This document shows positions 1-64,000 of a DNA stretch of 64,000 nt, piece after piece (positions within the stretch are counted from its first letter, which is position 1; every line of letters starts with the position of its first letter). A program made the translations under genes and the position numbers. Source of the stretch: Pseudomonadota bacterium. Lineage in GTDB: Bacteria; Pseudomonadota; Gammaproteobacteria; SURF-13. The notes below the pieces were generated by a model, which ran no database searches, was not told where the DNA came from, and was given only the letters and a program-made list of their open reading frames with translations. The stretch spans positions 1 through 64,000 of the forward strand of contig JAQBXX010000005.1 of NCBI GenBank assembly GCA_027624315.1, in the 5' to 3' direction.

Positions 1-1
1 A

Positions 2-37
2 CCGCTGGACTATGAAAAGTACCACAATGCGCCCTAA
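2..37 (+). CDS. possible C-terminal tail of an upstream gene (partial)
   Basis: The frame starting at base 2 reads eleven codons (PLDYEKYHNAP) and then TAA. This could be the end of a gene that enters the window from the left. It is too short to identify and may be chance. The following 130 bases carry no other gene and should hold the promoter of fpr; I see no convincing -35/-10 pair there. Confidence 0.2.
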   Translation, partial: PLDYEKYHNAP

Positions 38-166
38 CTGGGTGTCCGTTTTATCGGGGTAAGATCAGGGTGAGGTATACATTGATAATCAGATGAAGGA
101 ACCTGTTAAATCGTTTAAAATCCAATATTGGTACAGCTAAGCCAAACCTATACGAGGAATCCAGCA

Positions 167-913
167 GTGCCATATTCTGAACAACACGTTACCTCCGTCC
201 GCAAATGGTCGGATAAAACCTTCAGCCTGACCACGACCCGGCCGAGCAACTTCCAGTTTGAAAATGGGGAGTTCGTTACGATCGGCCTGCGGCCCGAGGG
301 CAAACTCATTGCGCGCGCCTATTCGATCGTGTCGACCAACGACGCCGATTATCTGGAATTCTTGAGCATTCACGTGCCGGAGGGGCCGCTGACCAGCCGC
401 CTGGCGCAGGTGCGCGAGGGCGATACGGTCTGGGTCAACAGCAAGGCCACCGGTTCTCTCACGCTGAAGTACATACGGCCCGGGCGCAACCTCTATCTGT
501 TGTCGAGCGGCACCGGGCTGGCCCCGTTCATGTGCCTGATCCGCGACCCGGAGGTTTACAAAACCTTTGAGCGGGTTATTCTGGTGCACACCGTGCGCAC
601 CGTGCCCGAGTTGGCCTACAAAGCCGAGATTGAAGCGCTGACCAACGAACGCCTGTTCTATGTCCCGACCGTGACACGCGAGCCGTTTAAGACACCGCAG
701 CGCGGCGCCGATCTGTTCCGCACCGGAGAACTGTTTACCCAACTCGGCCTGCCGCAGGCCGACCCGGAACATGACCGGGTGATGATTTGCGGTAATCCCG
801 ACATGAACAAGGAAATGAGCACCTACCTTGAGCATCACGGCTGGGTGTTCACCACGCACCGCGGCGTTGGCAATTTCACCACGGAAAAGGCCTTTGTGTT
901 GCACAATAGTTAA
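167..913 (+). CDS. fpr: ferredoxin--NADP+ reductase
   Basis: A flavoprotein that passes electrons between NADPH and ferredoxin or flavodoxin in the cytoplasm, feeding Fe-S assembly, radical enzymes and oxidative-stress defence. The FAD-binding motif RAYS lies near residue 50, the NADP-binding motif GTGLAPF near 115-121, and a CGNPDM motif near the C-terminus. The ORF track starts at a TTG (128). I prefer GTG at 167 because an ACGAGGA Shine-Dalgarno sits about 8 nt upstream. This gives 248 residues, the usual length of bacterial Fpr. The sequence looks closer to the Pseudomonas/Azotobacter type than to the E. coli type. It stands alone, with a 266-bp spacer downstream before the convergent CBS gene in which I see no gene. 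Confidence 0.93.
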   Translation: MPYSEQHVTSVRKWSDKTFSLTTTRPSNFQFENGEFVTIGLRPEGKLIARAYSIVSTNDADYLEFLSIHVPEGPLTSRLAQVREGDTVWVNSKATGSLTLKYIRPGRNLYLLSSGTGLAPFMCLIRDPEVYKTFERVILVHTVRTVPELAYKAEIEALTNERLFYVPTVTREPFKTPQRGADLFRTGELFTQLGLPQADPEHDRVMICGNPDMNKEMSTYLEHHGWVFTTHRGVGNFTTEKAFVLHNS

Positions 914-1179
914 TCCCCGGATCGCGCCGCCGGAACACCGCGGCGTACCCCGGAAATTCTTCCATCTTTATTTGGAGGTGCTTTGCTGGCGGTTTAATCA
1001 TCGCGATGAGAACCTGGAACCCTTGCTAGATAAGCTTTTACGGACAACACCCATGAATGAAATTAACCCCATTTTGGTCCGAGTTCGTTAGGTATTACCA
1101 AATTTTTAAGGGTGGGGTTACGTCCCAGGAAAAGAGAAACCCCGCTACTCATCCAGTCATGTAGATACCGTCTCATGCA

Positions 1180-1788
1180 TTACGCACTAAGCAACAACGC
1201 CTCCAGTTCCGCGAAATTTTGTACCCTCCCTGTGGGCTGGATATCCATACCCAATTGCTTGCCGATTTGCGTGGTTGAGAATATCCCACGCACAATTTCA
1301 GCGCCGGACAAGGCGGCATCCTCGTGTGGTTCAACCGCCAGTGCGTGCTGTCGGTTGGCGTTCTTGAGCGTCAGCACGATATCGCCTACGCTGGCGCGCA
1401 AGACATCCGCCATTTGCAGCACTTGTATCTGGTCTGCCGGCGTCATGATGTGCTCCACGAGTATAGCGTCGTGTGAAACGCGCGCCTTGGCGGCGTAGTT
1501 GACGGGCTTTTCTTCCATAATGTCGCGGGCGGTGATTAAGCCCAGGATGAGGTCATTGGCGTCGGTTACGAGCAGCAGACGCACCTCGGCGTGAATCATC
1601 TTCTGCAGTGCGGTATCGATAGGAGTTCCGGGAGCCACGGTTACGGCTCTGACCCGCCTCAGATCGGTCATGGCGTCCAGCGCGGAATTGTCCAACCGGA
1701 TCATTTCAGGCAGCCCTTGATGGTAGCTGTAGAAGGACGTCCCGGGCTGCAGAATGTAGGATGACAGGGCATGATAGGGGTTGGGCAT
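1180..1788 (-). CDS. CBS-domain pair protein
   Basis: A 202-residue soluble protein that appears to consist mainly of a tandem CBS pair. The first repeat covers about residues 48-105 (TVAPGTPIDTAL ... LILGLITARDIM) and the second about 110-190. CBS pairs usually bind adenosyl nucleotides and act as energy or ligand sensors. No catalytic domain is fused, so the partner is unknown. The start is firm: a GGGAGGA ribosome-binding site precedes the ATG. It is transcribed away from msrB, with a 223-bp divergent spacer. Function beyond ligand sensing is not deducible. Confidence 0.8.
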   Translation of the reverse strand: MPNPYHALSSYILQPGTSFYSYHQGLPEMIRLDNSALDAMTDLRRVRAVTVAPGTPIDTALQKMIHAEVRLLLVTDANDLILGLITARDIMEEKPVNYAAKARVSHDAILVEHIMTPADQIQVLQMADVLRASVGDIVLTLKNANRQHALAVEPHEDAALSGAEIVRGIFSTTQIGKQLGMDIQPTGRVQNFAELEALLLSA

Positions 1789-2011
1789 GACAGCGTTCCT
1801 CCCTGGTGTGTGTCGCTCTACTTTAACCTCATTTTCGCGCAGTTACGAGTAGCTTGGAAGCGTAGGCCTGATGCAACCGGCTGCATTTCTTGCCAAACAT
1901 CTCCGCTCCAAAGAGCGGTCATATAAAATTGTGATAACTGCGCGATAAAGAGGTGATATCCCGGTCTTATACTGTGCGCACTGGTGGAAACAAACGAGCG
2001 GAGATAGCGCC

Positions 2012-2500
2012 ATGAACAGACGTCAATTCATAGCAACATGCCTGGGGCTTGCGACCTTGCCCCTGATTACATCCAGAGTCTTTAGTGGGGATAGCGCCAT
2101 GCCAACGACCATAGACAAGATTGTCAAATCGGATGTGGAGTGGAAAGCACTGCTGACGCCCGCGCAATACAATGTTTTGCGCGACGAGGGGACGGAACCG
2201 CCTTTTTCCAGTCCTCTGAATAATGAAAAACGCAAAGGTCAGTATGTCTGCGCCGGTTGCGATCTGCCGCTGTTCACATCCGATATGAAGTTCGACAGCG
2301 GTACGGGCTGGCCGAGCTTTTATACGGCGTTGCCCGGCGCGGTTGAAACGAAGACCGACTTCAAGATCATCTACCCACGCAAGGAGTACCATTGCGCGCG
2401 TTGCGGCGGCCACCAGGGCCATGTTTTCAATGATGGCCCCAAGCCGACCGGCCAGCGCTGGTGCAACAATGGGGTGGCGTTGAAGTTTATCCCCGCGTAG
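2012..2500 (+). CDS. msrB: peptide-methionine (R)-S-oxide reductase, exported form
   Basis: Reduces methionine-R-sulfoxide in oxidised proteins. Zinc-binding CxxC pairs are at C80/C83 and C128/C131, GTGWPSF at 97-103, and the catalytic Cys in RWCNNGVALKF at about 151. The N-terminus (RRQFIATCLGLATLPL) resembles a Tat signal peptide, so the full form should be exported. A second ATG at 2099 (MPTTIDKI...) would give a normal cytosolic MsrB of about 133 residues. Its upstream bases repeat those before the first ATG almost exactly, so two products are possible. msrA follows after 42 bp, in the same operon and also with a signal peptide. Confidence 0.93.
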   Translation: MNRRQFIATCLGLATLPLITSRVFSGDSAMPTTIDKIVKSDVEWKALLTPAQYNVLRDEGTEPPFSSPLNNEKRKGQYVCAGCDLPLFTSDMKFDSGTGWPSFYTALPGAVETKTDFKIIYPRKEYHCARCGGHQGHVFNDGPKPTGQRWCNNGVALKFIPA

Positions 2501-2542
2501 TCACCGCTCGGCAGACTCACACAGTACAGAGGACACCTACAC

Positions 2543-3184
2543 ATGTCGCGTAAATTACTTATCGCACTGATCGCTGGCATTGCCTTGCCCGGCATGGTCA
2601 TGGCACAGCAGGATGTGGCCGGCACGGCCACGCCACCCAAGAACCATGAGACCGCCCTGTTTGCCGGTGGCTGTTTCTGGTGTACGGAATCGGATTTCGA
2701 CAAGATACCCGGCGTGATAGAAACGGTTTTCGGATATGCCGGTGGGCAAAAGCTCAATCCTACTTACGAAGAGGTGTCCAACGGTGGCACCGGCCACGCA
2801 GAAGTGGTGCAGGTGACCTATGACCCTGCAAAAGTCAGCTACAAGGAGCTGGTAGACAAGTTTTGGCGCACCATCGACCCCACGACTCCGGATCGCCAAT
2901 TTTGCGATAGCGGCAGCCAGTACCGCAGCGCTATCTTCTATAGCACCCCGCAACAAAAGGCCATCGCGGAACAATCAAAGACGGCGCTCGAAAAAAACAA
3001 GCCGTTTAAGGGGAAGATAGTCACCGAAATCACGCAGGCCACGACGTTCTATGCCGCGGAAGAGTATCACCAGAATTTTTACAGAAAGAACCCCGTACGC
3101 TACAACTATTACCGCTTCAGCTGCGGCCGCGACCAGCGCCTGGAGCTGTTATGGGGAAAGGAACAGGGTCGGGCGTCGCACTGA
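2543..3184 (+). CDS. msrA: peptide-methionine (S)-S-oxide reductase, secreted
   Basis: Reduces methionine-S-sulfoxide, complementing MsrB. The catalytic motif GCFWC is at residues 43-47 (nucleophile C44). Residues 1-21 (MSRKLLIALIAGIALPGMVMA) form a Sec-type signal peptide with a plausible AMA-like cleavage site, so the enzyme should be periplasmic. Length (213) is normal for MsrA plus leader. An AGAGGACAC ribosome-binding site precedes the ATG. Pairing with an exported MsrB suggests periplasmic repair of oxidised proteins by separate polypeptides rather than an MsrAB fusion. The electron donor (a DsbD/CcdA-type thiol partner) is not in the window. Confidence 0.94.
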   Translation: MSRKLLIALIAGIALPGMVMAQQDVAGTATPPKNHETALFAGGCFWCTESDFDKIPGVIETVFGYAGGQKLNPTYEEVSNGGTGHAEVVQVTYDPAKVSYKELVDKFWRTIDPTTPDRQFCDSGSQYRSAIFYSTPQQKAIAEQSKTALEKNKPFKGKIVTEITQATTFYAAEEYHQNFYRKNPVRYNYYRFSCGRDQRLELLWGKEQGRASH

Positions 3185-3203
3185 CCCATCACGACCCGAA
3201 TAG

Positions 3204-3280
3204 TGGCGCGCCCTAGAGGATTCGAACCTCTGACCTTTGGGATCGGAACCCAACGCTCTATCCAACTGAGCTAAGGGCGC
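3204..3280 (-). tRNA. tRNA-Arg (anticodon CCG)
   Basis: On the minus strand a 77-nt cloverleaf folds cleanly: acceptor GCGCCCT/AGGGCGC, D-stem GCTC/GAGC, anticodon stem TTGGG/CCCAA with loop TTCCGAT (anticodon CCG, reading CGG), T-arm AGAGG TTCGAAT CCTCT, discriminator G and an encoded CCA end. It lies between msrA and groES, antisense to both. Confidence 0.97.
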
Positions 3281-3316
3281 AAGTAAAGCAAGTCGCGAGT
3301 AGCGCCTCGGCTCGCC

Positions 3317-3395
3317 CCCTTCTCCCCCTGGGAGAAGGGATGGGGATGAGGGCGTCTACCCTCCTTCTGCCCTTGGGAAGGGATGAGGGAGGGCG
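3317..3395. repeat. intergenic G/C-block hairpin repeats
   Basis: A perfect 10-bp stem CCCTTCTCCC/GGGAGAAGGG (3317-3339, 3-nt loop) is followed by a second imperfect palindrome of the same style (CCCTCC...AAGGG...GGGAGGG, to 3395). Related hairpins occur at 39653 and 53767. These are typical short dispersed repeats of proteobacterial spacers. The rest of the 327-bp gap from the tRNA to groES holds only the promoter and operator listed separately. Confidence 0.7.
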
Positions 3396-3466
3396 ACTAG
3401 CATAGCCACTCTGCCGCCCCCCGTCTATTCGGCCAGCTTGATCTGCGCCCGGCTGAGAATTTCTGC

Positions 3467-3495
3467 TTGAACTGTGCGATTGTTGCCACTATGAT
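3467..3495 (+). promoter_or_regulatory. groESL promoter (sigma70-like)
   Basis: TTGAAC (3467-3472) and TATGAT (3490-3495) are separated by exactly 17 bp, a near-consensus housekeeping promoter. Its -10 box touches the CIRCE operator, so the start point should fall inside the operator. Confidence 0.8.
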
Positions 3496-3521
3496 TAGCA
3501 CTCACCAAGGGCGAGTGCTAA
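3495..3521. promoter_or_regulatory. CIRCE operator (HrcA binding site)
   Basis: TTAGCACTC, 9 nt, GAGTGCTAA: a perfect match to the CIRCE inverted repeat. HrcA bound here would block transcription start and relieve repression on heat shock when GroEL is titrated. hrcA itself is not in the window. Confidence 0.96.
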
Positions 3522-3607
3522 CAACACCTTCGCCAGATTCCCCGGGTTGTTGCCGACCACAGGCCTCAGCCTAATATAATTTGTTCAAGATCAAGGAGAT
3601 AGATGAG

Positions 3608-3892
3608 ATGAAGATTCGTCCGTTGCATGATCGTGTCGTTGTGATCCGCATGGAAGAGGAGCGTACCACCGCTGGTGGCATCGTGATCCCCGACAATGCC
3701 GCTGAAAAGCCGAGCAAAGGCGAGATCGTGGCCGTCGGTAAGGGCAAGATGCTCGACAGTGGCACTATCAGCCCGCTCGAGGTCAAGGTGGGTGACAAGG
3801 TGCTGTTTGGCAAGTACTCGGGCACTGAGGTGAAGCTTGAAGGCAAAGACCTCATCGTGATGCGCGAGGAAGACATCATGGCTGTGATCTAA
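3608..3892 (+). CDS. groS: co-chaperonin GroES
   Basis: The 10-kDa lid of the GroEL folding chamber. The start is ATG 3608 ([12 protein letters not shown]), with AAGGAGAT seven bases upstream; the ORF track's TTG at 3581 lies before that ribosome-binding site. This gives 94 residues, the normal size. The mobile loop (about residues 17-34) with GGIVIP and the conserved C-terminal EEDIMAVI are present. It is first in the groESL operon under the CIRCE promoter, 50 bp before groEL. Confidence 0.98.
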
Positions 3893-3918
3893 GTCAAGAT
3901 CACCCCAAAACATACTGA

Positions 3919-5568
<1,650 letters not shown>

Positions 5569-5602
5569 GCAGTAAACCAGCTACTGCTGTTTGCATGAGC
5601 TC

Positions 5603-5634
5603 AAAGCCCCCTCCATACGAGGGGGCTTTTTTTT
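5603..5634 (+). terminator. intrinsic terminator of groESL
   Basis: A 10-bp perfect stem AAAGCCCCCT/AGGGGGCTTT with a 7-nt loop, running into eight T residues. Strong Rho-independent terminator 34 bp after the groEL stop. Confidence 0.95.
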
Positions 5635-5659
5635 GTGCGGAATTCGGTAATATGAGTGG

Positions 5660-8599
5660 ATGCGCGCGCCCTCCGATCATCGCCACCCTGTTCCGGAAGC
5701 ACTGCGTGAAGTTGCGCTGCAACGCTGGTCTCAATTTCTGGAGGCGGCACAGGTTGCGGGCGTAACGCCGCCGTCGCATCCCGAGCTGCTCGCGGTGCTG
5801 CATCGCGTGTGGGCGTGCAGCGATTTCGTGGCGCACGCCTGCATCCGGAACCCGGTGCTGTTGTGCGACCTATTGAGCAGCAGCGATCTGCTGCGCGAGT
5901 ATTGCGCGCAGCAGTATGCAATCACGCTGGAGGCTGCGCTCGCGGAGGTGCATGACGAAGCAGCGCTGGGTGACGTGCTGCGCCGTCTGCGGCGACGCGA
6001 GATGGTACGCATCGCCTGGCGCGAGCTTGCGGGCTGGGCGCAACTCGACGAAACCCTGCGCGATCTCTCCAGCCTCGCCGAGGCCTGTGTGGATGGCGCG
6101 CTGCGACGGCTGCACGCATGGCAGGCGCAGGACTACGGTACGCCGCGCGATAGCGAGGGTGTGGCACAAGCGCTGGTGGTGATCGCCATGGGCAAACTCG
6201 GCGGCGCGGAGTTGAATTTTTCCTCCGATATCGACCTCATCTTTGCCTATCCCGCCGACGGCGAGACGCGCGGCAAGCGTCGCCGCATCAGCAATGAAGA
6301 ATATTTCCTGCGCCTCGGCCAGCGCCTGATCGGTGCGCTCAGCGCCGCCACCGCAGAGGGGTTTGTGTTCCGCGTGGATGTCAGGCTGCGTCCGTTCGGC
6401 GACAGCGGGCCGCTGAGTGCCAGTTTTTCCGCGCTGGAAGATTATTACCAGACGCACGGACGCGAGTGGGAGCGCTATGCCTGGATCAAGGCGCGCGTGG
6501 TGGGTGGCGACCGCGCGGCGGGTGCGCGGCTGCTCGATACGTTGCGCCCGTTCGTCTACCGCCGCTATCTCGATTTCGGCGCGTTCGAGTCGCTGCGCGA
6601 CATGAAGCGCATGATTCAGGAAGAGACTGCGCGCAAAGGCATTGAAGACAATATCAAGCTGGGGCCGGGCGGCATACGCGAGATCGAATTCATCGCCCAG
6701 GCATTTCAGTTGATACGCGGCGGGCGCAACCCGGACCTGCAAATCCGCGCCACGCTCGCCGTGCTCGAGCAGCTTTCACGTCATGGCTACTTGCCGGAGC
6801 AGGTGACGCGCGAGTTGACGGCTTCGTATGTATTTCTGCGCCGCACGGAGAACCGCCTGCAAGAGGTCGCCGATGAACAGACCCATCGGTTGCCGGTGAG
6901 CGACTTCGAGCGTGCGCGGCTCGCCTTTGCCATGGGTTACCGTGACTGGGCGGCGTTCGATCAGGCGCTGCACGCACACCGGGCGCAGGTGCAGAGCCAT
7001 TTTGAGCAGGTGTTTGCGGTGTCTCAGGCGATGGCAGAGGGCGCGTCCGGCATCGCCACTGATCTGTCGCGCCTATGGCAGGCGGTGCTGACACAGGATG
7101 AGGCGCTACGGATGTTAACTACACACGGCTTTACCGACGCCGCCGAGGCGTGGCGGCGCATTGTGGTGCTGCGTGATTCTTTTGCGTATCGCGCACTCAG
7201 TGTGCAGGGCCGTGGGCGTATGGATCGTTTGATGCCGCTGGTGCTCGGCGCGGTGACGACTCAGAGCCCGGATCATGCCGCAGCGGAAGTGCACGTCACG
7301 CTGGCGCGTGTACTGAACCTGCTCGAAACGATCGCACGCCGCACGCCGTATCTGGCGCTGCTCGCAGAACATCCGCTGGCGCTTACGCAACTGGTGCAGT
7401 TATGCGCCGCCAGTCCGTGGATCGCCGCTCTGCTGACGCGCCAGCCATTGCTGCTGGATGAATTGCTCGACCCGCGCACGCTGCATGCGCCGCTTACGCG
7501 CACGTCACTCGAGCATGAACTGCAGCGCAGTCTGCAGGCCGCTCACGCGCATGATCTGGAGCAGCAGATGGATGCGCTGCGTCATTTCCGTCAGGCGCAG
7601 ATGTTGCGCGTCGCCGCGACCCAGATTGCCCGTCCGGAGGATACGCTTGCGGTGTGCGCCCAGTTATCCGACATCGCCGAGGTGGTGTTGCAGGCGGTGC
7701 TGGAACTCGCGTGGCGTCAGATGGTGGCAAAACACGGCCGTCCGCGTTACCGGGAAAGCGGACAACTCAAAGATGCCGGCTTTGCCGTCGTGGGTTACGG
7801 CAAACTGGGCGGGCGTGAATTGAGCTATAGCTCTGACCTCGACCTCGTATTCGTGCATGATAGCGGCGACGATGATGCCCGCACGGCAGGCCCGCATCAA
7901 CTCGATAACGCGGTGTTTTTCACGCGCCTGGGACAGCGCATGATTCATCTGCTTAACACGCGCACCCCGGCGGGGGTGTTGTATGAGGTGGATATGCGTC
8001 TGCGGCCCAGTGGCGGTTCGGGCCTGCTGGTGGCGAGCCTGGCCGCATTCGCCGATTATCAGCGTAACGCGGCCTGGATCTGGGAGCATCAGGCGCTGGT
8101 GCGCGCGCGCGTGGTGGCGCAGCATTCCGCCCATGAGTCGGCCATCGCCGCGAATTTTTCCGCGCTGCGGAGTGAAATCATGGGCTACGCGCGCGAACGT
8201 GCCACGCTGCGCACCGAGGTGTCTGCCATGCGTGCGCGCATGCATGCAGCCCACGCTGGCGGCACGGCGGGGTGCTTCGACCTCAAACACGATGCCGGCG
8301 GTATCGCAGATATCGAATTTATGGTTCAATATGCGGCTTTATTGCATACGCATGAGACGCCGGAATTGGCGCGCAGTACACAGACTGCGGACATGCTGTC
8401 TCATTTGTCAGCCGCCGGGAAAATTACGGCGCAGCAGGCGCAGGTGCTTGAGCAGGCCTACCGCGCCTACCTCGGCGCCGTGCATCGGCTCGCGCTGCAA
8501 GAGGCATCTGCCAGTGTCCCGGAAACGGAGTTTTCGGAGCATCGTGCAGCAGTGGTACGCGTCTGGCGGGAATTATTTGAAGAAAACAACAAAGGGTAG
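5660..8599 (+). CDS. glnE: bifunctional glutamine synthetase adenylyltransferase/adenylyl-removase
   Basis: Adjusts glutamine synthetase activity by adding or removing AMP in response to PII and glutamine. The protein (979 residues) has two nucleotidyltransferase domains. The N-terminal removase carries GKLGGAELNFSSDIDL near 175-190; the C-terminal adenylylase carries GKLGGRELSYSSDLDL near 713-728. Both have the DxD metal pair. The linker R domain lies between them. The start is only weakly supported by a GAGTGG upstream. The stop codon TAG is the TAG of the GTAGG head of a REP element, so the last residues (ENNKG) may have been set by that element. Confidence 0.96.
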   Translation: MRAPSDHRHPVPEALREVALQRWSQFLEAAQVAGVTPPSHPELLAVLHRVWACSDFVAHACIRNPVLLCDLLSSSDLLREYCAQQYAITLEAALAEVHDEAALGDVLRRLRRREMVRIAWRELAGWAQLDETLRDLSSLAEACVDGALRRLHAWQAQDYGTPRDSEGVAQALVVIAMGKLGGAELNFSSDIDLIFAYPADGETRGKRRRISNEEYFLRLGQRLIGALSAATAEGFVFRVDVRLRPFGDSGPLSASFSALEDYYQTHGREWERYAWIKARVVGGDRAAGARLLDTLRPFVYRRYLDFGAFESLRDMKRMIQEETARKGIEDNIKLGPGGIREIEFIAQAFQLIRGGRNPDLQIRATLAVLEQLSRHGYLPEQVTRELTASYVFLRRTENRLQEVADEQTHRLPVSDFERARLAFAMGYRDWAAFDQALHAHRAQVQSHFEQVFAVSQAMAEGASGIATDLSRLWQAVLTQDEALRMLTTHGFTDAAEAWRRIVVLRDSFAYRALSVQGRGRMDRLMPLVLGAVTTQSPDHAAAEVHVTLARVLNLLETIARRTPYLALLAEHPLALTQLVQLCAASPWIAALLTRQPLLLDELLDPRTLHAPLTRTSLEHELQRSLQAAHAHDLEQQMDALRHFRQAQMLRVAATQIARPEDTLAVCAQLSDIAEVVLQAVLELAWRQMVAKHGRPRYRESGQLKDAGFAVVGYGKLGGRELSYSSDLDLVFVHDSGDDDARTAGPHQLDNAVFFTRLGQRMIHLLNTRTPAGVLYEVDMRLRPSGGSGLLVASLAAFADYQRNAAWIWEHQALVRARVVAQHSAHESAIAANFSALRSEIMGYARERATLRTEVSAMRARMHAAHAGGTAGCFDLKHDAGGIADIEFMVQYAALLHTHETPELARSTQTADMLSHLSAAGKITAQQAQVLEQAYRAYLGAVHRLALQEASASVPETEFSEHRAAVVRVWRELFEENNKG

Positions 8600-8665
8600 G
8601 TCGGATCAAGCGTAGCGGATCCGACTGCTGTGTCGGTTCCGCACTGCGTGCTTGAGCCGACCTAC
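8596..8665. repeat. inverted REP pair (REPIN-like), flavour A
   Basis: GTAGGTCGGATCAAGCGTAG... on the plus strand faces a related copy on the minus strand (RC begins GTAGGTCGGCTCAAGC), separated by about 5 nt. Each half has a GTAG head and its own stem (for example GTCGGATC/GATCCGAC). The first GTAG contains the stop codon of glnE. Related copies lie at 41459, 50843 and 51712, and a RAYT-type transposase is at 50258. Confidence 0.85.
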
Positions 8666-8680
8666 GATTAAGGAGAACGT

Positions 8681-9622
8681 ATGACAACGATGGACGACCG
8701 CGATGGCGTCATCTGGTTTGACGGCACGCTGGTGCCCTGGCGTGATGCCAAGGTGCATGTGCTCACGCACACCCTGCATTATGGGATGGGGGTGTTTGAA
8801 GGCGTGCGTGCCTATAAAACGGATAAAGGCACGGCCATCTTCCGCCTCGATGCGCACATGGATCGCTTGTTCCGCTCGGCGCATATCCTGGGCATGGACA
8901 TGCCGTATGATAAGCGCACGCTGAGTGAGGCATGCCGCGCCGCCGTGCATGAAAACAGTCTGGAGTCATCAGACTCCAAGTCGGTCTACATCCGGCCCAT
9001 GTGTTTCTACGGCTCAGAGGGCATGGGGCTGCGCGCCGACAATCTCAAGGTGCACGCCATCGTTGCGGCCTGGCTGTGGGGTTCGTATATGGGCGCGGAG
9101 GGCATCGAGAAGGGCATACGCGTCAAGACCTCATCGTTCACGCGCCATCACGTCAACATCACCATGTGCAAGGCGAAGGCCAACGGCAATTACATGAACT
9201 CGATGATGGCGCTGCGCGAGGCGCTCTCCTGCGGCGTGGATGAGGCACTGCTGCTGGATGTGGACGGCTACGTGGCCGAAGGCAGCGGTGAGAATGTCTT
9301 CATCGTGCGCGACGGTGTGCTCTACACGCCCGAGCTGACCTCCGCACTGGACGGTATCACGCGCGACACCATCTTCACGCTCGCCGCCGAGATCGGCGTC
9401 GAGGTGCGCGAAAAGCGCATCACGCGCGACGAGGTGTATATCGCGGACGAGGCCTTCTTCACCGGCACGGCGGCGGAAGTCACGCCGATCCGCGAGCTGG
9501 ACGGGCGCCGCATCGGTAACGGTGATCGCGGGCCGATCACTACACGCCTTCAGGCGTTGTATTTCGACCAGGTACACGGGCGGCGCAAGGAGCATCCCGA
9601 GTGGCTTACGCCAGTCGCGTAA
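8681..9622 (+). CDS. ilvE: branched-chain amino acid aminotransferase
   Basis: A fold-type IV PLP enzyme for the final transamination in Leu/Ile/Val synthesis, cytosolic. The Schiff-base Lys lies in CKAKANGNY (about residue 163-165) and the PLP phosphate-binding segment YVAEGSGENVF is near 194-204. Length 313 is normal. A strong AAGGAGAA precedes the ATG. The order ilvE, zinc-finger gene, waaF is tight (15 bp and 44 bp gaps), suggesting one transcript reaching into the LPS locus. Confidence 0.94.
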   Translation: MTTMDDRDGVIWFDGTLVPWRDAKVHVLTHTLHYGMGVFEGVRAYKTDKGTAIFRLDAHMDRLFRSAHILGMDMPYDKRTLSEACRAAVHENSLESSDSKSVYIRPMCFYGSEGMGLRADNLKVHAIVAAWLWGSYMGAEGIEKGIRVKTSSFTRHHVNITMCKAKANGNYMNSMMALREALSCGVDEALLLDVDGYVAEGSGENVFIVRDGVLYTPELTSALDGITRDTIFTLAAEIGVEVREKRITRDEVYIADEAFFTGTAAEVTPIRELDGRRIGNGDRGPITTRLQALYFDQVHGRRKEHPEWLTPVA

Positions 9623-9637
9623 GCTGAGGAGACGAGC

Positions 9638-9856
9638 GTGTCCAAGTCAACGCAACAAAATATGACTGCGCGATCCAGCGAGCCCAACGCGCAAAATATT
9701 TATCACGTGACGCGCGCCGATCTGCCGCTGCACTGCCCGATGGATCACATGAGTCTGTGGAATTCTCACCCGCGCGTCTATCTGCCGATCGAGGCAACGG
9801 GCAAGGCGAAGTGTCCGTATTGCGGGGCGGATTACATATTAAAAGACGGCACATAG
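9638..9856 (+). CDS. zinc-finger (CHCC-type) domain protein
   Basis: A 72-residue protein. Its C-terminal half has the pattern HCP...H...CPYCGADY, with Cys and His spaced as in the CHCC zinc finger related to complex I subunit NDUFS6. The N-terminal 25 residues are polar and probably flexible. Start GTG 9638 has CTGAGGAGA upstream. Genes of this family often sit beside ilvE and waaF. A role in Fe-S or respiratory assembly is suggested only by family resemblance. Confidence 0.8.
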   Translation: MSKSTQQNMTARSSEPNAQNIYHVTRADLPLHCPMDHMSLWNSHPRVYLPIEATGKAKCPYCGADYILKDGT

Positions 9857-9900
9857 CCGGATGTGGCTTCTTTACATGGTGAGCCAGCGCAACGCGAACC

Positions 9901-10932
9901 ATGAATGCCCATGAGGTAAAAAAAATCCTTGTCGTCGGCCCGGCCTGGGTCGGTGACATGGTGATGGCGCAAAGCCTGTTCCAGAGGCTCAAGCAGCAAT
10001 CCCCCAGTGTAGTCATTGATGTGCTAGCACCGGCCTGGTCCGAGCCGCTGCTCGCGCGCATGCCGGAGGTGCGCCGTGCACATACGCTGCCGTTCATGCA
10101 CGGCGAGTTGAAACTCATTGAGCGCCATCGCATCGCGTGCCGCCTGCGCGCCGAGCGTTATGATCGCGCCATAGTGCTGCCCAACTCTTTCAAGTCTGCG
10201 CTGATCCCATTCTGGGCCAATATCCCGCGCCGCACCGGTTATCGCGGCGAGTTGCGCTGGGGTCTGCTGAACGATGTGCGTCAACTGGATAAAAAAATGC
10301 TGCCGCAAACCGTGCAGCGTTTCGTCGCACTCGGGTTGCCAAAGAACGCTGCGCAGCCGCCGCAGATTCAGTTTCCGCAACTTCATATTTCAAGCGGCAG
10401 CGCGCAGGCCGCGCTGTCAGCGTTGCGGCTGGAGCACCCGTCGCAACCGCTGCTGGCACTGTGTCCGGGCGCCGAATACGGTCCGGCCAAGCGCTGGCCG
10501 ACAGAGTATTTTGCCGACGTCGCGCGTACAAAAATCGCGCAAGGCTGGAGCGTGTGGATTTTCGGGTCGGCGCACGACAAGACCATCGCCGCAGAAATTT
10601 GCGCACAGGCGGGAGAGGAGTGTGTTGATCTCAGCGGACGCACCTCGCTTGCTCAAGCCATTGATCTGCTGTCGCTCACCGATCTCGTGCTTACCAACGA
10701 CTCCGGCATGATGCACGTTGCCGCCGCCCTGGGTCGTAAACTGGTAGCGGTATATGGTTCGTCCGATCCCGGTTTCACGCCACCGCTCAGCAGCACGGCG
10801 CGCGTCGTCTGGCTCAAGCTTGCGTGCAGCCCGTGTTTCGAACGCAAGTGTCCGCTCGTCCATCTCAATTGTCTGCGTGAGATTAAGCCGGAGCGTGTGC
10901 TGGCAGAGATGGCGGCGTTGATCCCCTCATGA
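9901..10932 (+). CDS. waaF: ADP-heptose:LPS heptosyltransferase II
   Basis: A GT9 enzyme that adds the second L-glycero-D-manno-heptose to the LPS inner core at the cytoplasmic face of the inner membrane. The N-terminus ILVVGPAWVGDMVMAQSLF is diagnostic for WaaF. CPGAEYGPAKRWP (near 186-198) and NDSGMMHVAAALG (near 265) form the nucleotide-sugar site. The C-terminal Cys set CSPC...CP...C is typical of the family. Length 343. Its last four bases overlap the start of waaC. Confidence 0.95.
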   Translation: MNAHEVKKILVVGPAWVGDMVMAQSLFQRLKQQSPSVVIDVLAPAWSEPLLARMPEVRRAHTLPFMHGELKLIERHRIACRLRAERYDRAIVLPNSFKSALIPFWANIPRRTGYRGELRWGLLNDVRQLDKKMLPQTVQRFVALGLPKNAAQPPQIQFPQLHISSGSAQAALSALRLEHPSQPLLALCPGAEYGPAKRWPTEYFADVARTKIAQGWSVWIFGSAHDKTIAAEICAQAGEECVDLSGRTSLAQAIDLLSLTDLVLTNDSGMMHVAAALGRKLVAVYGSSDPGFTPPLSSTARVVWLKLACSPCFERKCPLVHLNCLREIKPERVLAEMAALIPS

Positions 10933-11960
10933 AGGTGCTGATTGTCAAAACATCTTCTCTCGGAGACGTGTTGCACACGCTGCCCGCGCTGACCGATGCC
11001 GCGCTGGCGCTGCCCGGCATTCGTTTTGACTGGGTAGTGGAGGAAGCGTTTGCGGAAATCCCTGCATGGCATCCGGCAGTGGACAGGGTGATTCCTGTTG
11101 CATTGCGGCGCTGGCGCAAGCACCCATTACAGGCATTGCGCAGCGGCGAGTGGGGCCGCTCCCGTGATGCGTTGCGCGCGGATAGTTACGCCAGGATTAT
11201 TGATGCCCAAGGGCTGTTGAAAAGCGCTGTGCTCACAAGGATGGCGCGCGGCACACGTTGTGGCTTGGACCGGGCCTCTGCGCGTGAGTCACTGGCTGCG
11301 CTCGCCTACCATGAGCGTTACGCCATCCCCAAGGGACAGCTGGCCATAGAGCGCTTACGTCAATTGTTCGCAGCCGCCCTGAATTACGAGGCACCCGCCA
11401 AGGCGCCTGACTATGGCATTCGACGTGCGTCCCCACCCACCGGGAGGTTGTCCGATAAGGTGGTTTTTGTGCATGGCACGACCTGGTCAAGTAAACTATG
11501 GCCCGATGAGTATTGGGTACAACTGGCGCAGTTGGTCAATGAGGCTGGCCTGGGAGTCCAGCTGCCGTGGGGCAGCGCAAGAGAATTAGAGCGAGCACAA
11601 AAAATTTCAGGGGCTGCAAAAAATGTCGAGATACTGCCCAAAATGGATCTGGCACAGATAGCCCAGGTACTGACCTCCGCGCGCGGCGTGGTGGGGATTG
11701 ATACAGGGCTGACCTATCTTGCGATCGCGCTGGGTGTGCCCACCGCCACCCTCTACGGAGCCACACGGCCGGAGTTCATGGAGATGCCAGGGCAAGGACA
11801 ACGGTATATTCGCGCTGACTTTGGCTGCTCACCGTGCATGGCGCGCACGTGCAGTTATCGCGGTGAGTCGGTGGTTCAGCCTGCATGTTATCAAACCCTG
11901 CCGCCGGACACGGTATGGCGCGCCGCCGGGGAGTTGTTCGATGCTTACAGACGCGCCTGA
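10929..11960 (+). CDS. waaC: ADP-heptose:LPS heptosyltransferase I
   Basis: A GT9 enzyme adding the first heptose to Kdo2-lipid A. The N-terminus KVLIVKTSSLGDVLHTLPAL is characteristic, as is HGTTWSSKLWPDEYW (near 178-192), followed by GIDTGLTYLAIALG (near 256). 343 residues. It starts inside the end of waaF (ATGA-type overlap) and its end overlaps waaQ by 20 bp, which indicates translational coupling. Confidence 0.95.
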   Translation: MKVLIVKTSSLGDVLHTLPALTDAALALPGIRFDWVVEEAFAEIPAWHPAVDRVIPVALRRWRKHPLQALRSGEWGRSRDALRADSYARIIDAQGLLKSAVLTRMARGTRCGLDRASARESLAALAYHERYAIPKGQLAIERLRQLFAAALNYEAPAKAPDYGIRRASPPTGRLSDKVVFVHGTTWSSKLWPDEYWVQLAQLVNEAGLGVQLPWGSARELERAQKISGAAKNVEILPKMDLAQIAQVLTSARGVVGIDTGLTYLAIALGVPTATLYGATRPEFMEMPGQGQRYIRADFGCSPCMARTCSYRGESVVQPACYQTLPPDTVWRAAGELFDAYRRA

Positions 11961-13020
11961 CTTCTCTGCCGTGAGGCGTGTGCTGGTGATGAAGCTGCGT
12001 CATCATGGCGATGTGCTGCTGACGTCGCCCGTATTTTCAGCATTGAAAAACCATCTGCCACACGCAGAAATTGACGCGCTGGTCTATCATGAAACGCGGG
12101 AGATGCTGACCCTGCACCCTGCAATTGATAACGTATTCACTGTGGACCGGGGATGGAAGCGGCGCGGCGTACTGCAGCAGTTGAGTGCAGAAGTGAAGTT
12201 GCTGCGCACCTTGCGCGCCAGGCGTTATGATTTGCTGATTCACCTCACCGAACATCCGCGCGGGGCCTGGCTGCGGCGCTTGCTGGGTGTGCGCTACAGC
12301 GTGGCGCGCATGTTTGCCGGCAGGCGAGGCGCGTGGTGGCGCAGCAGCTTTTCACACCTCTATCCATTGCCCGCCACGCCCCGGCACACCGTCGAGTGCC
12401 ATCTCGACGCATTGCGCAGGATCGGAATCTACCCGCGCGATGATGAGCGTGCGCTGGTACTGGTGCCCGGTGCGGAGGCTGAGAATTTCATTGGCGCGAT
12501 GCTGGCTAGTCACGGCTTAAGAGGCAAGGATTTTATTCATTTTCACCCCACCTCACGCTGGTTATTCAAGTGCTGGGAGGATGAAAAATGCAGCGCCTTG
12601 ATTGATCGATTGCAGGCTGCGGGCGAGCGTGTCGTTGTTACTGCGGCGCCGACGACGGCCGAGCATGATCGCGTGCGTCGCATACTCAATAAAGTGAAGT
12701 CTCCAGTGGTGGATGTATCCGGCCAATTGAATCTGAAGCAGCTTGCGGCGTTGACGCGGCGTGCCAAGTGTTTCGTCGGCGTCGATTCAGCGCCTATGCA
12801 CATAGCTGCGGCGATGCAAACACCGGTGGTTGTGTTGTTCGGGCCAAGCGGTGAGATGGGCTGGGGGCCGTGGCAAGTAGTGCAGCGCGTGATCACCTCA
12901 CGGCATACCTGCCGACCCTGCGGACTCGATGGCTGCGGCGGCGGCAAGGTCAGCGAGTGTCTGACGTCGATCCCTGTCGAGCGCGTCTTGGGCGCCGTCA
13001 ACGAACTATTGGCGATATAA
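11941..13020 (+). CDS. waaQ: LPS heptosyltransferase III-like GT9
   Basis: The N-terminus RRVLVMKLRHHGDVLLTSPVFSAL matches the WaaQ/RfaQ branch of GT9, which adds a side-branch heptose to heptose II. HPTSRWLFKCW and GVDSAPMHIAAAM form the donor site. The ORF track begins at 11719 inside waaC. I place the start at ATG 11941 (MLTDAPDFS), giving 359 residues and a 20-bp overlap with waaC. The acceptor cannot be proved from sequence. Confidence 0.87.
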   Translation: MLTDAPDFSAVRRVLVMKLRHHGDVLLTSPVFSALKNHLPHAEIDALVYHETREMLTLHPAIDNVFTVDRGWKRRGVLQQLSAEVKLLRTLRARRYDLLIHLTEHPRGAWLRRLLGVRYSVARMFAGRRGAWWRSSFSHLYPLPATPRHTVECHLDALRRIGIYPRDDERALVLVPGAEAENFIGAMLASHGLRGKDFIHFHPTSRWLFKCWEDEKCSALIDRLQAAGERVVVTAAPTTAEHDRVRRILNKVKSPVVDVSGQLNLKQLAALTRRAKCFVGVDSAPMHIAAAMQTPVVVLFGPSGEMGWGPWQVVQRVITSRHTCRPCGLDGCGGGKVSECLTSIPVERVLGAVNELLAI

Positions 13021-14150
13021 TGAAGTCCCTCAACATCGCGCTGATCCGCCAGCGTTACACGGCGGATGGAGGGGCGGAACGTTTCACGGAGGGTGCCATG
13101 ACGGCTCTCCGGGCAGAAGGGGTGGGCGTTACGCTGATCACCCGCGCCTGGCGGGCACAGGGTGGCGTTGCGGCGGAAATATGCAATCCGTTTTATATCG
13201 GCAGTCTGTGGCGCGACTGGGGGTTTGCGCACGCTGTACGCCGGTTGCTGGAAACAAAAAAATATGACCTGGTGCAGTCGCACGAACGCATCGCATGCTG
13301 TGGCATCTATCGCGCCGGCGACGGCGTGCATCGCGAATGGCTCAGGCAGCGCATGCGCACGCTCGGTATCTTCGGAAAGCTGCGCATTTGGCTCAGTCCC
13401 TACCATCACTATGTCAAATCCTCTGAGCTGGCCTTGTTCCGCAGTTCACGGCTGCGCGCCGTGATTTGCAATTCGCACATGGTGAAAAGTGAAATACAGC
13501 GCTATTTCGCGCTGCCCGGGCACAAGCTGCATGTCATTTATAACGGTGTGGATGTTCAGGCCTTCAGCCCTGAGTTGAAGCGTCACCGTGATGCTGTCCG
13601 CAAACAGTTCTCCATCCCCCAAGAGGCCACACTGTTTTTGTTCGTCGGTTCCGGTTTTGAGCGCAAAGGTGTGCGCATGGTGCTGGAGGCGATGGCGCAG
13701 CTGCCGCTCAACGCCTGTTTGATTGTGGTGGGCAGGGACAAGCGGCTCAAAAAATTCTTGCAGCAGACCAAAGCGCTGAAGATTGAGAATCGTGTGCGCT
13801 TTGTGGGCGTGCAATCCGATGTCAAGCCGTTTTACGGCGCAGCGGATGCCTTGGTGCTGCCCACCCTGTATGATCCTTTTCCCAATGTGATTTTAGAGGC
13901 CATGGCCGCAGGCTTGCCGGTGATTACCAGCGCCCAGTGTGGAGCGGCGGAGTTGATTGAGCACGGCAGAAACGGTTATGTGTGCGATGCGCTGGACACA
14001 CCGGCGCTGATCGAGTCCATGCGCGCGCTGATGAACGCCGGGATTCAAAAGCAGATGGCCGATGCAGCACGCAGCACGGTGCTGCCCCTGAATCAGGAAG
14101 CGATGGTTGAGCAATTAGTGCAGTTGTATCAGGGATTGCTGGCGGGCTGA
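13020..14150 (+). CDS. LPS core glycosyltransferase, GT4 (WaaG-like)
   Basis: A GT-B fold family 4 enzyme of 376 residues. The N-terminal acceptor domain has DGGAERFTEG. The donor domain contains VGSGFERKGV near 218 and the E-x7-E region DPFPNVILEAMAAGLPV near 289. The GSGFERKGV segment resembles WaaG, which transfers the first outer-core glucose to heptose II, so I infer that role. Start ATG 13020 overlaps the waaQ stop (TAATGA). The ORF track start at 12870 lies within waaQ. Confidence 0.82.
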   Translation: MKSLNIALIRQRYTADGGAERFTEGAMTALRAEGVGVTLITRAWRAQGGVAAEICNPFYIGSLWRDWGFAHAVRRLLETKKYDLVQSHERIACCGIYRAGDGVHREWLRQRMRTLGIFGKLRIWLSPYHHYVKSSELALFRSSRLRAVICNSHMVKSEIQRYFALPGHKLHVIYNGVDVQAFSPELKRHRDAVRKQFSIPQEATLFLFVGSGFERKGVRMVLEAMAQLPLNACLIVVGRDKRLKKFLQQTKALKIENRVRFVGVQSDVKPFYGAADALVLPTLYDPFPNVILEAMAAGLPVITSAQCGAAELIEHGRNGYVCDALDTPALIESMRALMNAGIQKQMADAARSTVLPLNQEAMVEQLVQLYQGLLAG

Positions 14151-15250
14151 TGCATATCGTACACACCGAATCATCGCTCGGCTGGGGCGGGCAGGAGATA
14201 CGCATACTGGAAGAGGCCCGCGGCCTCATTGGACGCGGTCACGATGTCCGACTCGCCTGCCCGCAGGAAGCGCGCATTTACACCGAAGCGGCCCGCTACG
14301 GTGTGCCGGTCCACGCCCTGCCCATCGGCCGTAAAAATCTCAAGGGACTGCTGGCGCTACGCCACTGGCTGAAAATTCATCCCGTGGATGTCATCAACAC
14401 CCACAGCTCCACAGATAGCTGGCTGGCCGCCCTGGCCTGTGTCAGCTTGCATGGTGCGCCGCCCATCGTGCGCACCCGGCATATCTCCACGCCTGTAGCC
14501 AAAAGCTGCACTTCCCGCTGGCTTTATGGCAAAGCGGTAAAGCACGTTGTGACGACTGGCGAAGTGCTCAGGCAGACCCTCATCCATGATCTCAGGCTGG
14601 CCCCAGAACGCGTAACCTCGGTGCCCACCGGTGTCGACGCGGCCCGTTTCGTGCCCGGTGACAAGGCCGCTGCGCGACGTGACCTGGGTCTCGATCCTGA
14701 AATACACTACCTCGGTATCGTCGCCACCCTGCGCAGTTGGAAGGGGCACCGCTACCTGCTGGAAGCCTTCCATCAGCTTGCAGCCCCCGGTTGGCAACTT
14801 CTGATCGTTGGTGATGGCCCACAAAAAGAGCATCTGAAAAATAAAGTTAACCAACTCGGACTAGAGAGCTGCGTGATTTTTACGGGTCAACAAAACAACC
14901 CGGAACGGTGGCTTCAAGCGCTAGACATATTCTGTCTCCCCTCCTATGCCGATGAAGGAGTGCCGCAGGCCATACTCCAGGCGATGCTCACCGAACTGCC
15001 GATCATCACGACCCCTGTAGGGGCCATAATGGAAGCTGTAAGCGATGGGAAAACAGCTTGTATCGTGCCGCCAAGGGATGCAACAGCGCTAGCGGGTGCC
15101 ATAAAGGCATTAATAGAGAACCCTGGGCAATGTTCGGCCATGGGAAGGCAAACACGTAAAGATGCCGAACAAAGATTCTCTTCCGGGAGTATGCTGGAGA
15201 ATATGGAGGCGATATTTGATCTTGCTGCATGCGATCGGCCATCCTCTTAA
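14150..15250 (+). CDS. GT4 glycosyltransferase
   Basis: 366 residues, GT-B fold. The N-terminus HTESSLGWGGQEIRIL is the acceptor-side glycine-rich loop. IVATLRSWKGHRYLLEAF (near 187) and the donor-site Glu pair region (SYADEGVPQAILQAM near 264) follow. Its start overlaps the stop of the preceding GT4 gene by one base, so they are in one operon. It presumably adds an outer-core sugar; donor and linkage are unknown. It is the last high-G+C gene before the AT-richer block. Confidence 0.82.
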   Translation: MHIVHTESSLGWGGQEIRILEEARGLIGRGHDVRLACPQEARIYTEAARYGVPVHALPIGRKNLKGLLALRHWLKIHPVDVINTHSSTDSWLAALACVSLHGAPPIVRTRHISTPVAKSCTSRWLYGKAVKHVVTTGEVLRQTLIHDLRLAPERVTSVPTGVDAARFVPGDKAAARRDLGLDPEIHYLGIVATLRSWKGHRYLLEAFHQLAAPGWQLLIVGDGPQKEHLKNKVNQLGLESCVIFTGQQNNPERWLQALDIFCLPSYADEGVPQAILQAMLTELPIITTPVGAIMEAVSDGKTACIVPPRDATALAGAIKALIENPGQCSAMGRQTRKDAEQRFSSGSMLENMEAIFDLAACDRPSS

Positions 15251-15307
15251 GCATGACTTGTTATTGTTTTGGTTGAGAGGTTCACATACAAGGTGCATTC
15301 ACAAACG

Positions 15308-16414
15308 ATGCAAAGATTGCTCTTCAAGCTCACACTATATTTTCTATGGGTACATAGCCGCTTTGGCACTAAGCGAGCCAAGACTATCGTGGTCTGCTGC
15401 CCCTTGTTCATCGGGGATATGGTGTTTACCTTCCCTCTCTTGCGGAGCATCAAAAAAAGATATCCAGATTACCAACTGATCTTCCTTTGTCGGAAGGAGT
15501 TTCAATCACTGGCGGCCCTCAACCCGGACATTGATACTGTTCTGCATATCGATAAAACAGCTAACAGCCTCTTGGCGGTCTATCCCAAGATTTCACAAGC
15601 AACCTATTTCTTAACCCCGATGGCAAATTATTGGATAAAGCTCGGCCGGGCGATAGCTGCCCATGAAATATGGTATCTGAGCAAAATGGCTCAGCCATCA
15701 TCGATGCCTCCCATAACGCAAAGCTTTTCTGCTTCGCCCAAGCATATCTCGGAATACCTATTGCAGATAAATATCGCAATGGGCGGTGAGTCAAATGTCG
15801 ACAACAGCCCCTACCTTAGAAATCAGGAGCTATATCCCACACTAGTCGTTATCCAATGTGACGGCAGGAACCAAAGCATAAAATCCTTCACAACGGATCA
15901 GTTAGCCAACCTCATTAAGCTTGCCAAAAAATATCCAGTAGATATTCGGTTGATGGGCATGTACGCACCTGAAAAGCGATTGAATGAAGACAGAATAATC
16001 GACGTGCGAGGATTAACTGGATTTGACGATTGGCTGAAAGATATATTGAGGGCCAGGCTCGTCATTGGGCTTGATTCAGCTGCAGCCCAGATTCGTAAAG
16101 CCGCCGGCCTGCCAGCCTGCATCCTGATGGGCCCAGCCGCTACGGATTTCTTCGGCAATAGCCCGTTTTTCCCCTCAATCGACCTCATCGACAACAGGAA
16201 TCTACCCTGCCGAGATAGAGGCACATTCCAAGGAATCCATTTCCCAAGCCTGAAAAACTGTCAAAAATCTGCCTGCGACCATCCTGAGGGCAGGGTTTGC
16301 GTGGAGGGCGCTGTTTTTGCAGAATTCATGGTACTAGTCAATCGGCATCTGGCGAACAGCTTCCCCCGCCCACTGCCTGATCCCTATGATGGAGGGGCAA
16401 CCCGTCTGACATGA
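15308..16414 (+). CDS. GT9 heptosyltransferase-family protein
   Basis: The N-terminal CCPLFIGDMVFTFPLLRSI and the donor-side GLDSAAAQIRKAAGLPA place it in GT9. The ORF track starts at TTG 15269; ATG 15308 (MQRLLFKL) is more likely, giving 368 residues. Coding DNA is visibly more AT-rich than waaC/F. The Cys-rich tail (KNCQKSAC) is shared with the GT9 gene at 17586, so the two look like paralogues. Possibly horizontally acquired. The acceptor is unknown. Confidence 0.78.
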   Translation: MQRLLFKLTLYFLWVHSRFGTKRAKTIVVCCPLFIGDMVFTFPLLRSIKKRYPDYQLIFLCRKEFQSLAALNPDIDTVLHIDKTANSLLAVYPKISQATYFLTPMANYWIKLGRAIAAHEIWYLSKMAQPSSMPPITQSFSASPKHISEYLLQINIAMGGESNVDNSPYLRNQELYPTLVVIQCDGRNQSIKSFTTDQLANLIKLAKKYPVDIRLMGMYAPEKRLNEDRIIDVRGLTGFDDWLKDILRARLVIGLDSAAAQIRKAAGLPACILMGPAATDFFGNSPFFPSIDLIDNRNLPCRDRGTFQGIHFPSLKNCQKSACDHPEGRVCVEGAVFAEFMVLVNRHLANSFPRPLPDPYDGGATRLT

Positions 16415-16521
16415 AGCCTAGTGTCAACGAAATCGAGGGAAGATGCAGCACCGATTTTCGGACGGTGTTAAATTAGAGTTTGGCTGGTTTGACAGCATCC
16501 TCCTGGTCTCACTTCGCATGC

Positions 16522-17562
16522 TCAGTCGGTGTTATGGATAGCCTCCATTACCTCCTTGACTGTGATGCCGGCGATCTGCCCGGCTCGCTCGATTAAGCAG
16601 CATCCATCTGTCCATGGTAGCCAGGTGTCCTTGATCTGGACGCCGGACAAGACGGTGACAGGTAGTCTCAGCATTGCTGCCAGATGTGATACGCCACCTT
16701 CCTGGCAGACTACATGGTCCAGTGTCTTGATTTGTGCAATCAGTGCGGCAGTCCCCTTCGGGTGAATGGATGTAAGAATGGGGGGCAGAGGTACCTTGTT
16801 TTTTTTGCTCAAAAATACCTTAACCTCATGGCCTGCATCATTTAAACCGGTGGCCAAATCGAGCCATTTTTCATAAGGCCACTGGCTTTGTTTTCTGTTT
16901 GATTCCGGGAAGAGTCCAATCCGGAGGCCTTGATTTGGGTGCCTTATGTGAGTTGCCTTGGGAGGGGCTTCGAGAGGTAAGCCGGCGCGATTGAAGACGT
17001 TGGCAATCCGTATGAGCTGGTGCGCTTCCCACAGATCTCTTTCCATAGGCCGGCAATCATCCAGGGCGATTTGCCATATCCTGGGTTCGCTCTTATGGGC
17101 GACAGCCAACTTGTAGCGTGCGCGCACGGCTGCCAGTAGCATGATGGCCTTGCTGGAATAGGCTGCGGAACCATTCAGCGCAATATCGAAGACCCGTGCG
17201 CGTAGCTGCCGCACTGTCGGATGTAAGAAGAGTCCGAATGGGCTTCCAAGATATTTCTCAGGCAGTTCCAGAACTTCGATCCCGGGCAGGGCTTCCCGAA
17301 ATACCGGAGCAGCATAGGAGTTGCTGAGTACGGTGATGCTTATTGATGGGTATTCACGCCGTAGTTGCTGAAGAATCAGGGCGGTGATAACGGCATCTCC
17401 AATCCGGTTCCTTCGGACTACCAATATGGAGTCGATTTTCCGGGGCAGGGCTCTGGGTTTGTGGAAGCTGGCCAATCCCAGATAAAGACCCGCCCCTAGC
17501 CGCCTTAACAACCATTGCCATGGCTGCTTTATCAGGTCGGTTGGCTTTTCAATTTTCTGCAT
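16522..17562 (-). CDS. GT9 glycosyltransferase
   Basis: 346 residues. After a basic 40-residue leader, SILVVRRNRIGDAVITALILQQL gives the GT9 N-terminal loop, and VCQEGGVSHLAAMLRLPV is the conserved donor-site segment. The annotation as ADP-heptose or related-sugar transferase rests on the fold only. It lies last in a three-gene minus-strand block (GT8, GT9, GT9) inserted in the otherwise plus-strand LPS operon. It converges on the gene at 15308 with a 107-bp spacer that shows nothing recognisable. Confidence 0.78.
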   Translation of the reverse strand: MQKIEKPTDLIKQPWQWLLRRLGAGLYLGLASFHKPRALPRKIDSILVVRRNRIGDAVITALILQQLRREYPSISITVLSNSYAAPVFREALPGIEVLELPEKYLGSPFGLFLHPTVRQLRARVFDIALNGSAAYSSKAIMLLAAVRARYKLAVAHKSEPRIWQIALDDCRPMERDLWEAHQLIRIANVFNRAGLPLEAPPKATHIRHPNQGLRIGLFPESNRKQSQWPYEKWLDLATGLNDAGHEVKVFLSKKNKVPLPPILTSIHPKGTAALIAQIKTLDHVVCQEGGVSHLAAMLRLPVTVLSGVQIKDTWLPWTDGCCLIERAGQIAGITVKEVMEAIHNTD

Positions 17563-17585
17563 TGGCTGGTTTCACATAAGTCACA

Positions 17586-18734
17586 TCAGAAATTGTCTTG
17601 CTGCCGATGCGTTGAAAATTTCTCCAGGGCATGCGTCAAGGCGTCCAGGGAGATGCCTGCAAAGCAATGCCTCGTCTCGAAGAGACACGCACTGCGCTGA
17701 CAGTTCTTTATCCAGCCAGTGTGTATGCCATGGACTATGCTCTTGTCCTGGCAGTCGAGTGGGGCGCAGGATAGATTGAGGGATTGCGGACTTAGCCCCC
17801 AATCAGCGCCGAATAAATTGACGTCCGACGGCCCCATAACCGCCAGGCAGGGCACGGAAAACAGCCTGGCCCAATGTGCAACCCCAGTATCCACGGTGAC
17901 GACATATTTGGCTCGTGCCACCAAATCCAACAGCTCACCCAAATCTGTTGCGTCGATCCTGTCATGTATTTGATGTGCGTGTGCCGGAAAATCACGAAGC
18001 AAGCTCCGCAAACCATCAAGGTAGTTCTGGTCGATTGATCTCCCAGTCAGTACAAGATGTTCCCCATTCGCCAACAAGCGGCCCACAATTAAGTGCAGCA
18101 TCTCAGGTGGCCATAGGCGAGCTGGAATGCTGGCCCCAATGTGCAGAATCACATGGCCGCGCGTACGGGTCTCGCTTGGGAGGCTCATCTTGGCATAGGG
18201 CGGTGTAGGCGTCGTCACCCCCAGCTTGCTGCCCAAGGTAAGGATTGCTCTGGCCAGGGTTTGAGGTGATCGGGGGAACTCGTGTAACTCATCGACTAAT
18301 GCGGTGTGCCTTCCTTTGGGATCCGCGTGGCTGATTACCTTACCTGCCGGGAGTTTCGAGACCAAGGGCAAGAATTTCCAGGAAAAAACATTGATAATCT
18401 CCGCATACCCGCTTGGTGATGCGTCCACCAAGCGAATCAGTGCACGCCAACCAAGTCTCTCGACAGCCACAACCCTGTCGGCATACAAGTAATGCGCTGT
18501 TGTTGCCAGACTCGCCCGTGTAAGCAAGACAATCTGTTTATCGGGATTGGATTCCTTCAGCGCTTTGAGCAAGTAGCCTGCCATCGCCAAATCCCCGAGC
18601 AGGAGATACCCAAGCACAAGAATAGGGCGCTCGCTGTCACCGCATCTGGCCGTCCTTGACCTGGCTATGGCATAGAGCCTTCCAAGGGCGAGGACGCTGA
18701 GCTTGTCGAGGCTATGAATCAGCCTTGAGAACAT
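17586..18734 (-). CDS. GT9 heptosyltransferase-family protein
   Basis: 382 residues. Motifs: ILVLGYLLLGDLAMAGYLLKAL (N-terminal loop), HIGASIPARLWPPEM and VTVDTGVAHWARLFSVPCL (donor site). The C-terminal Cys cluster with KNCQRSAC resembles the tail of the gene at 15308. Start ATG 18734 lies within the end of the upstream GT8 gene (23-bp overlap), so the two are coupled. Sugar and acceptor cannot be assigned. Confidence 0.78.
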   Translation of the reverse strand: MFSRLIHSLDKLSVLALGRLYAIARSRTARCGDSERPILVLGYLLLGDLAMAGYLLKALKESNPDKQIVLLTRASLATTAHYLYADRVVAVERLGWRALIRLVDASPSGYAEIINVFSWKFLPLVSKLPAGKVISHADPKGRHTALVDELHEFPRSPQTLARAILTLGSKLGVTTPTPPYAKMSLPSETRTRGHVILHIGASIPARLWPPEMLHLIVGRLLANGEHLVLTGRSIDQNYLDGLRSLLRDFPAHAHQIHDRIDATDLGELLDLVARAKYVVTVDTGVAHWARLFSVPCLAVMGPSDVNLFGADWGLSPQSLNLSCAPLDCQDKSIVHGIHTGWIKNCQRSACLFETRHCFAGISLDALTHALEKFSTHRQQDNF

Positions 18735-19659
18735 GTCTTTCCATCCATTTCCGCATAAGGCGCGGGGTATGTTTCAGCACCTTGTTTCTCTTGGTATAGT
18801 CATCAGGAATATATCCATGCCAAGGTGATTGCGCCAGATATCTGTTGAAACGCCACTTGAATGGGTGACTTCCCAGGTAATGCCAGGGTTTGAGCTTTGC
18901 AGCAAAGTGGACAATCATGTCCGGCAAGAATCCCGTGAGCCCCATCCTGGCCAATAGTCCATAAAGTCTCAAGCGCCACTTGTTTTCACGCGTGGGAAGC
19001 AAGTTCCAAACCGACGGCAAGAATAAGGCTTGCGCCCCCAAGACAAGATTCAGGGCATCCTGATCGTGGAAGCGCAAATGGAGGCTGCTGTCTGCAATTA
19101 CTTGCATGAGCTTGTCCCCGACGTGTTGGCGCTTCCATGCGCCAACGTCAATCAACATCACCCCTGAATTGAAATAGCGCAGGGGCTTGCGGGCGCCAAG
19201 GTGCGACAAATTGAGGTAGGGTGCATCTGCGACCACTCCAACAGCACGCCCATCGAGATTGACATCCCATAATTTCCGCAACGACCCAAGAACCAAGGTA
19301 TCGGCATCAAGATAGATGACGCGCTCAACCGCGTGGGGCAACTTATCCGACATGAATAGGCGCATATAAGCCGCGGCATTTATACGGCCGGATTCGTAAA
19401 GGTTTGATGGAAGATACTCCCTGCTGAATGGCACCGGACGAAGAACAACCCCTTGGCTGGCTGCATGTCCGGAAACTTTCCGGATGACATCATCGGGCAC
19501 TTCGAGGGCAAACCAATAGAGAGTGATTCGAGCCTCCGTCACTGTACCGCACAGTGAGCTGATCAATACTGCCAAAGGCATTGCATAGTTGGCATCGGAA
19601 CAAGTCAGCAGGTTGATATTGGCCGGGGCTCTCTTCATATCATCGTAGAATAATGGCAT
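18712..19659 (-). CDS. GT8 family glycosyltransferase (WaaI/WaaO/WaaJ-like)
   Basis: A retaining GT-A enzyme using UDP-glucose or UDP-galactose. NLLTCSDANYAMPLAVLISSL starts the Rossmann-like domain, VIYLDADTLVLGSL holds the DxD motif, and HFHDQDALN-like and KPWH segments follow. The track ORF begins at 19848 but its first 63 residues do not look like the family. I start at ATG 19659 (MPLFYDDMKR); ATG 19638 is an alternative. About 315 residues. The 225-bp spacer to the divergent O-antigen ligase gene should carry promoters for both; none is obvious. Confidence 0.83.
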   Translation of the reverse strand: MPLFYDDMKRAPANINLLTCSDANYAMPLAVLISSLCGTVTEARITLYWFALEVPDDVIRKVSGHAASQGVVLRPVPFSREYLPSNLYESGRINAAAYMRLFMSDKLPHAVERVIYLDADTLVLGSLRKLWDVNLDGRAVGVVADAPYLNLSHLGARKPLRYFNSGVMLIDVGAWKRQHVGDKLMQVIADSSLHLRFHDQDALNLVLGAQALFLPSVWNLLPTRENKWRLRLYGLLARMGLTGFLPDMIVHFAAKLKPWHYLGSHPFKWRFNRYLAQSPWHGYIPDDYTKRNKVLKHTPRLMRKWMERHVLKADS

Positions 19660-19884
19660 CGGGGTAAGACCAGATAGGCTAGTCTGCCACCTGACGGCTA
19701 AACAGGTCGAGCATGGCGGCCAGTTACAGCCAGCTCTCATTGGCAAGGTGTGATCAATCCCGGTCTTTAAGGGTCTCGGTAATGACAAAGATGAGGTCTG
19801 CACCACAAAGAAACCGGTTAAGACTATAATGCAATTGCCCACAAACAACCATGGGCGTTAATTGTGGCCAAGGAATAGCCGGGA

Positions 19885-21123
19885 ATGATAATGATAACAA
19901 TGTTCAAGCGTCCGGCAGAATTTATTCTGCTGCTGGGGTTGGTGATGGCGCTGCCTCTGCTCGAGGCGCCGAAGAATCTGTTGTGGGGTGCGTGGATTAT
20001 AACTTGGCTGTACCATCGGGTGCGAGACAAGGATTACGGCGGGCCTTGGGATGCCTGGGATAGCTTGATCGCACTGTTGATCGCATCGGGCTATGTGGGT
20101 GTGGCGTTTGCCGGTTTGCATAACAAAGAATGGGGTGGAGCCAATGACATCCTGCGCTACGGCAGTATCCTGTGGGCCCTCAAGCGCAGTGGTTATGGAG
20201 AGCGAGAATTCCGTTGGCTGATCGTAACCGTGATTATTTCCACCCTGATCGCATTGGGTGCCACGCTCTGGGGCTTGTATGTGTCGCACAGTCACGGAAC
20301 CTTGAAGCTGCACTCCGTGGGGCATGTCAATCATAGTGCGATTTATCTTGCCATCAGTTACGGTATTGCCTTGGCGGCGGTGATGGCCTTTTGGGGGCGG
20401 CTGGGCTGGATGACGCGCGTGGCGGCTCTTTTCGCCACCGGTGCATTTGCGACAGGGGTGTTTATCACCTCCAGCCGCGGGGCCGTGGGCGCCATGCTTG
20501 TGCTTACATTTTTCATGAGTCTGGCGTGGTCAAGGAGATCAAAAGCTATTGCCGCCATCACCATGGCGACGCTGATTGCGACAGCGTACATTACCTATTC
20601 CAGCAAGGTGAACGTGTTCACCAAGCACCAAGGTAGTGTGGCCACCGATGATGTGTTGTCACACAGGGGGGAGATATGGAATGCGGCTGTGGTGACGTGG
20701 CGGCAATTCCCGCTCTTCGGCGTGGGCATGGGCAACTATAGCCAGATCAGCACGGAACGCATCAAGCAATGGGTCGAGGCCTCAGGGCGTACTTACGTGG
20801 CGAGCAACTATCTGAGTTATGCGCACGGCCATAGCCTATATCTCAACACCCTGGCTGAGCGTGGATTGTTCGGTCTTGGGGTGCTGGTAATATTGCTATC
20901 AGCCTGGTTTTATGGGCTGCTGCGTTATCTGCCCGGCGTGCACGATGAGAATATGGCCTGGATGCTATGGGGCGGCAGCCTCAGCGCATGGCTGGTGACG
21001 GTGGGCGTGGGGACGGTCAACACGACGCTGCATCATGAGCACGCCATTTTAAGCGTGTTGATGCTGGGGACATGGCTTGCGTATCTCGGTTCGAGTCTGC
21101 GGCCCAAGAAAGGGGATGCGTGA
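19885..21123 (+). CDS. O-antigen ligase / polymerase family membrane protein
   Basis: 412 residues with about ten to twelve hydrophobic segments. The Wzy_C-type central region includes HRGEIWNAAVVTWRQFPLFGVGMGNY and HGHSLYLNTLAERGLFGLG, with the large periplasmic loop and His expected for WaaL-like ligases. Its place in a core locus suggests it joins O-antigen or another polymer to lipid A-core on the periplasmic side. No O-unit genes are seen, so a polymerase role is possible. Nearby ATGs at 19891 and 19900 are alternative starts. Confidence 0.8.
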   Translation: MIMITMFKRPAEFILLLGLVMALPLLEAPKNLLWGAWIITWLYHRVRDKDYGGPWDAWDSLIALLIASGYVGVAFAGLHNKEWGGANDILRYGSILWALKRSGYGEREFRWLIVTVIISTLIALGATLWGLYVSHSHGTLKLHSVGHVNHSAIYLAISYGIALAAVMAFWGRLGWMTRVAALFATGAFATGVFITSSRGAVGAMLVLTFFMSLAWSRRSKAIAAITMATLIATAYITYSSKVNVFTKHQGSVATDDVLSHRGEIWNAAVVTWRQFPLFGVGMGNYSQISTERIKQWVEASGRTYVASNYLSYAHGHSLYLNTLAERGLFGLGVLVILLSAWFYGLLRYLPGVHDENMAWMLWGGSLSAWLVTVGVGTVNTTLHHEHAILSVLMLGTWLAYLGSSLRPKKGDA

Positions 21124-21154
21124 TGCAGGAGCCAGGGAGGGTTATGGTAATTCT

Positions 21155-21958
21155 TCAGGCCGATCCAGTGTCGGGCCTGCGGAATACCGCGGTGTATCCC
21201 GTGGTGAAGGATTTCTCGAAATCCAGGCGATCCAGCCAGTAAAAAAGAGGGCGTATCACCCACGCCAGCAGTGGATTAAACGCCAGCCAGAACGGCAGAA
21301 ACAGCAGCGACCAGCCCAGGCAGGCCAGCACAGATTGGCCGCGCTTGTGCGCGCGGAAGGGATCCACCGATTTCATCGCCTTGCGTGGCAGGTCCGTCAG
21401 GCGTTTCCCAAGCAGCCAGTAGGCGCCCCCCACCTTTTCGCAGCGCGCCATATCCCATCCGGTGCGTTGTGCCAGTTGTGCCAGTCCGTAATGCGTGAAG
21501 TGGAAGAAGTGCCATGGCTCGCCGTGAAGCGGGGAATTCATTGGCACGCTCAGGATGAGCAAGCCACCCGGCCGGGTGACGCGCAGCAACTCACGCAAGA
21601 CCTCCTCCGGGTTTGCTACGTGTTCCAGCACCTGGGTCAGCACTACAGCATCGTAATACATATCGGCGCGGGGAATGGCGTCGAGGTAGCACTCGAAGTC
21701 GTGTGGGCAACGATAAAACCCGTCCGGTACGTCGCAAGACTCATAGCGCTGGCGCTGGAACACCGGGCGGTAAGGGCGGCTCCCCGCGCTGGCATCCAGC
21801 ACTCGTGTGCCCGCAGCCAATCCTGCCGCCTCTTCCCTCAGGAACTGCCGGATACGGGCATTTTCCGGGTCGCACAGTGCCCCAAGCCCATCGGCGGGCC
21901 ACCAGCCCAGCCAACCAGCGCGTGGATTCAAAGGCACATCTTTTGTGTCAGCGCTCAT
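21155..21958 (-). CDS. class I SAM-dependent methyltransferase
   Basis: 267 residues. VLDASAGSRPYRPVF replaces the usual VLDxGxGxG of motif I. DAVVLTQVLEHVANPEEVLREL is motif II/post-II, and RVTRPGGLLILSVP is motif III. A C-terminal hydrophobic stretch (LACLGWSLLFLPFWLAFNPLLAWVIRPLFY) suggests membrane association. It converges with the O-antigen ligase gene, and its start overlaps the end of the GT2 gene by 11 bp. Likely a sugar or lipid-linked glycan methylase; substrate unknown. Confidence 0.78.
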   Translation of the reverse strand: MSADTKDVPLNPRAGWLGWWPADGLGALCDPENARIRQFLREEAAGLAAGTRVLDASAGSRPYRPVFQRQRYESCDVPDGFYRCPHDFECYLDAIPRADMYYDAVVLTQVLEHVANPEEVLRELLRVTRPGGLLILSVPMNSPLHGEPWHFFHFTHYGLAQLAQRTGWDMARCEKVGGAYWLLGKRLTDLPRKAMKSVDPFRAHKRGQSVLACLGWSLLFLPFWLAFNPLLAWVIRPLFYWLDRLDFEKSFTTGYTAVFRRPDTGSA

Positions 21959-22730
21959 CGGCGCTCCTTACCTTGTTCCGACCAGTAAGCTCAATGTCCC
22001 ACAACTTGGCGTATTTCATGAACGAATTGAAACAACCTATGGCGATGTGCACCAGGCCCGGCACGCCGTCCATGAATCCGCGCCGGATGATATAAAACTT
22101 GATAAATCGCAGCAGCGGACTGAATAGCAGTTGCAGCAGATGCGCGCGCTTGCCGCGTTGATGCAGCACTGCCGCTTGCAGGGACGTGTAGCGATTCTGT
22201 TTGGCGAGATACGCTCCCAATCCGGCTTCGGATTCGTGCATCAGGTCGCCGCTGAGCGAGCCGACGGGAGTGGCGCACACTACATGCTCGTGGATTACGT
22301 CGGTGCTCCACGCGGCATGCCTGCGGTCAAACAGGCGCAGGCTCACATCGGGGTAGCCCTCGCCGTGGCGCAGCCAGCGCCCCATGAAACGGTTGCAGCG
22401 CTTGCAGGCGTAGGCGTGATGTGGCGGCGGGGTGTCCATCAGCGCGCGGATGGAGTGCGCCAGGTCCGGGCTCACCCATTCGTCGGCGTCGATGCTCAGT
22501 ATCCAGTCATGTGCGGCCTGCGTGACGGCGAAATTCTTCTGTGCGCCATAGCCCGGCCAGTCGTTGTGGATGACGCGCGCGGCGGATTCTGCGGCGATGG
22601 AGAGCGTGGCGTCGGTGCTGCCCGAATCCACCACGATGATTTCATCCGCCCACGCTACGCTCTCCAGGCATTGGCGCAATGTCGCGGCGGCGTTCAGCGT
22701 GATAATGGTGACGCTCAGCGGTGTGGTCAT
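21948..22730 (-). CDS. GT2 glycosyltransferase, WaaE/KdtX-like
   Basis: 260 residues. VTIITLNAAATLRQCLESVAWADEIIVVDSGSTD is the GT-A nucleotide-binding start, and LSIDADEWVSPDL carries the DxD. The pattern GRWLRHGEGYPDVSLRLF and HQRGKR ... GFMDG matches WaaE, which adds glucose to heptose I of the core. A strong hydrophobic or amphipathic tail anchors it at the inner membrane. It lies between lpxL-like and methyltransferase genes in one minus-strand operon. Confidence 0.85.
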   Translation of the reverse strand: MTTPLSVTIITLNAAATLRQCLESVAWADEIIVVDSGSTDATLSIAAESAARVIHNDWPGYGAQKNFAVTQAAHDWILSIDADEWVSPDLAHSIRALMDTPPPHHAYACKRCNRFMGRWLRHGEGYPDVSLRLFDRRHAAWSTDVIHEHVVCATPVGSLSGDLMHESEAGLGAYLAKQNRYTSLQAAVLHQRGKRAHLLQLLFSPLLRFIKFYIIRRGFMDGVPGLVHIAIGCFNSFMKYAKLWDIELTGRNKVRSADER

Positions 22731-22742
22731 AGATATGTTCCA

Positions 22743-23660
22743 TTAAGCACGGTGGTATACGTCGGTTTCACCCGGCGGGCGGTCCTTAAAGCGCCGGTGT
22801 ACCCAGAGGTATTGTTCTGGCGCCTTGCGCACCTGCTCTTCAATCAAGTGATGGATATGTCGCATGTCGTTTTCGACGCTGGTGCCCGGTATGCTTTCTA
22901 ATGCAGACAGCAAAACAAGACGGTAACCCTGCGCATCGGACAGGCGTTGAATGAAGAAGGGCACGATGGGCGCGCCGCTGATTTTTGCCAGGCGCACCGG
23001 CGCTGGATTGGTGGCCGCCACCACGCCGAAGAACGGCACAAAGACGCTGTGCTTGTGACCGTAATTCTGATCCGAAGCGTACCACACCGGAATATTCTGC
23101 TGCAGGCTTTGTAACATGCCGCGCACATCGTCGCTCGCAATGGCTTTTTCACAGCGCGCCTCGCGCGCACGTTTCATCACCGTTTCAAACAGCGCGTTCT
23201 TGTGTGTACGGTACATGGCGTGAAATCGCGCGTGCATGGCGAGCAGATGGGTGCCGATTTCGAGGGTGGTGAAATGAGCGCTGAGCAGGATCACGCCATG
23301 ACCCCGGGCCAGCGCGTGATCGAGATGTTCCAGTCCCTCAATGTGGGCGAGCGGACGCAGCCTGGCATCCGGCATCCACCAGCTCATCGCCGTTTCCAGC
23401 AGGCTGATGCCGAGTGATTCGAAATGATGGCGCAGTAAAGCGTTGTGTTCTTGCTCGCTCAACTGCGGGAAGCACAGCGCGAGGTTGATTGCCGCGATAT
23501 GCCGGCGGCGCGGCTGTAACAGGAGCATCAGCCGACCCAGCCTGTGCCCGGCGTATAACTGCCAGCGGTAGGGCAGATGCGCCATGCTCCACAGCAAGGC
23601 CAGTCCCGCCCAGGTGGGCCAGTAGCGTGGCGAGAGATGGCTTGCGCGTGTGGATGTCAT
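22743..23660 (-). CDS. lipid A biosynthesis acyltransferase (LpxL/LpxM family)
   Basis: Adds a secondary acyl chain to Kdo2-lipid A (or a precursor) at the inner membrane. Residues about 15-45 are hydrophobic. The catalytic HX4E motif is in LLSAHFTTLEIG (near 125-136), and YASDQNYG and PEQYLWVHRRFK are conserved. Length 305 is normal. It is first in the minus operon acyltransferase-WaaE-methyltransferase and divergent from hldE across a 123-bp spacer. LpxL versus LpxM cannot be settled by eye. Confidence 0.9.
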   Translation of the reverse strand: MTSTRASHLSPRYWPTWAGLALLWSMAHLPYRWQLYAGHRLGRLMLLLQPRRRHIAAINLALCFPQLSEQEHNALLRHHFESLGISLLETAMSWWMPDARLRPLAHIEGLEHLDHALARGHGVILLSAHFTTLEIGTHLLAMHARFHAMYRTHKNALFETVMKRAREARCEKAIASDDVRGMLQSLQQNIPVWYASDQNYGHKHSVFVPFFGVVAATNPAPVRLAKISGAPIVPFFIQRLSDAQGYRLVLLSALESIPGTSVENDMRHIHHLIEEQVRKAPEQYLWVHRRFKDRPPGETDVYHRA

Positions 23661-23783
23661 GGAGGAAGTTTTTACCGGGCGCTGGTGCGCCTGTTTACTG
23701 AACGCATCTTAGCGTAATCCCGACTGAAATTTGCAACCCCTTGTGCGATAATCCGGTCAGCATTGAAAGTGGCGAACGCACAC

Positions 23784-25241
23784 ATGACTCTGCACATTCC
23801 TGATTTTTCCTCCGCGCGCGTGCTGGTGGCGGGTGATGTCATGCTCGACCGCTACTGGCACGGGGCCACTGCGCGCATCTCGCCCGAGGCGCCGGTGCCG
23901 GTGGTGCGCGTGGAGACGAGCGAGGAGCGTCCGGGCGGTGCGGGCAATGTGGCGCTCAATGTCGCCGCGGTGGGTGCGCGTGTGACAGTTGCGGGCCTGA
24001 CCGGGGCGGACGAGGCCGCGCAGGCGCTGGAGCGCTTGCTGGCGGCGGCGCAGGTGGAATGTCTGTTCGAGCATATTCCGGGTTCCGCCACCGTGACCAA
24101 GCTGCGCGTGTTGAGCCGGCATCAGCAGCTCATCCGCCTCGATTTTGAGGATGGCTTTCGTCAGCCGGATGCACAGGCGCTGTCGCAACAGGTGGTGCAG
24201 CGCTTGCAGAAGAACGACGTGCTGGTGCTGTCCGATTACGGCAAGGGCGCCTTGCGCGCTGCGCCGGAGATCATCGCTGCCGCGCGCGCCGCGGGCAAGC
24301 CGGTGCTGGTGGACCCCAAGGGCAGGGATTTCGAGCCGTATCGCGGCGCGACGCTGATGACGCCCAATCTGGCGGAATTCGAGGCGGTCGTCGGCCACTG
24401 CGCCGATGAGGACGAACTGGTGCGCAAGGGCGAGGCGTTGCGCCACAGTCTGGCATTGAACGCGCTCGTCATCACGCGCAGCGAGCGCGGCATGACGCTG
24501 CTGCGCGCAGACCATCCTGCGCTGCATCTCCCCGCGCAGGCGCGCGAGGTGTTTGATGTCACCGGCGCGGGCGATACCGTGATCGCGCTGTTCGCCGCAG
24601 CGCTTGCGGCGGGCGCGGATATGGCCGATGCCGCGCGGCTGGCCAATCTCGCTGCGGGCATCGTGGTGGGCAAACTCGGCGCCGCCACCGTGAGCGTGCA
24701 CGAACTGCGCAGTGCGCTGCATGCGCACGTGTCCACCCGGCAAGGCGTGGTGAGCGAAGAAGATCTACTCGCGGCGGTGGCGCAGGTGCGCGCGCGCAGC
24801 GAGACCATCGTGATGACCAACGGCTGTTTCGATATTCTGCATGCGGGCCATGTGCGTTATCTGGAGCAGGCCAAACGCCTGGGCGATCACCTGATTATTG
24901 CCGTCAACGACGACGCCTCGGTGCGCAGGCTCAACAAAGGCACTGGGGCAACAGAGCGTCCGCTCAACCCGCTCGATGTGCGCATGGAAGTGCTGGCGGC
25001 ATTGAAGTGTGTGGACTGGGTGGTGCCGTTTTCGGAAGACACGCCGGAGCGTCTGATCTGCCGCGTGCTGCCCGACAAGCTGGTGAAGGGCGGCGATTAC
25101 AAGCCGGAGCAGATTGCCGGCCATCGCTGTGTCACCGCGCACGGCGGTGAGGTGCGCATCCTCAGTTATGAGCAGGGCCATTCCACCACGCGCCTCATCG
25201 AGAAGATGCAGGGCGGCGCAAAAGGCAAGGGCGCGCGATGA
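23784..25241 (+). CDS. hldE: bifunctional heptose 7-phosphate kinase / heptose 1-phosphate adenylyltransferase
   Basis: Two steps of ADP-heptose synthesis in one polypeptide. The N-terminal PfkB-type kinase (about 1-320) has [16 protein letters not shown] and the [17 protein letters not shown] anion hole. The C-terminal nucleotidyltransferase (about 345-480) has [20 protein letters not shown] start at ATG 23784 (MTLHIPDF) rather than TTG 23763; no strong ribosome-binding site favours either. About 485 residues. The end overlaps hldD by 4 bp. Confidence 0.96.
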
Positions 25242-26212
25242 TTGTTGTTACCGGCGGGGCGGGGTTTATCGGCAGCAATCTGGTCAAGGCGCTGAACGAG
25301 CGCGGCCGCAGCGACGTGCTGGTGGTCGACAATCTCGAAGACGGCACCAAGTTCGCCAACATCGCCGATTGCACCATCCTCGACTATCTCGACCAGGACG
25401 ACTTTCTTGCGCGCGTGACGGCGGGCGCGGACTTCCCTGAACCGATTGAGGCGATCTTCCATCAGGGCGCTTGTTCCGCCACCACGGAATGGGACGGGCG
25501 CTACATGCTGCGCAACAACTACGAATATTCCAAACACCTGCTGCATTACTGTCTCGACCGCCACATACCTTTTATTTATGCGTCGAGCGCGGCGGTGTAC
25601 GGCGCGGGCAAGGTGTTCAAGGAAGACCCCGCCTGCGAGACGCCGCTCAACGTCTACGGTTACTCCAAGCTTCTCTTCGACCAGTACGTGCGGCGCCACC
25701 TCGGCACGGCGTGGAGCCAGGTGGTGGGCCTGCGCTATTTCAATGTGTACGGACCGCGCGAGCAGTACAAGGGCGGCATGGCGAGCGTGGCGCTTCATCT
25801 GCACAATCAACTGCACGCCAGCGGCAAGCTGCGCCTGTTCGAGGGCTCCGGCGGTTATGGCCCGGGCGAGCAGCGGCGCGACTTCATCTACGTGGCGGAC
25901 GCGGTGGCGGTGAACCTGTGGTTCTGGGAGCAGCGCGACAAGTCCGGCATCTTCAATCTCGGCACCGGCAAGAGCCGCAGCTTCAACGACGTGGCGTGCG
26001 CGGTGATCCACGCCGAAGGGCGCGGCGAGATCGATTACATCCCGTTCCCCGATCACCTGTGCGGGCATTATCAGAGCTTCACCGAGGCCGACATGGACGC
26101 CCTGCGCGCCGCCGGTTATACCCAGCCGTTCACGGACGTCGAGGCGGGTGTGAGCAAATACATGGAGTGGCTTAAAGACAGAGAAAAGATACAAGAGCAA
26201 AGAGAAAAGTAA
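25238..26212 (+). CDS. hldD: ADP-L-glycero-D-manno-heptose 6-epimerase
   Basis: A short-chain dehydrogenase/reductase that inverts C6 of ADP-heptose. NADP-binding [17 protein letters not shown] at the N-terminus, active-site S/YxxxK in SSAAVYG and YGYSKLLFD, and the signature [16 protein letters not shown] are present. 324 residues. Its start overlaps hldE. The last eleven codons ([11 protein letters not shown]) are encoded inside the left arm of an intercistronic inverted repeat, so the tail is probably not a conserved part of the enzyme. Confidence 0.96.
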
Positions 26213-26255
26213 AAATGCAGGAAACTTTTCTCTTGTAACTTTTCTCTTTTCTCTG
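26179..26255. repeat. 32-bp imperfect inverted repeat with AG-rich simple-sequence arms
   Basis: The left arm 26179-26210 and right arm 26224-26255 pair over 32 nt with 26 matches by my alignment, leaving a 13-nt loop. The arms are built from repeated AGAGAAAAG-type units. The hairpin covers the hldD stop and ends 5 nt before the waaA ATG. waaA has no visible Shine-Dalgarno apart from this structure. A similar design occurs between nrdA and nrdB. Confidence 0.8.
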
Positions 26256-26260
26256 CCTTT

Positions 26261-27535
26261 ATGAGACATGCATACACCCTGCTGTTATACCTGCTGCTCC
26301 CGCTGGTGCTGCTGCGCCTGCTCTGGCGCGGGCTGCGCGCCCCGGCCTACTGGCGGCGCTGGCCGGAGCGTTTCGGTTTTGTCCCGCCGCTGACACCGTC
26401 CGACGCCCCCGTCATCTGGCTGCATGCGGTGTCGGTGGGCGAGGTGCAGGCCGCGACCCCGCTCGTGCGCGCGCTGCATGCGCGCTACCCGCGCCACACC
26501 TTCGTGCTCACCACCATGACGCCGACCAGTGCGGAGCAGGTGCGCGCGAGCTTCGGGCGCGAGGTCGTACACTATTATGTGCCCTATGATCTGCCCGGTG
26601 CGGTGCGGCGTTTCCTGACGCGCGTACGTCCCAGCATCGCCATCATCATGGAGACCGAACTGTGGCCGAACATCTTTCACGGCTGTCACGCGCGCGCGAT
26701 TCCGCTGCTGCTCGCCAACGTGCGCCTGTCGGAGCGTTCCGCCGCAGGCTACCGGCGCATCGGCCGTTTGGCGGCGGAGATGCTGAGCCACGTCACTGCG
26801 ATTGCCGCGCAAACGCAAGCTGACGCCGCGCGCATCATCGCGCTGGGGGCGGAGGCCGCGCGCGTGCGCGTCACCGGCAGCATCAAGTTCGATGTCAGAC
26901 TGCCCGCGAGCCTGCGCGAAGAGGCCGCCGTGCTGCGCCGCGGCCTCGGCGTAGAGCGTGCGGTGTGGATTGCGGCGAGCACGCGCGAGGGCGAGGAGCC
27001 GCTCATCCTCGACGCCTTTGCCAGCGTGCGGCGCGCACTGCCGCAGGCCCTGCTGGTGCTGGTGCCGCGCCATCCCGAACGTTTCGCCAAGGTGGCGGCG
27101 CTGTGCCGCAAGCGCGGCTTCAGCACCGTACTGCGCAGCGAGCGGCGTGCGTGCGACACCGGCACTGCGGTATTCATCGGCGACACCATGGGTGAACTCA
27201 CGCTGCTGTACGCCGCGTCGGATGTCGCCTTCGTCGGCGGCAGCCTGGTGCCCACCGGCGGCCATAACATGATCGAACCTGCCGCACTCGGTCTGCCGGT
27301 CATTGTCGGGCCGCATGTGTTCAATTTCGCAGAGGTGAGCCATCTGCTGTGCGATGCGGGCGCGGCGGAGCAGGTGAAAAACACGGAACAACTCGCCGCC
27401 GCCGTATTGGCGTACCTCACGGATGCCAACCTGCGCCATGCCACGGGCGAGAAGGGGCGCCGGCTGGTGGAGCAGAACCGCGGCGCGCAGGAGAAGGTGC
27501 TGCACATGATTGCCGAGGTGATGCCCGCGCCATGA
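26261..27535 (+). CDS. waaA: Kdo transferase (3-deoxy-D-manno-octulosonic acid transferase)
   Basis: A GT30 enzyme attaching Kdo to lipid A precursor at the inner membrane. An N-terminal membrane anchor (TLLLYLLLPLVLLRLLW) is followed by PERFGF and WLHAVSVGEVQAATPLV, ETELWPNIFHGC, and GGSLVPTGGHNMIEPAALG (donor site). 424 residues, normal. The start codon follows a hairpin directly and lacks a clear ribosome-binding site. It overlaps the next gene by 4 bp. Confidence 0.96.
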   Translation: MRHAYTLLLYLLLPLVLLRLLWRGLRAPAYWRRWPERFGFVPPLTPSDAPVIWLHAVSVGEVQAATPLVRALHARYPRHTFVLTTMTPTSAEQVRASFGREVVHYYVPYDLPGAVRRFLTRVRPSIAIIMETELWPNIFHGCHARAIPLLLANVRLSERSAAGYRRIGRLAAEMLSHVTAIAAQTQADAARIIALGAEAARVRVTGSIKFDVRLPASLREEAAVLRRGLGVERAVWIAASTREGEEPLILDAFASVRRALPQALLVLVPRHPERFAKVAALCRKRGFSTVLRSERRACDTGTAVFIGDTMGELTLLYAASDVAFVGGSLVPTGGHNMIEPAALGLPVIVGPHVFNFAEVSHLLCDAGAAEQVKNTEQLAAAVLAYLTDANLRHATGEKGRRLVEQNRGAQEKVLHMIAEVMPAP

Positions 27536-28743
27536 GTAATGCGGAATACGATGTCGTTATCGTCGGCGCCGGTATCGTCGGTGCCACGCTGGCCTGCGCG
27601 CTGGCCGACTCCGGTCTGCGCATGGCGCTGATTGAGGCGCGTGTACCAGCGCGCACCTGGCCCGCCGACAGCCGCGATCTGCGCGTGAGCGCGATCACGC
27701 CCGGCTCGATGCGCGTGTTGCATGCGCTCGGTGTGTGGCGCAACGTCGTAGCGCAGCGCGCGCAGCCGTTTCATGCAATGCAGGTGTGGGACGCCACAGG
27801 CGACGGCGCGATTCATTTTGACAGCGCCGATATTGACGCTGACAGTCTCGGCTACATTGTCGAGAACCGCGTGCTGCAACACGCGCTGCTGGAGCGCGCA
27901 GAGCGCCACACCAATATCGAGTGGCGCTGTCCGGAGAGCGTCACTGCCGTGGAGTTTGGCGACGCTCAGACGACGGTGGCGACGGCAGCGGGCCACACAT
28001 TGCGCGCGCGTCTGGTGGTGGGCGCCGACGGGCCCGATTCCGGCATCCGCGCGCTGGCGGGCATTGCCACGCACGGCTGGGCCTATGCGCAGAGCGCGCT
28101 GGTGGCCAACGTCAAGACCGCACGCCCGCACCAGGACACCGCCGGGCAGCGTTTTCTGCCCGGCGGCCCGCTTGCCTTTTTGCCGCTCACCGACGGTTAC
28201 AGCGCCGTCGTGTGGACGCTGCCTACGGCCGAGGCCGAGCGTCTGCGTGCGCTGGACGAGGCCGCGTTTGCGCGCGAACTGGAGACCGCACTGGAATCGC
28301 GCCTGGGGCGCGTCGAGCAGGTCGGATCACGCGCGTGCTTTCCGCTGCGGCTGCTGTGGGCCGAGCATACGGTGCAGGCGCGCCTCGCGCTGATCGGCGA
28401 CGCGGCGCATACCGTGCATCCGCTCGCCGGCCAGGGGCTCAATCTGGGCATCATGGATGCCGCGGTGCTCGCCGAGGTGATTACAGATGCGCGCGCCCGG
28501 CGCAAGGATATCGGTGCCTTGAGCATACTGCGGCGCTACGAACGCTGGCGCAAGACCGACGTGCTGGCCACGGGCGCGGCGCTGGAGGGCCTGCATCGCT
28601 TGTTCGGGAGTTCGCTGGCGCCCGTGCACTGGGCGCGCAATGCGGGGTTGACGCTGACCGATGCGCTCACGCCGCTGAAAACCCTCATCATGCGCCACGC
28701 CGCAGGGGTGGCGGGCGATCTGCCGCGCCTTGCGCAACTTTAA
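27532..28743 (+). CDS. UbiH/UbiF/VisC-family FAD monooxygenase (ubiquinone synthesis)
   Basis: A flavin hydroxylase of the ubiquinone ring. The GxGxxG FAD fold is VVIVGAGIVGATLACALADSG at the start, with VVGADG at about 165 and IGDAAHTVHPLAGQGLNLGIMD at about 284. 403 residues from ATG 27532, which overlaps the waaA stop; the track start at 27349 lies inside waaA. Whether it hydroxylates C1, C5 or C6 (UbiH, UbiI or UbiF type) cannot be decided by eye. Coupling to waaA is probably just operon sharing. Confidence 0.88.
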   Translation: MSNAEYDVVIVGAGIVGATLACALADSGLRMALIEARVPARTWPADSRDLRVSAITPGSMRVLHALGVWRNVVAQRAQPFHAMQVWDATGDGAIHFDSADIDADSLGYIVENRVLQHALLERAERHTNIEWRCPESVTAVEFGDAQTTVATAAGHTLRARLVVGADGPDSGIRALAGIATHGWAYAQSALVANVKTARPHQDTAGQRFLPGGPLAFLPLTDGYSAVVWTLPTAEAERLRALDEAAFARELETALESRLGRVEQVGSRACFPLRLLWAEHTVQARLALIGDAAHTVHPLAGQGLNLGIMDAAVLAEVITDARARRKDIGALSILRRYERWRKTDVLATGAALEGLHRLFGSSLAPVHWARNAGLTLTDALTPLKTLIMRHAAGVAGDLPRLAQL

Positions 28744-28750
28744 GGCAGCA

Positions 28751-28777
28751 CTTTAAAAAGGTCACAGGCGCCCATAC
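28751..28777 (+). promoter_or_regulatory. candidate heat-shock (sigma32-type) promoter of clpB
   Basis: CTTTAAA (28751-28757), 12 nt, then GCCCATAC (28770-28777), close to the sigma32 pattern CTTGAAA-N11..16-CCCCATNT. It lies 30 bp before the clpB start in a 63-bp spacer. The match is good but not perfect. Confidence 0.5.
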
Positions 28778-28806
28778 CTAAGTACAAACCCATCAGGATA
28801 CCCGCC

Positions 28807-31382
<2,576 letters not shown>

Positions 31383-31383
<1 letters not shown>

Positions 31384-31420
31384 ATGCCAAGGCGCGGCCC
31401 TGATGGCCGCCTCTGGCATT
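31383..31420 (+). terminator. hairpin at the clpB 3' end
   Basis: AATGCCA..GGCG.GGCC pairs with GGCCGCC..TGGCATT, a long GC-rich stem starting at the clpB stop codon. No T-run follows, so termination may be weak or Rho-assisted; an mRNA-stabilising role is also possible. Confidence 0.55.
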
Positions 31421-31708
31421 CCTTAATTCTCCAACCATTTCCCCAGGCCAGGCGCTGCTGCGCATGGACGGCACGGCCTGTCATATCTCCTTTATGCAAC
31501 CCCTTGACAGCCATGGATGACTAGATGTAGTGTCATCACATCCTGTGACACCCATCTTGTAGTGGTTTATGCCAGATGTGCATCCAGCAGGAAGGCCGCA
31601 GGCGCCGCCGTTTGTCATGGAATGTGATAGGCGCAGCCTGCCCAATATATTCAAAGACTTGTACGGCATTGCCCCGGCAGTGCCCGCCAAATTCAGAGGG
31701 GAGACAGT
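31421..31708 (+). promoter_or_regulatory. nrdA upstream region: promoter, inverted repeat, long leader
   Basis: This 288-bp part of a 325-bp spacer has no gene. TTGACA (31504-31509), 16 bp, TGTAGT (31526-31531) is a plausible promoter. An inverted repeat GTGTCA/TGACAC (31530-31551, 10-nt spacer) sits on the expected start point and could be an operator. I do not find NrdR-box consensus. The leader of about 170 nt can pair GCAGGCGCCGCC with GGCGCAGCCTGC, and GGCATTGCC with GGCAGTGCC, and ends in a strong GAGGGGAG ribosome-binding site. Confidence 0.45.
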
Positions 31709-34633
31709 ATGCATAAGGAAACGACCCCACCGCCTTCGGTTCATATGGAAGCCGCGCTCATGGACCGACAGGAAGGTTCGAATCCCCCCGCCACTGTGCC
31801 GCTGGACGTGGCGGCCACCGCCCCCGGCCAGTTCCGCGTGATCCGCCGCAACGGCAAGGCCACGGCGTTTGATCCGGCCAAGATCGGGGTCGCGCTGACC
31901 AAGGCCTTCATCGCGGTGGAGGGCGGCAACGGCGCCGCTTCAGCGCGCATCCACCAGATCGTGCGCAGTCTGGCCACGCAGGTGGGCGAGGCGCTCACGC
32001 GCCGCCATCTGGGCAGCGGCGTACTGCATATCGAGGAGATTCAGGACCAGGTCGAACTGGCGCTCATGCGTGACGGCCACCACAAGGTGGCGCGCGCCTA
32101 TGTGCTGTACCGCGAGGAGCGCGCGAAGGAACGCGCCAGGGAACATGCCAAGGAGCATACCGGCACTGCCCAGGCCGAGTCCGCGCCGCCCGCGCTGCAC
32201 GTCACCCTGCCCGACGGCAGCCGTCCGCTGCTCGACATGCAACGGCTGCGGCGCCTGGTGGACGAGGCGTGCGAAGGGCTGCCCGAGGTATCGGTGCAGG
32301 CCATCGTCGAGGATGCGCTGCGCAACCTGTTCGACGGCGTGGCTGAGGCCGACGTGGGCCGCGCGCTGGCGATGAGCGCGCGTGCACTCATCGAGCGCGA
32401 GCCGAACTACAGCTACGTCGCCGCGCGCCTGCTGCTCGACGATCTGCGCCGCGAGGCGCTGCGCTTCCTGGGCGAGGGGCTGGCCACCGCCACCCAGGGC
32501 GAGATGCACCAGCGTTACGCGGATTATTTCGCGCACTACGTGCAGCGCGGCGTCAAACTCGAGCTGCTCGACCCGCGCTTGCAGCAGTTTGACCTCGCGC
32601 GCCTCGGCGCGGCGCTGAAACCCGAGCGTGACATGCAGTTCACCTATCTCGGCCTGCAAACGCTTTACGACCGCTATTTCCTGCACTCCAACGGCACGCG
32701 TTTCGAGTTGCCGCAGGCGTTCTTCATGCGCGTGGCGATGGGGCTTGCCATCGGCGAAGTGGAGCGCGAGGCGCGCGCCATCGAGTTTTACAACCTGCTG
32801 TCCTCGTTCGATTTCATGAGTTCCACGCCCACGCTGTTCAATGCGGGCACGCTGCGCCCGCAGCTTTCCAGCTGCTATCTCACCACCGTAGCGGACGACC
32901 TCGACGGCATCTACAGCGCCATCAAGGACAACGCGCTGCTGTCCAAATACGCCGGCGGTCTCGGCAACGACTGGACGCCGGTGCGCGCCATGGGCGCCCA
33001 CATCAAGGGCACCAACGGCAAGTCGCAGGGCGTGGTGCCATTCCTCAAGGTGGCGAACGACACCGCCGTGGCGGTGAACCAGGGCGGCAAGCGCAAGGGC
33101 GCGGTGTGCGCCTATCTCGAAACCTGGCACCTCGACATCGAGGAGTTTCTGGAACTGCGCAAGAACACCGGTGACGAGCGCCGCCGCACGCACGACATGA
33201 ACACCGCCAACTGGGTGCCGGATCTGTTCATGAAACGCGTGTACGACAACGCCGAGTGGACGCTGTTTTCGCCCAACGAGACGCCCGATCTGCACGATCT
33301 TACCGGTCGCGCCTTCGAAGAGGCCTACGTGCGCTATGAGAAAAAGGCCGCGCGCGGCGAGATGAAGGTCTTCAAGCGCATGCCGGCGCTTAACCTGTGG
33401 CGCAAGATGCTCAGCATGGTGTTCGAGACCGGCCATCCGTGGATCACGTTCAAGGACGCGTGCAACCTGCGCAGCCCGCAGCAGCATGTGGGCATGGTGC
33501 ACAGCTCCAACCTCTGCACCGAGATCACGCTCAATACCTCGAAAGACGAAATCGCGGTGTGCAACTTGGGTTCCATCAATCTTGCTGCGCACATCGGTGA
33601 GCGCGGGCTTGATCTGGAAAAATTGGCCCGCACCGTACGCACCGCGATGCGCATGCTTGACAACGTGATCGACATCAACTACTACAGCGTGCCGCAGGCG
33701 CGCCACTCCAACCTGCAACACCGCCCGGTGGGCCTCGGCATCATGGGCTTTCAGGACGCGCTGCACAAGCTGCGCCTGCCGTATGCCTCGGAGCCCGCCG
33801 TGACGTTCGCCGATAGCTCCATGGAAGCGGTGAGCTACTACACCATCCTGGCGTCCACCGAGCTTGCCGCCGAACGCGGCACCTATCCGAGCTTCAAGGG
33901 CTCGCTGTGGAGCCGAGGCATCCTGCCGCTCGACAGCATCCGGCTGCTGGCCGAGCAGCGCGGCGGCCATCTGGAGATGGACGATCAGCCCAGTGCCGAT
34001 CTCAAACTCGACTGGGCAGCCCTGCGCCAGCGCGTGATGACGGTTGGCATGCGCAACTCCAACTGCATGGCGATTGCGCCCACCGCCACCATCTCCAACA
34101 TCTGCGGCGTGGGTCAGTCCATCGAGCCCACCTACCAGAACCTGTTCGTGAAGTCGAACCTGTCCGGCGAGTTCACCGTGGTGAACCCCTATCTGGTGCG
34201 CGATCTCAAGCAGCGCGGCCTGTGGGACGAGGTGATGACGAACGACCTCAAGTATTTCGACGGCAGCGTGCAGGCCATCGGGCGTATCCCCGCCGAACTC
34301 AAGGCCCTCTACGCCACCGCCTTTGAGGTGGACCCGACGTGGCTCATCGAGGCCGGCAGCCGGCGCCAGAAATGGATCGACCAGGCGCAGTCGCTCAACC
34401 TGTATCTCGCCCAGCCCTCCGGCAAGAAACTGGACGAGATGTACAAGTTCGCCTGGACGCGCGGCCTCAAGACCACCTACTACCTGCGCACCCTGGGCGC
34501 AACACACGCGGAGAAGTCCACCGTCACGGACGGCGCGCTCAACGCCGTGCAGGGAGGCATCAGTGCCGCTGCGATGACGGCGCTGGCGGGCGCGTGCGCG
34601 ATTGATAACCCTGACTGTGAAGCTTGTCAGTAA
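31709..34633 (+). CDS. nrdA: ribonucleoside-diphosphate reductase alpha subunit, class Ia
   Basis: The catalytic large subunit that makes dNDPs. After about 40 poorly conserved residues there are two consecutive ATP-cone-like regions (about 42-135, FRVIRRNGKATAFDPAKI; and about 168-255), then the ten-stranded barrel. NLCTEI, PTATISNICG and the C-terminal thiol tail CEACQ are visible. 974 residues, longer than E. coli NrdA (about 760) because of the extra N-terminal material; a double cone is known in P. aeruginosa-type NrdA. Good SD (GAGGGGAG) fixes ATG 31709. Confidence 0.96.
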   Translation: MHKETTPPPSVHMEAALMDRQEGSNPPATVPLDVAATAPGQFRVIRRNGKATAFDPAKIGVALTKAFIAVEGGNGAASARIHQIVRSLATQVGEALTRRHLGSGVLHIEEIQDQVELALMRDGHHKVARAYVLYREERAKERAREHAKEHTGTAQAESAPPALHVTLPDGSRPLLDMQRLRRLVDEACEGLPEVSVQAIVEDALRNLFDGVAEADVGRALAMSARALIEREPNYSYVAARLLLDDLRREALRFLGEGLATATQGEMHQRYADYFAHYVQRGVKLELLDPRLQQFDLARLGAALKPERDMQFTYLGLQTLYDRYFLHSNGTRFELPQAFFMRVAMGLAIGEVEREARAIEFYNLLSSFDFMSSTPTLFNAGTLRPQLSSCYLTTVADDLDGIYSAIKDNALLSKYAGGLGNDWTPVRAMGAHIKGTNGKSQGVVPFLKVANDTAVAVNQGGKRKGAVCAYLETWHLDIEEFLELRKNTGDERRRTHDMNTANWVPDLFMKRVYDNAEWTLFSPNETPDLHDLTGRAFEEAYVRYEKKAARGEMKVFKRMPALNLWRKMLSMVFETGHPWITFKDACNLRSPQQHVGMVHSSNLCTEITLNTSKDEIAVCNLGSINLAAHIGERGLDLEKLARTVRTAMRMLDNVIDINYYSVPQARHSNLQHRPVGLGIMGFQDALHKLRLPYASEPAVTFADSSMEAVSYYTILASTELAAERGTYPSFKGSLWSRGILPLDSIRLLAEQRGGHLEMDDQPSADLKLDWAALRQRVMTVGMRNSNCMAIAPTATISNICGVGQSIEPTYQNLFVKSNLSGEFTVVNPYLVRDLKQRGLWDEVMTNDLKYFDGSVQAIGRIPAELKALYATAFEVDPTWLIEAGSRRQKWIDQAQSLNLYLAQPSGKKLDEMYKFAWTRGLKTTYYLRTLGATHAEKSTVTDGALNAVQGGISAAAMTALAGACAIDNPDCEACQ

Positions 34634-34636
34634 CGC

Positions 34637-34717
34637 CAGTGGCGAGTAGCTAGTAGCTAGTAGCGAGTATGAGTGTTTTTCCTCGCCACTCGTCACTAGC
34701 CACTCGCAACTGTTTTT
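34637..34717. repeat. 31-bp imperfect inverted repeat between nrdA and nrdB, followed by T5
   Basis: Arms 34637-34667 and 34682-34712 match at 25 of 31 positions by my alignment, with a 14-nt loop containing TTTTT. The left arm is a reiterated GTAGCTA/GCGAGTA motif. The right arm is followed by TGTTTTTATA, so the structure resembles a terminator or attenuator just upstream of the nrdB ribosome-binding site (AGGAGAAAAG). Confidence 0.8.
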
Positions 34718-34731
34718 ATAGGAGAAAAGTT

Positions 34732-35898
34732 ATGTTGAGATGGGATGAACCAGTTTCCGGCGCAGACCTAGCCGCGCACAATGGCGCGATGGCGGTTGCG
34801 AGGCCTGTGGTGCTGGAGGATGCACCCACTGTTGCCGCAAGTACGGGGGCGATAGGCGTGGAGAATCTGGAGATGGGCGCGTCGCGCATTCGCGTCGATG
34901 ACAAGAAGATCATCAACTGCCGCGCCGACCTGAACCAGCTGGTGCCGTTCAAGTACACCTGGGCGTGGGACAAATATCTTGCCGCCTGCACCAACCACTG
35001 GATGCCGCAAGAGATCAACATGTCCGCCGACATCGCGCTGTGGAAAGACCCGCACGGGCTCACGCCCGATGAACGCACCATCATCAAGCGCAGTCTGGGC
35101 TACTTCTCCACCGCGGATTCGCTGGTGGCGAACAACCTGGTGCTGGCGGTGTACCGTCACATCACCAATCCCGAATGCCGCCAGTACCTGCTGCGTCAGG
35201 CCTTCGAGGAGGCGCTGCATACCCACGCCTACCAGTACGTCATCCAGAGCCTGGGCATGGATGAGGCCGAGATATTCAACATGTACCGCGAAGTGCCGAG
35301 CGTGCACGACAAGGCCGCGTTCAGTCTGCCCTTCACGCAGGAGTTGTGTGACCAGAACTTCAAGACCGGTACGCCGGAGGCCGACCAGCGCCTGCTGCGT
35401 AACCTGATTGGTTTCTACGTGATCGTGGAAGGCATCTTCTTCTACGTCGGTTTCGTGCAGATGCTTTCCTTCGGGCGGCGTAACAAGATGATCGGGGCCT
35501 CCGAACAGTTCCAGTACATCCTGCGCGATGAATCCATGCACATGAATTTCGGCATCGACGTCATCAACCAGATCAAGTTCGAAAATCCGCACCTGTGGAC
35601 GACGGAATTCTGCGACGAGATCGCCGCGCTGATCCGCGCCGCCGTGGAACTGGAGTACCGCTACGCGGTGGACACCATGCCGTGCGGCGTGCTGGGCTTG
35701 AATGCCGCCATGTTCAATGACTACCTGAAGTTCATTGCCAACCGCCGCTGCGCTCAGATCGGTCTGCCGGAGCAATACCTAGGCGCCAGCAACCCCTTCC
35801 CCTGGATGAGCGAGGTGCTCGACCTCAACAAGGAGAAGAACTTCTTCGAGACGCGCGTCATTGAATACCAGACCGGCGGCGCGTTGAGCTGGGATTAG
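34732..35898 (+). CDS. nrdB: ribonucleoside-diphosphate reductase beta subunit, class Ia
   Basis: Carries the di-iron/tyrosyl radical cofactor. The ligand Asp in TADSLVANN, Glu and His in [10 protein letters not shown] with Tyr four residues after the His (equivalent to Y122 of E. coli), the second Glu in VEGIFFYVG and the E/H pair in [10 protein letters not shown] are all present, so a normal Tyr radical is expected. ATG 34732 has AGGAGAAAAG upstream; the track start 34669 lies in the hairpin. 388 residues. Confidence 0.96.
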
Positions 35899-36014
35899 AT
35901 TAGTGAGGGACTTGTACCAGGAAGCAGTCAAGCAAGCAGATAGTGCCTGCTCGGTTGTTTTCTGGTTAAGTGCTGTACCCGTAGCTGTTAACGTAAATCC
36001 AGAAGGAGGACTGT

Positions 36015-36089
36015 ATGCCAGTTAAAAAATCCAAAGCCAAGCCAAAGACGAAAGCCAAAAAGTCCGCGGTGAAGAAGAAAAGAAGATAG
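36015..36089 (+). CDS. 24-residue lysine-rich miniprotein
   Basis: MPVKKSKAKPKTKAKKSAVKKKRR: 14 of 24 residues are Lys or Arg, with no acidic residue. The ORF is below the ORF-track cutoff. An ideal AAGGAGGA lies 4 nt before the ATG, and a stem-loop follows 9 nt after the TAG. It lies 116 bp after nrdB on the same strand. Composition resembles histone H1-like or ribosome/RNA-binding tails, so nucleic-acid binding is an inference. I do not recognise a named family. Confidence 0.62.
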   Translation: MPVKKSKAKPKTKAKKSAVKKKRR

Positions 36090-36098
36090 GGCCATTTC

Positions 36099-36132
36099 AG
36101 GCAAGGTGGGGCAGCTCACCTTGCCTGATTTT
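36099..36132. terminator. stem-loop terminator between the miniprotein ORF and the CorC-like gene
   Basis: A perfect 10-bp stem AGGCAAGGTG/CACCTTGCCT with an 8-nt loop, followed by GATTTT. It lies between convergent genes and could act in both directions. Confidence 0.7.
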
Positions 36133-36137
36133 CGCCA

Positions 36138-37430
36138 TTACTCGGCGGGTTTTTCTGCCGTTGCGCTTTCCGTTCCCGGCAAGGCACCGATCTTTAATGT
36201 CTTCACCGCGTTGGCGGTGGTCTGGATGATTTCAATCATGTAGTCAGCGATGCACAGACTCGTGCCGGGCTCGGGAATCGCCTCCAGATAATCCAGAATC
36301 AGCCCGTTCAGGGTCTTGGGGCCGTCGGTGGGGAGCTGCCAGTGCAGTACGCGGTTGAGATCGCGGATGTTGACGCCGCCGTCCACCAGATAGGTGCCGT
36401 CGTCCTGGCGGCGGATTTCCTTGATGCTGGCGGAGGGGTCGGTGGTGAATTCGCCCACGATCTCCTCAAGAATGTCCGCCAGCGTCACCAGCCCCTGAAT
36501 ATCGCCGTACTCGTTGACCACGAGTCCGACGCGCTGTTTCTGGCGCTGAAAGTTCAGCATCTGCGTGTTGAGCGGCGAACTCAGCGGCACAAAATAGGGT
36601 TCCTGCGTCACATTGACCAGCGCCTCCTTATTGAATTCGCCGCGCGCCAGCAGGTGCAGGGCGTCACGCAGGTGCAGCATGCCAATCACGTTTTCAATGC
36701 CGCCGCGGTGCACCACGAGCCGGGTGTGCTGGCTGCTCGTGATCTGATTGACGATGTCATCCCACTCATCATCGAGATCGATGCCCGCGATCTCGTTGCG
36801 CGGGATCATGATATCTTCCACCGTAACCTTCTCCAGATCGAGGATGCTGAGCAGCATCTTCTGGTGCCGGCGCGGGATCAGGGCGCCGGCCTCGTTGACC
36901 ACGGTGCGCAGTTCTTCATGGCTTAAATGATTTCTTTCACCCGCTTCGATAGAAATCCCCAGCAGCCTCAGCACGCCATTCGAGAGGGTACTCACCAGCC
37001 ATACCACCGGATAAAACAGCTTGAGCAGGGGGCGCAGCACATAGGCGGCCGGGAAGGCGACACGTTCCGAGTAAAGCGCACCGAGCGTCTTGGGCGCTAC
37101 GTCGGTGAAGATTGTCCCTGCGATGGTAAGCAGAGCCACCGCGACAGCGGCACCCACATCGCCCAGCAGTTGCAGACCGATAATGGTTGCGACGGCGGTG
37201 GCCAAATTGTTGGCGAAGTTATTGCCCAGAATCAGCAGGCCTATCAGGCGGTCGGTACGCTGCAACAATGCCTGCGCATGCATGGCCCCGCGATGCTTGA
37301 TGTTCACCAAGTGCCGCAGGCGGTAACGGTTGAGGGTGAGCAAGCCGGTTTCGGAGCCGGAGAAAAACGCCGCCAACAGGATCAACAGCACCAGAGCCCC
37401 GAACAGGGCGCTTAACGGGATATCATTCAT
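36138..37430 (-). CDS. HlyC/CorC (CNNM)-family membrane protein
   Basis: 430 residues. The N-terminal DUF21 membrane domain (about 1-190, four hydrophobic segments, FFSGSETGLLTLNRYRLRHL) is followed by a CBS pair (about 205-335, VTVEDIMIPRNEIAGIDLDD...) and a C-terminal CorC_HlyC domain (about 345-425). Related proteins bind Mg-ATP at the CBS pair and take part in Mg/Co efflux. It probably shares a transcript with ypjD upstream (76-bp gap). Confidence 0.9.
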   Translation of the reverse strand: MNDIPLSALFGALVLLILLAAFFSGSETGLLTLNRYRLRHLVNIKHRGAMHAQALLQRTDRLIGLLILGNNFANNLATAVATIIGLQLLGDVGAAVAVALLTIAGTIFTDVAPKTLGALYSERVAFPAAYVLRPLLKLFYPVVWLVSTLSNGVLRLLGISIEAGERNHLSHEELRTVVNEAGALIPRRHQKMLLSILDLEKVTVEDIMIPRNEIAGIDLDDEWDDIVNQITSSQHTRLVVHRGGIENVIGMLHLRDALHLLARGEFNKEALVNVTQEPYFVPLSSPLNTQMLNFQRQKQRVGLVVNEYGDIQGLVTLADILEEIVGEFTTDPSASIKEIRRQDDGTYLVDGGVNIRDLNRVLHWQLPTDGPKTLNGLILDYLEAIPEPGTSLCIADYMIEIIQTTANAVKTLKIGALPGTESATAEKPAE

Positions 37431-37506
37431 AGGCTCTTAAGTTGAGTGGCAAGTGATTTTTTCAAGACCGGCCGCCGCAGCGGTCGCGGCTGCCGACGTT
37501 GAGAGA

Positions 37507-38316
37507 TCAGCGTCCAAGCATGACTTCCAGCACCAGTTTGGTGCCGGAGTAGGCGAGCATCAGCGCAAAAAACCCGGCCAGCGTCCAGCGTATGGCGGTG
37601 CGTCCGCGCCAGCCGAAACGCCAGCGCCCCCACAACAGCGTGGCGAATACAATCCAGGCGAGAAGGGAGAGAATGGTTTTGTGCGCGAGATGCTGGGAGA
37701 AAATATTTTCCAGAAACAGAGCGCCGCTCAGCAAGGCCAGGCTGAGCAGCGCAAAACCGACCCAGATAATCTGGAACAGCAGGTCTTCCATGGTCTGCAA
37801 CGGCGGCAGCGCGCGGATGAATCCGCCGGGATGTTTGTGGCGCAGATGCGCATCCTGGATGGCAAACAGCCCCGCCTGCACCGCGGCGATGCCAAGCAGG
37901 CTGTAGGCGAGAATCGAGATCAGGATATGCAGGTCCAGCCCCTTGAAGCCATTGCTCGTCGCGAGCAGATGATGGCTGGGGAATACGCTTCCGAGCAGCA
38001 GGGTGAGTGCCGCCAGCGGCAACAGCCCGATGCCGAGATTTTCCACCGGTTTGACGAGCGCGGTGAGCAGCAGTAGCAGTGCAATGAGCCACCCGATCAG
38101 CGAGGTGGCGTTGAAAAAGCCGAGATTCAGCCCATCGGGTGTGATGATCCAGCGATACAGTTCGGAGGCGTGCAGGCCCGCCGCTACCAAGCCCAGGGCG
38201 ATCAGCCCCAGCTTGACGGACTGTGTCGTGGCCGCACGCGACAGGCGCAGGGCGAGCAACAGCCCGGTCACGAGATAGAGAATGATCGCAACTACACCGG
38301 TCATGCTGATATTCAT
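37507..38316 (-). CDS. ypjD: YpjD/CcsA-like integral membrane protein
   Basis: 269 residues with about eight transmembrane segments. The cytochrome c assembly (CcsA/CcmC-like) domain covers the C-terminal two thirds, including GLDLHILISILAYSLLGIAAVQAGLF with a conserved His. Possibly linked to haem handling, but its role is not established. The start ATG 38316 uses AGAGGTG in the end of the neighbouring hairpin element as a likely ribosome-binding site. Confidence 0.87.
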   Translation of the reverse strand: MNISMTGVVAIILYLVTGLLLALRLSRAATTQSVKLGLIALGLVAAGLHASELYRWIITPDGLNLGFFNATSLIGWLIALLLLLTALVKPVENLGIGLLPLAALTLLLGSVFPSHHLLATSNGFKGLDLHILISILAYSLLGIAAVQAGLFAIQDAHLRHKHPGGFIRALPPLQTMEDLLFQIIWVGFALLSLALLSGALFLENIFSQHLAHKTILSLLAWIVFATLLWGRWRFGWRGRTAIRWTLAGFFALMLAYSGTKLVLEVMLGR

Positions 38317-38318
38317 TA

Positions 38319-38468
38319 GGGCACCTCTAAAAATCCGCTAAAGCCACGATGGCCCGTTGGAAGTGCGCTTAAAATGCGGGGCCGCGAAGCGGCAGACTAC
38401 CTGTACACTGCGCTTTTTCGCGCATTTCCGCCTTGCCCTCGCGTCTTGATCGAATTTTTAGACGCGCC
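38319..38468. repeat. 150-bp long-hairpin element, copy 1
   Basis: The left arm from 38319 and the right arm ending 38468 are complementary over about 55 nt at roughly 70% (TCTAAAAAT and GGAA.TGCGC blocks). The apex holds GGGGCCGCGAAGCGGCAGACTACCTGTACACT (38378-38409), which itself begins with a GCCGC/GCGGC hairpin. The same 32-nt core, 30/32 identical, lies in the element at 63453. It fills the divergent ypjD-nudJ spacer. Not coding. Confidence 0.8.
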
Positions 38469-38508
38469 TATTACTCATATAGTCTACGTTTTATGCTATT
38501 TTTTGTCC

Positions 38509-38955
38509 ATGAGCCAGAAGCCGCACCTTACCGTAGCCGCCGTGGTGGAGCAGGCAGGACGTTTTCTCATTGTGGAGGAAGAAGCCGATGGCCGGGTGGT
38601 GTACAACCAGCCCGCCGGGCATCTGGACGAGGGCGAGACGCTGGTGCAAGGTGTTGTCCGCGAAATGCTGGAGGAAACGGCGTGGAATTTTCAGCCCGAG
38701 GCCATCGTGGGCATTTACCGCTGGAGCAGCCCCGTCAACGGCGTTACCTATGTGCGCGTGTGTTTCCGCGGCCGCTGCCACGGGCATGAGCCTGAGCGTG
38801 CGCTGGACAGCGGTATCCTGCGCGCACTCTGGCTGACGCGCGACGAGGTGCGCGCGCTCGGCCATCAGTTGCGCAGTCCCATGGTGTTGCGTTACATTGA
38901 TGATTATCTCGCGGGCATGGCCTATCCGCTCAGTCTGATTACTGAACTGGCATAG
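38509..38955 (+). CDS. nudJ: Nudix phosphohydrolase NudJ
   Basis: The Nudix box GHLDEGETLVQGVVREMLEET (about residues 37-57) is present, with Ala instead of the usual Gly after EET. The family hydrolyses nucleoside or thiamine-type phosphates such as HMP-PP. ATG 38509 (MSQKPHLTVAAVV) gives 148 residues; the track start at 38374 lies in the hairpin element. The gene order nudJ...mnmA-hflD matches that of enteric bacteria and supports the name. Confidence 0.9.
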   Translation: MSQKPHLTVAAVVEQAGRFLIVEEEADGRVVYNQPAGHLDEGETLVQGVVREMLEETAWNFQPEAIVGIYRWSSPVNGVTYVRVCFRGRCHGHEPERALDSGILRALWLTRDEVRALGHQLRSPMVLRYIDDYLAGMAYPLSLITELA

Positions 38956-39034
38956 GCGCCATGCGGTTTCGTGACAGCCTGATGCCGTTTATGTTGCCGT
39001 TACCGGTGTGGCAGAACGGCTGGGAGTCCACGCC

Positions 39035-39610
39035 ATGAGATATATCCGGCACATGCTGGCGGCGGGCTGCTTACTCGTAGCGATACCTGTGCATAGCGCT
39101 CAGACTGCCGCTCCCGCGCCCGATGGATTTCCGGTGTGTTATAACTTCGAATGCAGCAGACAACAAACTGTCACACTTGACGCGCAGCAGTGGCAGGCAA
39201 TGCGCGCGCTGTTCACGCCGGCGGCAGGGTCGGCGGCAGAGGAGCGTGCCATGATCCGCCGTGCCATTGCGCAGATGGAGGCCTTCGCCGGTGCACTCAC
39301 CGGCACTTCCGACATCGGCGGCAACGTCGCGGGCGCGGGCCACCCGGGCCAGATGGACTGCATCGATGAGTCCACCAACACCACCACCTACCTCACGCTG
39401 CTGCAACAAGACGGCTTGCTGCGCTGGCACGCTGTGCGTGAGCGTGCACAGCGTGACAAATGGATCATTGATATCCACTGGACCGCGGTGATACGCGATA
39501 CGGACAGCGGACAACTGTACGCCGTGGATTCCTGGTTTCTCGACAACGGCCAGCCGCCCTATATCCAGAAGCTGGCGGACTGGCTGAACAAGAAAGACTT
39601 TGATGAATAG
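39035..39610 (+). CDS. conserved-looking secreted hypothetical protein
   Basis: 191 residues from ATG 39035 (GGGAG upstream); the track GTG at 39008 adds nine residues. A Sec signal peptide (RHMLAAGCLLVAIPVHSA) is followed by a mature protein with four Cys, an acidic/aromatic C-terminus and no further membrane segment, so periplasmic. Motif-like stretches are MDCIDESTNTTTYL and DSWFLDNGQPPYIQ. No family recognised. It sits between nudJ and mnmA, an insertion relative to the enteric gene order. Confidence 0.75.
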   Translation: MRYIRHMLAAGCLLVAIPVHSAQTAAPAPDGFPVCYNFECSRQQTVTLDAQQWQAMRALFTPAAGSAAEERAMIRRAIAQMEAFAGALTGTSDIGGNVAGAGHPGQMDCIDESTNTTTYLTLLQQDGLLRWHAVRERAQRDKWIIDIHWTAVIRDTDSGQLYAVDSWFLDNGQPPYIQKLADWLNKKDFDE

Positions 39611-39652
39611 AGTTTTATTTTCCTCTCCCTCAGGTGGAGCTTATTTATTTCT

Positions 39653-39685
39653 CCCTCTCCCTTTGGGAGAGGGTAGGGTGAGGGC
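39653..39685. repeat. CCCTCTCCC/GGGAGAGGG hairpin repeat overlapping the mnmA leader
   Basis: A perfect 9-bp stem (39653-39661 with 39665-39673) followed by TAGGGTGAGGGC directly before the mnmA ATG. The G-rich tail of the repeat appears to supply the ribosome-binding site. Same family as 3317 and 53767. Confidence 0.7.
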
Positions 39686-40768
39686 ATGCTACAGCGCGTA
39701 ATGGTCGGCATGTCCGGCGGCGTGGATTCCTCCGTGGCCGCGTGGCTGTTGCTGCAGCAGGGCTATGAGGTGCACGGCTTGTTCATGAAAAACTGGGAGG
39801 GCGATGATGCCGACGAGCACTGCACCGCCGCCGCAGATTTTCAGGACGCCAAGGACGTCTGCGCGAAGCTCGACATCCCCCTGCACGCGGCGAATTTCGC
39901 CAGGGAGTATTGGGAGCGCGTATTCAGTTACTTTCTGGAGGAATACCGCGCCGGACGCACGCCCAACCCAGACGTACTGTGCAACAAGGAAATCAAGTTC
40001 AAGAGCTTTCTTGAGCACGCGCTGGTACTCGGTGCGGAGTTGATCGCTACCGGCCACTACGCGCGCAGCGCGCAACGCCACGGCGTGTTTCACCTGCTGA
40101 AGGCGTGCGATCTCAACAAGGATCAGAGCTATTTTTTGCATACCCTGGGCCAGGCGCAGTTGGCGCGCACGCTGTTCCCGCTGGGCGAGTTGACCAAGCC
40201 GGAGGTGCGCGCCATCGCGGCAGAGCAGGGCTTCGTCAATTCCGCCAAGAAAGACAGCACCGGCATCTGCTTCATCGGCGAACGCAATTTCAAGAATTTT
40301 CTCTCACGCTATCTGCCCGCGCAGCCCGGCGAGATACGCAGCGTGGACGGTACACGGCTCGGCAAGCACGACGGCCTCATGTACTACACGCTGGGTCAGC
40401 GCCAGGGGCTGGGCATCGGCGGCCAGCACGGCGCGAGCGGCGATGCGTGGTACGTGACGGGCAAGGATATGGAAAACAATGTACTCATCGTCGCGCAGGG
40501 GCACGACCATCCCTCGCTTTACAGCCAGGGCCTGGCCGCGCATGATCTCTGCTGGGTGTCGGGCGCTGCGCCACAGACGCCGCTCTCCTGTGCGGCCAAG
40601 ACACGTTACCGCCAGGTCGATCAGGCCTGCACGATTACTGAAATCAGGGACGGCGTTTGCGAAGTGACGTTCGATGAACCGCAGTGGGCCGTAACGCCCG
40701 GCCAGTCCGTGGTATTTTATCAGGGCGAAGAATGCCTGGGCGGCGGCGTGATCGAACAAGCAATGTGA
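39686..40768 (+). CDS. mnmA: tRNA-specific 2-thiouridylase MnmA
   Basis: Inserts sulfur at U34 of Lys, Glu and Gln tRNAs. The ATP pyrophosphatase loop [15 protein letters not shown] is at the N-terminus. Catalytic Cys occur in [12 protein letters not shown] (about 105) and [10 protein letters not shown] (about 202). 360 residues, normal. Its ribosome-binding site is inside a repeat. hflD follows after 73 bp, as in enteric bacteria. Confidence 0.97.
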
Positions 40769-40786
40769 AAAAAGCCGCTGCTGCAT

Positions 40787-40811
40787 ATCCCCCTTTTTAA
40801 AGGGGGTGGAT
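40787..40811. repeat. short palindrome after mnmA
   Basis: ATCCCCCTTTTTAAAGGGGGTGGAT folds into a CCCCCTTT/AAAGGGGG stem with outer ATC/GAT pairs. It lies 18 bp after the mnmA stop and could terminate or stabilise the transcript. It belongs to the same AAATCCCCC-type repeat style as 47589. Confidence 0.55.
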
Positions 40812-40841
40812 CTTTAACATTCAGGATAAATACAGACAAAC

Positions 40842-41462
40842 ATGTCATCTCCTTATCGCAACCGAGCCCTTGCCCTCGCCGGAATCTTACAGGCCTGCCG
40901 CCTCGTACAGCAGGTGGCGCGCAAAAACATGGCTGACAACGTGGCGTTGGAAGCCAGCCTGGCGAGCGTGTTCAACATAGACGCAGACACTACCGAGGCC
41001 ATCTACGGCGGGGTGGAGGGTGTGCGTCCGGGACTGAAAATATTGCAGGAACAACTGGAAAAAAGCGGTGCGCCCCGAGACATCGAACTTACACGTTACG
41101 TCATTGGCGTCATGCACCTGGAGCGTCAGCTTGCCAGCCAGCCGGAGATGTTGGAACGCATACGCAAAGGCATCGAAAGTGCTGAACCGCAAAGGCAAGC
41201 GCTCGGTGCCGCCCACACTGATGTGATCGAGCAGCTAGCGGAAATCTACAGCGCGACAATCAGCACCCTGACGCCACGCATCATTGTGCAGGGCGAGGAA
41301 GGTTATCTCTCCAGCCCGGACAACGCCAACAAGGTGCGCGCACTGCTGCTCGCCGCCATGCGCTCGGCGGTGCTGTGGCGCCAGGTCGGCGGACGACGCT
41401 GGCAGTTATTGTTTGTGCGCGGTGCGTTGGCGCGTGAAGTGGCGGCGATGTTACAGGTGTAG
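40842..41462 (+). CDS. hflD: high-frequency lysogenisation protein HflD
   Basis: 206 residues, all-helical, no catalytic motif. The segment NRALALAGILQACRLVQQVA and the ISTLTPRIIVQGEEGYL region match HflD, a peripheral inner-membrane protein best known for sequestering phage lambda CII in E. coli. Its normal cell role is unclear. The TAG stop is the TAG of a REP GTAGG head. The order mnmA-hflD is conserved; purB is displaced here by acnB and another gene. Confidence 0.92.
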   Translation: MSSPYRNRALALAGILQACRLVQQVARKNMADNVALEASLASVFNIDADTTEAIYGGVEGVRPGLKILQEQLEKSGAPRDIELTRYVIGVMHLERQLASQPEMLERIRKGIESAEPQRQALGAAHTDVIEQLAEIYSATISTLTPRIIVQGEEGYLSSPDNANKVRALLLAAMRSAVLWRQVGGRRWQLLFVRGALAREVAAMLQV

Positions 41463-41512
41463 GTCGGATCAAGCCTGTCCTGAGCGAAATCGAAGGGCGT
41501 AGAGGATCCGAC
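41459..41512. repeat. REP flavour A with a nested insertion
   Basis: GTAGGTCGGATCAAGC begins at the hflD stop codon and the closing stem GATCCGAC ends at 41512. The loop is enlarged by about 25 nt (CTGTCCTGAGCGAAATCGAAGGGC), itself a common proteobacterial dispersed repeat. So one repeat appears inserted into another. Confidence 0.8.
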
Positions 41513-41518
41513 GAGCTG

Positions 41519-44074
41519 CTACGTTGCAGCCGTTATCTCTTTCTCAGCCGTCGCAACATACTCCGCCATCTGGTGGAAGTTGAGGTAGCGGTAAATGTTG
41601 TCCGACAGCGGTGCGATGCGGTGGGTGTAGTCCATGTATTCCTTCACGGTCGGGATGTGGCCGAGCTTGGCGGTGACGGCGGAGAGTTCCGCCGAGCCTA
41701 GATAGACGTTGGCCTCCTTGCCCATGCGGTTGGGGAAGTTGCGCGTGGAGGTGGACATGACGGTGGCGCCGTCACGTACGCGCGCCTGGTTGCCCATGCA
41801 GAGTGAGCAGCCGGGCACTTCGGTGCGGGCGCCGGCGCGGCCGAAGATGGCGTAGTAGCCTTCTTCGGTGAGCTGGTGTGCGTCCATGCGCGTGGGCGGC
41901 ACGATCCACAGACGCACCGGCACTTCGCCGCCGTCTTCCAGAATCTTGCCTGCGGCGCGGTAGTGGCCGATGTTGGTCATGCACGAGCCGATGAATACCT
42001 CGTCCACGTGATCGCCCGCGACTTCCGACAGGGGCTTGATCTTGTCCGGGTCATTGGGGCAGGCGAGCAGTGGTTCCTTGATCTCGTTCATGTCGATCTC
42101 AACCACTGCGGCGTATTCGGCGTCCTTGTCGGCTTCGAGTAATTCCGGCTTGGCGAGCCACGCCTCCATCGCCTGGATGCGCCGCTCCAGCGTGCGCCGG
42201 TCTTCGTAGCCGGTGGCCATCATCCACTTCAACAGCGTGACGTTGGAGGTGAGGTATTCGATGATCGGCTCTTTATTCAGGCGCACGGTGCAGCCGTTGG
42301 CCGAGCGCTCCGCCGAGGCGTCGGCGAATTCAAACGCCTGTTCGATCTTGAGATCGGGCAATCCTTCAATCTCCATGACGCGCCCGGAGAAGACATTTTT
42401 CTTGCCCTTTTTGTCGAGCGTGAGCAAACCTTTTTGCAACGCGATATACGGAATGGCGTTCACCAGATCACGCAGCGTGATGCCGGGCTGCATCTTGCCC
42501 TTGAAGCGCACCAGCACCGACTCCGGCATGTTGAGCGGCATCACGCCGAGCGCGGCGGCGAAGGCGACGAGGCCTGAGCCTGCGGGAAAGCTGATGCCGA
42601 TGGGAAAGCGCGTGTGTGAGTCGCCGCCGGTGCCGACGGTGTCGGGCAGCAGCATGCGGTTGAGCCACGAGTGGATGATGCCGTCGCCGGGGCGCAGCAC
42701 CACGCCGCCGCGCGTACGGATGAAATCGGGCAGGTCATGCTGCAACTGGATGTCGATCGGTTTCGGATAGGCCGCGGTGTGGCAGAAGCTCTGCATGACT
42801 AAATCCGCCGAGAAACCGAGGCAGGCGAGCTCCTTCAGCTCATCGCGCGTCATGGCGCCGGTGGTGTCCTGCGAGCCGACGGTGCTCATGCGCGGTTCGC
42901 AATAGGTGCCGGGGCGCATGCCTTTCACGCCACAGGCGCGCCCGACCATTTTCTGTGCCAGCGTGTAACCCTTGCCGCTGTCGGTCGTCGCCAGCGGGCG
43001 GATGAACAGGGGCGAGCAGTCCAGCCCCAGATGCTCGCGTGTCTTGTCGGTGAGTGCGCGGCCGATGATGAGTGGAATGCGTCCGCCTGCGCGCACTTCG
43101 TCGGGCAGGGTGATGGGCTTTAGCTCGAAGCGCGCAAGCTCTGCGCCCGTTTCACTGGTGATGCGCCCGGCGTGCGGATAAATCTTTATCACATCGCCAG
43201 TGTTCAGCTTGTCCACCGCGCACTCGATGGGCAAGCTGCCTGCATCTTCCGCCGTATTGAAAAAGATCGGCGCGATCTTGCCGCCCAGTATCACGCCGCC
43301 CTGACGCTTGTTCGGCACATAAGGCATATCGTGCCCCATATGCCACAGCACGGAGTTGATGGCGGACTTGCGCGAGGAACCGGTGCCGACGACGTCGCCG
43401 ACATAGGCCAGCGGGTGGCCTTTCTTTTTCAGCGCCTCGATGGTGCTGAGCGCGTCCGGCATTTTATTGGCAAGCATGCTCTTGGCATGCAGCGGGATGT
43501 CCGGGCGGCTCCACGCCTCCGAGGCGGGCGAGAGATCGTCGGTGTTGGTTTCGCCCGGCACCTTGAACACGGTGACGGTGATTTCATCGGCGAGTGGCGC
43601 GCGGTGCGTGAACCACACGGCGTCGGCCCACGACTGTAACACCTGCTGCGCATGGCGATTTGTTGCGGCCTTTTTAACCACGTCGTGATACGCGTCGAAG
43701 ATCAGGAGCATAGTGGCGAGCGCCTGCGCCGCAGTGGGCGCAAGTTCTTCGTCATCCAGAAGATCGATGAGCGGATGGATGTTGTAACCGCCCAGCATGG
43801 TACCGAGCAGTTGCGTTGCCTGTGTGCGGGTGATGAGCGGGCTCGCCGTCTCGCCGCTGGCCACCGCAGCCAGAAAGCCGGCCTTCACATAGGCTGCCTG
43901 ATCCACGCCCGGCGGCACACACTGGGTGACAAGCGCCAGCAAAAACTCGCCCTCATCGGCGGGCGGGTTTTTCAGTAGCTCGACCAGTTCGGCAGTTTGT
44001 CTGGCGTTGAGCGCGAGCGGCGGCAGGCCGTGTGCGGCACGCTCGGCGACATGAAGACGGTAGTTTTTCAGCAC
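41519..44074 (-). CDS. acnB: aconitate hydratase B
   Basis: A [4Fe-4S] TCA-cycle enzyme interconverting citrate and isocitrate; also 2-methylaconitate hydration in some species. 851 residues, the AcnB length. The HEAT-like domain is N-terminal (about 1-160), and the swivel domain precedes the catalytic core. Cluster Cys lie in [14 protein letters not shown] (near 700) and [13 protein letters not shown] (near 760). It follows the uracil-glycosylase-like gene by 25 bp on the same strand, and its 3' end faces hflD. Confidence 0.97.
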
Positions 44075-44099
44075 GTGGTTGATCCTGGGTGCAAGAACG

Positions 44100-46147
<2,048 letters not shown>

Positions 46148-46160
46148 AAGGGACTGGAAA

Positions 46161-46682
46161 ATGGCAGGGGTGAGTAACTTGGAGCGGATGCAACTCGGAA
46201 AAGACCCCGAGCCAATACTGATTGCCACCAGTGGGGACAACCGCATCGCCGCCATCGCGCTGGTCAAACAGGGCAGGCGATATCTGCATATCTTCAGCCG
46301 TGATCTCGATCCCACCGTGTATGACACCACCACATTTGTCTCCGCGGTGCGCGAGCTTGCCACCTACAGCCGCTATTCGCAGATACGTATCTTGGTGCAG
46401 AATTCGGAGCGCATCGCCAAGCACGGCCACCGTCTGGTGCAGCTGGCACACCGGTTGAGCAGTTTTATCCAGGTACGCAAACCGGGGGGCGATCATCAAG
46501 CCTTGAGCGAAGCCTTTCTGGTGGTAGACAAGCTTGGCCTCATGCACCGTAAGATGAGCGACCGCTACGACGGCGTGGTGAACTTCAACGCGCCGCTTGA
46601 AGCCGCCGCACTGGTGCGCCTGTTTGATGAAGTGTGGGAGCGGAGTGAGCCCGATCCCGAAATTCGCAGACTCTATATCTGA
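46161..46682 (+). CDS. hypothetical protein downstream of purB
   Basis: 173 residues from ATG 46161, with AAAGGGA upstream; the track start (46020) lies inside purB. Soluble, mixed alpha/beta, with RIAAIALVKQGRRYLHIFSRDLDPTVYDTTTF and a conserved-looking LVQNSERIAKHGHRLVQLAHRLSSFIQVRK. It resembles a domain I associate with gammaproteobacterial proteins annotated as acetyltransferase partners, but I do not see the GNAT acetyl-CoA motif. No membrane segment. Function unknown; likely co-transcribed with purB and the next gene. Confidence 0.7.
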   Translation: MAGVSNLERMQLGKDPEPILIATSGDNRIAAIALVKQGRRYLHIFSRDLDPTVYDTTTFVSAVRELATYSRYSQIRILVQNSERIAKHGHRLVQLAHRLSSFIQVRKPGGDHQALSEAFLVVDKLGLMHRKMSDRYDGVVNFNAPLEAAALVRLFDEVWERSEPDPEIRRLYI

Positions 46683-46683
46683 A

Positions 46684-47520
46684 ATGCGCGTCATCAGGTG
46701 TGTCTTGCTGTTGCTGTTGATGCAGGCTGTATCAGCCGCTGAATCTGCAGTGGAGATCATGCCGCTGCGGCATCTTACGGTGGAGCAGGCGATTACGCTC
46801 GTCAAACCGTTCATCGAGAAAGAGGGGGCGCTGAGCGGGTGGAACAACCAGTTGGTAGTGCGCACCACGCCAAATAATCTGGTGCAGATAAAAGACATTC
46901 TGCTGGCCCTCGACGTGGCTCCGCGCCGTTTGTTGGTTACGGTGAAGCAGAATGCCCGGGATGAGCAAGCGCGCAATGAGGCTGCGGTGCAGGGCCAGAT
47001 ACGGAGCGGCGATGTGCGCGTCAGCACCGGGCGCAAGGGGCCGGTAGCGCGCGAGGGTGTTGAAGTCCACATCACGCACGGTGACCGCACGGCGCACGAC
47101 AATAATACGCAGCAGGTTCAGGTGTTGGAGGGTAGCGCCGCATTTATCCAGATCGGACTATCCATTCCGGTGGTCGAACGCAGTGTGCATGGCAACGGCC
47201 CCGATCAGCGCGTCTATAACACCATCACTTACAAGGATGTGACCACAGGTTTCAGCGTTCTGCCGCGCGTAAGCGGCGGCACGGTTACGCTTGATATCTC
47301 CCCACAACACGCCGTACCGTCCATGCAGGGCGGCGGCAGCATCGATATCGCACAGATGCGCACTACCGTTTCCGGAAAGCTGGGCGAGTGGATAGACATC
47401 GGCGACGCAGTGCGGGAACAAAGTTCGGACAGCAGCGAGATACTCTCCTCGACACGCTCACTGCGTAATGAAGATCGCCATGTTTCAATCAAGGTTGAAG
47501 AGTCGAAGCCGCGCAAGTAA
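46684..47520 (+). CDS. small stand-alone secretin-like periplasmic protein
   Basis: 278 residues from ATG 46684, immediately after the previous stop. A signal peptide (RVIRCVLLLLLMQAVSAA) is followed by an N1/NolW-type secretin domain (about 20-90: VEIMPLRHLTVEQAITLVKPF ... NNLVQIKDILLALDV). The second half (about 140-250) resembles the start of the secretin beta domain (TGFSVLPRVSGGTVTLDISPQ). It is far too short for a complete pore (usually 600 or more), and no type II or pilus genes are near. Role unknown. Confidence 0.72.
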   Translation: MRVIRCVLLLLLMQAVSAAESAVEIMPLRHLTVEQAITLVKPFIEKEGALSGWNNQLVVRTTPNNLVQIKDILLALDVAPRRLLVTVKQNARDEQARNEAAVQGQIRSGDVRVSTGRKGPVAREGVEVHITHGDRTAHDNNTQQVQVLEGSAAFIQIGLSIPVVERSVHGNGPDQRVYNTITYKDVTTGFSVLPRVSGGTVTLDISPQHAVPSMQGGGSIDIAQMRTTVSGKLGEWIDIGDAVREQSSDSSEILSSTRSLRNEDRHVSIKVEESKPRK

Positions 47521-47588
47521 CCGCAGTCGTTTAGTGTAGTGCGTCATTACTCTTGGAGCTTATCAAGTCAGCTCGACATCGCGGTCTT

Positions 47589-47662
47589 AAATCCCCCGGC
47601 CGTTCGGCAAGCTCACGGCCACCCCATTTGCAAAGGGGGTCGAGCGTAGCGAGGGAGGATTT
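47589..47662. repeat. AAATCCCCC...GGAGGATTT palindromic repeat
   Basis: An outer AAATCCCCC/GGAGGATTT pairing encloses an inner GGCCGT/ACGGCC hairpin and CCCC...GGGG blocks, with GAGCGTAGCGAGGG near the right end. Typical dispersed intergenic repeat in a 224-bp convergent spacer that otherwise shows nothing. Confidence 0.6.
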
Positions 47663-47744
47663 GGAGCCGCGCTGCCAACGAATACAGCGCATCATTATCG
47701 TTTCGCATCGTCAACATAAGATTCAATAATTGCGAAGCAGTCCA

Positions 47745-48371
47745 CTAGCGCACCAGCACCTCGGTGATCCCACGCAGGATAAATTCCATCGCCACGGCAA
47801 GCAGCAGCATGCCCATGATGCGCGTGGTGACGCGCGCGCCGGTCGGCCCCAGTTTTTCAAACAAGGGGTCGGCCATGCGGAACATGATGTAAAGCACGAG
47901 TGCGGTCACCAGTATCACGCCGCTGAGTTGCGCGTGCCCGGCCAGGCTTGCGCCTTGCTGCTGGGCGTACAGGACCACTGCGGTGATGGTGCCGGGGCCG
48001 GCGAGCATGGGAATGCCGAGCGGCACGATGGAGATGTCCTCGCGGTGCGCGGACTCCTCGCCTTGCACGCCCTGCACGCGCGAGGGTGTGGCGTGCAACA
48101 TCGACCACGCCATGGATGCGAGGATCAGGCCGCCCGCTACCTGGAAGCTGGGCAGGCTGATGCCAATGAGGGTAAGCAGGTACATGCCGCCGTATTGAAA
48201 GAACAGCAGCGTCACCACCACGGTGACAATCATGCGCAATAAAACCTTGCGCCGCTGTGCGGCTGCCATGTCATGCGTAAGGGAAAGATAAAGCGGCATC
48301 ACGTCGAACGGCGCGAGTACCACCAGCAACGAGACGAATTGCTTGATAAGCAGTATGGTGTCGAATTGCAT
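47745..48371 (-). CDS. MarC-family integral membrane protein
   Basis: 208 residues, six predicted transmembrane segments, starting with FDTILLIKQFVSLLVVLAPFDVMPLYLSLT and containing IPLGIPMLAGPGTITAVVL. The family is annotated as NAAT-type transporters but its substrate is not established. It overlaps the yheT stop by one base, so the two genes are coupled. Confidence 0.88.
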   Translation of the reverse strand: MQFDTILLIKQFVSLLVVLAPFDVMPLYLSLTHDMAAAQRRKVLLRMIVTVVVTLLFFQYGGMYLLTLIGISLPSFQVAGGLILASMAWSMLHATPSRVQGVQGEESAHREDISIVPLGIPMLAGPGTITAVVLYAQQQGASLAGHAQLSGVILVTALVLYIMFRMADPLFEKLGPTGARVTTRIMGMLLLAVAMEFILRGITEVLVR

Positions 48372-49363
48372 CAGGCTGTTTCCCGCATGTTGCCTGCATT
48401 ATAGGATGCAAGCACGCCCTCAAGCCAGGCAGGAATGCGCTCCTCCAGCCAGTAACACGCCCGCCAGGGTGCGCTTCCGTAAACAAAGCCCACGTGTCCA
48501 CCGTGCCCGGACAACTCCAGGGTCACGTGCGGCGAGAGTTCGGCCTGTGTGGGGGTTGCCTTGCGCGTCAGGAAAGGGTCATCGGCGGCATGCAGCACCA
48601 GCGTGGGAATGCCGATCCGCCCGAGATATTGACGACAGCTTGATTGCGTATAGTAGTCGTCCACCCCGGCGAATCCATGCAGCGGCGCGGTGACGGCATC
48701 GTCGTAAGTGCGCAAGGTGCGCAGGCGATCAAGATCGCCGATGTCGAGCGGCAGCCTCATGTGTCTTGATTTTTCGCGTACCGTATCGCGCAGGCAACGC
48801 AGCAGATGCCGTTGATAAAATCTGGAAAGGCCGCGTTGTAGCCGCAGCACCGACTCATTCATGTCGAACGGCACGGACACCGCCACAGCGCAGGTGAGCG
48901 GCGCGTGCTGCCCCTGCTCACCCAGCCATTTCAACAACACATTGCCGCCGAGCGAATAGCCGACCGCGGCGAGTGGCGTGTGCGGTTCGCGTGCGTGCAG
49001 GACATTGACCAGCGTATTGAGATCACCCGTCTCTCCGCCGTGGTAAAAGCGCGGTAGCCGATTCGGTTCGCCGCTGCAACCGCGAAAGTGCATCAGTACG
49101 GCGCGATAGCCGCGTTGATGGAGGGCGCGCAAAATCCCGCGTGCATAGCTGGAGTTGCTCGAACCTTGCAGGCCGTGCAGGACTATCACCACCGGTCCGG
49201 ATGCGCCGGTAGTCCAGTCCAGATCGACAAAGTCACCATCCGGCAGTTCCAGCCGCTCGCGCCGCAACGCGGTATTTTCAGCACGGCGCACCACGTTCGC
49301 CCACAGCGTTTGCAGGTGCGCATTACGCAGCCACCAGGCGGGTATGAAGGGGTTGTTCAGCAC
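48371..49363 (-). CDS. yheT: alpha/beta hydrolase, YheT type
   Basis: 330 residues. PFIPAWWLRNAHLQTLW at the N-terminus is typical of YheT/ABHD1-3-like hydrolases. VIVLHGLQGSS (oxyanion), the nucleophile elbow GYSLGGN (Ser near 146), the acid in HAADDPF and the catalytic His in SGHGGHVGF are all present. Probably an esterase or lipase-like enzyme; natural substrate unknown. Confidence 0.88.
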   Translation of the reverse strand: MLNNPFIPAWWLRNAHLQTLWANVVRRAENTALRRERLELPDGDFVDLDWTTGASGPVVIVLHGLQGSSNSSYARGILRALHQRGYRAVLMHFRGCSGEPNRLPRFYHGGETGDLNTLVNVLHAREPHTPLAAVGYSLGGNVLLKWLGEQGQHAPLTCAVAVSVPFDMNESVLRLQRGLSRFYQRHLLRCLRDTVREKSRHMRLPLDIGDLDRLRTLRTYDDAVTAPLHGFAGVDDYYTQSSCRQYLGRIGIPTLVLHAADDPFLTRKATPTQAELSPHVTLELSGHGGHVGFVYGSAPWRACYWLEERIPAWLEGVLASYNAGNMRETA

Positions 49364-49409
49364 GCGCGTTATCGCCGGTTTATGCAGAGGGTCATCGGAA
49401 CCGCTACGC

Positions 49410-50213
49410 TCAACCCATTCTGCGATCTGGCCTGTGGAGCCGACGGCGATGCAGCATCCAGGCCACTTGCACCGTGGCTACAGCGGCGAGCAAATGCTTG
49501 ATGGCGTGGCCGCTCACTATTCCACCGAACTGATAGACAGTGCTGTCCATGACCTCAAACATCTTGGCTAGCACATACCAGCCAGCCACCAGCAGCAAAG
49601 CCCAGCCGTGACTGTAGCGCGGAGGGTGCAGCAGCAATAATAGCGGTATAAGCAGCAGGGGTAGCAACTGCACCAGAATATAGGGTCGCAGGTCGCCACG
49701 TCCCCATGTTTCGCTCAGGTACCAATAAATCACACTGGCTACTGCGTAAACCAACATGGGCAGCAAGCTCCACGCAGCAAGTCGCGCCGACACCCTTTCG
49801 GCCAGCACAGCAGCAAACAGGCAGATAAACGACAGTGTGATGGGCAAGCGATCCCATACCAGACGCAGATTGTCAGGCTGCCAGTGATAGTAGGCCGAGC
49901 CAAAAAACGTCAGCAACACACCCAGCAAAAAGCCGGCCCACACCACCCGCTCGAACCGGGTGCTTATTATAAAGCGCGGCAAGCGCCGCAGCCCCCACAG
50001 TCCCACCAGCAAAAACGGCAGATTAGAGAGCACATTCTGTGCGTTGGGCAACCACCACCAAGACCGCGTATCAGCAAAGTTGTTATAACCGGCGATTTGT
50101 GGAATGCGTCCGTAGAAAAACAGGGCAATCACTACCGCCGCCGCCACAGCCAGCAATAACGCCGCACGCGCGCCCGCAGGCCAATTCCTCACATGATTTA
50201 AAATAGAATGCAT
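49410..50213 (-). CDS. ceramidase-like (CREST superfamily) membrane protein
   Basis: 267 residues with about seven transmembrane segments. NAQNVLSNLPFLLVGLWGL, FFGSAYYHWQPDNLRLVWDRLPI and SGHAIKHLLAA carry the Ser, His, Asp and HxxxH residues that coordinate zinc in alkaline ceramidases and the wider CREST group. Bacterial members act on amide or unknown bonds. It shares the minus strand with yheT (46-bp gap). A hydrolytic membrane-amidase role is inferred from the motifs only. Confidence 0.72.
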   Translation of the reverse strand: MHSILNHVRNWPAGARAALLLAVAAAVVIALFFYGRIPQIAGYNNFADTRSWWWLPNAQNVLSNLPFLLVGLWGLRRLPRFIISTRFERVVWAGFLLGVLLTFFGSAYYHWQPDNLRLVWDRLPITLSFICLFAAVLAERVSARLAAWSLLPMLVYAVASVIYWYLSETWGRGDLRPYILVQLLPLLLIPLLLLLHPPRYSHGWALLLVAGWYVLAKMFEVMDSTVYQFGGIVSGHAIKHLLAAVATVQVAWMLHRRRLHRPDRRMG

Positions 50214-50221
50214 TTAGTTTT

Positions 50222-50253
50222 GTAGGATGGGTTGAGCGTAGCGATACCCATCA
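50222..50253 (+). repeat. REP flavour B, left terminal repeat of the RAYT element
   Basis: GTAGGATGGGTTGAGCGTAGCGATACCCATCA: a GTAG head, stem GATGGGT/ACCCATC, and loop TGAGCGTAGCGAT. Its inverted copy is at 50811-50842 with one mismatch in 32. Confidence 0.9.
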
Positions 50254-50257
50254 TGGC

Positions 50258-50788
50258 TCATTCACCAAAACCGTCCTCAATGCCATCTTCACCCCATGCC
50301 CAATCCGCCGCATACCGTCCTCGGCGAACATGATGGTGAAATGACGAATAAGGCCAATCCTGTACCCGTTTCACATGGCCGTGTTTGACGGGGTTGAAGT
50401 GAATATAATCCACATGGCGCTCGAAATCGCATTCGTCGCGGATAGTATGCTCCCAGTAGCGCCGTTGCCATATTCCCCGCTCTTCCTTCGACAGACGGCT
50501 GTTTGATCGTCTTTCACCCGACGCCAAGGCCCGCGAGAAATTTGTTTTAATTAATCGCCAGCGCAGGGCGTAGTCACAATCGTCTTGAGGCAGAGTACAC
50601 ACGGCGTGAAGATGATCCGGTAGCACCACAATAGCGTCTATCGAAAATGGGTGATGACGCCGCACCGCACGAAAAGCAGCGCGTAAAAGATCGATATGTT
50701 CGGTAAGCAACTGCACACTACGCTGCGCGAGATTAACCGTGAAGAAATAAGTGCCACCCGGAACAAAGTTGCGCCGATAATTTGCCAT
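50258..50788 (-). CDS. REP-associated tyrosine transposase (RAYT, TnpREP)
   Basis: 176 residues from ATG 50788; the track TTG at 50803 adds five. A Y1-type transposase: VLPDHLHAVCTLP contains the HuH metal motif, and YIHFNPVKHG contains the catalytic Tyr region. RRNFVPGGTYFFTVNLAQR is the family N-terminus. Such enzymes cut single-stranded REP DNA next to the GTAG head. The gene lies within two inverted 32-bp REPs, and further REPs of a related flavour are spread in the window. Confidence 0.93.
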   Translation of the reverse strand: MANYRRNFVPGGTYFFTVNLAQRSVQLLTEHIDLLRAAFRAVRRHHPFSIDAIVVLPDHLHAVCTLPQDDCDYALRWRLIKTNFSRALASGERRSNSRLSKEERGIWQRRYWEHTIRDECDFERHVDYIHFNPVKHGHVKRVQDWPYSSFHHHVRRGRYAADWAWGEDGIEDGFGE

Positions 50789-50810
50789 TGATACATTATA
50801 CAAGCATCAT

Positions 50811-50842
50811 TGATGGGTATCGCTGCGCTCAACCCATCCTAC
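50811..50842 (-). repeat. REP flavour B, right terminal repeat of the RAYT element
   Basis: The reverse complement is GTAGGATGGGTTGAGCGCAGCGATACCCATCA, 31/32 identical to the left copy. Together they bound a 621-bp unit. Flavour A half-REP DNA touches its outer side. Confidence 0.9.
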
Positions 50843-50865
50843 GAGTTACGCTTGATCCGACCTAC
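50843..50865 (-). repeat. half REP of flavour A abutting the RAYT element
   Basis: On the minus strand GTAGGTCGGATCAAGCGTAACTC runs straight into the flavour B head. The closing half GGATCCGAC is missing, as if the RAYT unit had replaced or interrupted it. Confidence 0.75.
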
Positions 50866-50869
50866 TTGA

Positions 50870-50888
50870 CTGCAGCACGTCGTTAGAT
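50870..50888 (-). other. attC-like left half (RYYYAAC core) at the end of the 50883 ORF
   Basis: On the minus strand ATCTAACGACGTGCTGCAG starts with ATCTAAC, matching RYYYAAC, and contains the ORF stop codon TAA. This is the usual place for an integron recombination site in a gene cassette. The complementary right half is absent; a REP begins a few bases on. Confidence 0.4.
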
Positions 50889-51680
50889 GCCATTGTCATC
50901 GAATTTCTCACGAAAGTCCTTCAGGACCTGCTCGTAATTCGTAATACGAAGCCACGTCAGTGTTCCGAGCAGCGCGCCTTGGCAGGCCTTCAGCTCGCCC
51001 AGCCGTGGCTCTGCTTGTTGCGTCAAACGCCCGACCAAGGGAAGAACGCTGCCGACGAGGTAGGTCAGCTCGCTCACCACTAGGAAGAGCCCGGGTATCG
51101 ACAACTGAGGGCCGACGTAGACACGAGCCCCCTCAAGATCGTGGGACAGGAACGCGGACGCTGGCGTGACGTGGATCCCAAGTTCGCAGAGAACTCTGTA
51201 GGCGGGCTCGTCGACGATCGGCCTTTCATCGCGCGCTTCCACCAACCGACGCACGGCCGCTGGACCATATCGACTCATTCGTTCGGAGCGTGAGGATGCC
51301 GTCCAGGTGCCCAGTTCCACCGGGGCGAGAAAAAAGAGCTGGAGGAGGTTCGCCAACTCGCCAGCACTGCGGATCACTCCAATCGCTTCGTCATAGTAGC
51401 CGAGATAGGCCAAGCGTAAGGCTGCCGTTGCCGCGTTGGCGAGACGGCGCACGAGGTTCTCCACCGCATGGCCGGCGTGGCGACAGCCCCATGCACAGGA
51501 CGCGATCTGAGCAAGCAACGACAGGCCATCTCCGAGCCGCGTGAGCATCTCAGGTCCGCGCACTCCAAGCTGCCCTTTCGCATCAAGTTGGAGAGCGGCC
51601 TGCTGGGCAGCCTCCTCAAGGCGTCGGATGTTATCGATGAGTTCGCGGCCTTTCAGAAAGCCGTCCGGCTGCTCTATCAT
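50883..51680 (-). CDS. hypothetical protein, possible orphan integron cassette gene
   Basis: 265 residues, mostly helical, no signal peptide. Segments such as LRLAYLGYYDEAIGVIRSAGELANLLQLFF resemble helical-bundle proteins of unknown function; I recognise no family. The ATG begins 4 nt after GTTAGAC (GTTRRRY core) and the stop lies inside ATCTAAC (RYYYAAC core). There is no Shine-Dalgarno. These are typical of integron cassettes. No intI or second cassette is in the window. REPs flank both sides. Confidence 0.6.
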   Translation of the reverse strand: MIEQPDGFLKGRELIDNIRRLEEAAQQAALQLDAKGQLGVRGPEMLTRLGDGLSLLAQIASCAWGCRHAGHAVENLVRRLANAATAALRLAYLGYYDEAIGVIRSAGELANLLQLFFLAPVELGTWTASSRSERMSRYGPAAVRRLVEARDERPIVDEPAYRVLCELGIHVTPASAFLSHDLEGARVYVGPQLSIPGLFLVVSELTYLVGSVLPLVGRLTQQAEPRLGELKACQGALLGTLTWLRITNYEQVLKDFREKFDDNGI

Positions 51681-51684
51681 GTGC

Positions 51685-51713
51685 GTCTAACGTATATTCG
51701 ACATCAGTTAGGT
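51685..51713. other. paired integron-type core sites upstream of the 50883 ORF
   Basis: On the plus strand GTCTAAC (51685-51691), 15 nt, then GTTAGGT (51707-51713). They match RYYYAAC and GTTRRRY and form an inverted pair. The spacing is much shorter than in a standard attC, so this may be a collapsed site or a chance match. Confidence 0.35.
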
Positions 51714-51740
51714 AGGTCGGATCAAGCTAGCGGATCCAAC
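51712..51740 (+). repeat. REP flavour A next to the acs stop codon
   Basis: GTAGGTCGGATCAAGCTAGCGGATCCAAC, stem GT.GGATC/GGATCC.AC, ends at 51740. The acs stop codon (minus strand) starts at 51743, so the REP abuts it with no gap. Confidence 0.85.
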
Positions 51741-53708
51741 TCATGCCTTCCCCTGCAACTGCAGCAGGATCGCCTCGTTCTCCAGCGTCGAGGTGTCTTG
51801 GGTGATGGCCTCACCGGCGGCGATGGAGCGCAGCAGGCGGCGCATGATTTTGCCGGAGCGGGTTTTGGGGAGGTTGTCGGCGTAGCGGATGTCGTCGGGG
51901 CGGGCGATGGGGCCGATCTGTTCGGTGACCCAGGCGCGTAGTTCTTTGGTGAGCGTTTCGTCCACGCCGCCCGCGGGGCGTGCGCCGCGTAACACGACGT
52001 AGGCGAATACGGCTTCGCCTTTAATCTCGTCGGGTTTGCCGACCACGGCGGCTTCGGCGACGCGCGGATGCGCGACGAGGGCGGATTCGATCTCCATGGT
52101 GCCGAGGCGGTGGCCGGATACTTTCAGTACGTCGTCGGCGCGGCCCATGATCCAGAAATAGCCGTCTGCGTCGCGGTGCGCGGTGTCGCCGGCGACGTAG
52201 TACTTGTTGCTGAATTTCTTCCAGTAGGTGTCCAGGTAGCGCTGCTCGTCGCCCCAGATACCGCGCAGCATGAACGGCCAGGGTTTCTTGATGACGAGAT
52301 AGCCGCCCTGGTTGGGCGCGGTAATGCTGTTGCCTTCTTCGTCCACGACGTCCGCCGCGATGCCGGGCAGCGGCAGGGTGCAGGAACCGGGCTTGGTGGG
52401 CATGGCGCCGGGGATGGGGGCGATCAGGTGCGCGCCGGTTTCGGTTTGCCACCAGGTGTCCACGATCGGGCAGCGCTCATGGCCGATGTGTTTGCGATAC
52501 CACATCCACGCCTCGGGGTTGATCGGTTCGCCCACGGTGCCGAGCAAACGCAGCTTCGATAAATCATATTTCGCTGGAATTTCGTCGCCCAGTTTCATCA
52601 GGCCGCGTATTGCGGTGGGCGCGGTGTAGAAAATAGTTACGTTGTGGCGCTGGCAGATGTCCCAGAAACGTCCGCCGTCGGGAATGGTCGGCGCGCCTTC
52701 GTACATCAGCGTCGTCGCGCCGGTCGCAAGCGGGCCGTAGGTGACGTAGCTGTGGCCCGTCACCCAGCCGACATCGGCGGTGCACCAGAAGATGTCGTCG
52801 TCGTGGATGTCGAACACCCACTGCATGGTGACGATGGTGCCGAGCAGATAGCCCGCGCTCGCATGCTGGATGCCCTTGGGTTTGCCGGTGGAGCCGGAGG
52901 TGTAGAGCAGAAATAATGGGTGCTCGCTCTCGACCCACACCGGCTCGCACTGGTCGGCAACGTTTTTCACGGCATCGTGCCACCATGCATCACGCCCCGC
53001 CTGCATGTTGACCTGCTGGCCGGCGCGTTGCAACACGATCACGTTCTCAATGCTGGGGCAGCCTTTGCTCAATGCCAGATCGGCGGCGGCCTTGAGCTCG
53101 ATGACCTTGCCGCCGCGTGTGCCGCCGTCGGCGGTGATAAGCATTCTTGCTCCGGCGTCTTCGATGCGGTCCTTCAGCGACTGCGCGGAGAAGCCGCCGA
53201 ACACGACCGAATGAATGGCGCCGATGCGTGCGCACGCCTGCATGGCGACGACGACCTCCGGCACCATCGGCATGTAGATCACCACGCGGTCGCCTTTTTT
53301 AATACCCTTGGCCTTGAGCGCATTGGCAAAGCGGCATACGTCACGATGCAGCTCGGCGTAACTCACGCGGCGGACGTCGCCTTGCTCGCCTTCGAAAATA
53401 ATGGCGGTTTTGTCGGCCCTGTCCTTGAGGTTGCGATCAAGGCAGTTGTAGGAAACATTCAGCAGTCCGTCGTCAAACCAGCGGTAGTGCGGCGCATTGC
53501 TGCTGTCGAGAATGTTAGTGAATGGCTTGTGCCAGATGATTTCGTTGCGCGCGAGGGTGGCCCAGAAGTTTTCGTGGTCTGCATCGCCCTGCTGTTGAAG
53601 TGCGACCAACTGTTCCCTGCTTTTGACGCGCGCATGCGTGGAAAAATCGGGTGACGGCGCAAACAGCCGTTCTTCGTGCAGGGTGGATTCGAGGTTTTTG
53701 GTGGTCAC
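51741..53708 (-). CDS. acs: acetyl-CoA synthetase
   Basis: Activates acetate to acetyl-CoA through acetyl-AMP. The AMP-binding core [12 protein letters not shown] (near 268) and [12 protein letters not shown] (near 417) are present, together with the C-terminal lysine in [14 protein letters not shown], the usual acetylation control site. 655 residues from a GTG start at 53708. A 99-bp spacer containing a hairpin repeat separates it from fabI upstream. Confidence 0.97.
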
Positions 53709-53766
53709 GTCAGAGCCTCATATTGGGGCAGGGTGGCGATCCTTGGCTTACTACCCCCATCCTAGC

Positions 53767-53789
53767 CTTCCCCCTGGGAGGGGGAAGGG
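53767..53789. repeat. CCTTCCCCC/GGGGGAAGG hairpin repeat
   Basis: A perfect 9-bp stem with a 5-nt loop between fabI and acs. Same family as 3317 and 39653. No T-run on either strand. Confidence 0.65.
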
Positions 53790-53807
53790 AAATTAATTTT
53801 GTCAGGG

Positions 53808-54590
53808 TTAGAGTGCGGCCATGCCAACGATGTGGTAGCCGCTGTCCACGTGCACGATCTCGCCGGTGATGCCGGCGGCCAGGTCGGAGCAGAGGAAGGC
53901 CGCAGTGTTGCCCACGTCGTCGATGGTGACGTTGCGCCGTAGCGGGGAGTTTTTCTCCGCATAATCGAGCATCTTGCGGAAGCCGCCAATGCCGGCGGCG
54001 GCGAGTGTCTTGATCGGCCCGGCGGAGATCGCGTTCACGCGTATACCCTCGGGGCCGAGGCTGTCGGCCATGTAGCGCACGTTGGCTTCGAGGCTCGCCT
54101 TGGCGAGGCCCATCACGTTGTAATTGGGAACGACACTCTCCGCGCCGAGGTAGCTGAGCGTGAGCAGTGCGCCGTTGCGCCCCTGCATCATGTTGCGCCC
54201 GGCCTTGGCGAGCGCGGTGAAGCTGTAGGAGCTGATGTCGTGGGCGATGAGAAAGCCCTCGCGCGTTACGGCGTCGAGATAGTTGCCCTCCAGTTCCTTG
54301 GCGGGCGCATAGGCCACCGAGTGGACGATGATGTCGAGGTGATCCCAGTAGTCATCCAGATGTTCGAACACCGCGTCGATTTCGGTGTCGTTGCTCACGT
54401 CGCACGGCAGGGTGATCACCGAGTCGCATTCCGCGGCCATTTTCTCCACGCGCTCCTGCAGCCGCTCATTCTGGTAGGTGAAGGCGAGCTGCGCCCCTTC
54501 CCGCTGCATGGCCTTGGCAATGCCCCAGGCGATGGAGCGGTTGCTGGCGAGCCCTACGATGAGTGCGCATTTACCGTCGAGAAATCCCAT
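53808..54590 (-). CDS. fabI: enoyl-[acyl-carrier-protein] reductase (NADH), FabI type
   Basis: The last step of each fatty-acid elongation round. The NAD site [16 protein letters not shown] at the N-terminus is the divergent FabI version. Catalytic [10 protein letters not shown] supplies Tyr-x6-Lys, with an additional Tyr in LSYLGAE. 260 residues, normal. The upstream 63 bp are shared with the divergent transporter operon. Confidence 0.96.
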
Positions 54591-54674
54591 ATCATTATCC
54601 TTCTGCGTATAAAATTGTTCTACCGCTAATAGGGTATTATAAAGACATTACGCTTGCACGCACCATTCGACAAG

Positions 54675-56837
54675 ATGATGATGAAACGGGCTGTCCTTTC
54701 CCTGATGATGTTGCTGTGCTACGCACTGGCGGGGTGCGACGGACGCCCGTGGAACAACCCCTACGCCGCGCAGGATGACCGCAGCAACATCCTCTACAGT
54801 TCGTTCGATCAGCGCCCGAAACACCTGGATCCTGCACAATCCTACGTGGAAAACGAATTTGCACTGATCGCGCAGATATATGAGCCGCCGCTGCAATATG
54901 ATTACCTCAAGCGGCCTTACACGCTGATCCCGCTTGCAGCGCGCACGGTGCCGCAGGCGGTGTATCTGGACAAGATGGCCAAGCCGCTTCCGGAAAACGC
55001 CGCCATCGGGGATATTGCCTACAGCGTCTATGATATTACGCTTCAGCCCGGCATCCGCTATCAGCCGCACCCTGCGTTCGCGCGCAATGCTGATGGCAGC
55101 CCGCGCTACCTTCAGCTCACGCCGCACGAACTTGACGCCGTGACGCACTTGCAGGATTTCACCGAACACGGTACGCGCGAGCTGGTGGCGCAGGATTACG
55201 TCTATCAGATCAAGCGTCTTGCCCATCCGAAGCTGGAGTCGCCGATCTTCGGCTTGATGAGTGAATACATCGTTGGGCTGAAGGAATATGCGGAAACGCT
55301 ACGCAAGGCGCAGGCCGCAGAGGGGCGTGATGCGTTTCTTGATCTCACGCAATTTCCGCTGGAGGGCGCGACGGTGCTTGATCGTTACACCTACCGCATC
55401 AAGGTGCGCGGCAAATACCCACAACTCGTGTACTGGCTCGCGATGCCATTTTTCGCGCCGGTGGCGCAAGAAGTGGATCGCTTTTACGCGCAGCCCGGCA
55501 TGGCGGAGAAAAACATCTCGCTCGACTGGTATCCGGTAGGCACCGGGCCGTACATGCTCACGCTGAATAACCCCAACCGTCAGATGGTGCTGGAGCGTAA
55601 TCCCAACTATCACGGTGAGACCTATCCCGCTGCAGGTATGCCGGGCGACCGCGAGGCGGGGTTGCTCGATGACGCAGGCCGTCCGCTGCCGTTTATCGAC
55701 AAGGCGGTGTACAGCCTGGAAAAAGAAAGTATTCCATACTGGAATAAATTTCTGCAAGGTTATTACGATGTCTCCGGTATCAGTTCCGACAGCTTTGATC
55801 AGGCGGTACGCATCACGACGCAGGGGGATGCGGGGGTGAGCGAGGCGATGCAGGAAAAAGGTATTCGACTTCTTACCAGCGTCGGCGCGGATATTTCCTA
55901 TATCGGTTTCAACATGCTCGACCCGGTGGTGGGAGGCCTAAGCGAGCGCGCACGCAAACTGCGTCAGGCGATTTCCATCGCCGTAGATCAGGAGGAGTTC
56001 ATCTCCATCTTCCTCAATGGCCGCGGTATCCCGGCGCAAGGTCCGATCCCACCGGGCATCTTCGGCTATGTGGAGGGCGAGGCGGGGATCAACCCTTATG
56101 TTTACGAATGGGTGGATGGGCGGGCGCAACGGAAATCAATTGAGACCGCGCGCCGCATGCTGGCCGAGGCAGGTTATCCTGATGGCCGTGATGCCAATAC
56201 CGGCAAACCCCTGTTGTTGCATTTCGACACCGCGTTGAGCGGCCCCGATGACAAAGCCTATCTCGACTGGCTGCGCAAGCAGTTCCAGAAACTCGATTTG
56301 CAGCTCGATGTGCGCAATACTGACTTCAATCGCTTTCAGGACAAGATGCTGAAGGGCAACGCGCAGGTCTGGCAGTGGGGCTGGAACGCCGATTACCCGG
56401 ATCCGGAGAACTTCATGTTTCTGCTCTACGGGCCAAACGCCAAGGTTGGGAAGAACGGCGAGAATGCCGCGAACTACGATAATCCGGAGTTCAACAAACT
56501 GTTTGAACAGATGAAAAACATGGACGCTGGTCCCCAGCGCCAGAGCATTATCAATCAGATGCTGGCTATCGCTCAGCGTGATGCGCCTTGGGTCTGGGGG
56601 CGGCATCGCAAGAAGTTCGGCCTGTTTCACGCCTGGTATAAAAACGCCAAGCCCAACGAAATGGCCAACAACGAATTGAAATACATTCGCATCGATCCGG
56701 CGCTGCGCAACCGGATGCGAGCCGAATGGAATGTGCCGGTACTGTGGCCGTTGTTCGCGTTGTTCGCAGTGCTGGTGATCAGCGCCGTGCCTGCGGTGAT
56801 CAGCTACGTGCGCAGAGAGCGCAGGGTAGCCAAATGA
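54675..56837 (+). CDS. peptide ABC transporter substrate-binding lipoprotein
   Basis: About 720 residues. A lipoprotein signal (MLLCYALAGC, lipobox LAGC) is followed by a family 5 solute-binding domain (YSSFDQRPKHLDPAQSYVENE; GTGPYMLTLNNP). The start is among three consecutive ATGs (54675, 54678, 54681). Unusually, the C-terminus has a hydrophobic stretch (VLWPLFALFAVLVISAVPAVISYV) and a basic tail, which looks like a second membrane anchor. First gene of a four-gene Yej/Dpp-type operon. Confidence 0.87.
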   Translation: MMMKRAVLSLMMLLCYALAGCDGRPWNNPYAAQDDRSNILYSSFDQRPKHLDPAQSYVENEFALIAQIYEPPLQYDYLKRPYTLIPLAARTVPQAVYLDKMAKPLPENAAIGDIAYSVYDITLQPGIRYQPHPAFARNADGSPRYLQLTPHELDAVTHLQDFTEHGTRELVAQDYVYQIKRLAHPKLESPIFGLMSEYIVGLKEYAETLRKAQAAEGRDAFLDLTQFPLEGATVLDRYTYRIKVRGKYPQLVYWLAMPFFAPVAQEVDRFYAQPGMAEKNISLDWYPVGTGPYMLTLNNPNRQMVLERNPNYHGETYPAAGMPGDREAGLLDDAGRPLPFIDKAVYSLEKESIPYWNKFLQGYYDVSGISSDSFDQAVRITTQGDAGVSEAMQEKGIRLLTSVGADISYIGFNMLDPVVGGLSERARKLRQAISIAVDQEEFISIFLNGRGIPAQGPIPPGIFGYVEGEAGINPYVYEWVDGRAQRKSIETARRMLAEAGYPDGRDANTGKPLLLHFDTALSGPDDKAYLDWLRKQFQKLDLQLDVRNTDFNRFQDKMLKGNAQVWQWGWNADYPDPENFMFLLYGPNAKVGKNGENAANYDNPEFNKLFEQMKNMDAGPQRQSIINQMLAIAQRDAPWVWGRHRKKFGLFHAWYKNAKPNEMANNELKYIRIDPALRNRMRAEWNVPVLWPLFALFAVLVISAVPAVISYVRRERRVAK

Positions 56838-57811
56838 TCGCCTACATCACGCGCCGCATACTGTACGCCATACCCATTCTGATCGGCGTCAATCTACTGA
56901 CGTTTGCACTGTTTTTTGTGGTGAACAAGCCGGATGACATGGCGCGTGTGCATCTGGGCGTCAAGCACGTTACGCCTCAGGCGATAGAGAAATGGAAGGC
57001 GGAACGTGGCTATGACAAGCCGCTCGTGTTCAATAACTCAGCCAGTGGCGCGGCACAATTCACCGACACTATTTTTTTCAGGAAATCGGTGTTGTTGTTT
57101 GTCTTCGACTTCGGGCGCTCGGACGATGGCCGCGATATCGGCCTCGATATCCGCGAACGCATGTGGCCGAGTCTCGCTATCGCATTACCGGCGCTGTTTA
57201 TCGGGCTGCTCGCCAACATTACCTTCGCCCTGTTGATGGCGTTTTTCAGAGCCACATATATTGATGTCTGGGGCGTGGTGCTGTGCGTGGTGCTGATGTC
57301 CATCTCCGGGCTGTTTTACATCATCGGCGGGCAATATCTCATCAGCAAGCTGCTGCACATCGTGCCCATCTCCGGCTACGACAGCGGCGTGCAGTCATTC
57401 AAGTTCATCCTGCTGCCGGTGATCATCGGTGTGGTTAGCGGCATCGGCTCCGGCAGCCGCTGGTACCGCACGATCTTTCTGGAAGAGATCGGCAAGGACT
57501 ATGTGCGCACCGCCCGCGCCAAGGGCCTCTCCGAGCTGCGCGTGCTGTTTTACCATGTGCTCAAGAATGCCATGATCCCGATCCTGACCGGCGTGGTGGT
57601 CGTGCTGCCGTTGCTGTTCATGGGCAGTTTGATTATGGAGTCTTTTTTCGGCATCCCCGGCCTCGGCAGCTACACGATAGACGCCATCAATGCGCAGGAT
57701 TTTGCGATCGTGCGTGCGATGGTGTTTCTGGGCTCCGTGCTCTACATCGCCGGACTGATCCTCACCGACATCTCTTACACCCTGGTTGACCCGCGCGTGA
57801 GGTTGGGCTGA
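56834..57811 (+). CDS. ABC transporter permease (YejB/DppB type)
   Basis: 325 residues. MIAYITRRILYAIPILIGVNLLTFALFFVV is the family N-terminus. The EAA loop DYVRTARAKGLSELRVLFYHVLKNAMIPILT contacts the ATPase. About six transmembrane helices. Start ATG 56834 overlaps the previous stop; the track start 56726 lies inside the previous gene. Its stop overlaps the next gene. Confidence 0.9.
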   Translation: MIAYITRRILYAIPILIGVNLLTFALFFVVNKPDDMARVHLGVKHVTPQAIEKWKAERGYDKPLVFNNSASGAAQFTDTIFFRKSVLLFVFDFGRSDDGRDIGLDIRERMWPSLAIALPALFIGLLANITFALLMAFFRATYIDVWGVVLCVVLMSISGLFYIIGGQYLISKLLHIVPISGYDSGVQSFKFILLPVIIGVVSGIGSGSRWYRTIFLEEIGKDYVRTARAKGLSELRVLFYHVLKNAMIPILTGVVVVLPLLFMGSLIMESFFGIPGLGSYTIDAINAQDFAIVRAMVFLGSVLYIAGLILTDISYTLVDPRVRLG

Positions 57812-59226
57812 TGCACTTTCTGCCTGTGGTGTTGCCCACTGATGCATTGATATTCCTGCTGCTCGTCACGGTAGTAGGGTTTGCCCTGTATGTGCGCGGC
57901 AAGGAGCACCTGCGCGCGCCGTGGCGCGAGGTGAAGCGCAGCCGCATGGCGGCGGCGGCGCTGGTGGTGTTACTGACGTATGTACTGATCGGCCTGCTGG
58001 ATTCGCTGCATTTTCGTTTGCCGCTGCCGGATAACGGTGCGGCAAAGGCAGAAAAAGAATATTCAGTGGAGGTGCTGAGCCTGCTGGATGTGATCGCCAC
58101 GCCGTTGCGCGTGCGGGTGGAGAAGACCTATTCAGCGCCGTTTGCCGCTCATCTTTATACCAGGGAGGCTGATGAGCGCGCCGACGGTACGGAGGTGCGC
58201 GTGTTTCCGCGCCTCAAACACGGCGGGCGGCACCTGCAAGACCCGGACAACGAACGGGCGGCGGATATCCTTGCGGCCTCGGCGCGCGCCGTCGCCATCA
58301 GCGTGCTGATCTGGGTCGGCGTGTGTGCGGCGCTGACAGCTGCGCTGGCATGGCGCGAGCGCATCTCGTTCAAGGCCATGGCGCGCCGCATTTTGCGCGG
58401 CGAAACGGAAACACCGTGGCGGATTACGCTGGCGACGCTGCTGGTCATCCTCACGTTCGCCGTCTGGGCGGCGCTGCTCAGCCTCAAATACCATATCCTC
58501 GGCACCGACAAGGTGGGGCAGGATGTTTTTTATCAGGCGCTCAAGAGCATCCGCACCGGGCTGGTGATCGGCACGCTGACCACGCTGGTGATGCTGCCGT
58601 TTGCCGTGCTGCTCGGCATTATGGCGGGTTATTTTCGCGGCGTGGCGGACGACATCATTCAGTATGTCTATACCACGCTCAGTTCCATTCCCGGTGTGCT
58701 GCTCATCGCTGCGGCGATTTTGAGTTTGCAGGTGTACATCACCAACCACCCGGAGCAGTTCGATACACTGGCCGAGCGTGCCGACCTGCGCTTGTTATTT
58801 CTGTGCATCATCCTTGGCATTACCGGTTGGGCTGGCCTGTGTCGTCTGTTACGCGGTGAAGCCCTGAAACTGCGCGAGATGGAATACATTCAGGCCGCGC
58901 AGGCATTCGGTGTAGGACACTTTAAGATCATTTGGCGCCACATCCTGCCGAATGTGATGCACATCGTGCTCATCAGTGTGGTGCTCGATTTTAGTGGGTT
59001 GGTACTGGCCGAAGCAGTGCTGTCCTACGTCGGCGTGGGCGTGGATCCGAGCACGCTCAGTTGGGGCAACATGATTAATGGCGCGCGTATGGAGATGGCA
59101 CGCGACCCCATGGTGTGGTGGTCGCTGTGCGCGGCCTTTATGTTCATGTTCACGCTGGTGCTTGCGGCGAACCTGTTTTCCGATGTGGTGCGCGATGCCT
59201 TTGATCCAAGATTGCGTAAACAATGA
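57811..59226 (+). CDS. ABC transporter permease with extended N-terminus (YejE/DppC type)
   Basis: 471 residues, well above the usual 300-340. The last about 280 residues are a standard DppC-like permease (LGTDKVGQDVFYQALKSIRTGLVIG; EAA loop EYIQAAQAFGVGHFKIIWRHILPN). The first about 190 residues add three hydrophobic segments and a soluble region (DEVRVFPRLKHGGRHLQDPDN) that probably faces the periplasm. ATG 57811 overlaps the stop of the other permease. Confidence 0.88.
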   Translation: MHFLPVVLPTDALIFLLLVTVVGFALYVRGKEHLRAPWREVKRSRMAAAALVVLLTYVLIGLLDSLHFRLPLPDNGAAKAEKEYSVEVLSLLDVIATPLRVRVEKTYSAPFAAHLYTREADERADGTEVRVFPRLKHGGRHLQDPDNERAADILAASARAVAISVLIWVGVCAALTAALAWRERISFKAMARRILRGETETPWRITLATLLVILTFAVWAALLSLKYHILGTDKVGQDVFYQALKSIRTGLVIGTLTTLVMLPFAVLLGIMAGYFRGVADDIIQYVYTTLSSIPGVLLIAAAILSLQVYITNHPEQFDTLAERADLRLLFLCIILGITGWAGLCRLLRGEALKLREMEYIQAAQAFGVGHFKIIWRHILPNVMHIVLISVVLDFSGLVLAEAVLSYVGVGVDPSTLSWGNMINGARMEMARDPMVWWSLCAAFMFMFTLVLAANLFSDVVRDAFDPRLRKQ

Positions 59227-61136
59227 CAAGCAACATACTGCTCAGCGTGCGCGGCCTCAGCACCTCGTTTGAAACAGGTCAGGGCACGCTGCGCGCGGTG
59301 GATGACATCAGTTTCGACATCGCGCGCGGAGAAACCTTCGCCCTGCTCGGCGAGTCGGGCAGCGGCAAGTCGCTCACCGCGTTGTCGATCATGCGACTGT
59401 TGCCGGTAAACGCGAACGTGTCCGGCGAGGTGCGGCTGGCCGGGGAGGACTTGCTGGCGCTGCCGGAGAGGGATATGCGCCGTGTGCGTGGCGGGCGCAT
59501 CGCAATGATCTTTCAGGAGCCGATGACCAGCCTGAATGCGGTACTCACCGTCGGCGAGCAGATCGGCGAGACGTTGCGGTGTCACCACAAGATCGCGCCG
59601 CGCGCCGCGCGCGTGCGCGTGGTGGAGTTGCTCGATGCGGTGGGTATCGAGGAGCCGCAGCGTCGCTATTACGATTTTCCGCATCAACTCTCCGGTGGCA
59701 TGAAGCAGCGCGTGATGATTGCGATGGCGCTCGCGGGTGAGCCGGAACTGCTCATCGCCGACGAACCTACCACGGCGTTGGACGTGACCATTCAGGCGCA
59801 GATTCTCGACCTGCTGCGCAGGCTGCAGAAAGACACCGGTATGGCGTTGCTGCTCATCACGCACGATCTCGGCGTGGTATCCGGGATGGCCGCACGCGTT
59901 GCGGTGATGTATGCCGGGCAGATTGTGGAGCAGGCGCCGCGCGCGCAATTCTTTGCTGCCCCAAAACATCCCTACGCGCAGAAACTGTTCGATTCCGTGC
60001 CCACCCTGGACAAGCGCGGTGCGCGCCTGGCGGTGATGCGCGGCGCCGTGCCGCCGCTGGTGCAGGAATTTTCCGGCTGCCGCTTTGCGCCGCGCTGTGA
60101 TTTCGCCTGGCCGACCTGCCGCGAGATTGCGCCGGAACTGATCGGCGCCGGAGAGGGTGCTACCGTGCGCTGTCACCTTTACGATGCACGCTTCAGCGCT
60201 GCGGCTCCTCCAGCGGCACAGACACAGATGCAGGAGGAAGGACGACAGGCAACATCACTACCGGCGGAGGGCGAACTGCTCGTGGTGAATGATCTCAAGG
60301 TCTATTTCCCCATTGAAAAGGGAATTTTCAAACACGTCGCCGGGTACGTGCGCGCGGTGGACGGCGTCTCGCTACGTATCCGCGCCGGGCGTACGCTCGC
60401 GCTGGTGGGCGAGTCCGGTTGCGGCAAGACCACGGTGGGCAAGGGCATACTGCAACTCATCCGTCCGACCGCCGGCAGCGTGCGCTTCGCGGGCACGGAG
60501 CTCACTCAATTGCGTGGCGCGGCGTTGCGCGCGCGCCGCGCCGATTTTCAGATCATCTTTCAGGATCCGTATTCATCGCTCAATCCGCGCATGATGGTCG
60601 CCGACATTATCGAGGAAGGGATGATCGTGCAGGGCGTGGGCAAAACAGCGCACGAGCGCGCCGCGCGTATCGCACAGGTGCTGGAGCAGGTCGGACTGCC
60701 GCCGGAGGCCAGATACCGTTATCCGCATGAATTCTCCGGCGGTCAGCGCCAGCGCATCAGCATCGCGCGCGCCTTGGCGGTAAATCCGAAACTCATCATT
60801 TGCGACGAGCCGACCAGCGCGCTCGATGTCTCGGTGCAGGCGCAGATACTGAACCTGCTGAAAACCTTGCAGGAGGAATCCGGTATTGCCTATCTATTCA
60901 TCACGCACAACATCGCGGTGGTGGAGTATCTCGCCGATGAAGTGGCGGTGATGTATCAAGGGAGGATTGTCGAGCACGGCAGCGCGGAGCAGGTGCTGCG
61001 CAATCCGCAGCAGGAATACACGCGTGCGCTGCTCGCCGCGGTGCCGAAGATCGAAAGACAGGGGCTGGCAGCACATCAGAGCAGAGGCCAAAGTCCTCAA
61101 TCCACCACGCGCAGTACGATTTTTCCACGTGTGTGA
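59223..61136 (+). CDS. fused double ATPase of the peptide ABC transporter (YejF type)
   Basis: 637 residues holding two DppD/DppF-like ATPase halves. Walker [15 protein letters not shown] and [14 protein letters not shown]; signatures LSGGMKQRV and [10 protein letters not shown]; Walker [13 protein letters not shown] and [12 protein letters not shown]. The linker after the first half has the Cys-containing oligopeptide ABC tail (CRFAPRC). A fused ATPase with one lipoprotein and two permeases is the YejABEF arrangement (oligopeptide and microcin C uptake in E. coli). Its 3' end overlaps the convergent oxidoreductase by 40 bp. Confidence 0.92.
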
Positions 61137-62029
61137 CCGCTTTGCAAAGCGGTATGCGCCTTGGAGGCCTCATGCAGCGGAAACACATTTCCCACTACCG
61201 GCTTCACCTTTCCCGCGTCTATCAATTCGGCCATTCTGGTTAGCTGGGCGGCATTCGGCTGCACGAAGACATAGGCCGAGCGCCAGCCTTGTTGCGGCGC
61301 TTCTTCGGGCACGGTAAGCGCGAGGATGGAAACCAGTATGCCGTCCTTCTTCAAGGTCTGCCACGAGCGTTGCTGCACTTCGCCGCCCACGGTGTCGAAT
61401 ACCATATCTACATCACGCACGGCGTCTTCGAAGCGGGTGCCGGTGTAATCAATTGCTTCGGCGGCGCCGAGCGCACGCACGAAATCCGCATTGCGCGCAC
61501 TGGTGGTGGTGATGACGTGGGCGCTCTTCCAGTGCGCGAGCTGTATGGCGTAATGCCCGACGCCGCCTGCCCCGGCGTGAATTAGCACCCTTTGTCCTTG
61601 TTCCAGCTTGCCTGCGTCAAACAGCGATTGCCACGCGGTGAGCGCGGACAACGGTACGGCGGCGGCGTGTATGAAATCGAGTGACTCCGGTTTCAGCGCG
61701 ACCTCACTCGCGCGCACCACGATGTATTCCGCGTAGGCGCCGTCACGCGCCATGTCGGGACGCGCGTACACTGCATCACCCACCTTGAATTGCGAAACAG
61801 CAGCACCAAGCTGTTCGATTATGCCCGCGACATCCCATCCCAGCGTGAGCGGTAGGTGATGAGTGATGCGACCTTGCAGACGGCCTTCGCGGATTTTCCA
61901 GTCCACCGGGTTGACGCCCGCGGCGTGCACGCGGATCAGCACTTCGCCCGCGTCCGGTACGGGGCAGGGTGCGTCTTCATAATGCAACACCTCGGGGCCG
62001 CCGAATTGATGGATGTGTATCGCTTTCAC
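61097..62029 (-). CDS. NADP-dependent oxidoreductase, quinone-reductase branch of the MDR family
   Basis: 310 residues. The GroES-like N-terminal fold (AAGVNPVDWKIREG; HLPLTLGWDVAGII) and a Rossmann fold with IHAGAGGVGHYAIQLAHW are present. The zinc ligands of alcohol dehydrogenases are missing, so it is a zinc-independent member such as a quinone or enone reductase. Substrate unknown. It converges with the transporter ATPase gene, and mltD lies 15 bp upstream on the same strand. Confidence 0.85.
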   Translation of the reverse strand: MKAIHIHQFGGPEVLHYEDAPCPVPDAGEVLIRVHAAGVNPVDWKIREGRLQGRITHHLPLTLGWDVAGIIEQLGAAVSQFKVGDAVYARPDMARDGAYAEYIVVRASEVALKPESLDFIHAAAVPLSALTAWQSLFDAGKLEQGQRVLIHAGAGGVGHYAIQLAHWKSAHVITTTSARNADFVRALGAAEAIDYTGTRFEDAVRDVDMVFDTVGGEVQQRSWQTLKKDGILVSILALTVPEEAPQQGWRSAYVFVQPNAAQLTRMAELIDAGKVKPVVGNVFPLHEASKAHTALQSGHTRGKIVLRVVD

Positions 62030-62044
62030 CGGGCAGTTTTCCTG

Positions 62045-63415
62045 CTACTTACCCGCCGCGGAGGGAATATAGATGCTGAGCCTGATGCTGGATTTCAGGT
62101 ATTTTCCGCTGAAGCGGCCCGCATTCCAGGCAGTCAATTGCGCCACGCTGGTTTTGAATTTGCGTGCAATTCCCGCCAGTGTGTCGCCTTCACGCACGAC
62201 ATAGTATGTCGTGCGTCCTTGTGCATTGCCGGCCCGTTTCGTGCCGGACAGGTTTGCCTGTGACGACGACATGCGCTCGCCCGGGGCCATGGCCGCGAGC
62301 CGCGCGCTGAACCTTGCGGCCTTGTCCGCCGGCAGCAGGAGTTTTGTTTTGCCCTTGGGGTCGGTGGCGCCCCGCAGCAGGCCGGGATTCAGGCGCGTGA
62401 GTTCCTCGCGTGAGATACCGGCGATCCTGGCCGCCACATTCAGGTTGATCTGGCTGTCGATATCGACGCTGGCGAGATAGGGCGCGTCCGGAATGCTGTT
62501 GAGGCTCACGCCGAACTCCTCCGGGTTTGCCACGATGGCGGCAATCCCCAGCAGGCGCGGCACGTAGGTTTCAGTCTCGCGCGAGAGATCCAGCGACCAG
62601 AAGTCGGTGGGCTTGCCGGCCTGCTGGTTTTTGTTCACGGCACGCTGCACGGCGCCTTCGCCCGCATTGTAGGCCGCGAGGGTGAGCAGCCAGTCGCCGT
62701 CGAACTCGGTATTGAGTCTTTGCAGATATTTCAGCGCCGCCTCGGTGGAGGCGATGACATCGCGGCGCCCGTCGTGCCAGAAGGTTTGTTTGAGGCCAAA
62801 ATGCCGGCCGGTGGAGGGGATAAATTGCCAGATGCCCACCGCGCCGACCGTCGATGTGGCCGAGGCCACAAAGGCGCTTTCGATGATCGGCACCAGCGCG
62901 ATCTCGGTGGGCATGCCGCGCTTTTCCACCTCGCGCACGACGTAATACATATAAGGCTTGGCGCGCCAGGTGACGGTGTCGAAATAGTCCTGGGATGCGG
63001 CGTATTCCTCGGCCTCGGCCCGTACCCTGGGGTGGGTACGGTAAGGCAGCGAGAAGCCGGCGCGGATACGGTCCCATAAATCCTCGCGCCGCTCCTCGGT
63101 TATCGGAGCGGTCACGCCCTCGGGTGGGGCAAATTTTTCCCCCAGGCTTTCCCACAGATTTGGGATGACGGTAATAAGGTAGTTTTCGTAGGAGAAGTCT
63201 GGTGGCGAGGTGGGGGCGGTGGGGGGTGCCCCTGTGGCCGTTACGGGCGGGGGCTGCCCAGGTTCGGGCGGTATTGTATTGCCTTGATTTCGTTGCATCT
63301 TTACAGGAGTGTCCGCGGCCTGGGTGGACGGCTGGGCGCAGCCGTCCAAACCCGTGCTGAGGAGCAGCATTAGACAAAGTCTCACCCCTAAGGCACTGCT
63401 CTTCATTCGCGGCAT
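62045..63415 (-). CDS. mltD: membrane-bound lytic murein transglycosylase D
   Basis: Cleaves peptidoglycan glycan strands in the periplasm. A lipoprotein signal (LCLMLLLSTGLDGC) is followed by a proline-rich linker. The SLT domain has IALVPIIESAFVASATSTVGAVGIWQFIPSTGRHFGL (catalytic Glu near 178) and LTLAAYNAGEGAVQRAV. One C-terminal LysM domain (YYVVREGDTLAGIARKF, about 405-450) is seen. 456 residues. Its pairing with gloB upstream matches the enteric order. Confidence 0.93.
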   Translation of the reverse strand: MPRMKSSALGVRLCLMLLLSTGLDGCAQPSTQAADTPVKMQRNQGNTIPPEPGQPPPVTATGAPPTAPTSPPDFSYENYLITVIPNLWESLGEKFAPPEGVTAPITEERREDLWDRIRAGFSLPYRTHPRVRAEAEEYAASQDYFDTVTWRAKPYMYYVVREVEKRGMPTEIALVPIIESAFVASATSTVGAVGIWQFIPSTGRHFGLKQTFWHDGRRDVIASTEAALKYLQRLNTEFDGDWLLTLAAYNAGEGAVQRAVNKNQQAGKPTDFWSLDLSRETETYVPRLLGIAAIVANPEEFGVSLNSIPDAPYLASVDIDSQINLNVAARIAGISREELTRLNPGLLRGATDPKGKTKLLLPADKAARFSARLAAMAPGERMSSSQANLSGTKRAGNAQGRTTYYVVREGDTLAGIARKFKTSVAQLTAWNAGRFSGKYLKSSIRLSIYIPSAAGK

Positions 63416-63452
63416 AAGAAAATGGTAGAGGGAGGAGGGAGCTGGGTCAACC

Positions 63453-63612
63453 TATACATAGCGCCCTAAATCTACTGCGCGTCTTTGATGCGGGTGCGTG
63501 CGGTGCTCGGAATCCGGGGCCGCGTAGCGGCAGACTACTTGTACACTCCGGTTCCTGCGCTCCGCCGCCCCCGCCTCAAAGCCGCTCGCTACGATTTATG
63601 TCGCTATGTATA
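63453..63612. repeat. 160-bp long-hairpin element, copy 2
   Basis: TATACATAGCG-C-C-TAAAT at 63453-63471 is repeated inverted at 63594-63612 (17/19). The pairing continues inward through CTTTGA.GCGGG blocks. The apex carries GGGGCCGCGTAGCGGCAGACTACTTGTACACT (63516-63547), 30/32 identical to the core of the element at 38319, although the arms differ. It fills the mltD-gloB spacer. Confidence 0.8.
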
Positions 63613-63625
63613 AAAGGCCATAGGC

Positions 63626-64000
63626 TTATACTGAATCTAAATCGTCTTTCCAGCGGCGCACGACACCAAACACCTCCGCCGGCGTGGACAGCGGGCGCCT
63701 GGCATGGCTCTCCGCGGCTGCGATAACCACCGGGGTATGACAGCGCAGAAAGGGATTGGTGCGCAGCTCGAGCGCGAGAAGGGCCGGCACGGTCGGCAGG
63801 TTCCGGGCACGGAGGCGCGTGGCCTCGGTGATACGTGCGCTGATGTCGGCGTTGCGCGGCTCGACCACGCGCGCGAAGGACAGGTTGTCCAGCGTGTATT
63901 CGTGGCCGCAGTAGACCTGGGTTTCCGGCGCCAGCGCCGCGAGCTTGCTCAGGGAGTGATACATTTGGGGTGGCGTGCCTTCAAACAGATAGCCGCAGCC
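63626..64000 (-). CDS. gloB: hydroxyacylglutathione hydrolase (glyoxalase II), partial
   Basis: The reading frame continues through the window edge: upstream of the track's Met it reads GCGYLFEGTPPQMYHSL, which matches the glyoxalase II region after the metal-binding loop. CGHEYTLDNLSFA carries a metal-ligand His. The C-terminal helical domain (ELRTNPFLR) is present. About 125 residues are visible, and the N-terminal metallo-beta-lactamase part lies outside. It hydrolyses S-lactoylglutathione in methylglyoxal detoxification. Confidence 0.92.
   Translation of the reverse strand, partial: GCGYLFEGTPPQMYHSLSKLAALAPETQVYCGHEYTLDNLSFARVVEPRNADISARITEATRLRARNLPTVPALLALELRTNPFLRCHTPVVIAAAESHARRPLSTPAEVFGVVRRWKDDLDSV

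Follow-up and report, generated by a model that had tools for sequence, protein, structure and literature searches.

What is the long hairpin that separates a ypjD-like gene from the gene of a Nudix-type hydrolase in this bacterial DNA, a structured RNA or a mobile element? We analysed the window (the whole stretch of 64,000 nucleotides) together with its own genome and those of relatives. The hairpin (copy 1) and a second one in the same window (copy 2) are, in our judgement, very probably non-autonomous MITEs. They would belong to a superfamily of Gammaproteobacteria in which the tip of the hairpin is conserved and strand-specific.

Two palindromic elements with one apex

The pattern GCCGCGWAGCGGCAGACTACYTGTACACT has exactly two matches in the window (38381-38409 and 63519-63547), with 0 expected from shuffles even when 3 mismatches are allowed, and both matches lie in long hairpins, as expected from the proposal that two hairpins of the window share an apex. 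In copy 1 the apex consists of the mini-hairpin GCCGC-GAA-GCGGC (38381..38393, plus strand), a tip variant of which further variants occur in G003 and G026, followed by the 3' half of the conserved tip, AGACTACCTGTACACT (38394..38409, plus strand). In both copies GGGGCCGCGWAGCGGCAGACT stands in place of the 5' half of the tip.

Copy 1 is a palindromic, MITE-like element of 151 bp (38319..38469, plus strand; TIR GGGCACCTCTAAAAATC / GAATTTTTAGACGCGCC), whose ends AGGGCACCTCTAAAAATC...GAATTTTTAGACGCGCC are of IS5 type and whose predicted fold has an energy of -60.9 kcal/mol (z -2.5). It is flanked by a target-site duplication, ATTA at 38315..38318 and again at 38470..38473, the latter being replaced by ATTG both in G002 and at the G001 empty site. 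In G001, which belongs to the same genus (YpjD 81% identical), the gap between ypjD and the Nudix gene is GATATTCATTGCTCGATAGTC and the element is absent; in the window genome the same gap reads ...CATTA-element-ATTACTCATATAGTC. With this empty site and the 4-bp ATTA duplication, copy 1 is an insertion. An orthologous copy (98%) is present in G002, and an exact-pattern scan of the genome contigs returned the orthologous copy as the sole match. Relatives with a copy-1-type TIR occur in G003, G004 and G026, where they are flanked by 4-bp target duplications of their own (TAAA, TGAA, TTAA, TTCA, ATAT).

Copy 2 is a palindromic element of 156 bp (63455..63610, plus strand) with a second type of TIR, TACATAGCGCCCTAAATC...GATTTATGTCGCTATGTA, TA at both flanks and a predicted fold of -88.3 kcal/mol (z -5.9). 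A BLAST search with copy 2 found about 13 places of this type in its own 1.43-Mb genome, 83-96% identical. When the copies were aligned with their flanks, the common ends were TACATAGCG...CGCTATGTA, usually adjoining TA. The copy-2 TIR is TACATAGCGNCATAAATC, and a target duplication of TA is plausible. Copy 2 is missing between a lytic-transglycosylase-like gene and a gloB-like gene in G001, G003 and G005, which thus have empty sites. The element boundaries match the coordinates of the original prediction: copy 1 extends over 38319-38469 between the ATTA repeats, and copy 2 over 63453-63612 if the flanking TA is counted.

Since the ends of copy 1 differ from those of copy 2, the window holds two element types with a common apex. 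The idea of diverged arms around a constant loop therefore needs amending: the apex is indeed common, but the arms are two unrelated TIR types and not one drifting arm. Both elements have what marks a MITE, namely a small size (151 and 156 bp), no transposase gene, palindromic ends, empty sites and dispersed copies.

Two side observations concern elements of these types. On one contig of the window's genome (C27:10887, L053), a lone copy-2-type TIR, CTATACATAGCGACATAAATG, adjoins a different GC-rich hairpin; neither a second TIR nor a transposase was found when we looked for them nearby, so a full IS was ruled out, and the TIR is perhaps a relic of another element with the same ends. Furthermore, several elements of G000 and G004 (L047, L050, L052, L303 and L304) contain, within one arm or both, another GC-rich module, GCACAGGGATGTGC...GGAGGCAGGATGCCGGGAGCGACC, and a related module lies in the tip of L313 (G027).

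The insertion of copy 1 bears on its neighbours. It occupies the interval between the ypjD-like gene on its left (cytochrome c assembly protein, PF01578; 37507..38316, minus strand) and the Nudix-type hydrolase gene on its right (38509..38955, plus strand; the product being named from a sequence motif alone), in keeping with its description as filling a divergent gap. That it supplies the ribosome-binding site of ypjD likewise holds: GAGGTG in the left TIR (38322..38327, minus strand) is the likely Shine-Dalgarno sequence, lying 5 nt from the ypjD ATG at 38316 when read from 38327 to 38322, and the G001 empty site contains neither GAGGTG nor anything similar. A promoter scan found a minus-strand site resembling a promoter just outside copy 1; if it is used, the hairpin would consequently lie in the ypjD leader. 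Together with the Shine-Dalgarno-like sequence, the insertion may have placed a long hairpin in the 5' leader of ypjD. On the other side, the Nudix-type frame stays open into copy 1, back to an ATG at 38374 (38374-38955, plus strand); its true start is likely 38509, which is conserved in the empty-site genome.

Spread of the tip and diversity of the ends

The GCCGC/GCGGC mini-hairpin had been put forward as the conserved core. It is present in both copies, but it is a local variant confined to G000, G002, G003 and G026 among the genomes examined here, and the widespread core is CTCATKTACT-N(2-5)-TGTAMACTSCG, at the centre of 120-165-bp palindromes. Searched as CTCATNTACT-N(1-6)-TGTANACTSCG, the core is found in 55 of the 369 Gammaproteobacteria genomes (reversed control pattern: 0 in every genome searched) and in about 1/180 other Pseudomonadota. 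With 2 matches in 2.9 million viral contigs and none in the phage collection (query used), a phage origin was rejected. The search for further copies that had been suggested thus succeeded at both levels, with the roughly 13 copy-2-type places in this genome and the 55 core-bearing Gammaproteobacteria. A covariance model built from 43 tips matched 19 places in the window's own genome, 66 in G324 and 41 in G026; most genomes that lack the exact core gave no match. In the window, copy 1 is a weak match (16.2 bits, E 0.012) because of its extra mini-hairpin. Some matches on contig C1 of G324 lie about 115-135 bp apart (1330419/1330535, 1818805/1818929/1819064 and 2660672/2660794) and look like tandem copies of the element.

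About 100 further copies were fetched and their arms extended outward from the tip, which yielded palindromes mostly of 120-165 bp. With a simple threshold, the outer 24 bp of 106 palindromes fell into 36 TIR clusters; as a few singletons are TIRs already known whose ends were extended too far, a figure of about 30 TIR sets is safer. Between clusters the TIRs are no more similar than shuffled sequences (0.438 vs 0.425), whereas the tips are nearly constant, a constancy that is partly fixed by the search pattern, although the T-T mismatch and the paired changes described below were not selected for. ORFs called crudely place 57 of 76 copies between genes, and no clear orientation bias was evident.

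How did one tip come to sit between so many different ends? A separate hairpin module may have inserted again and again at the apex of unrelated palindromic MITEs that already existed. The presence of the same core within about 30 TIR sets would suit this, as would the behaviour of tip variants: tips appear to have been exchanged, since L083 and L093 of G026 resemble each other in their arms but differ in their tips, and the GGGGCCGCGWAGCGGCAGACT variant of the window recurs in G003 and in G026 elements with other TIRs. Arms and tips also harbour other hairpin modules, as in the tips of G099 and G219, where another extra hairpin, CCCGTATATTGGG, occupies the position of the mini-hairpin. However, the core grades into covarying arms, neither a clean module boundary nor a tip-less parent MITE came to light among the copies collected by their core, and we consider repeated entry of a module rather unlikely. 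In a superfamily that keeps its tip, recombination could have supplied new sets of TIRs, or these could have co-evolved with transposases as the latter changed.

A probably conserved folded strand and its relation to sX9

In an ungapped alignment of the 43 tips, covariation amounted to 0.437, compared with 0.157 ± 0.019 in shuffles (0/500 as high) and at most 0.198 in slid versions of the alignment. The check by covariance model proposed for the arms thus gave strong compensatory change in the tip stem. Columns 13-39, for example, pair as GC 22 / CG 16 / AU 4 and columns 19-32 as UA 23 / GC 19, while the internal loops TCAT/ACTSC and T-T are fixed between the stems, the T-T mismatch being retained in 76 of 88 tips. 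In the arms, pyrimidine-pyrimidine mismatches are far more frequent than purine-purine mismatches (580 vs 82). A covarying stem combined with constant pyrimidine internal loops suggests that a folded single strand has been conserved. The data point to constraint on a single strand, RNA and ssDNA giving the same covariation signal; G-T pairs exceed A-C mismatches in the arms only modestly (193 vs 138), and RNA is therefore not clearly preferred over ssDNA. The original prediction was to be given up if no further copies existed or if arms lacked compensatory change; as further copies and strong compensatory change are both present, it survives on either count.

The strand-specific fixed mismatches (580 vs 82, with T-T in 76/88 tips) would also be expected if an enzyme acting on folded strands, such as an HUH nuclease, an integrase or similar, recognised the tip of ssDNA and thereby moved or copied the element. 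In addition, the mini-hairpin of the window contains GCGAAGC/GCGTAGC, a type known for forming very stable mini-hairpins in DNA. Yet the TIRs and the short target duplications suit DDE transposition, and we hold movement through a single-stranded hairpin to be improbable.

A conserved strand could also belong to an RNA, and one branch of the tip-bearing family is in fact the Rfam family sX9 (RF02228). Its model aligns over its full length with elements of the copy-2 type, matching end to end from the tip ATGTAC...GTACACTCCGGTTCC through the entire 3' arm. Five copy-2-type siblings of the window's genome (on C30, C11, C17, C41 and C37) score 46.7-56.9 bits, above the gathering cut-off of 44 bits, as does one copy in G087. 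Copy 2 itself, the tip of which is altered by the mini-hairpin, stays below the cut-off with 33.9 bits (63532..63602, plus strand), and copy 1 gave no match to RF02228 even with an e-value threshold. The link becomes visible only with such a threshold and with single copies as queries: at the gathering threshold, Rfam reported a tRNA alone over the window and nothing near either copy. Weak matches to miRNA families were set aside as presumed artefacts of the palindromes. At the sX9 locus of Xanthomonas sacchari there is also a left arm, now decayed, that is similar to the copy-2 one (CGGACGGTGCTCGG). We searched the 5' arm by eye for a promoter from which sX9 transcription would begin at the tip, and found none.

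Could the elements then simply be genes of an sX9-type sRNA that serves the host under regulatory selection, with the palindrome as the fold of the RNA and its duplication incidental? The sX9 RNA has been described as a Xanthomonas sRNA (Schmidtke et al., as cited in PMC9029176) and is listed among the most abundant annotated sRNAs (PMC9029176), several sX9 genes of X. campestris are reported to respond to copper by induction (PMC10924375), and the Rfam cut-off for sX9 is exceeded by one branch of the family. On the other hand, copy numbers range from 0 to >60 across genomes, positions vary even within a genus, neighbouring genes have no consistent orientation, and TIRs and target duplications are present, all of which makes a host-serving gene very improbable. 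We give no more credence to covariation without selection, in which palindrome arms correct each other by recombination and tips are alike as the copies are young: some members are indeed recent (copies 95% identical), but correction would erase the internal loops, which persist across genera while the pairs change, and the TIRs are unrelated between clusters.

Mobility, known systems and the meaning of the tip

The mobility of the elements is best explained by a DDE transposase recognising their TIRs. The original prediction of a structured RNA or a hairpin-recognised mobile element is thus supported in outline by the copies, the empty site and covariation, but recognition for movement would act on the TIRs. 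IS5-family transposases (NF033580, PF13340, PF01609) are encoded in G004, G137, G096 and G280 between TIRs of similar style, and these TIRs (TAGAACCGATCTCAAAATTG, CTAGAAGCGGTCTCAAAATTC, CTAGGTTCTGTTGACGTTTC) resemble those of tip-bearing elements (TAGAACCCATCTCAAAATGG, CTAGAAGCCATCTCAAAACC, TAGGGCGTGTTGACAATTC). A close case is the IS of G096, CTAGAAGCGGTCTCAAAATTC, compared with elements of G087 (CTAGAAGCCATCTCAAAACC) and of G096 itself (TTAGAACTCATCTCAAAAATC). From this resemblance in TIR class we infer that IS5 transposases were the movers, acting in trans on the TIRs. A DDE_Tnp_1 or related IS5 transposase was not found in the window's own genome, and no full-length IS was found that carries precisely the TIR of copy 1 or of copy 2; the copies found here may therefore be relics that are immobile now.

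We further infer that the tip has a function. It may have been retained because it works when folded as a single strand; the likeliest form of this strand would be a transcript through the tip and the 3' arm, which in relatives would be the sX9 RNA; that a transcript is the reason for its retention we regard as almost an even call. The folded strand could help the element to persist or spread, or could act on nearby transcripts.

A single pair of TIRs defines an ordinary MITE family. The elements described here share with bacterial MITEs bearing IS5-type TIRs their size, the lack of genes, the TIRs, short duplications, a mostly intergenic position and many copies, but differ in that a conserved apical core spans elements with unrelated TIRs. 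In ERIC and Correia elements we know of no sX9-like tip. Judged by their descriptions, these too are hairpin-forming MITEs able to affect nearby transcripts (PMC10969869, PMC4853749), but have one TIR set each. REP/RAYT systems also consist of dispersed hairpins; REPs, however, are 20-40 bp long with a tagged end (PMC3733652), compared with 120-165 bp, TIRs and target duplications here, and an identity with REP elements was ruled out by length and ends. The QMITE1 and QMITE2 elements of Coxiella burnetii offer what may serve as a precedent for sRNAs as MITE copies, as the annotated sRNAs CbsR3, CbsR13 and CbsR16 proved to be copies of these MITEs, which are set apart from ours by their sizes and features as described (PMC5896051). 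Compared with our elements, the sX9 model is restricted to the tip with its 3' arm and takes in neither the palindrome nor the TIRs nor the mobility, and it misses the core subtype of copy 1 and many other carriers. In the literature searched, we found no paper tying sX9 to a palindromic mobile element and no description of this tip-sharing family among MITEs; searches with the core sequence returned unrelated papers alone.

The elements were mobile in the past and are widespread; MITEs of this kind are known, and the fixed tip with interchangeable ends is new. Tentatively, and with the balance leaning somewhat against it, we suggest that a single hairpin 'payload' is common to dozens of unrelated IS5-type TIR sets throughout the Gammaproteobacteria and that its folded strand aids the spread or persistence of the carrier, sX9 being the transcript of a modular selfish element and not a host regulator. 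To tie sX9, an unexplained but abundant sRNA family, to mobile palindromes would alter the reading of sX9 annotations. MITE families are usually defined by their ends. That rule is broken here, as the ends are exchanged and the middle stays, and how a non-coding hairpin might serve a transposon becomes a testable question.
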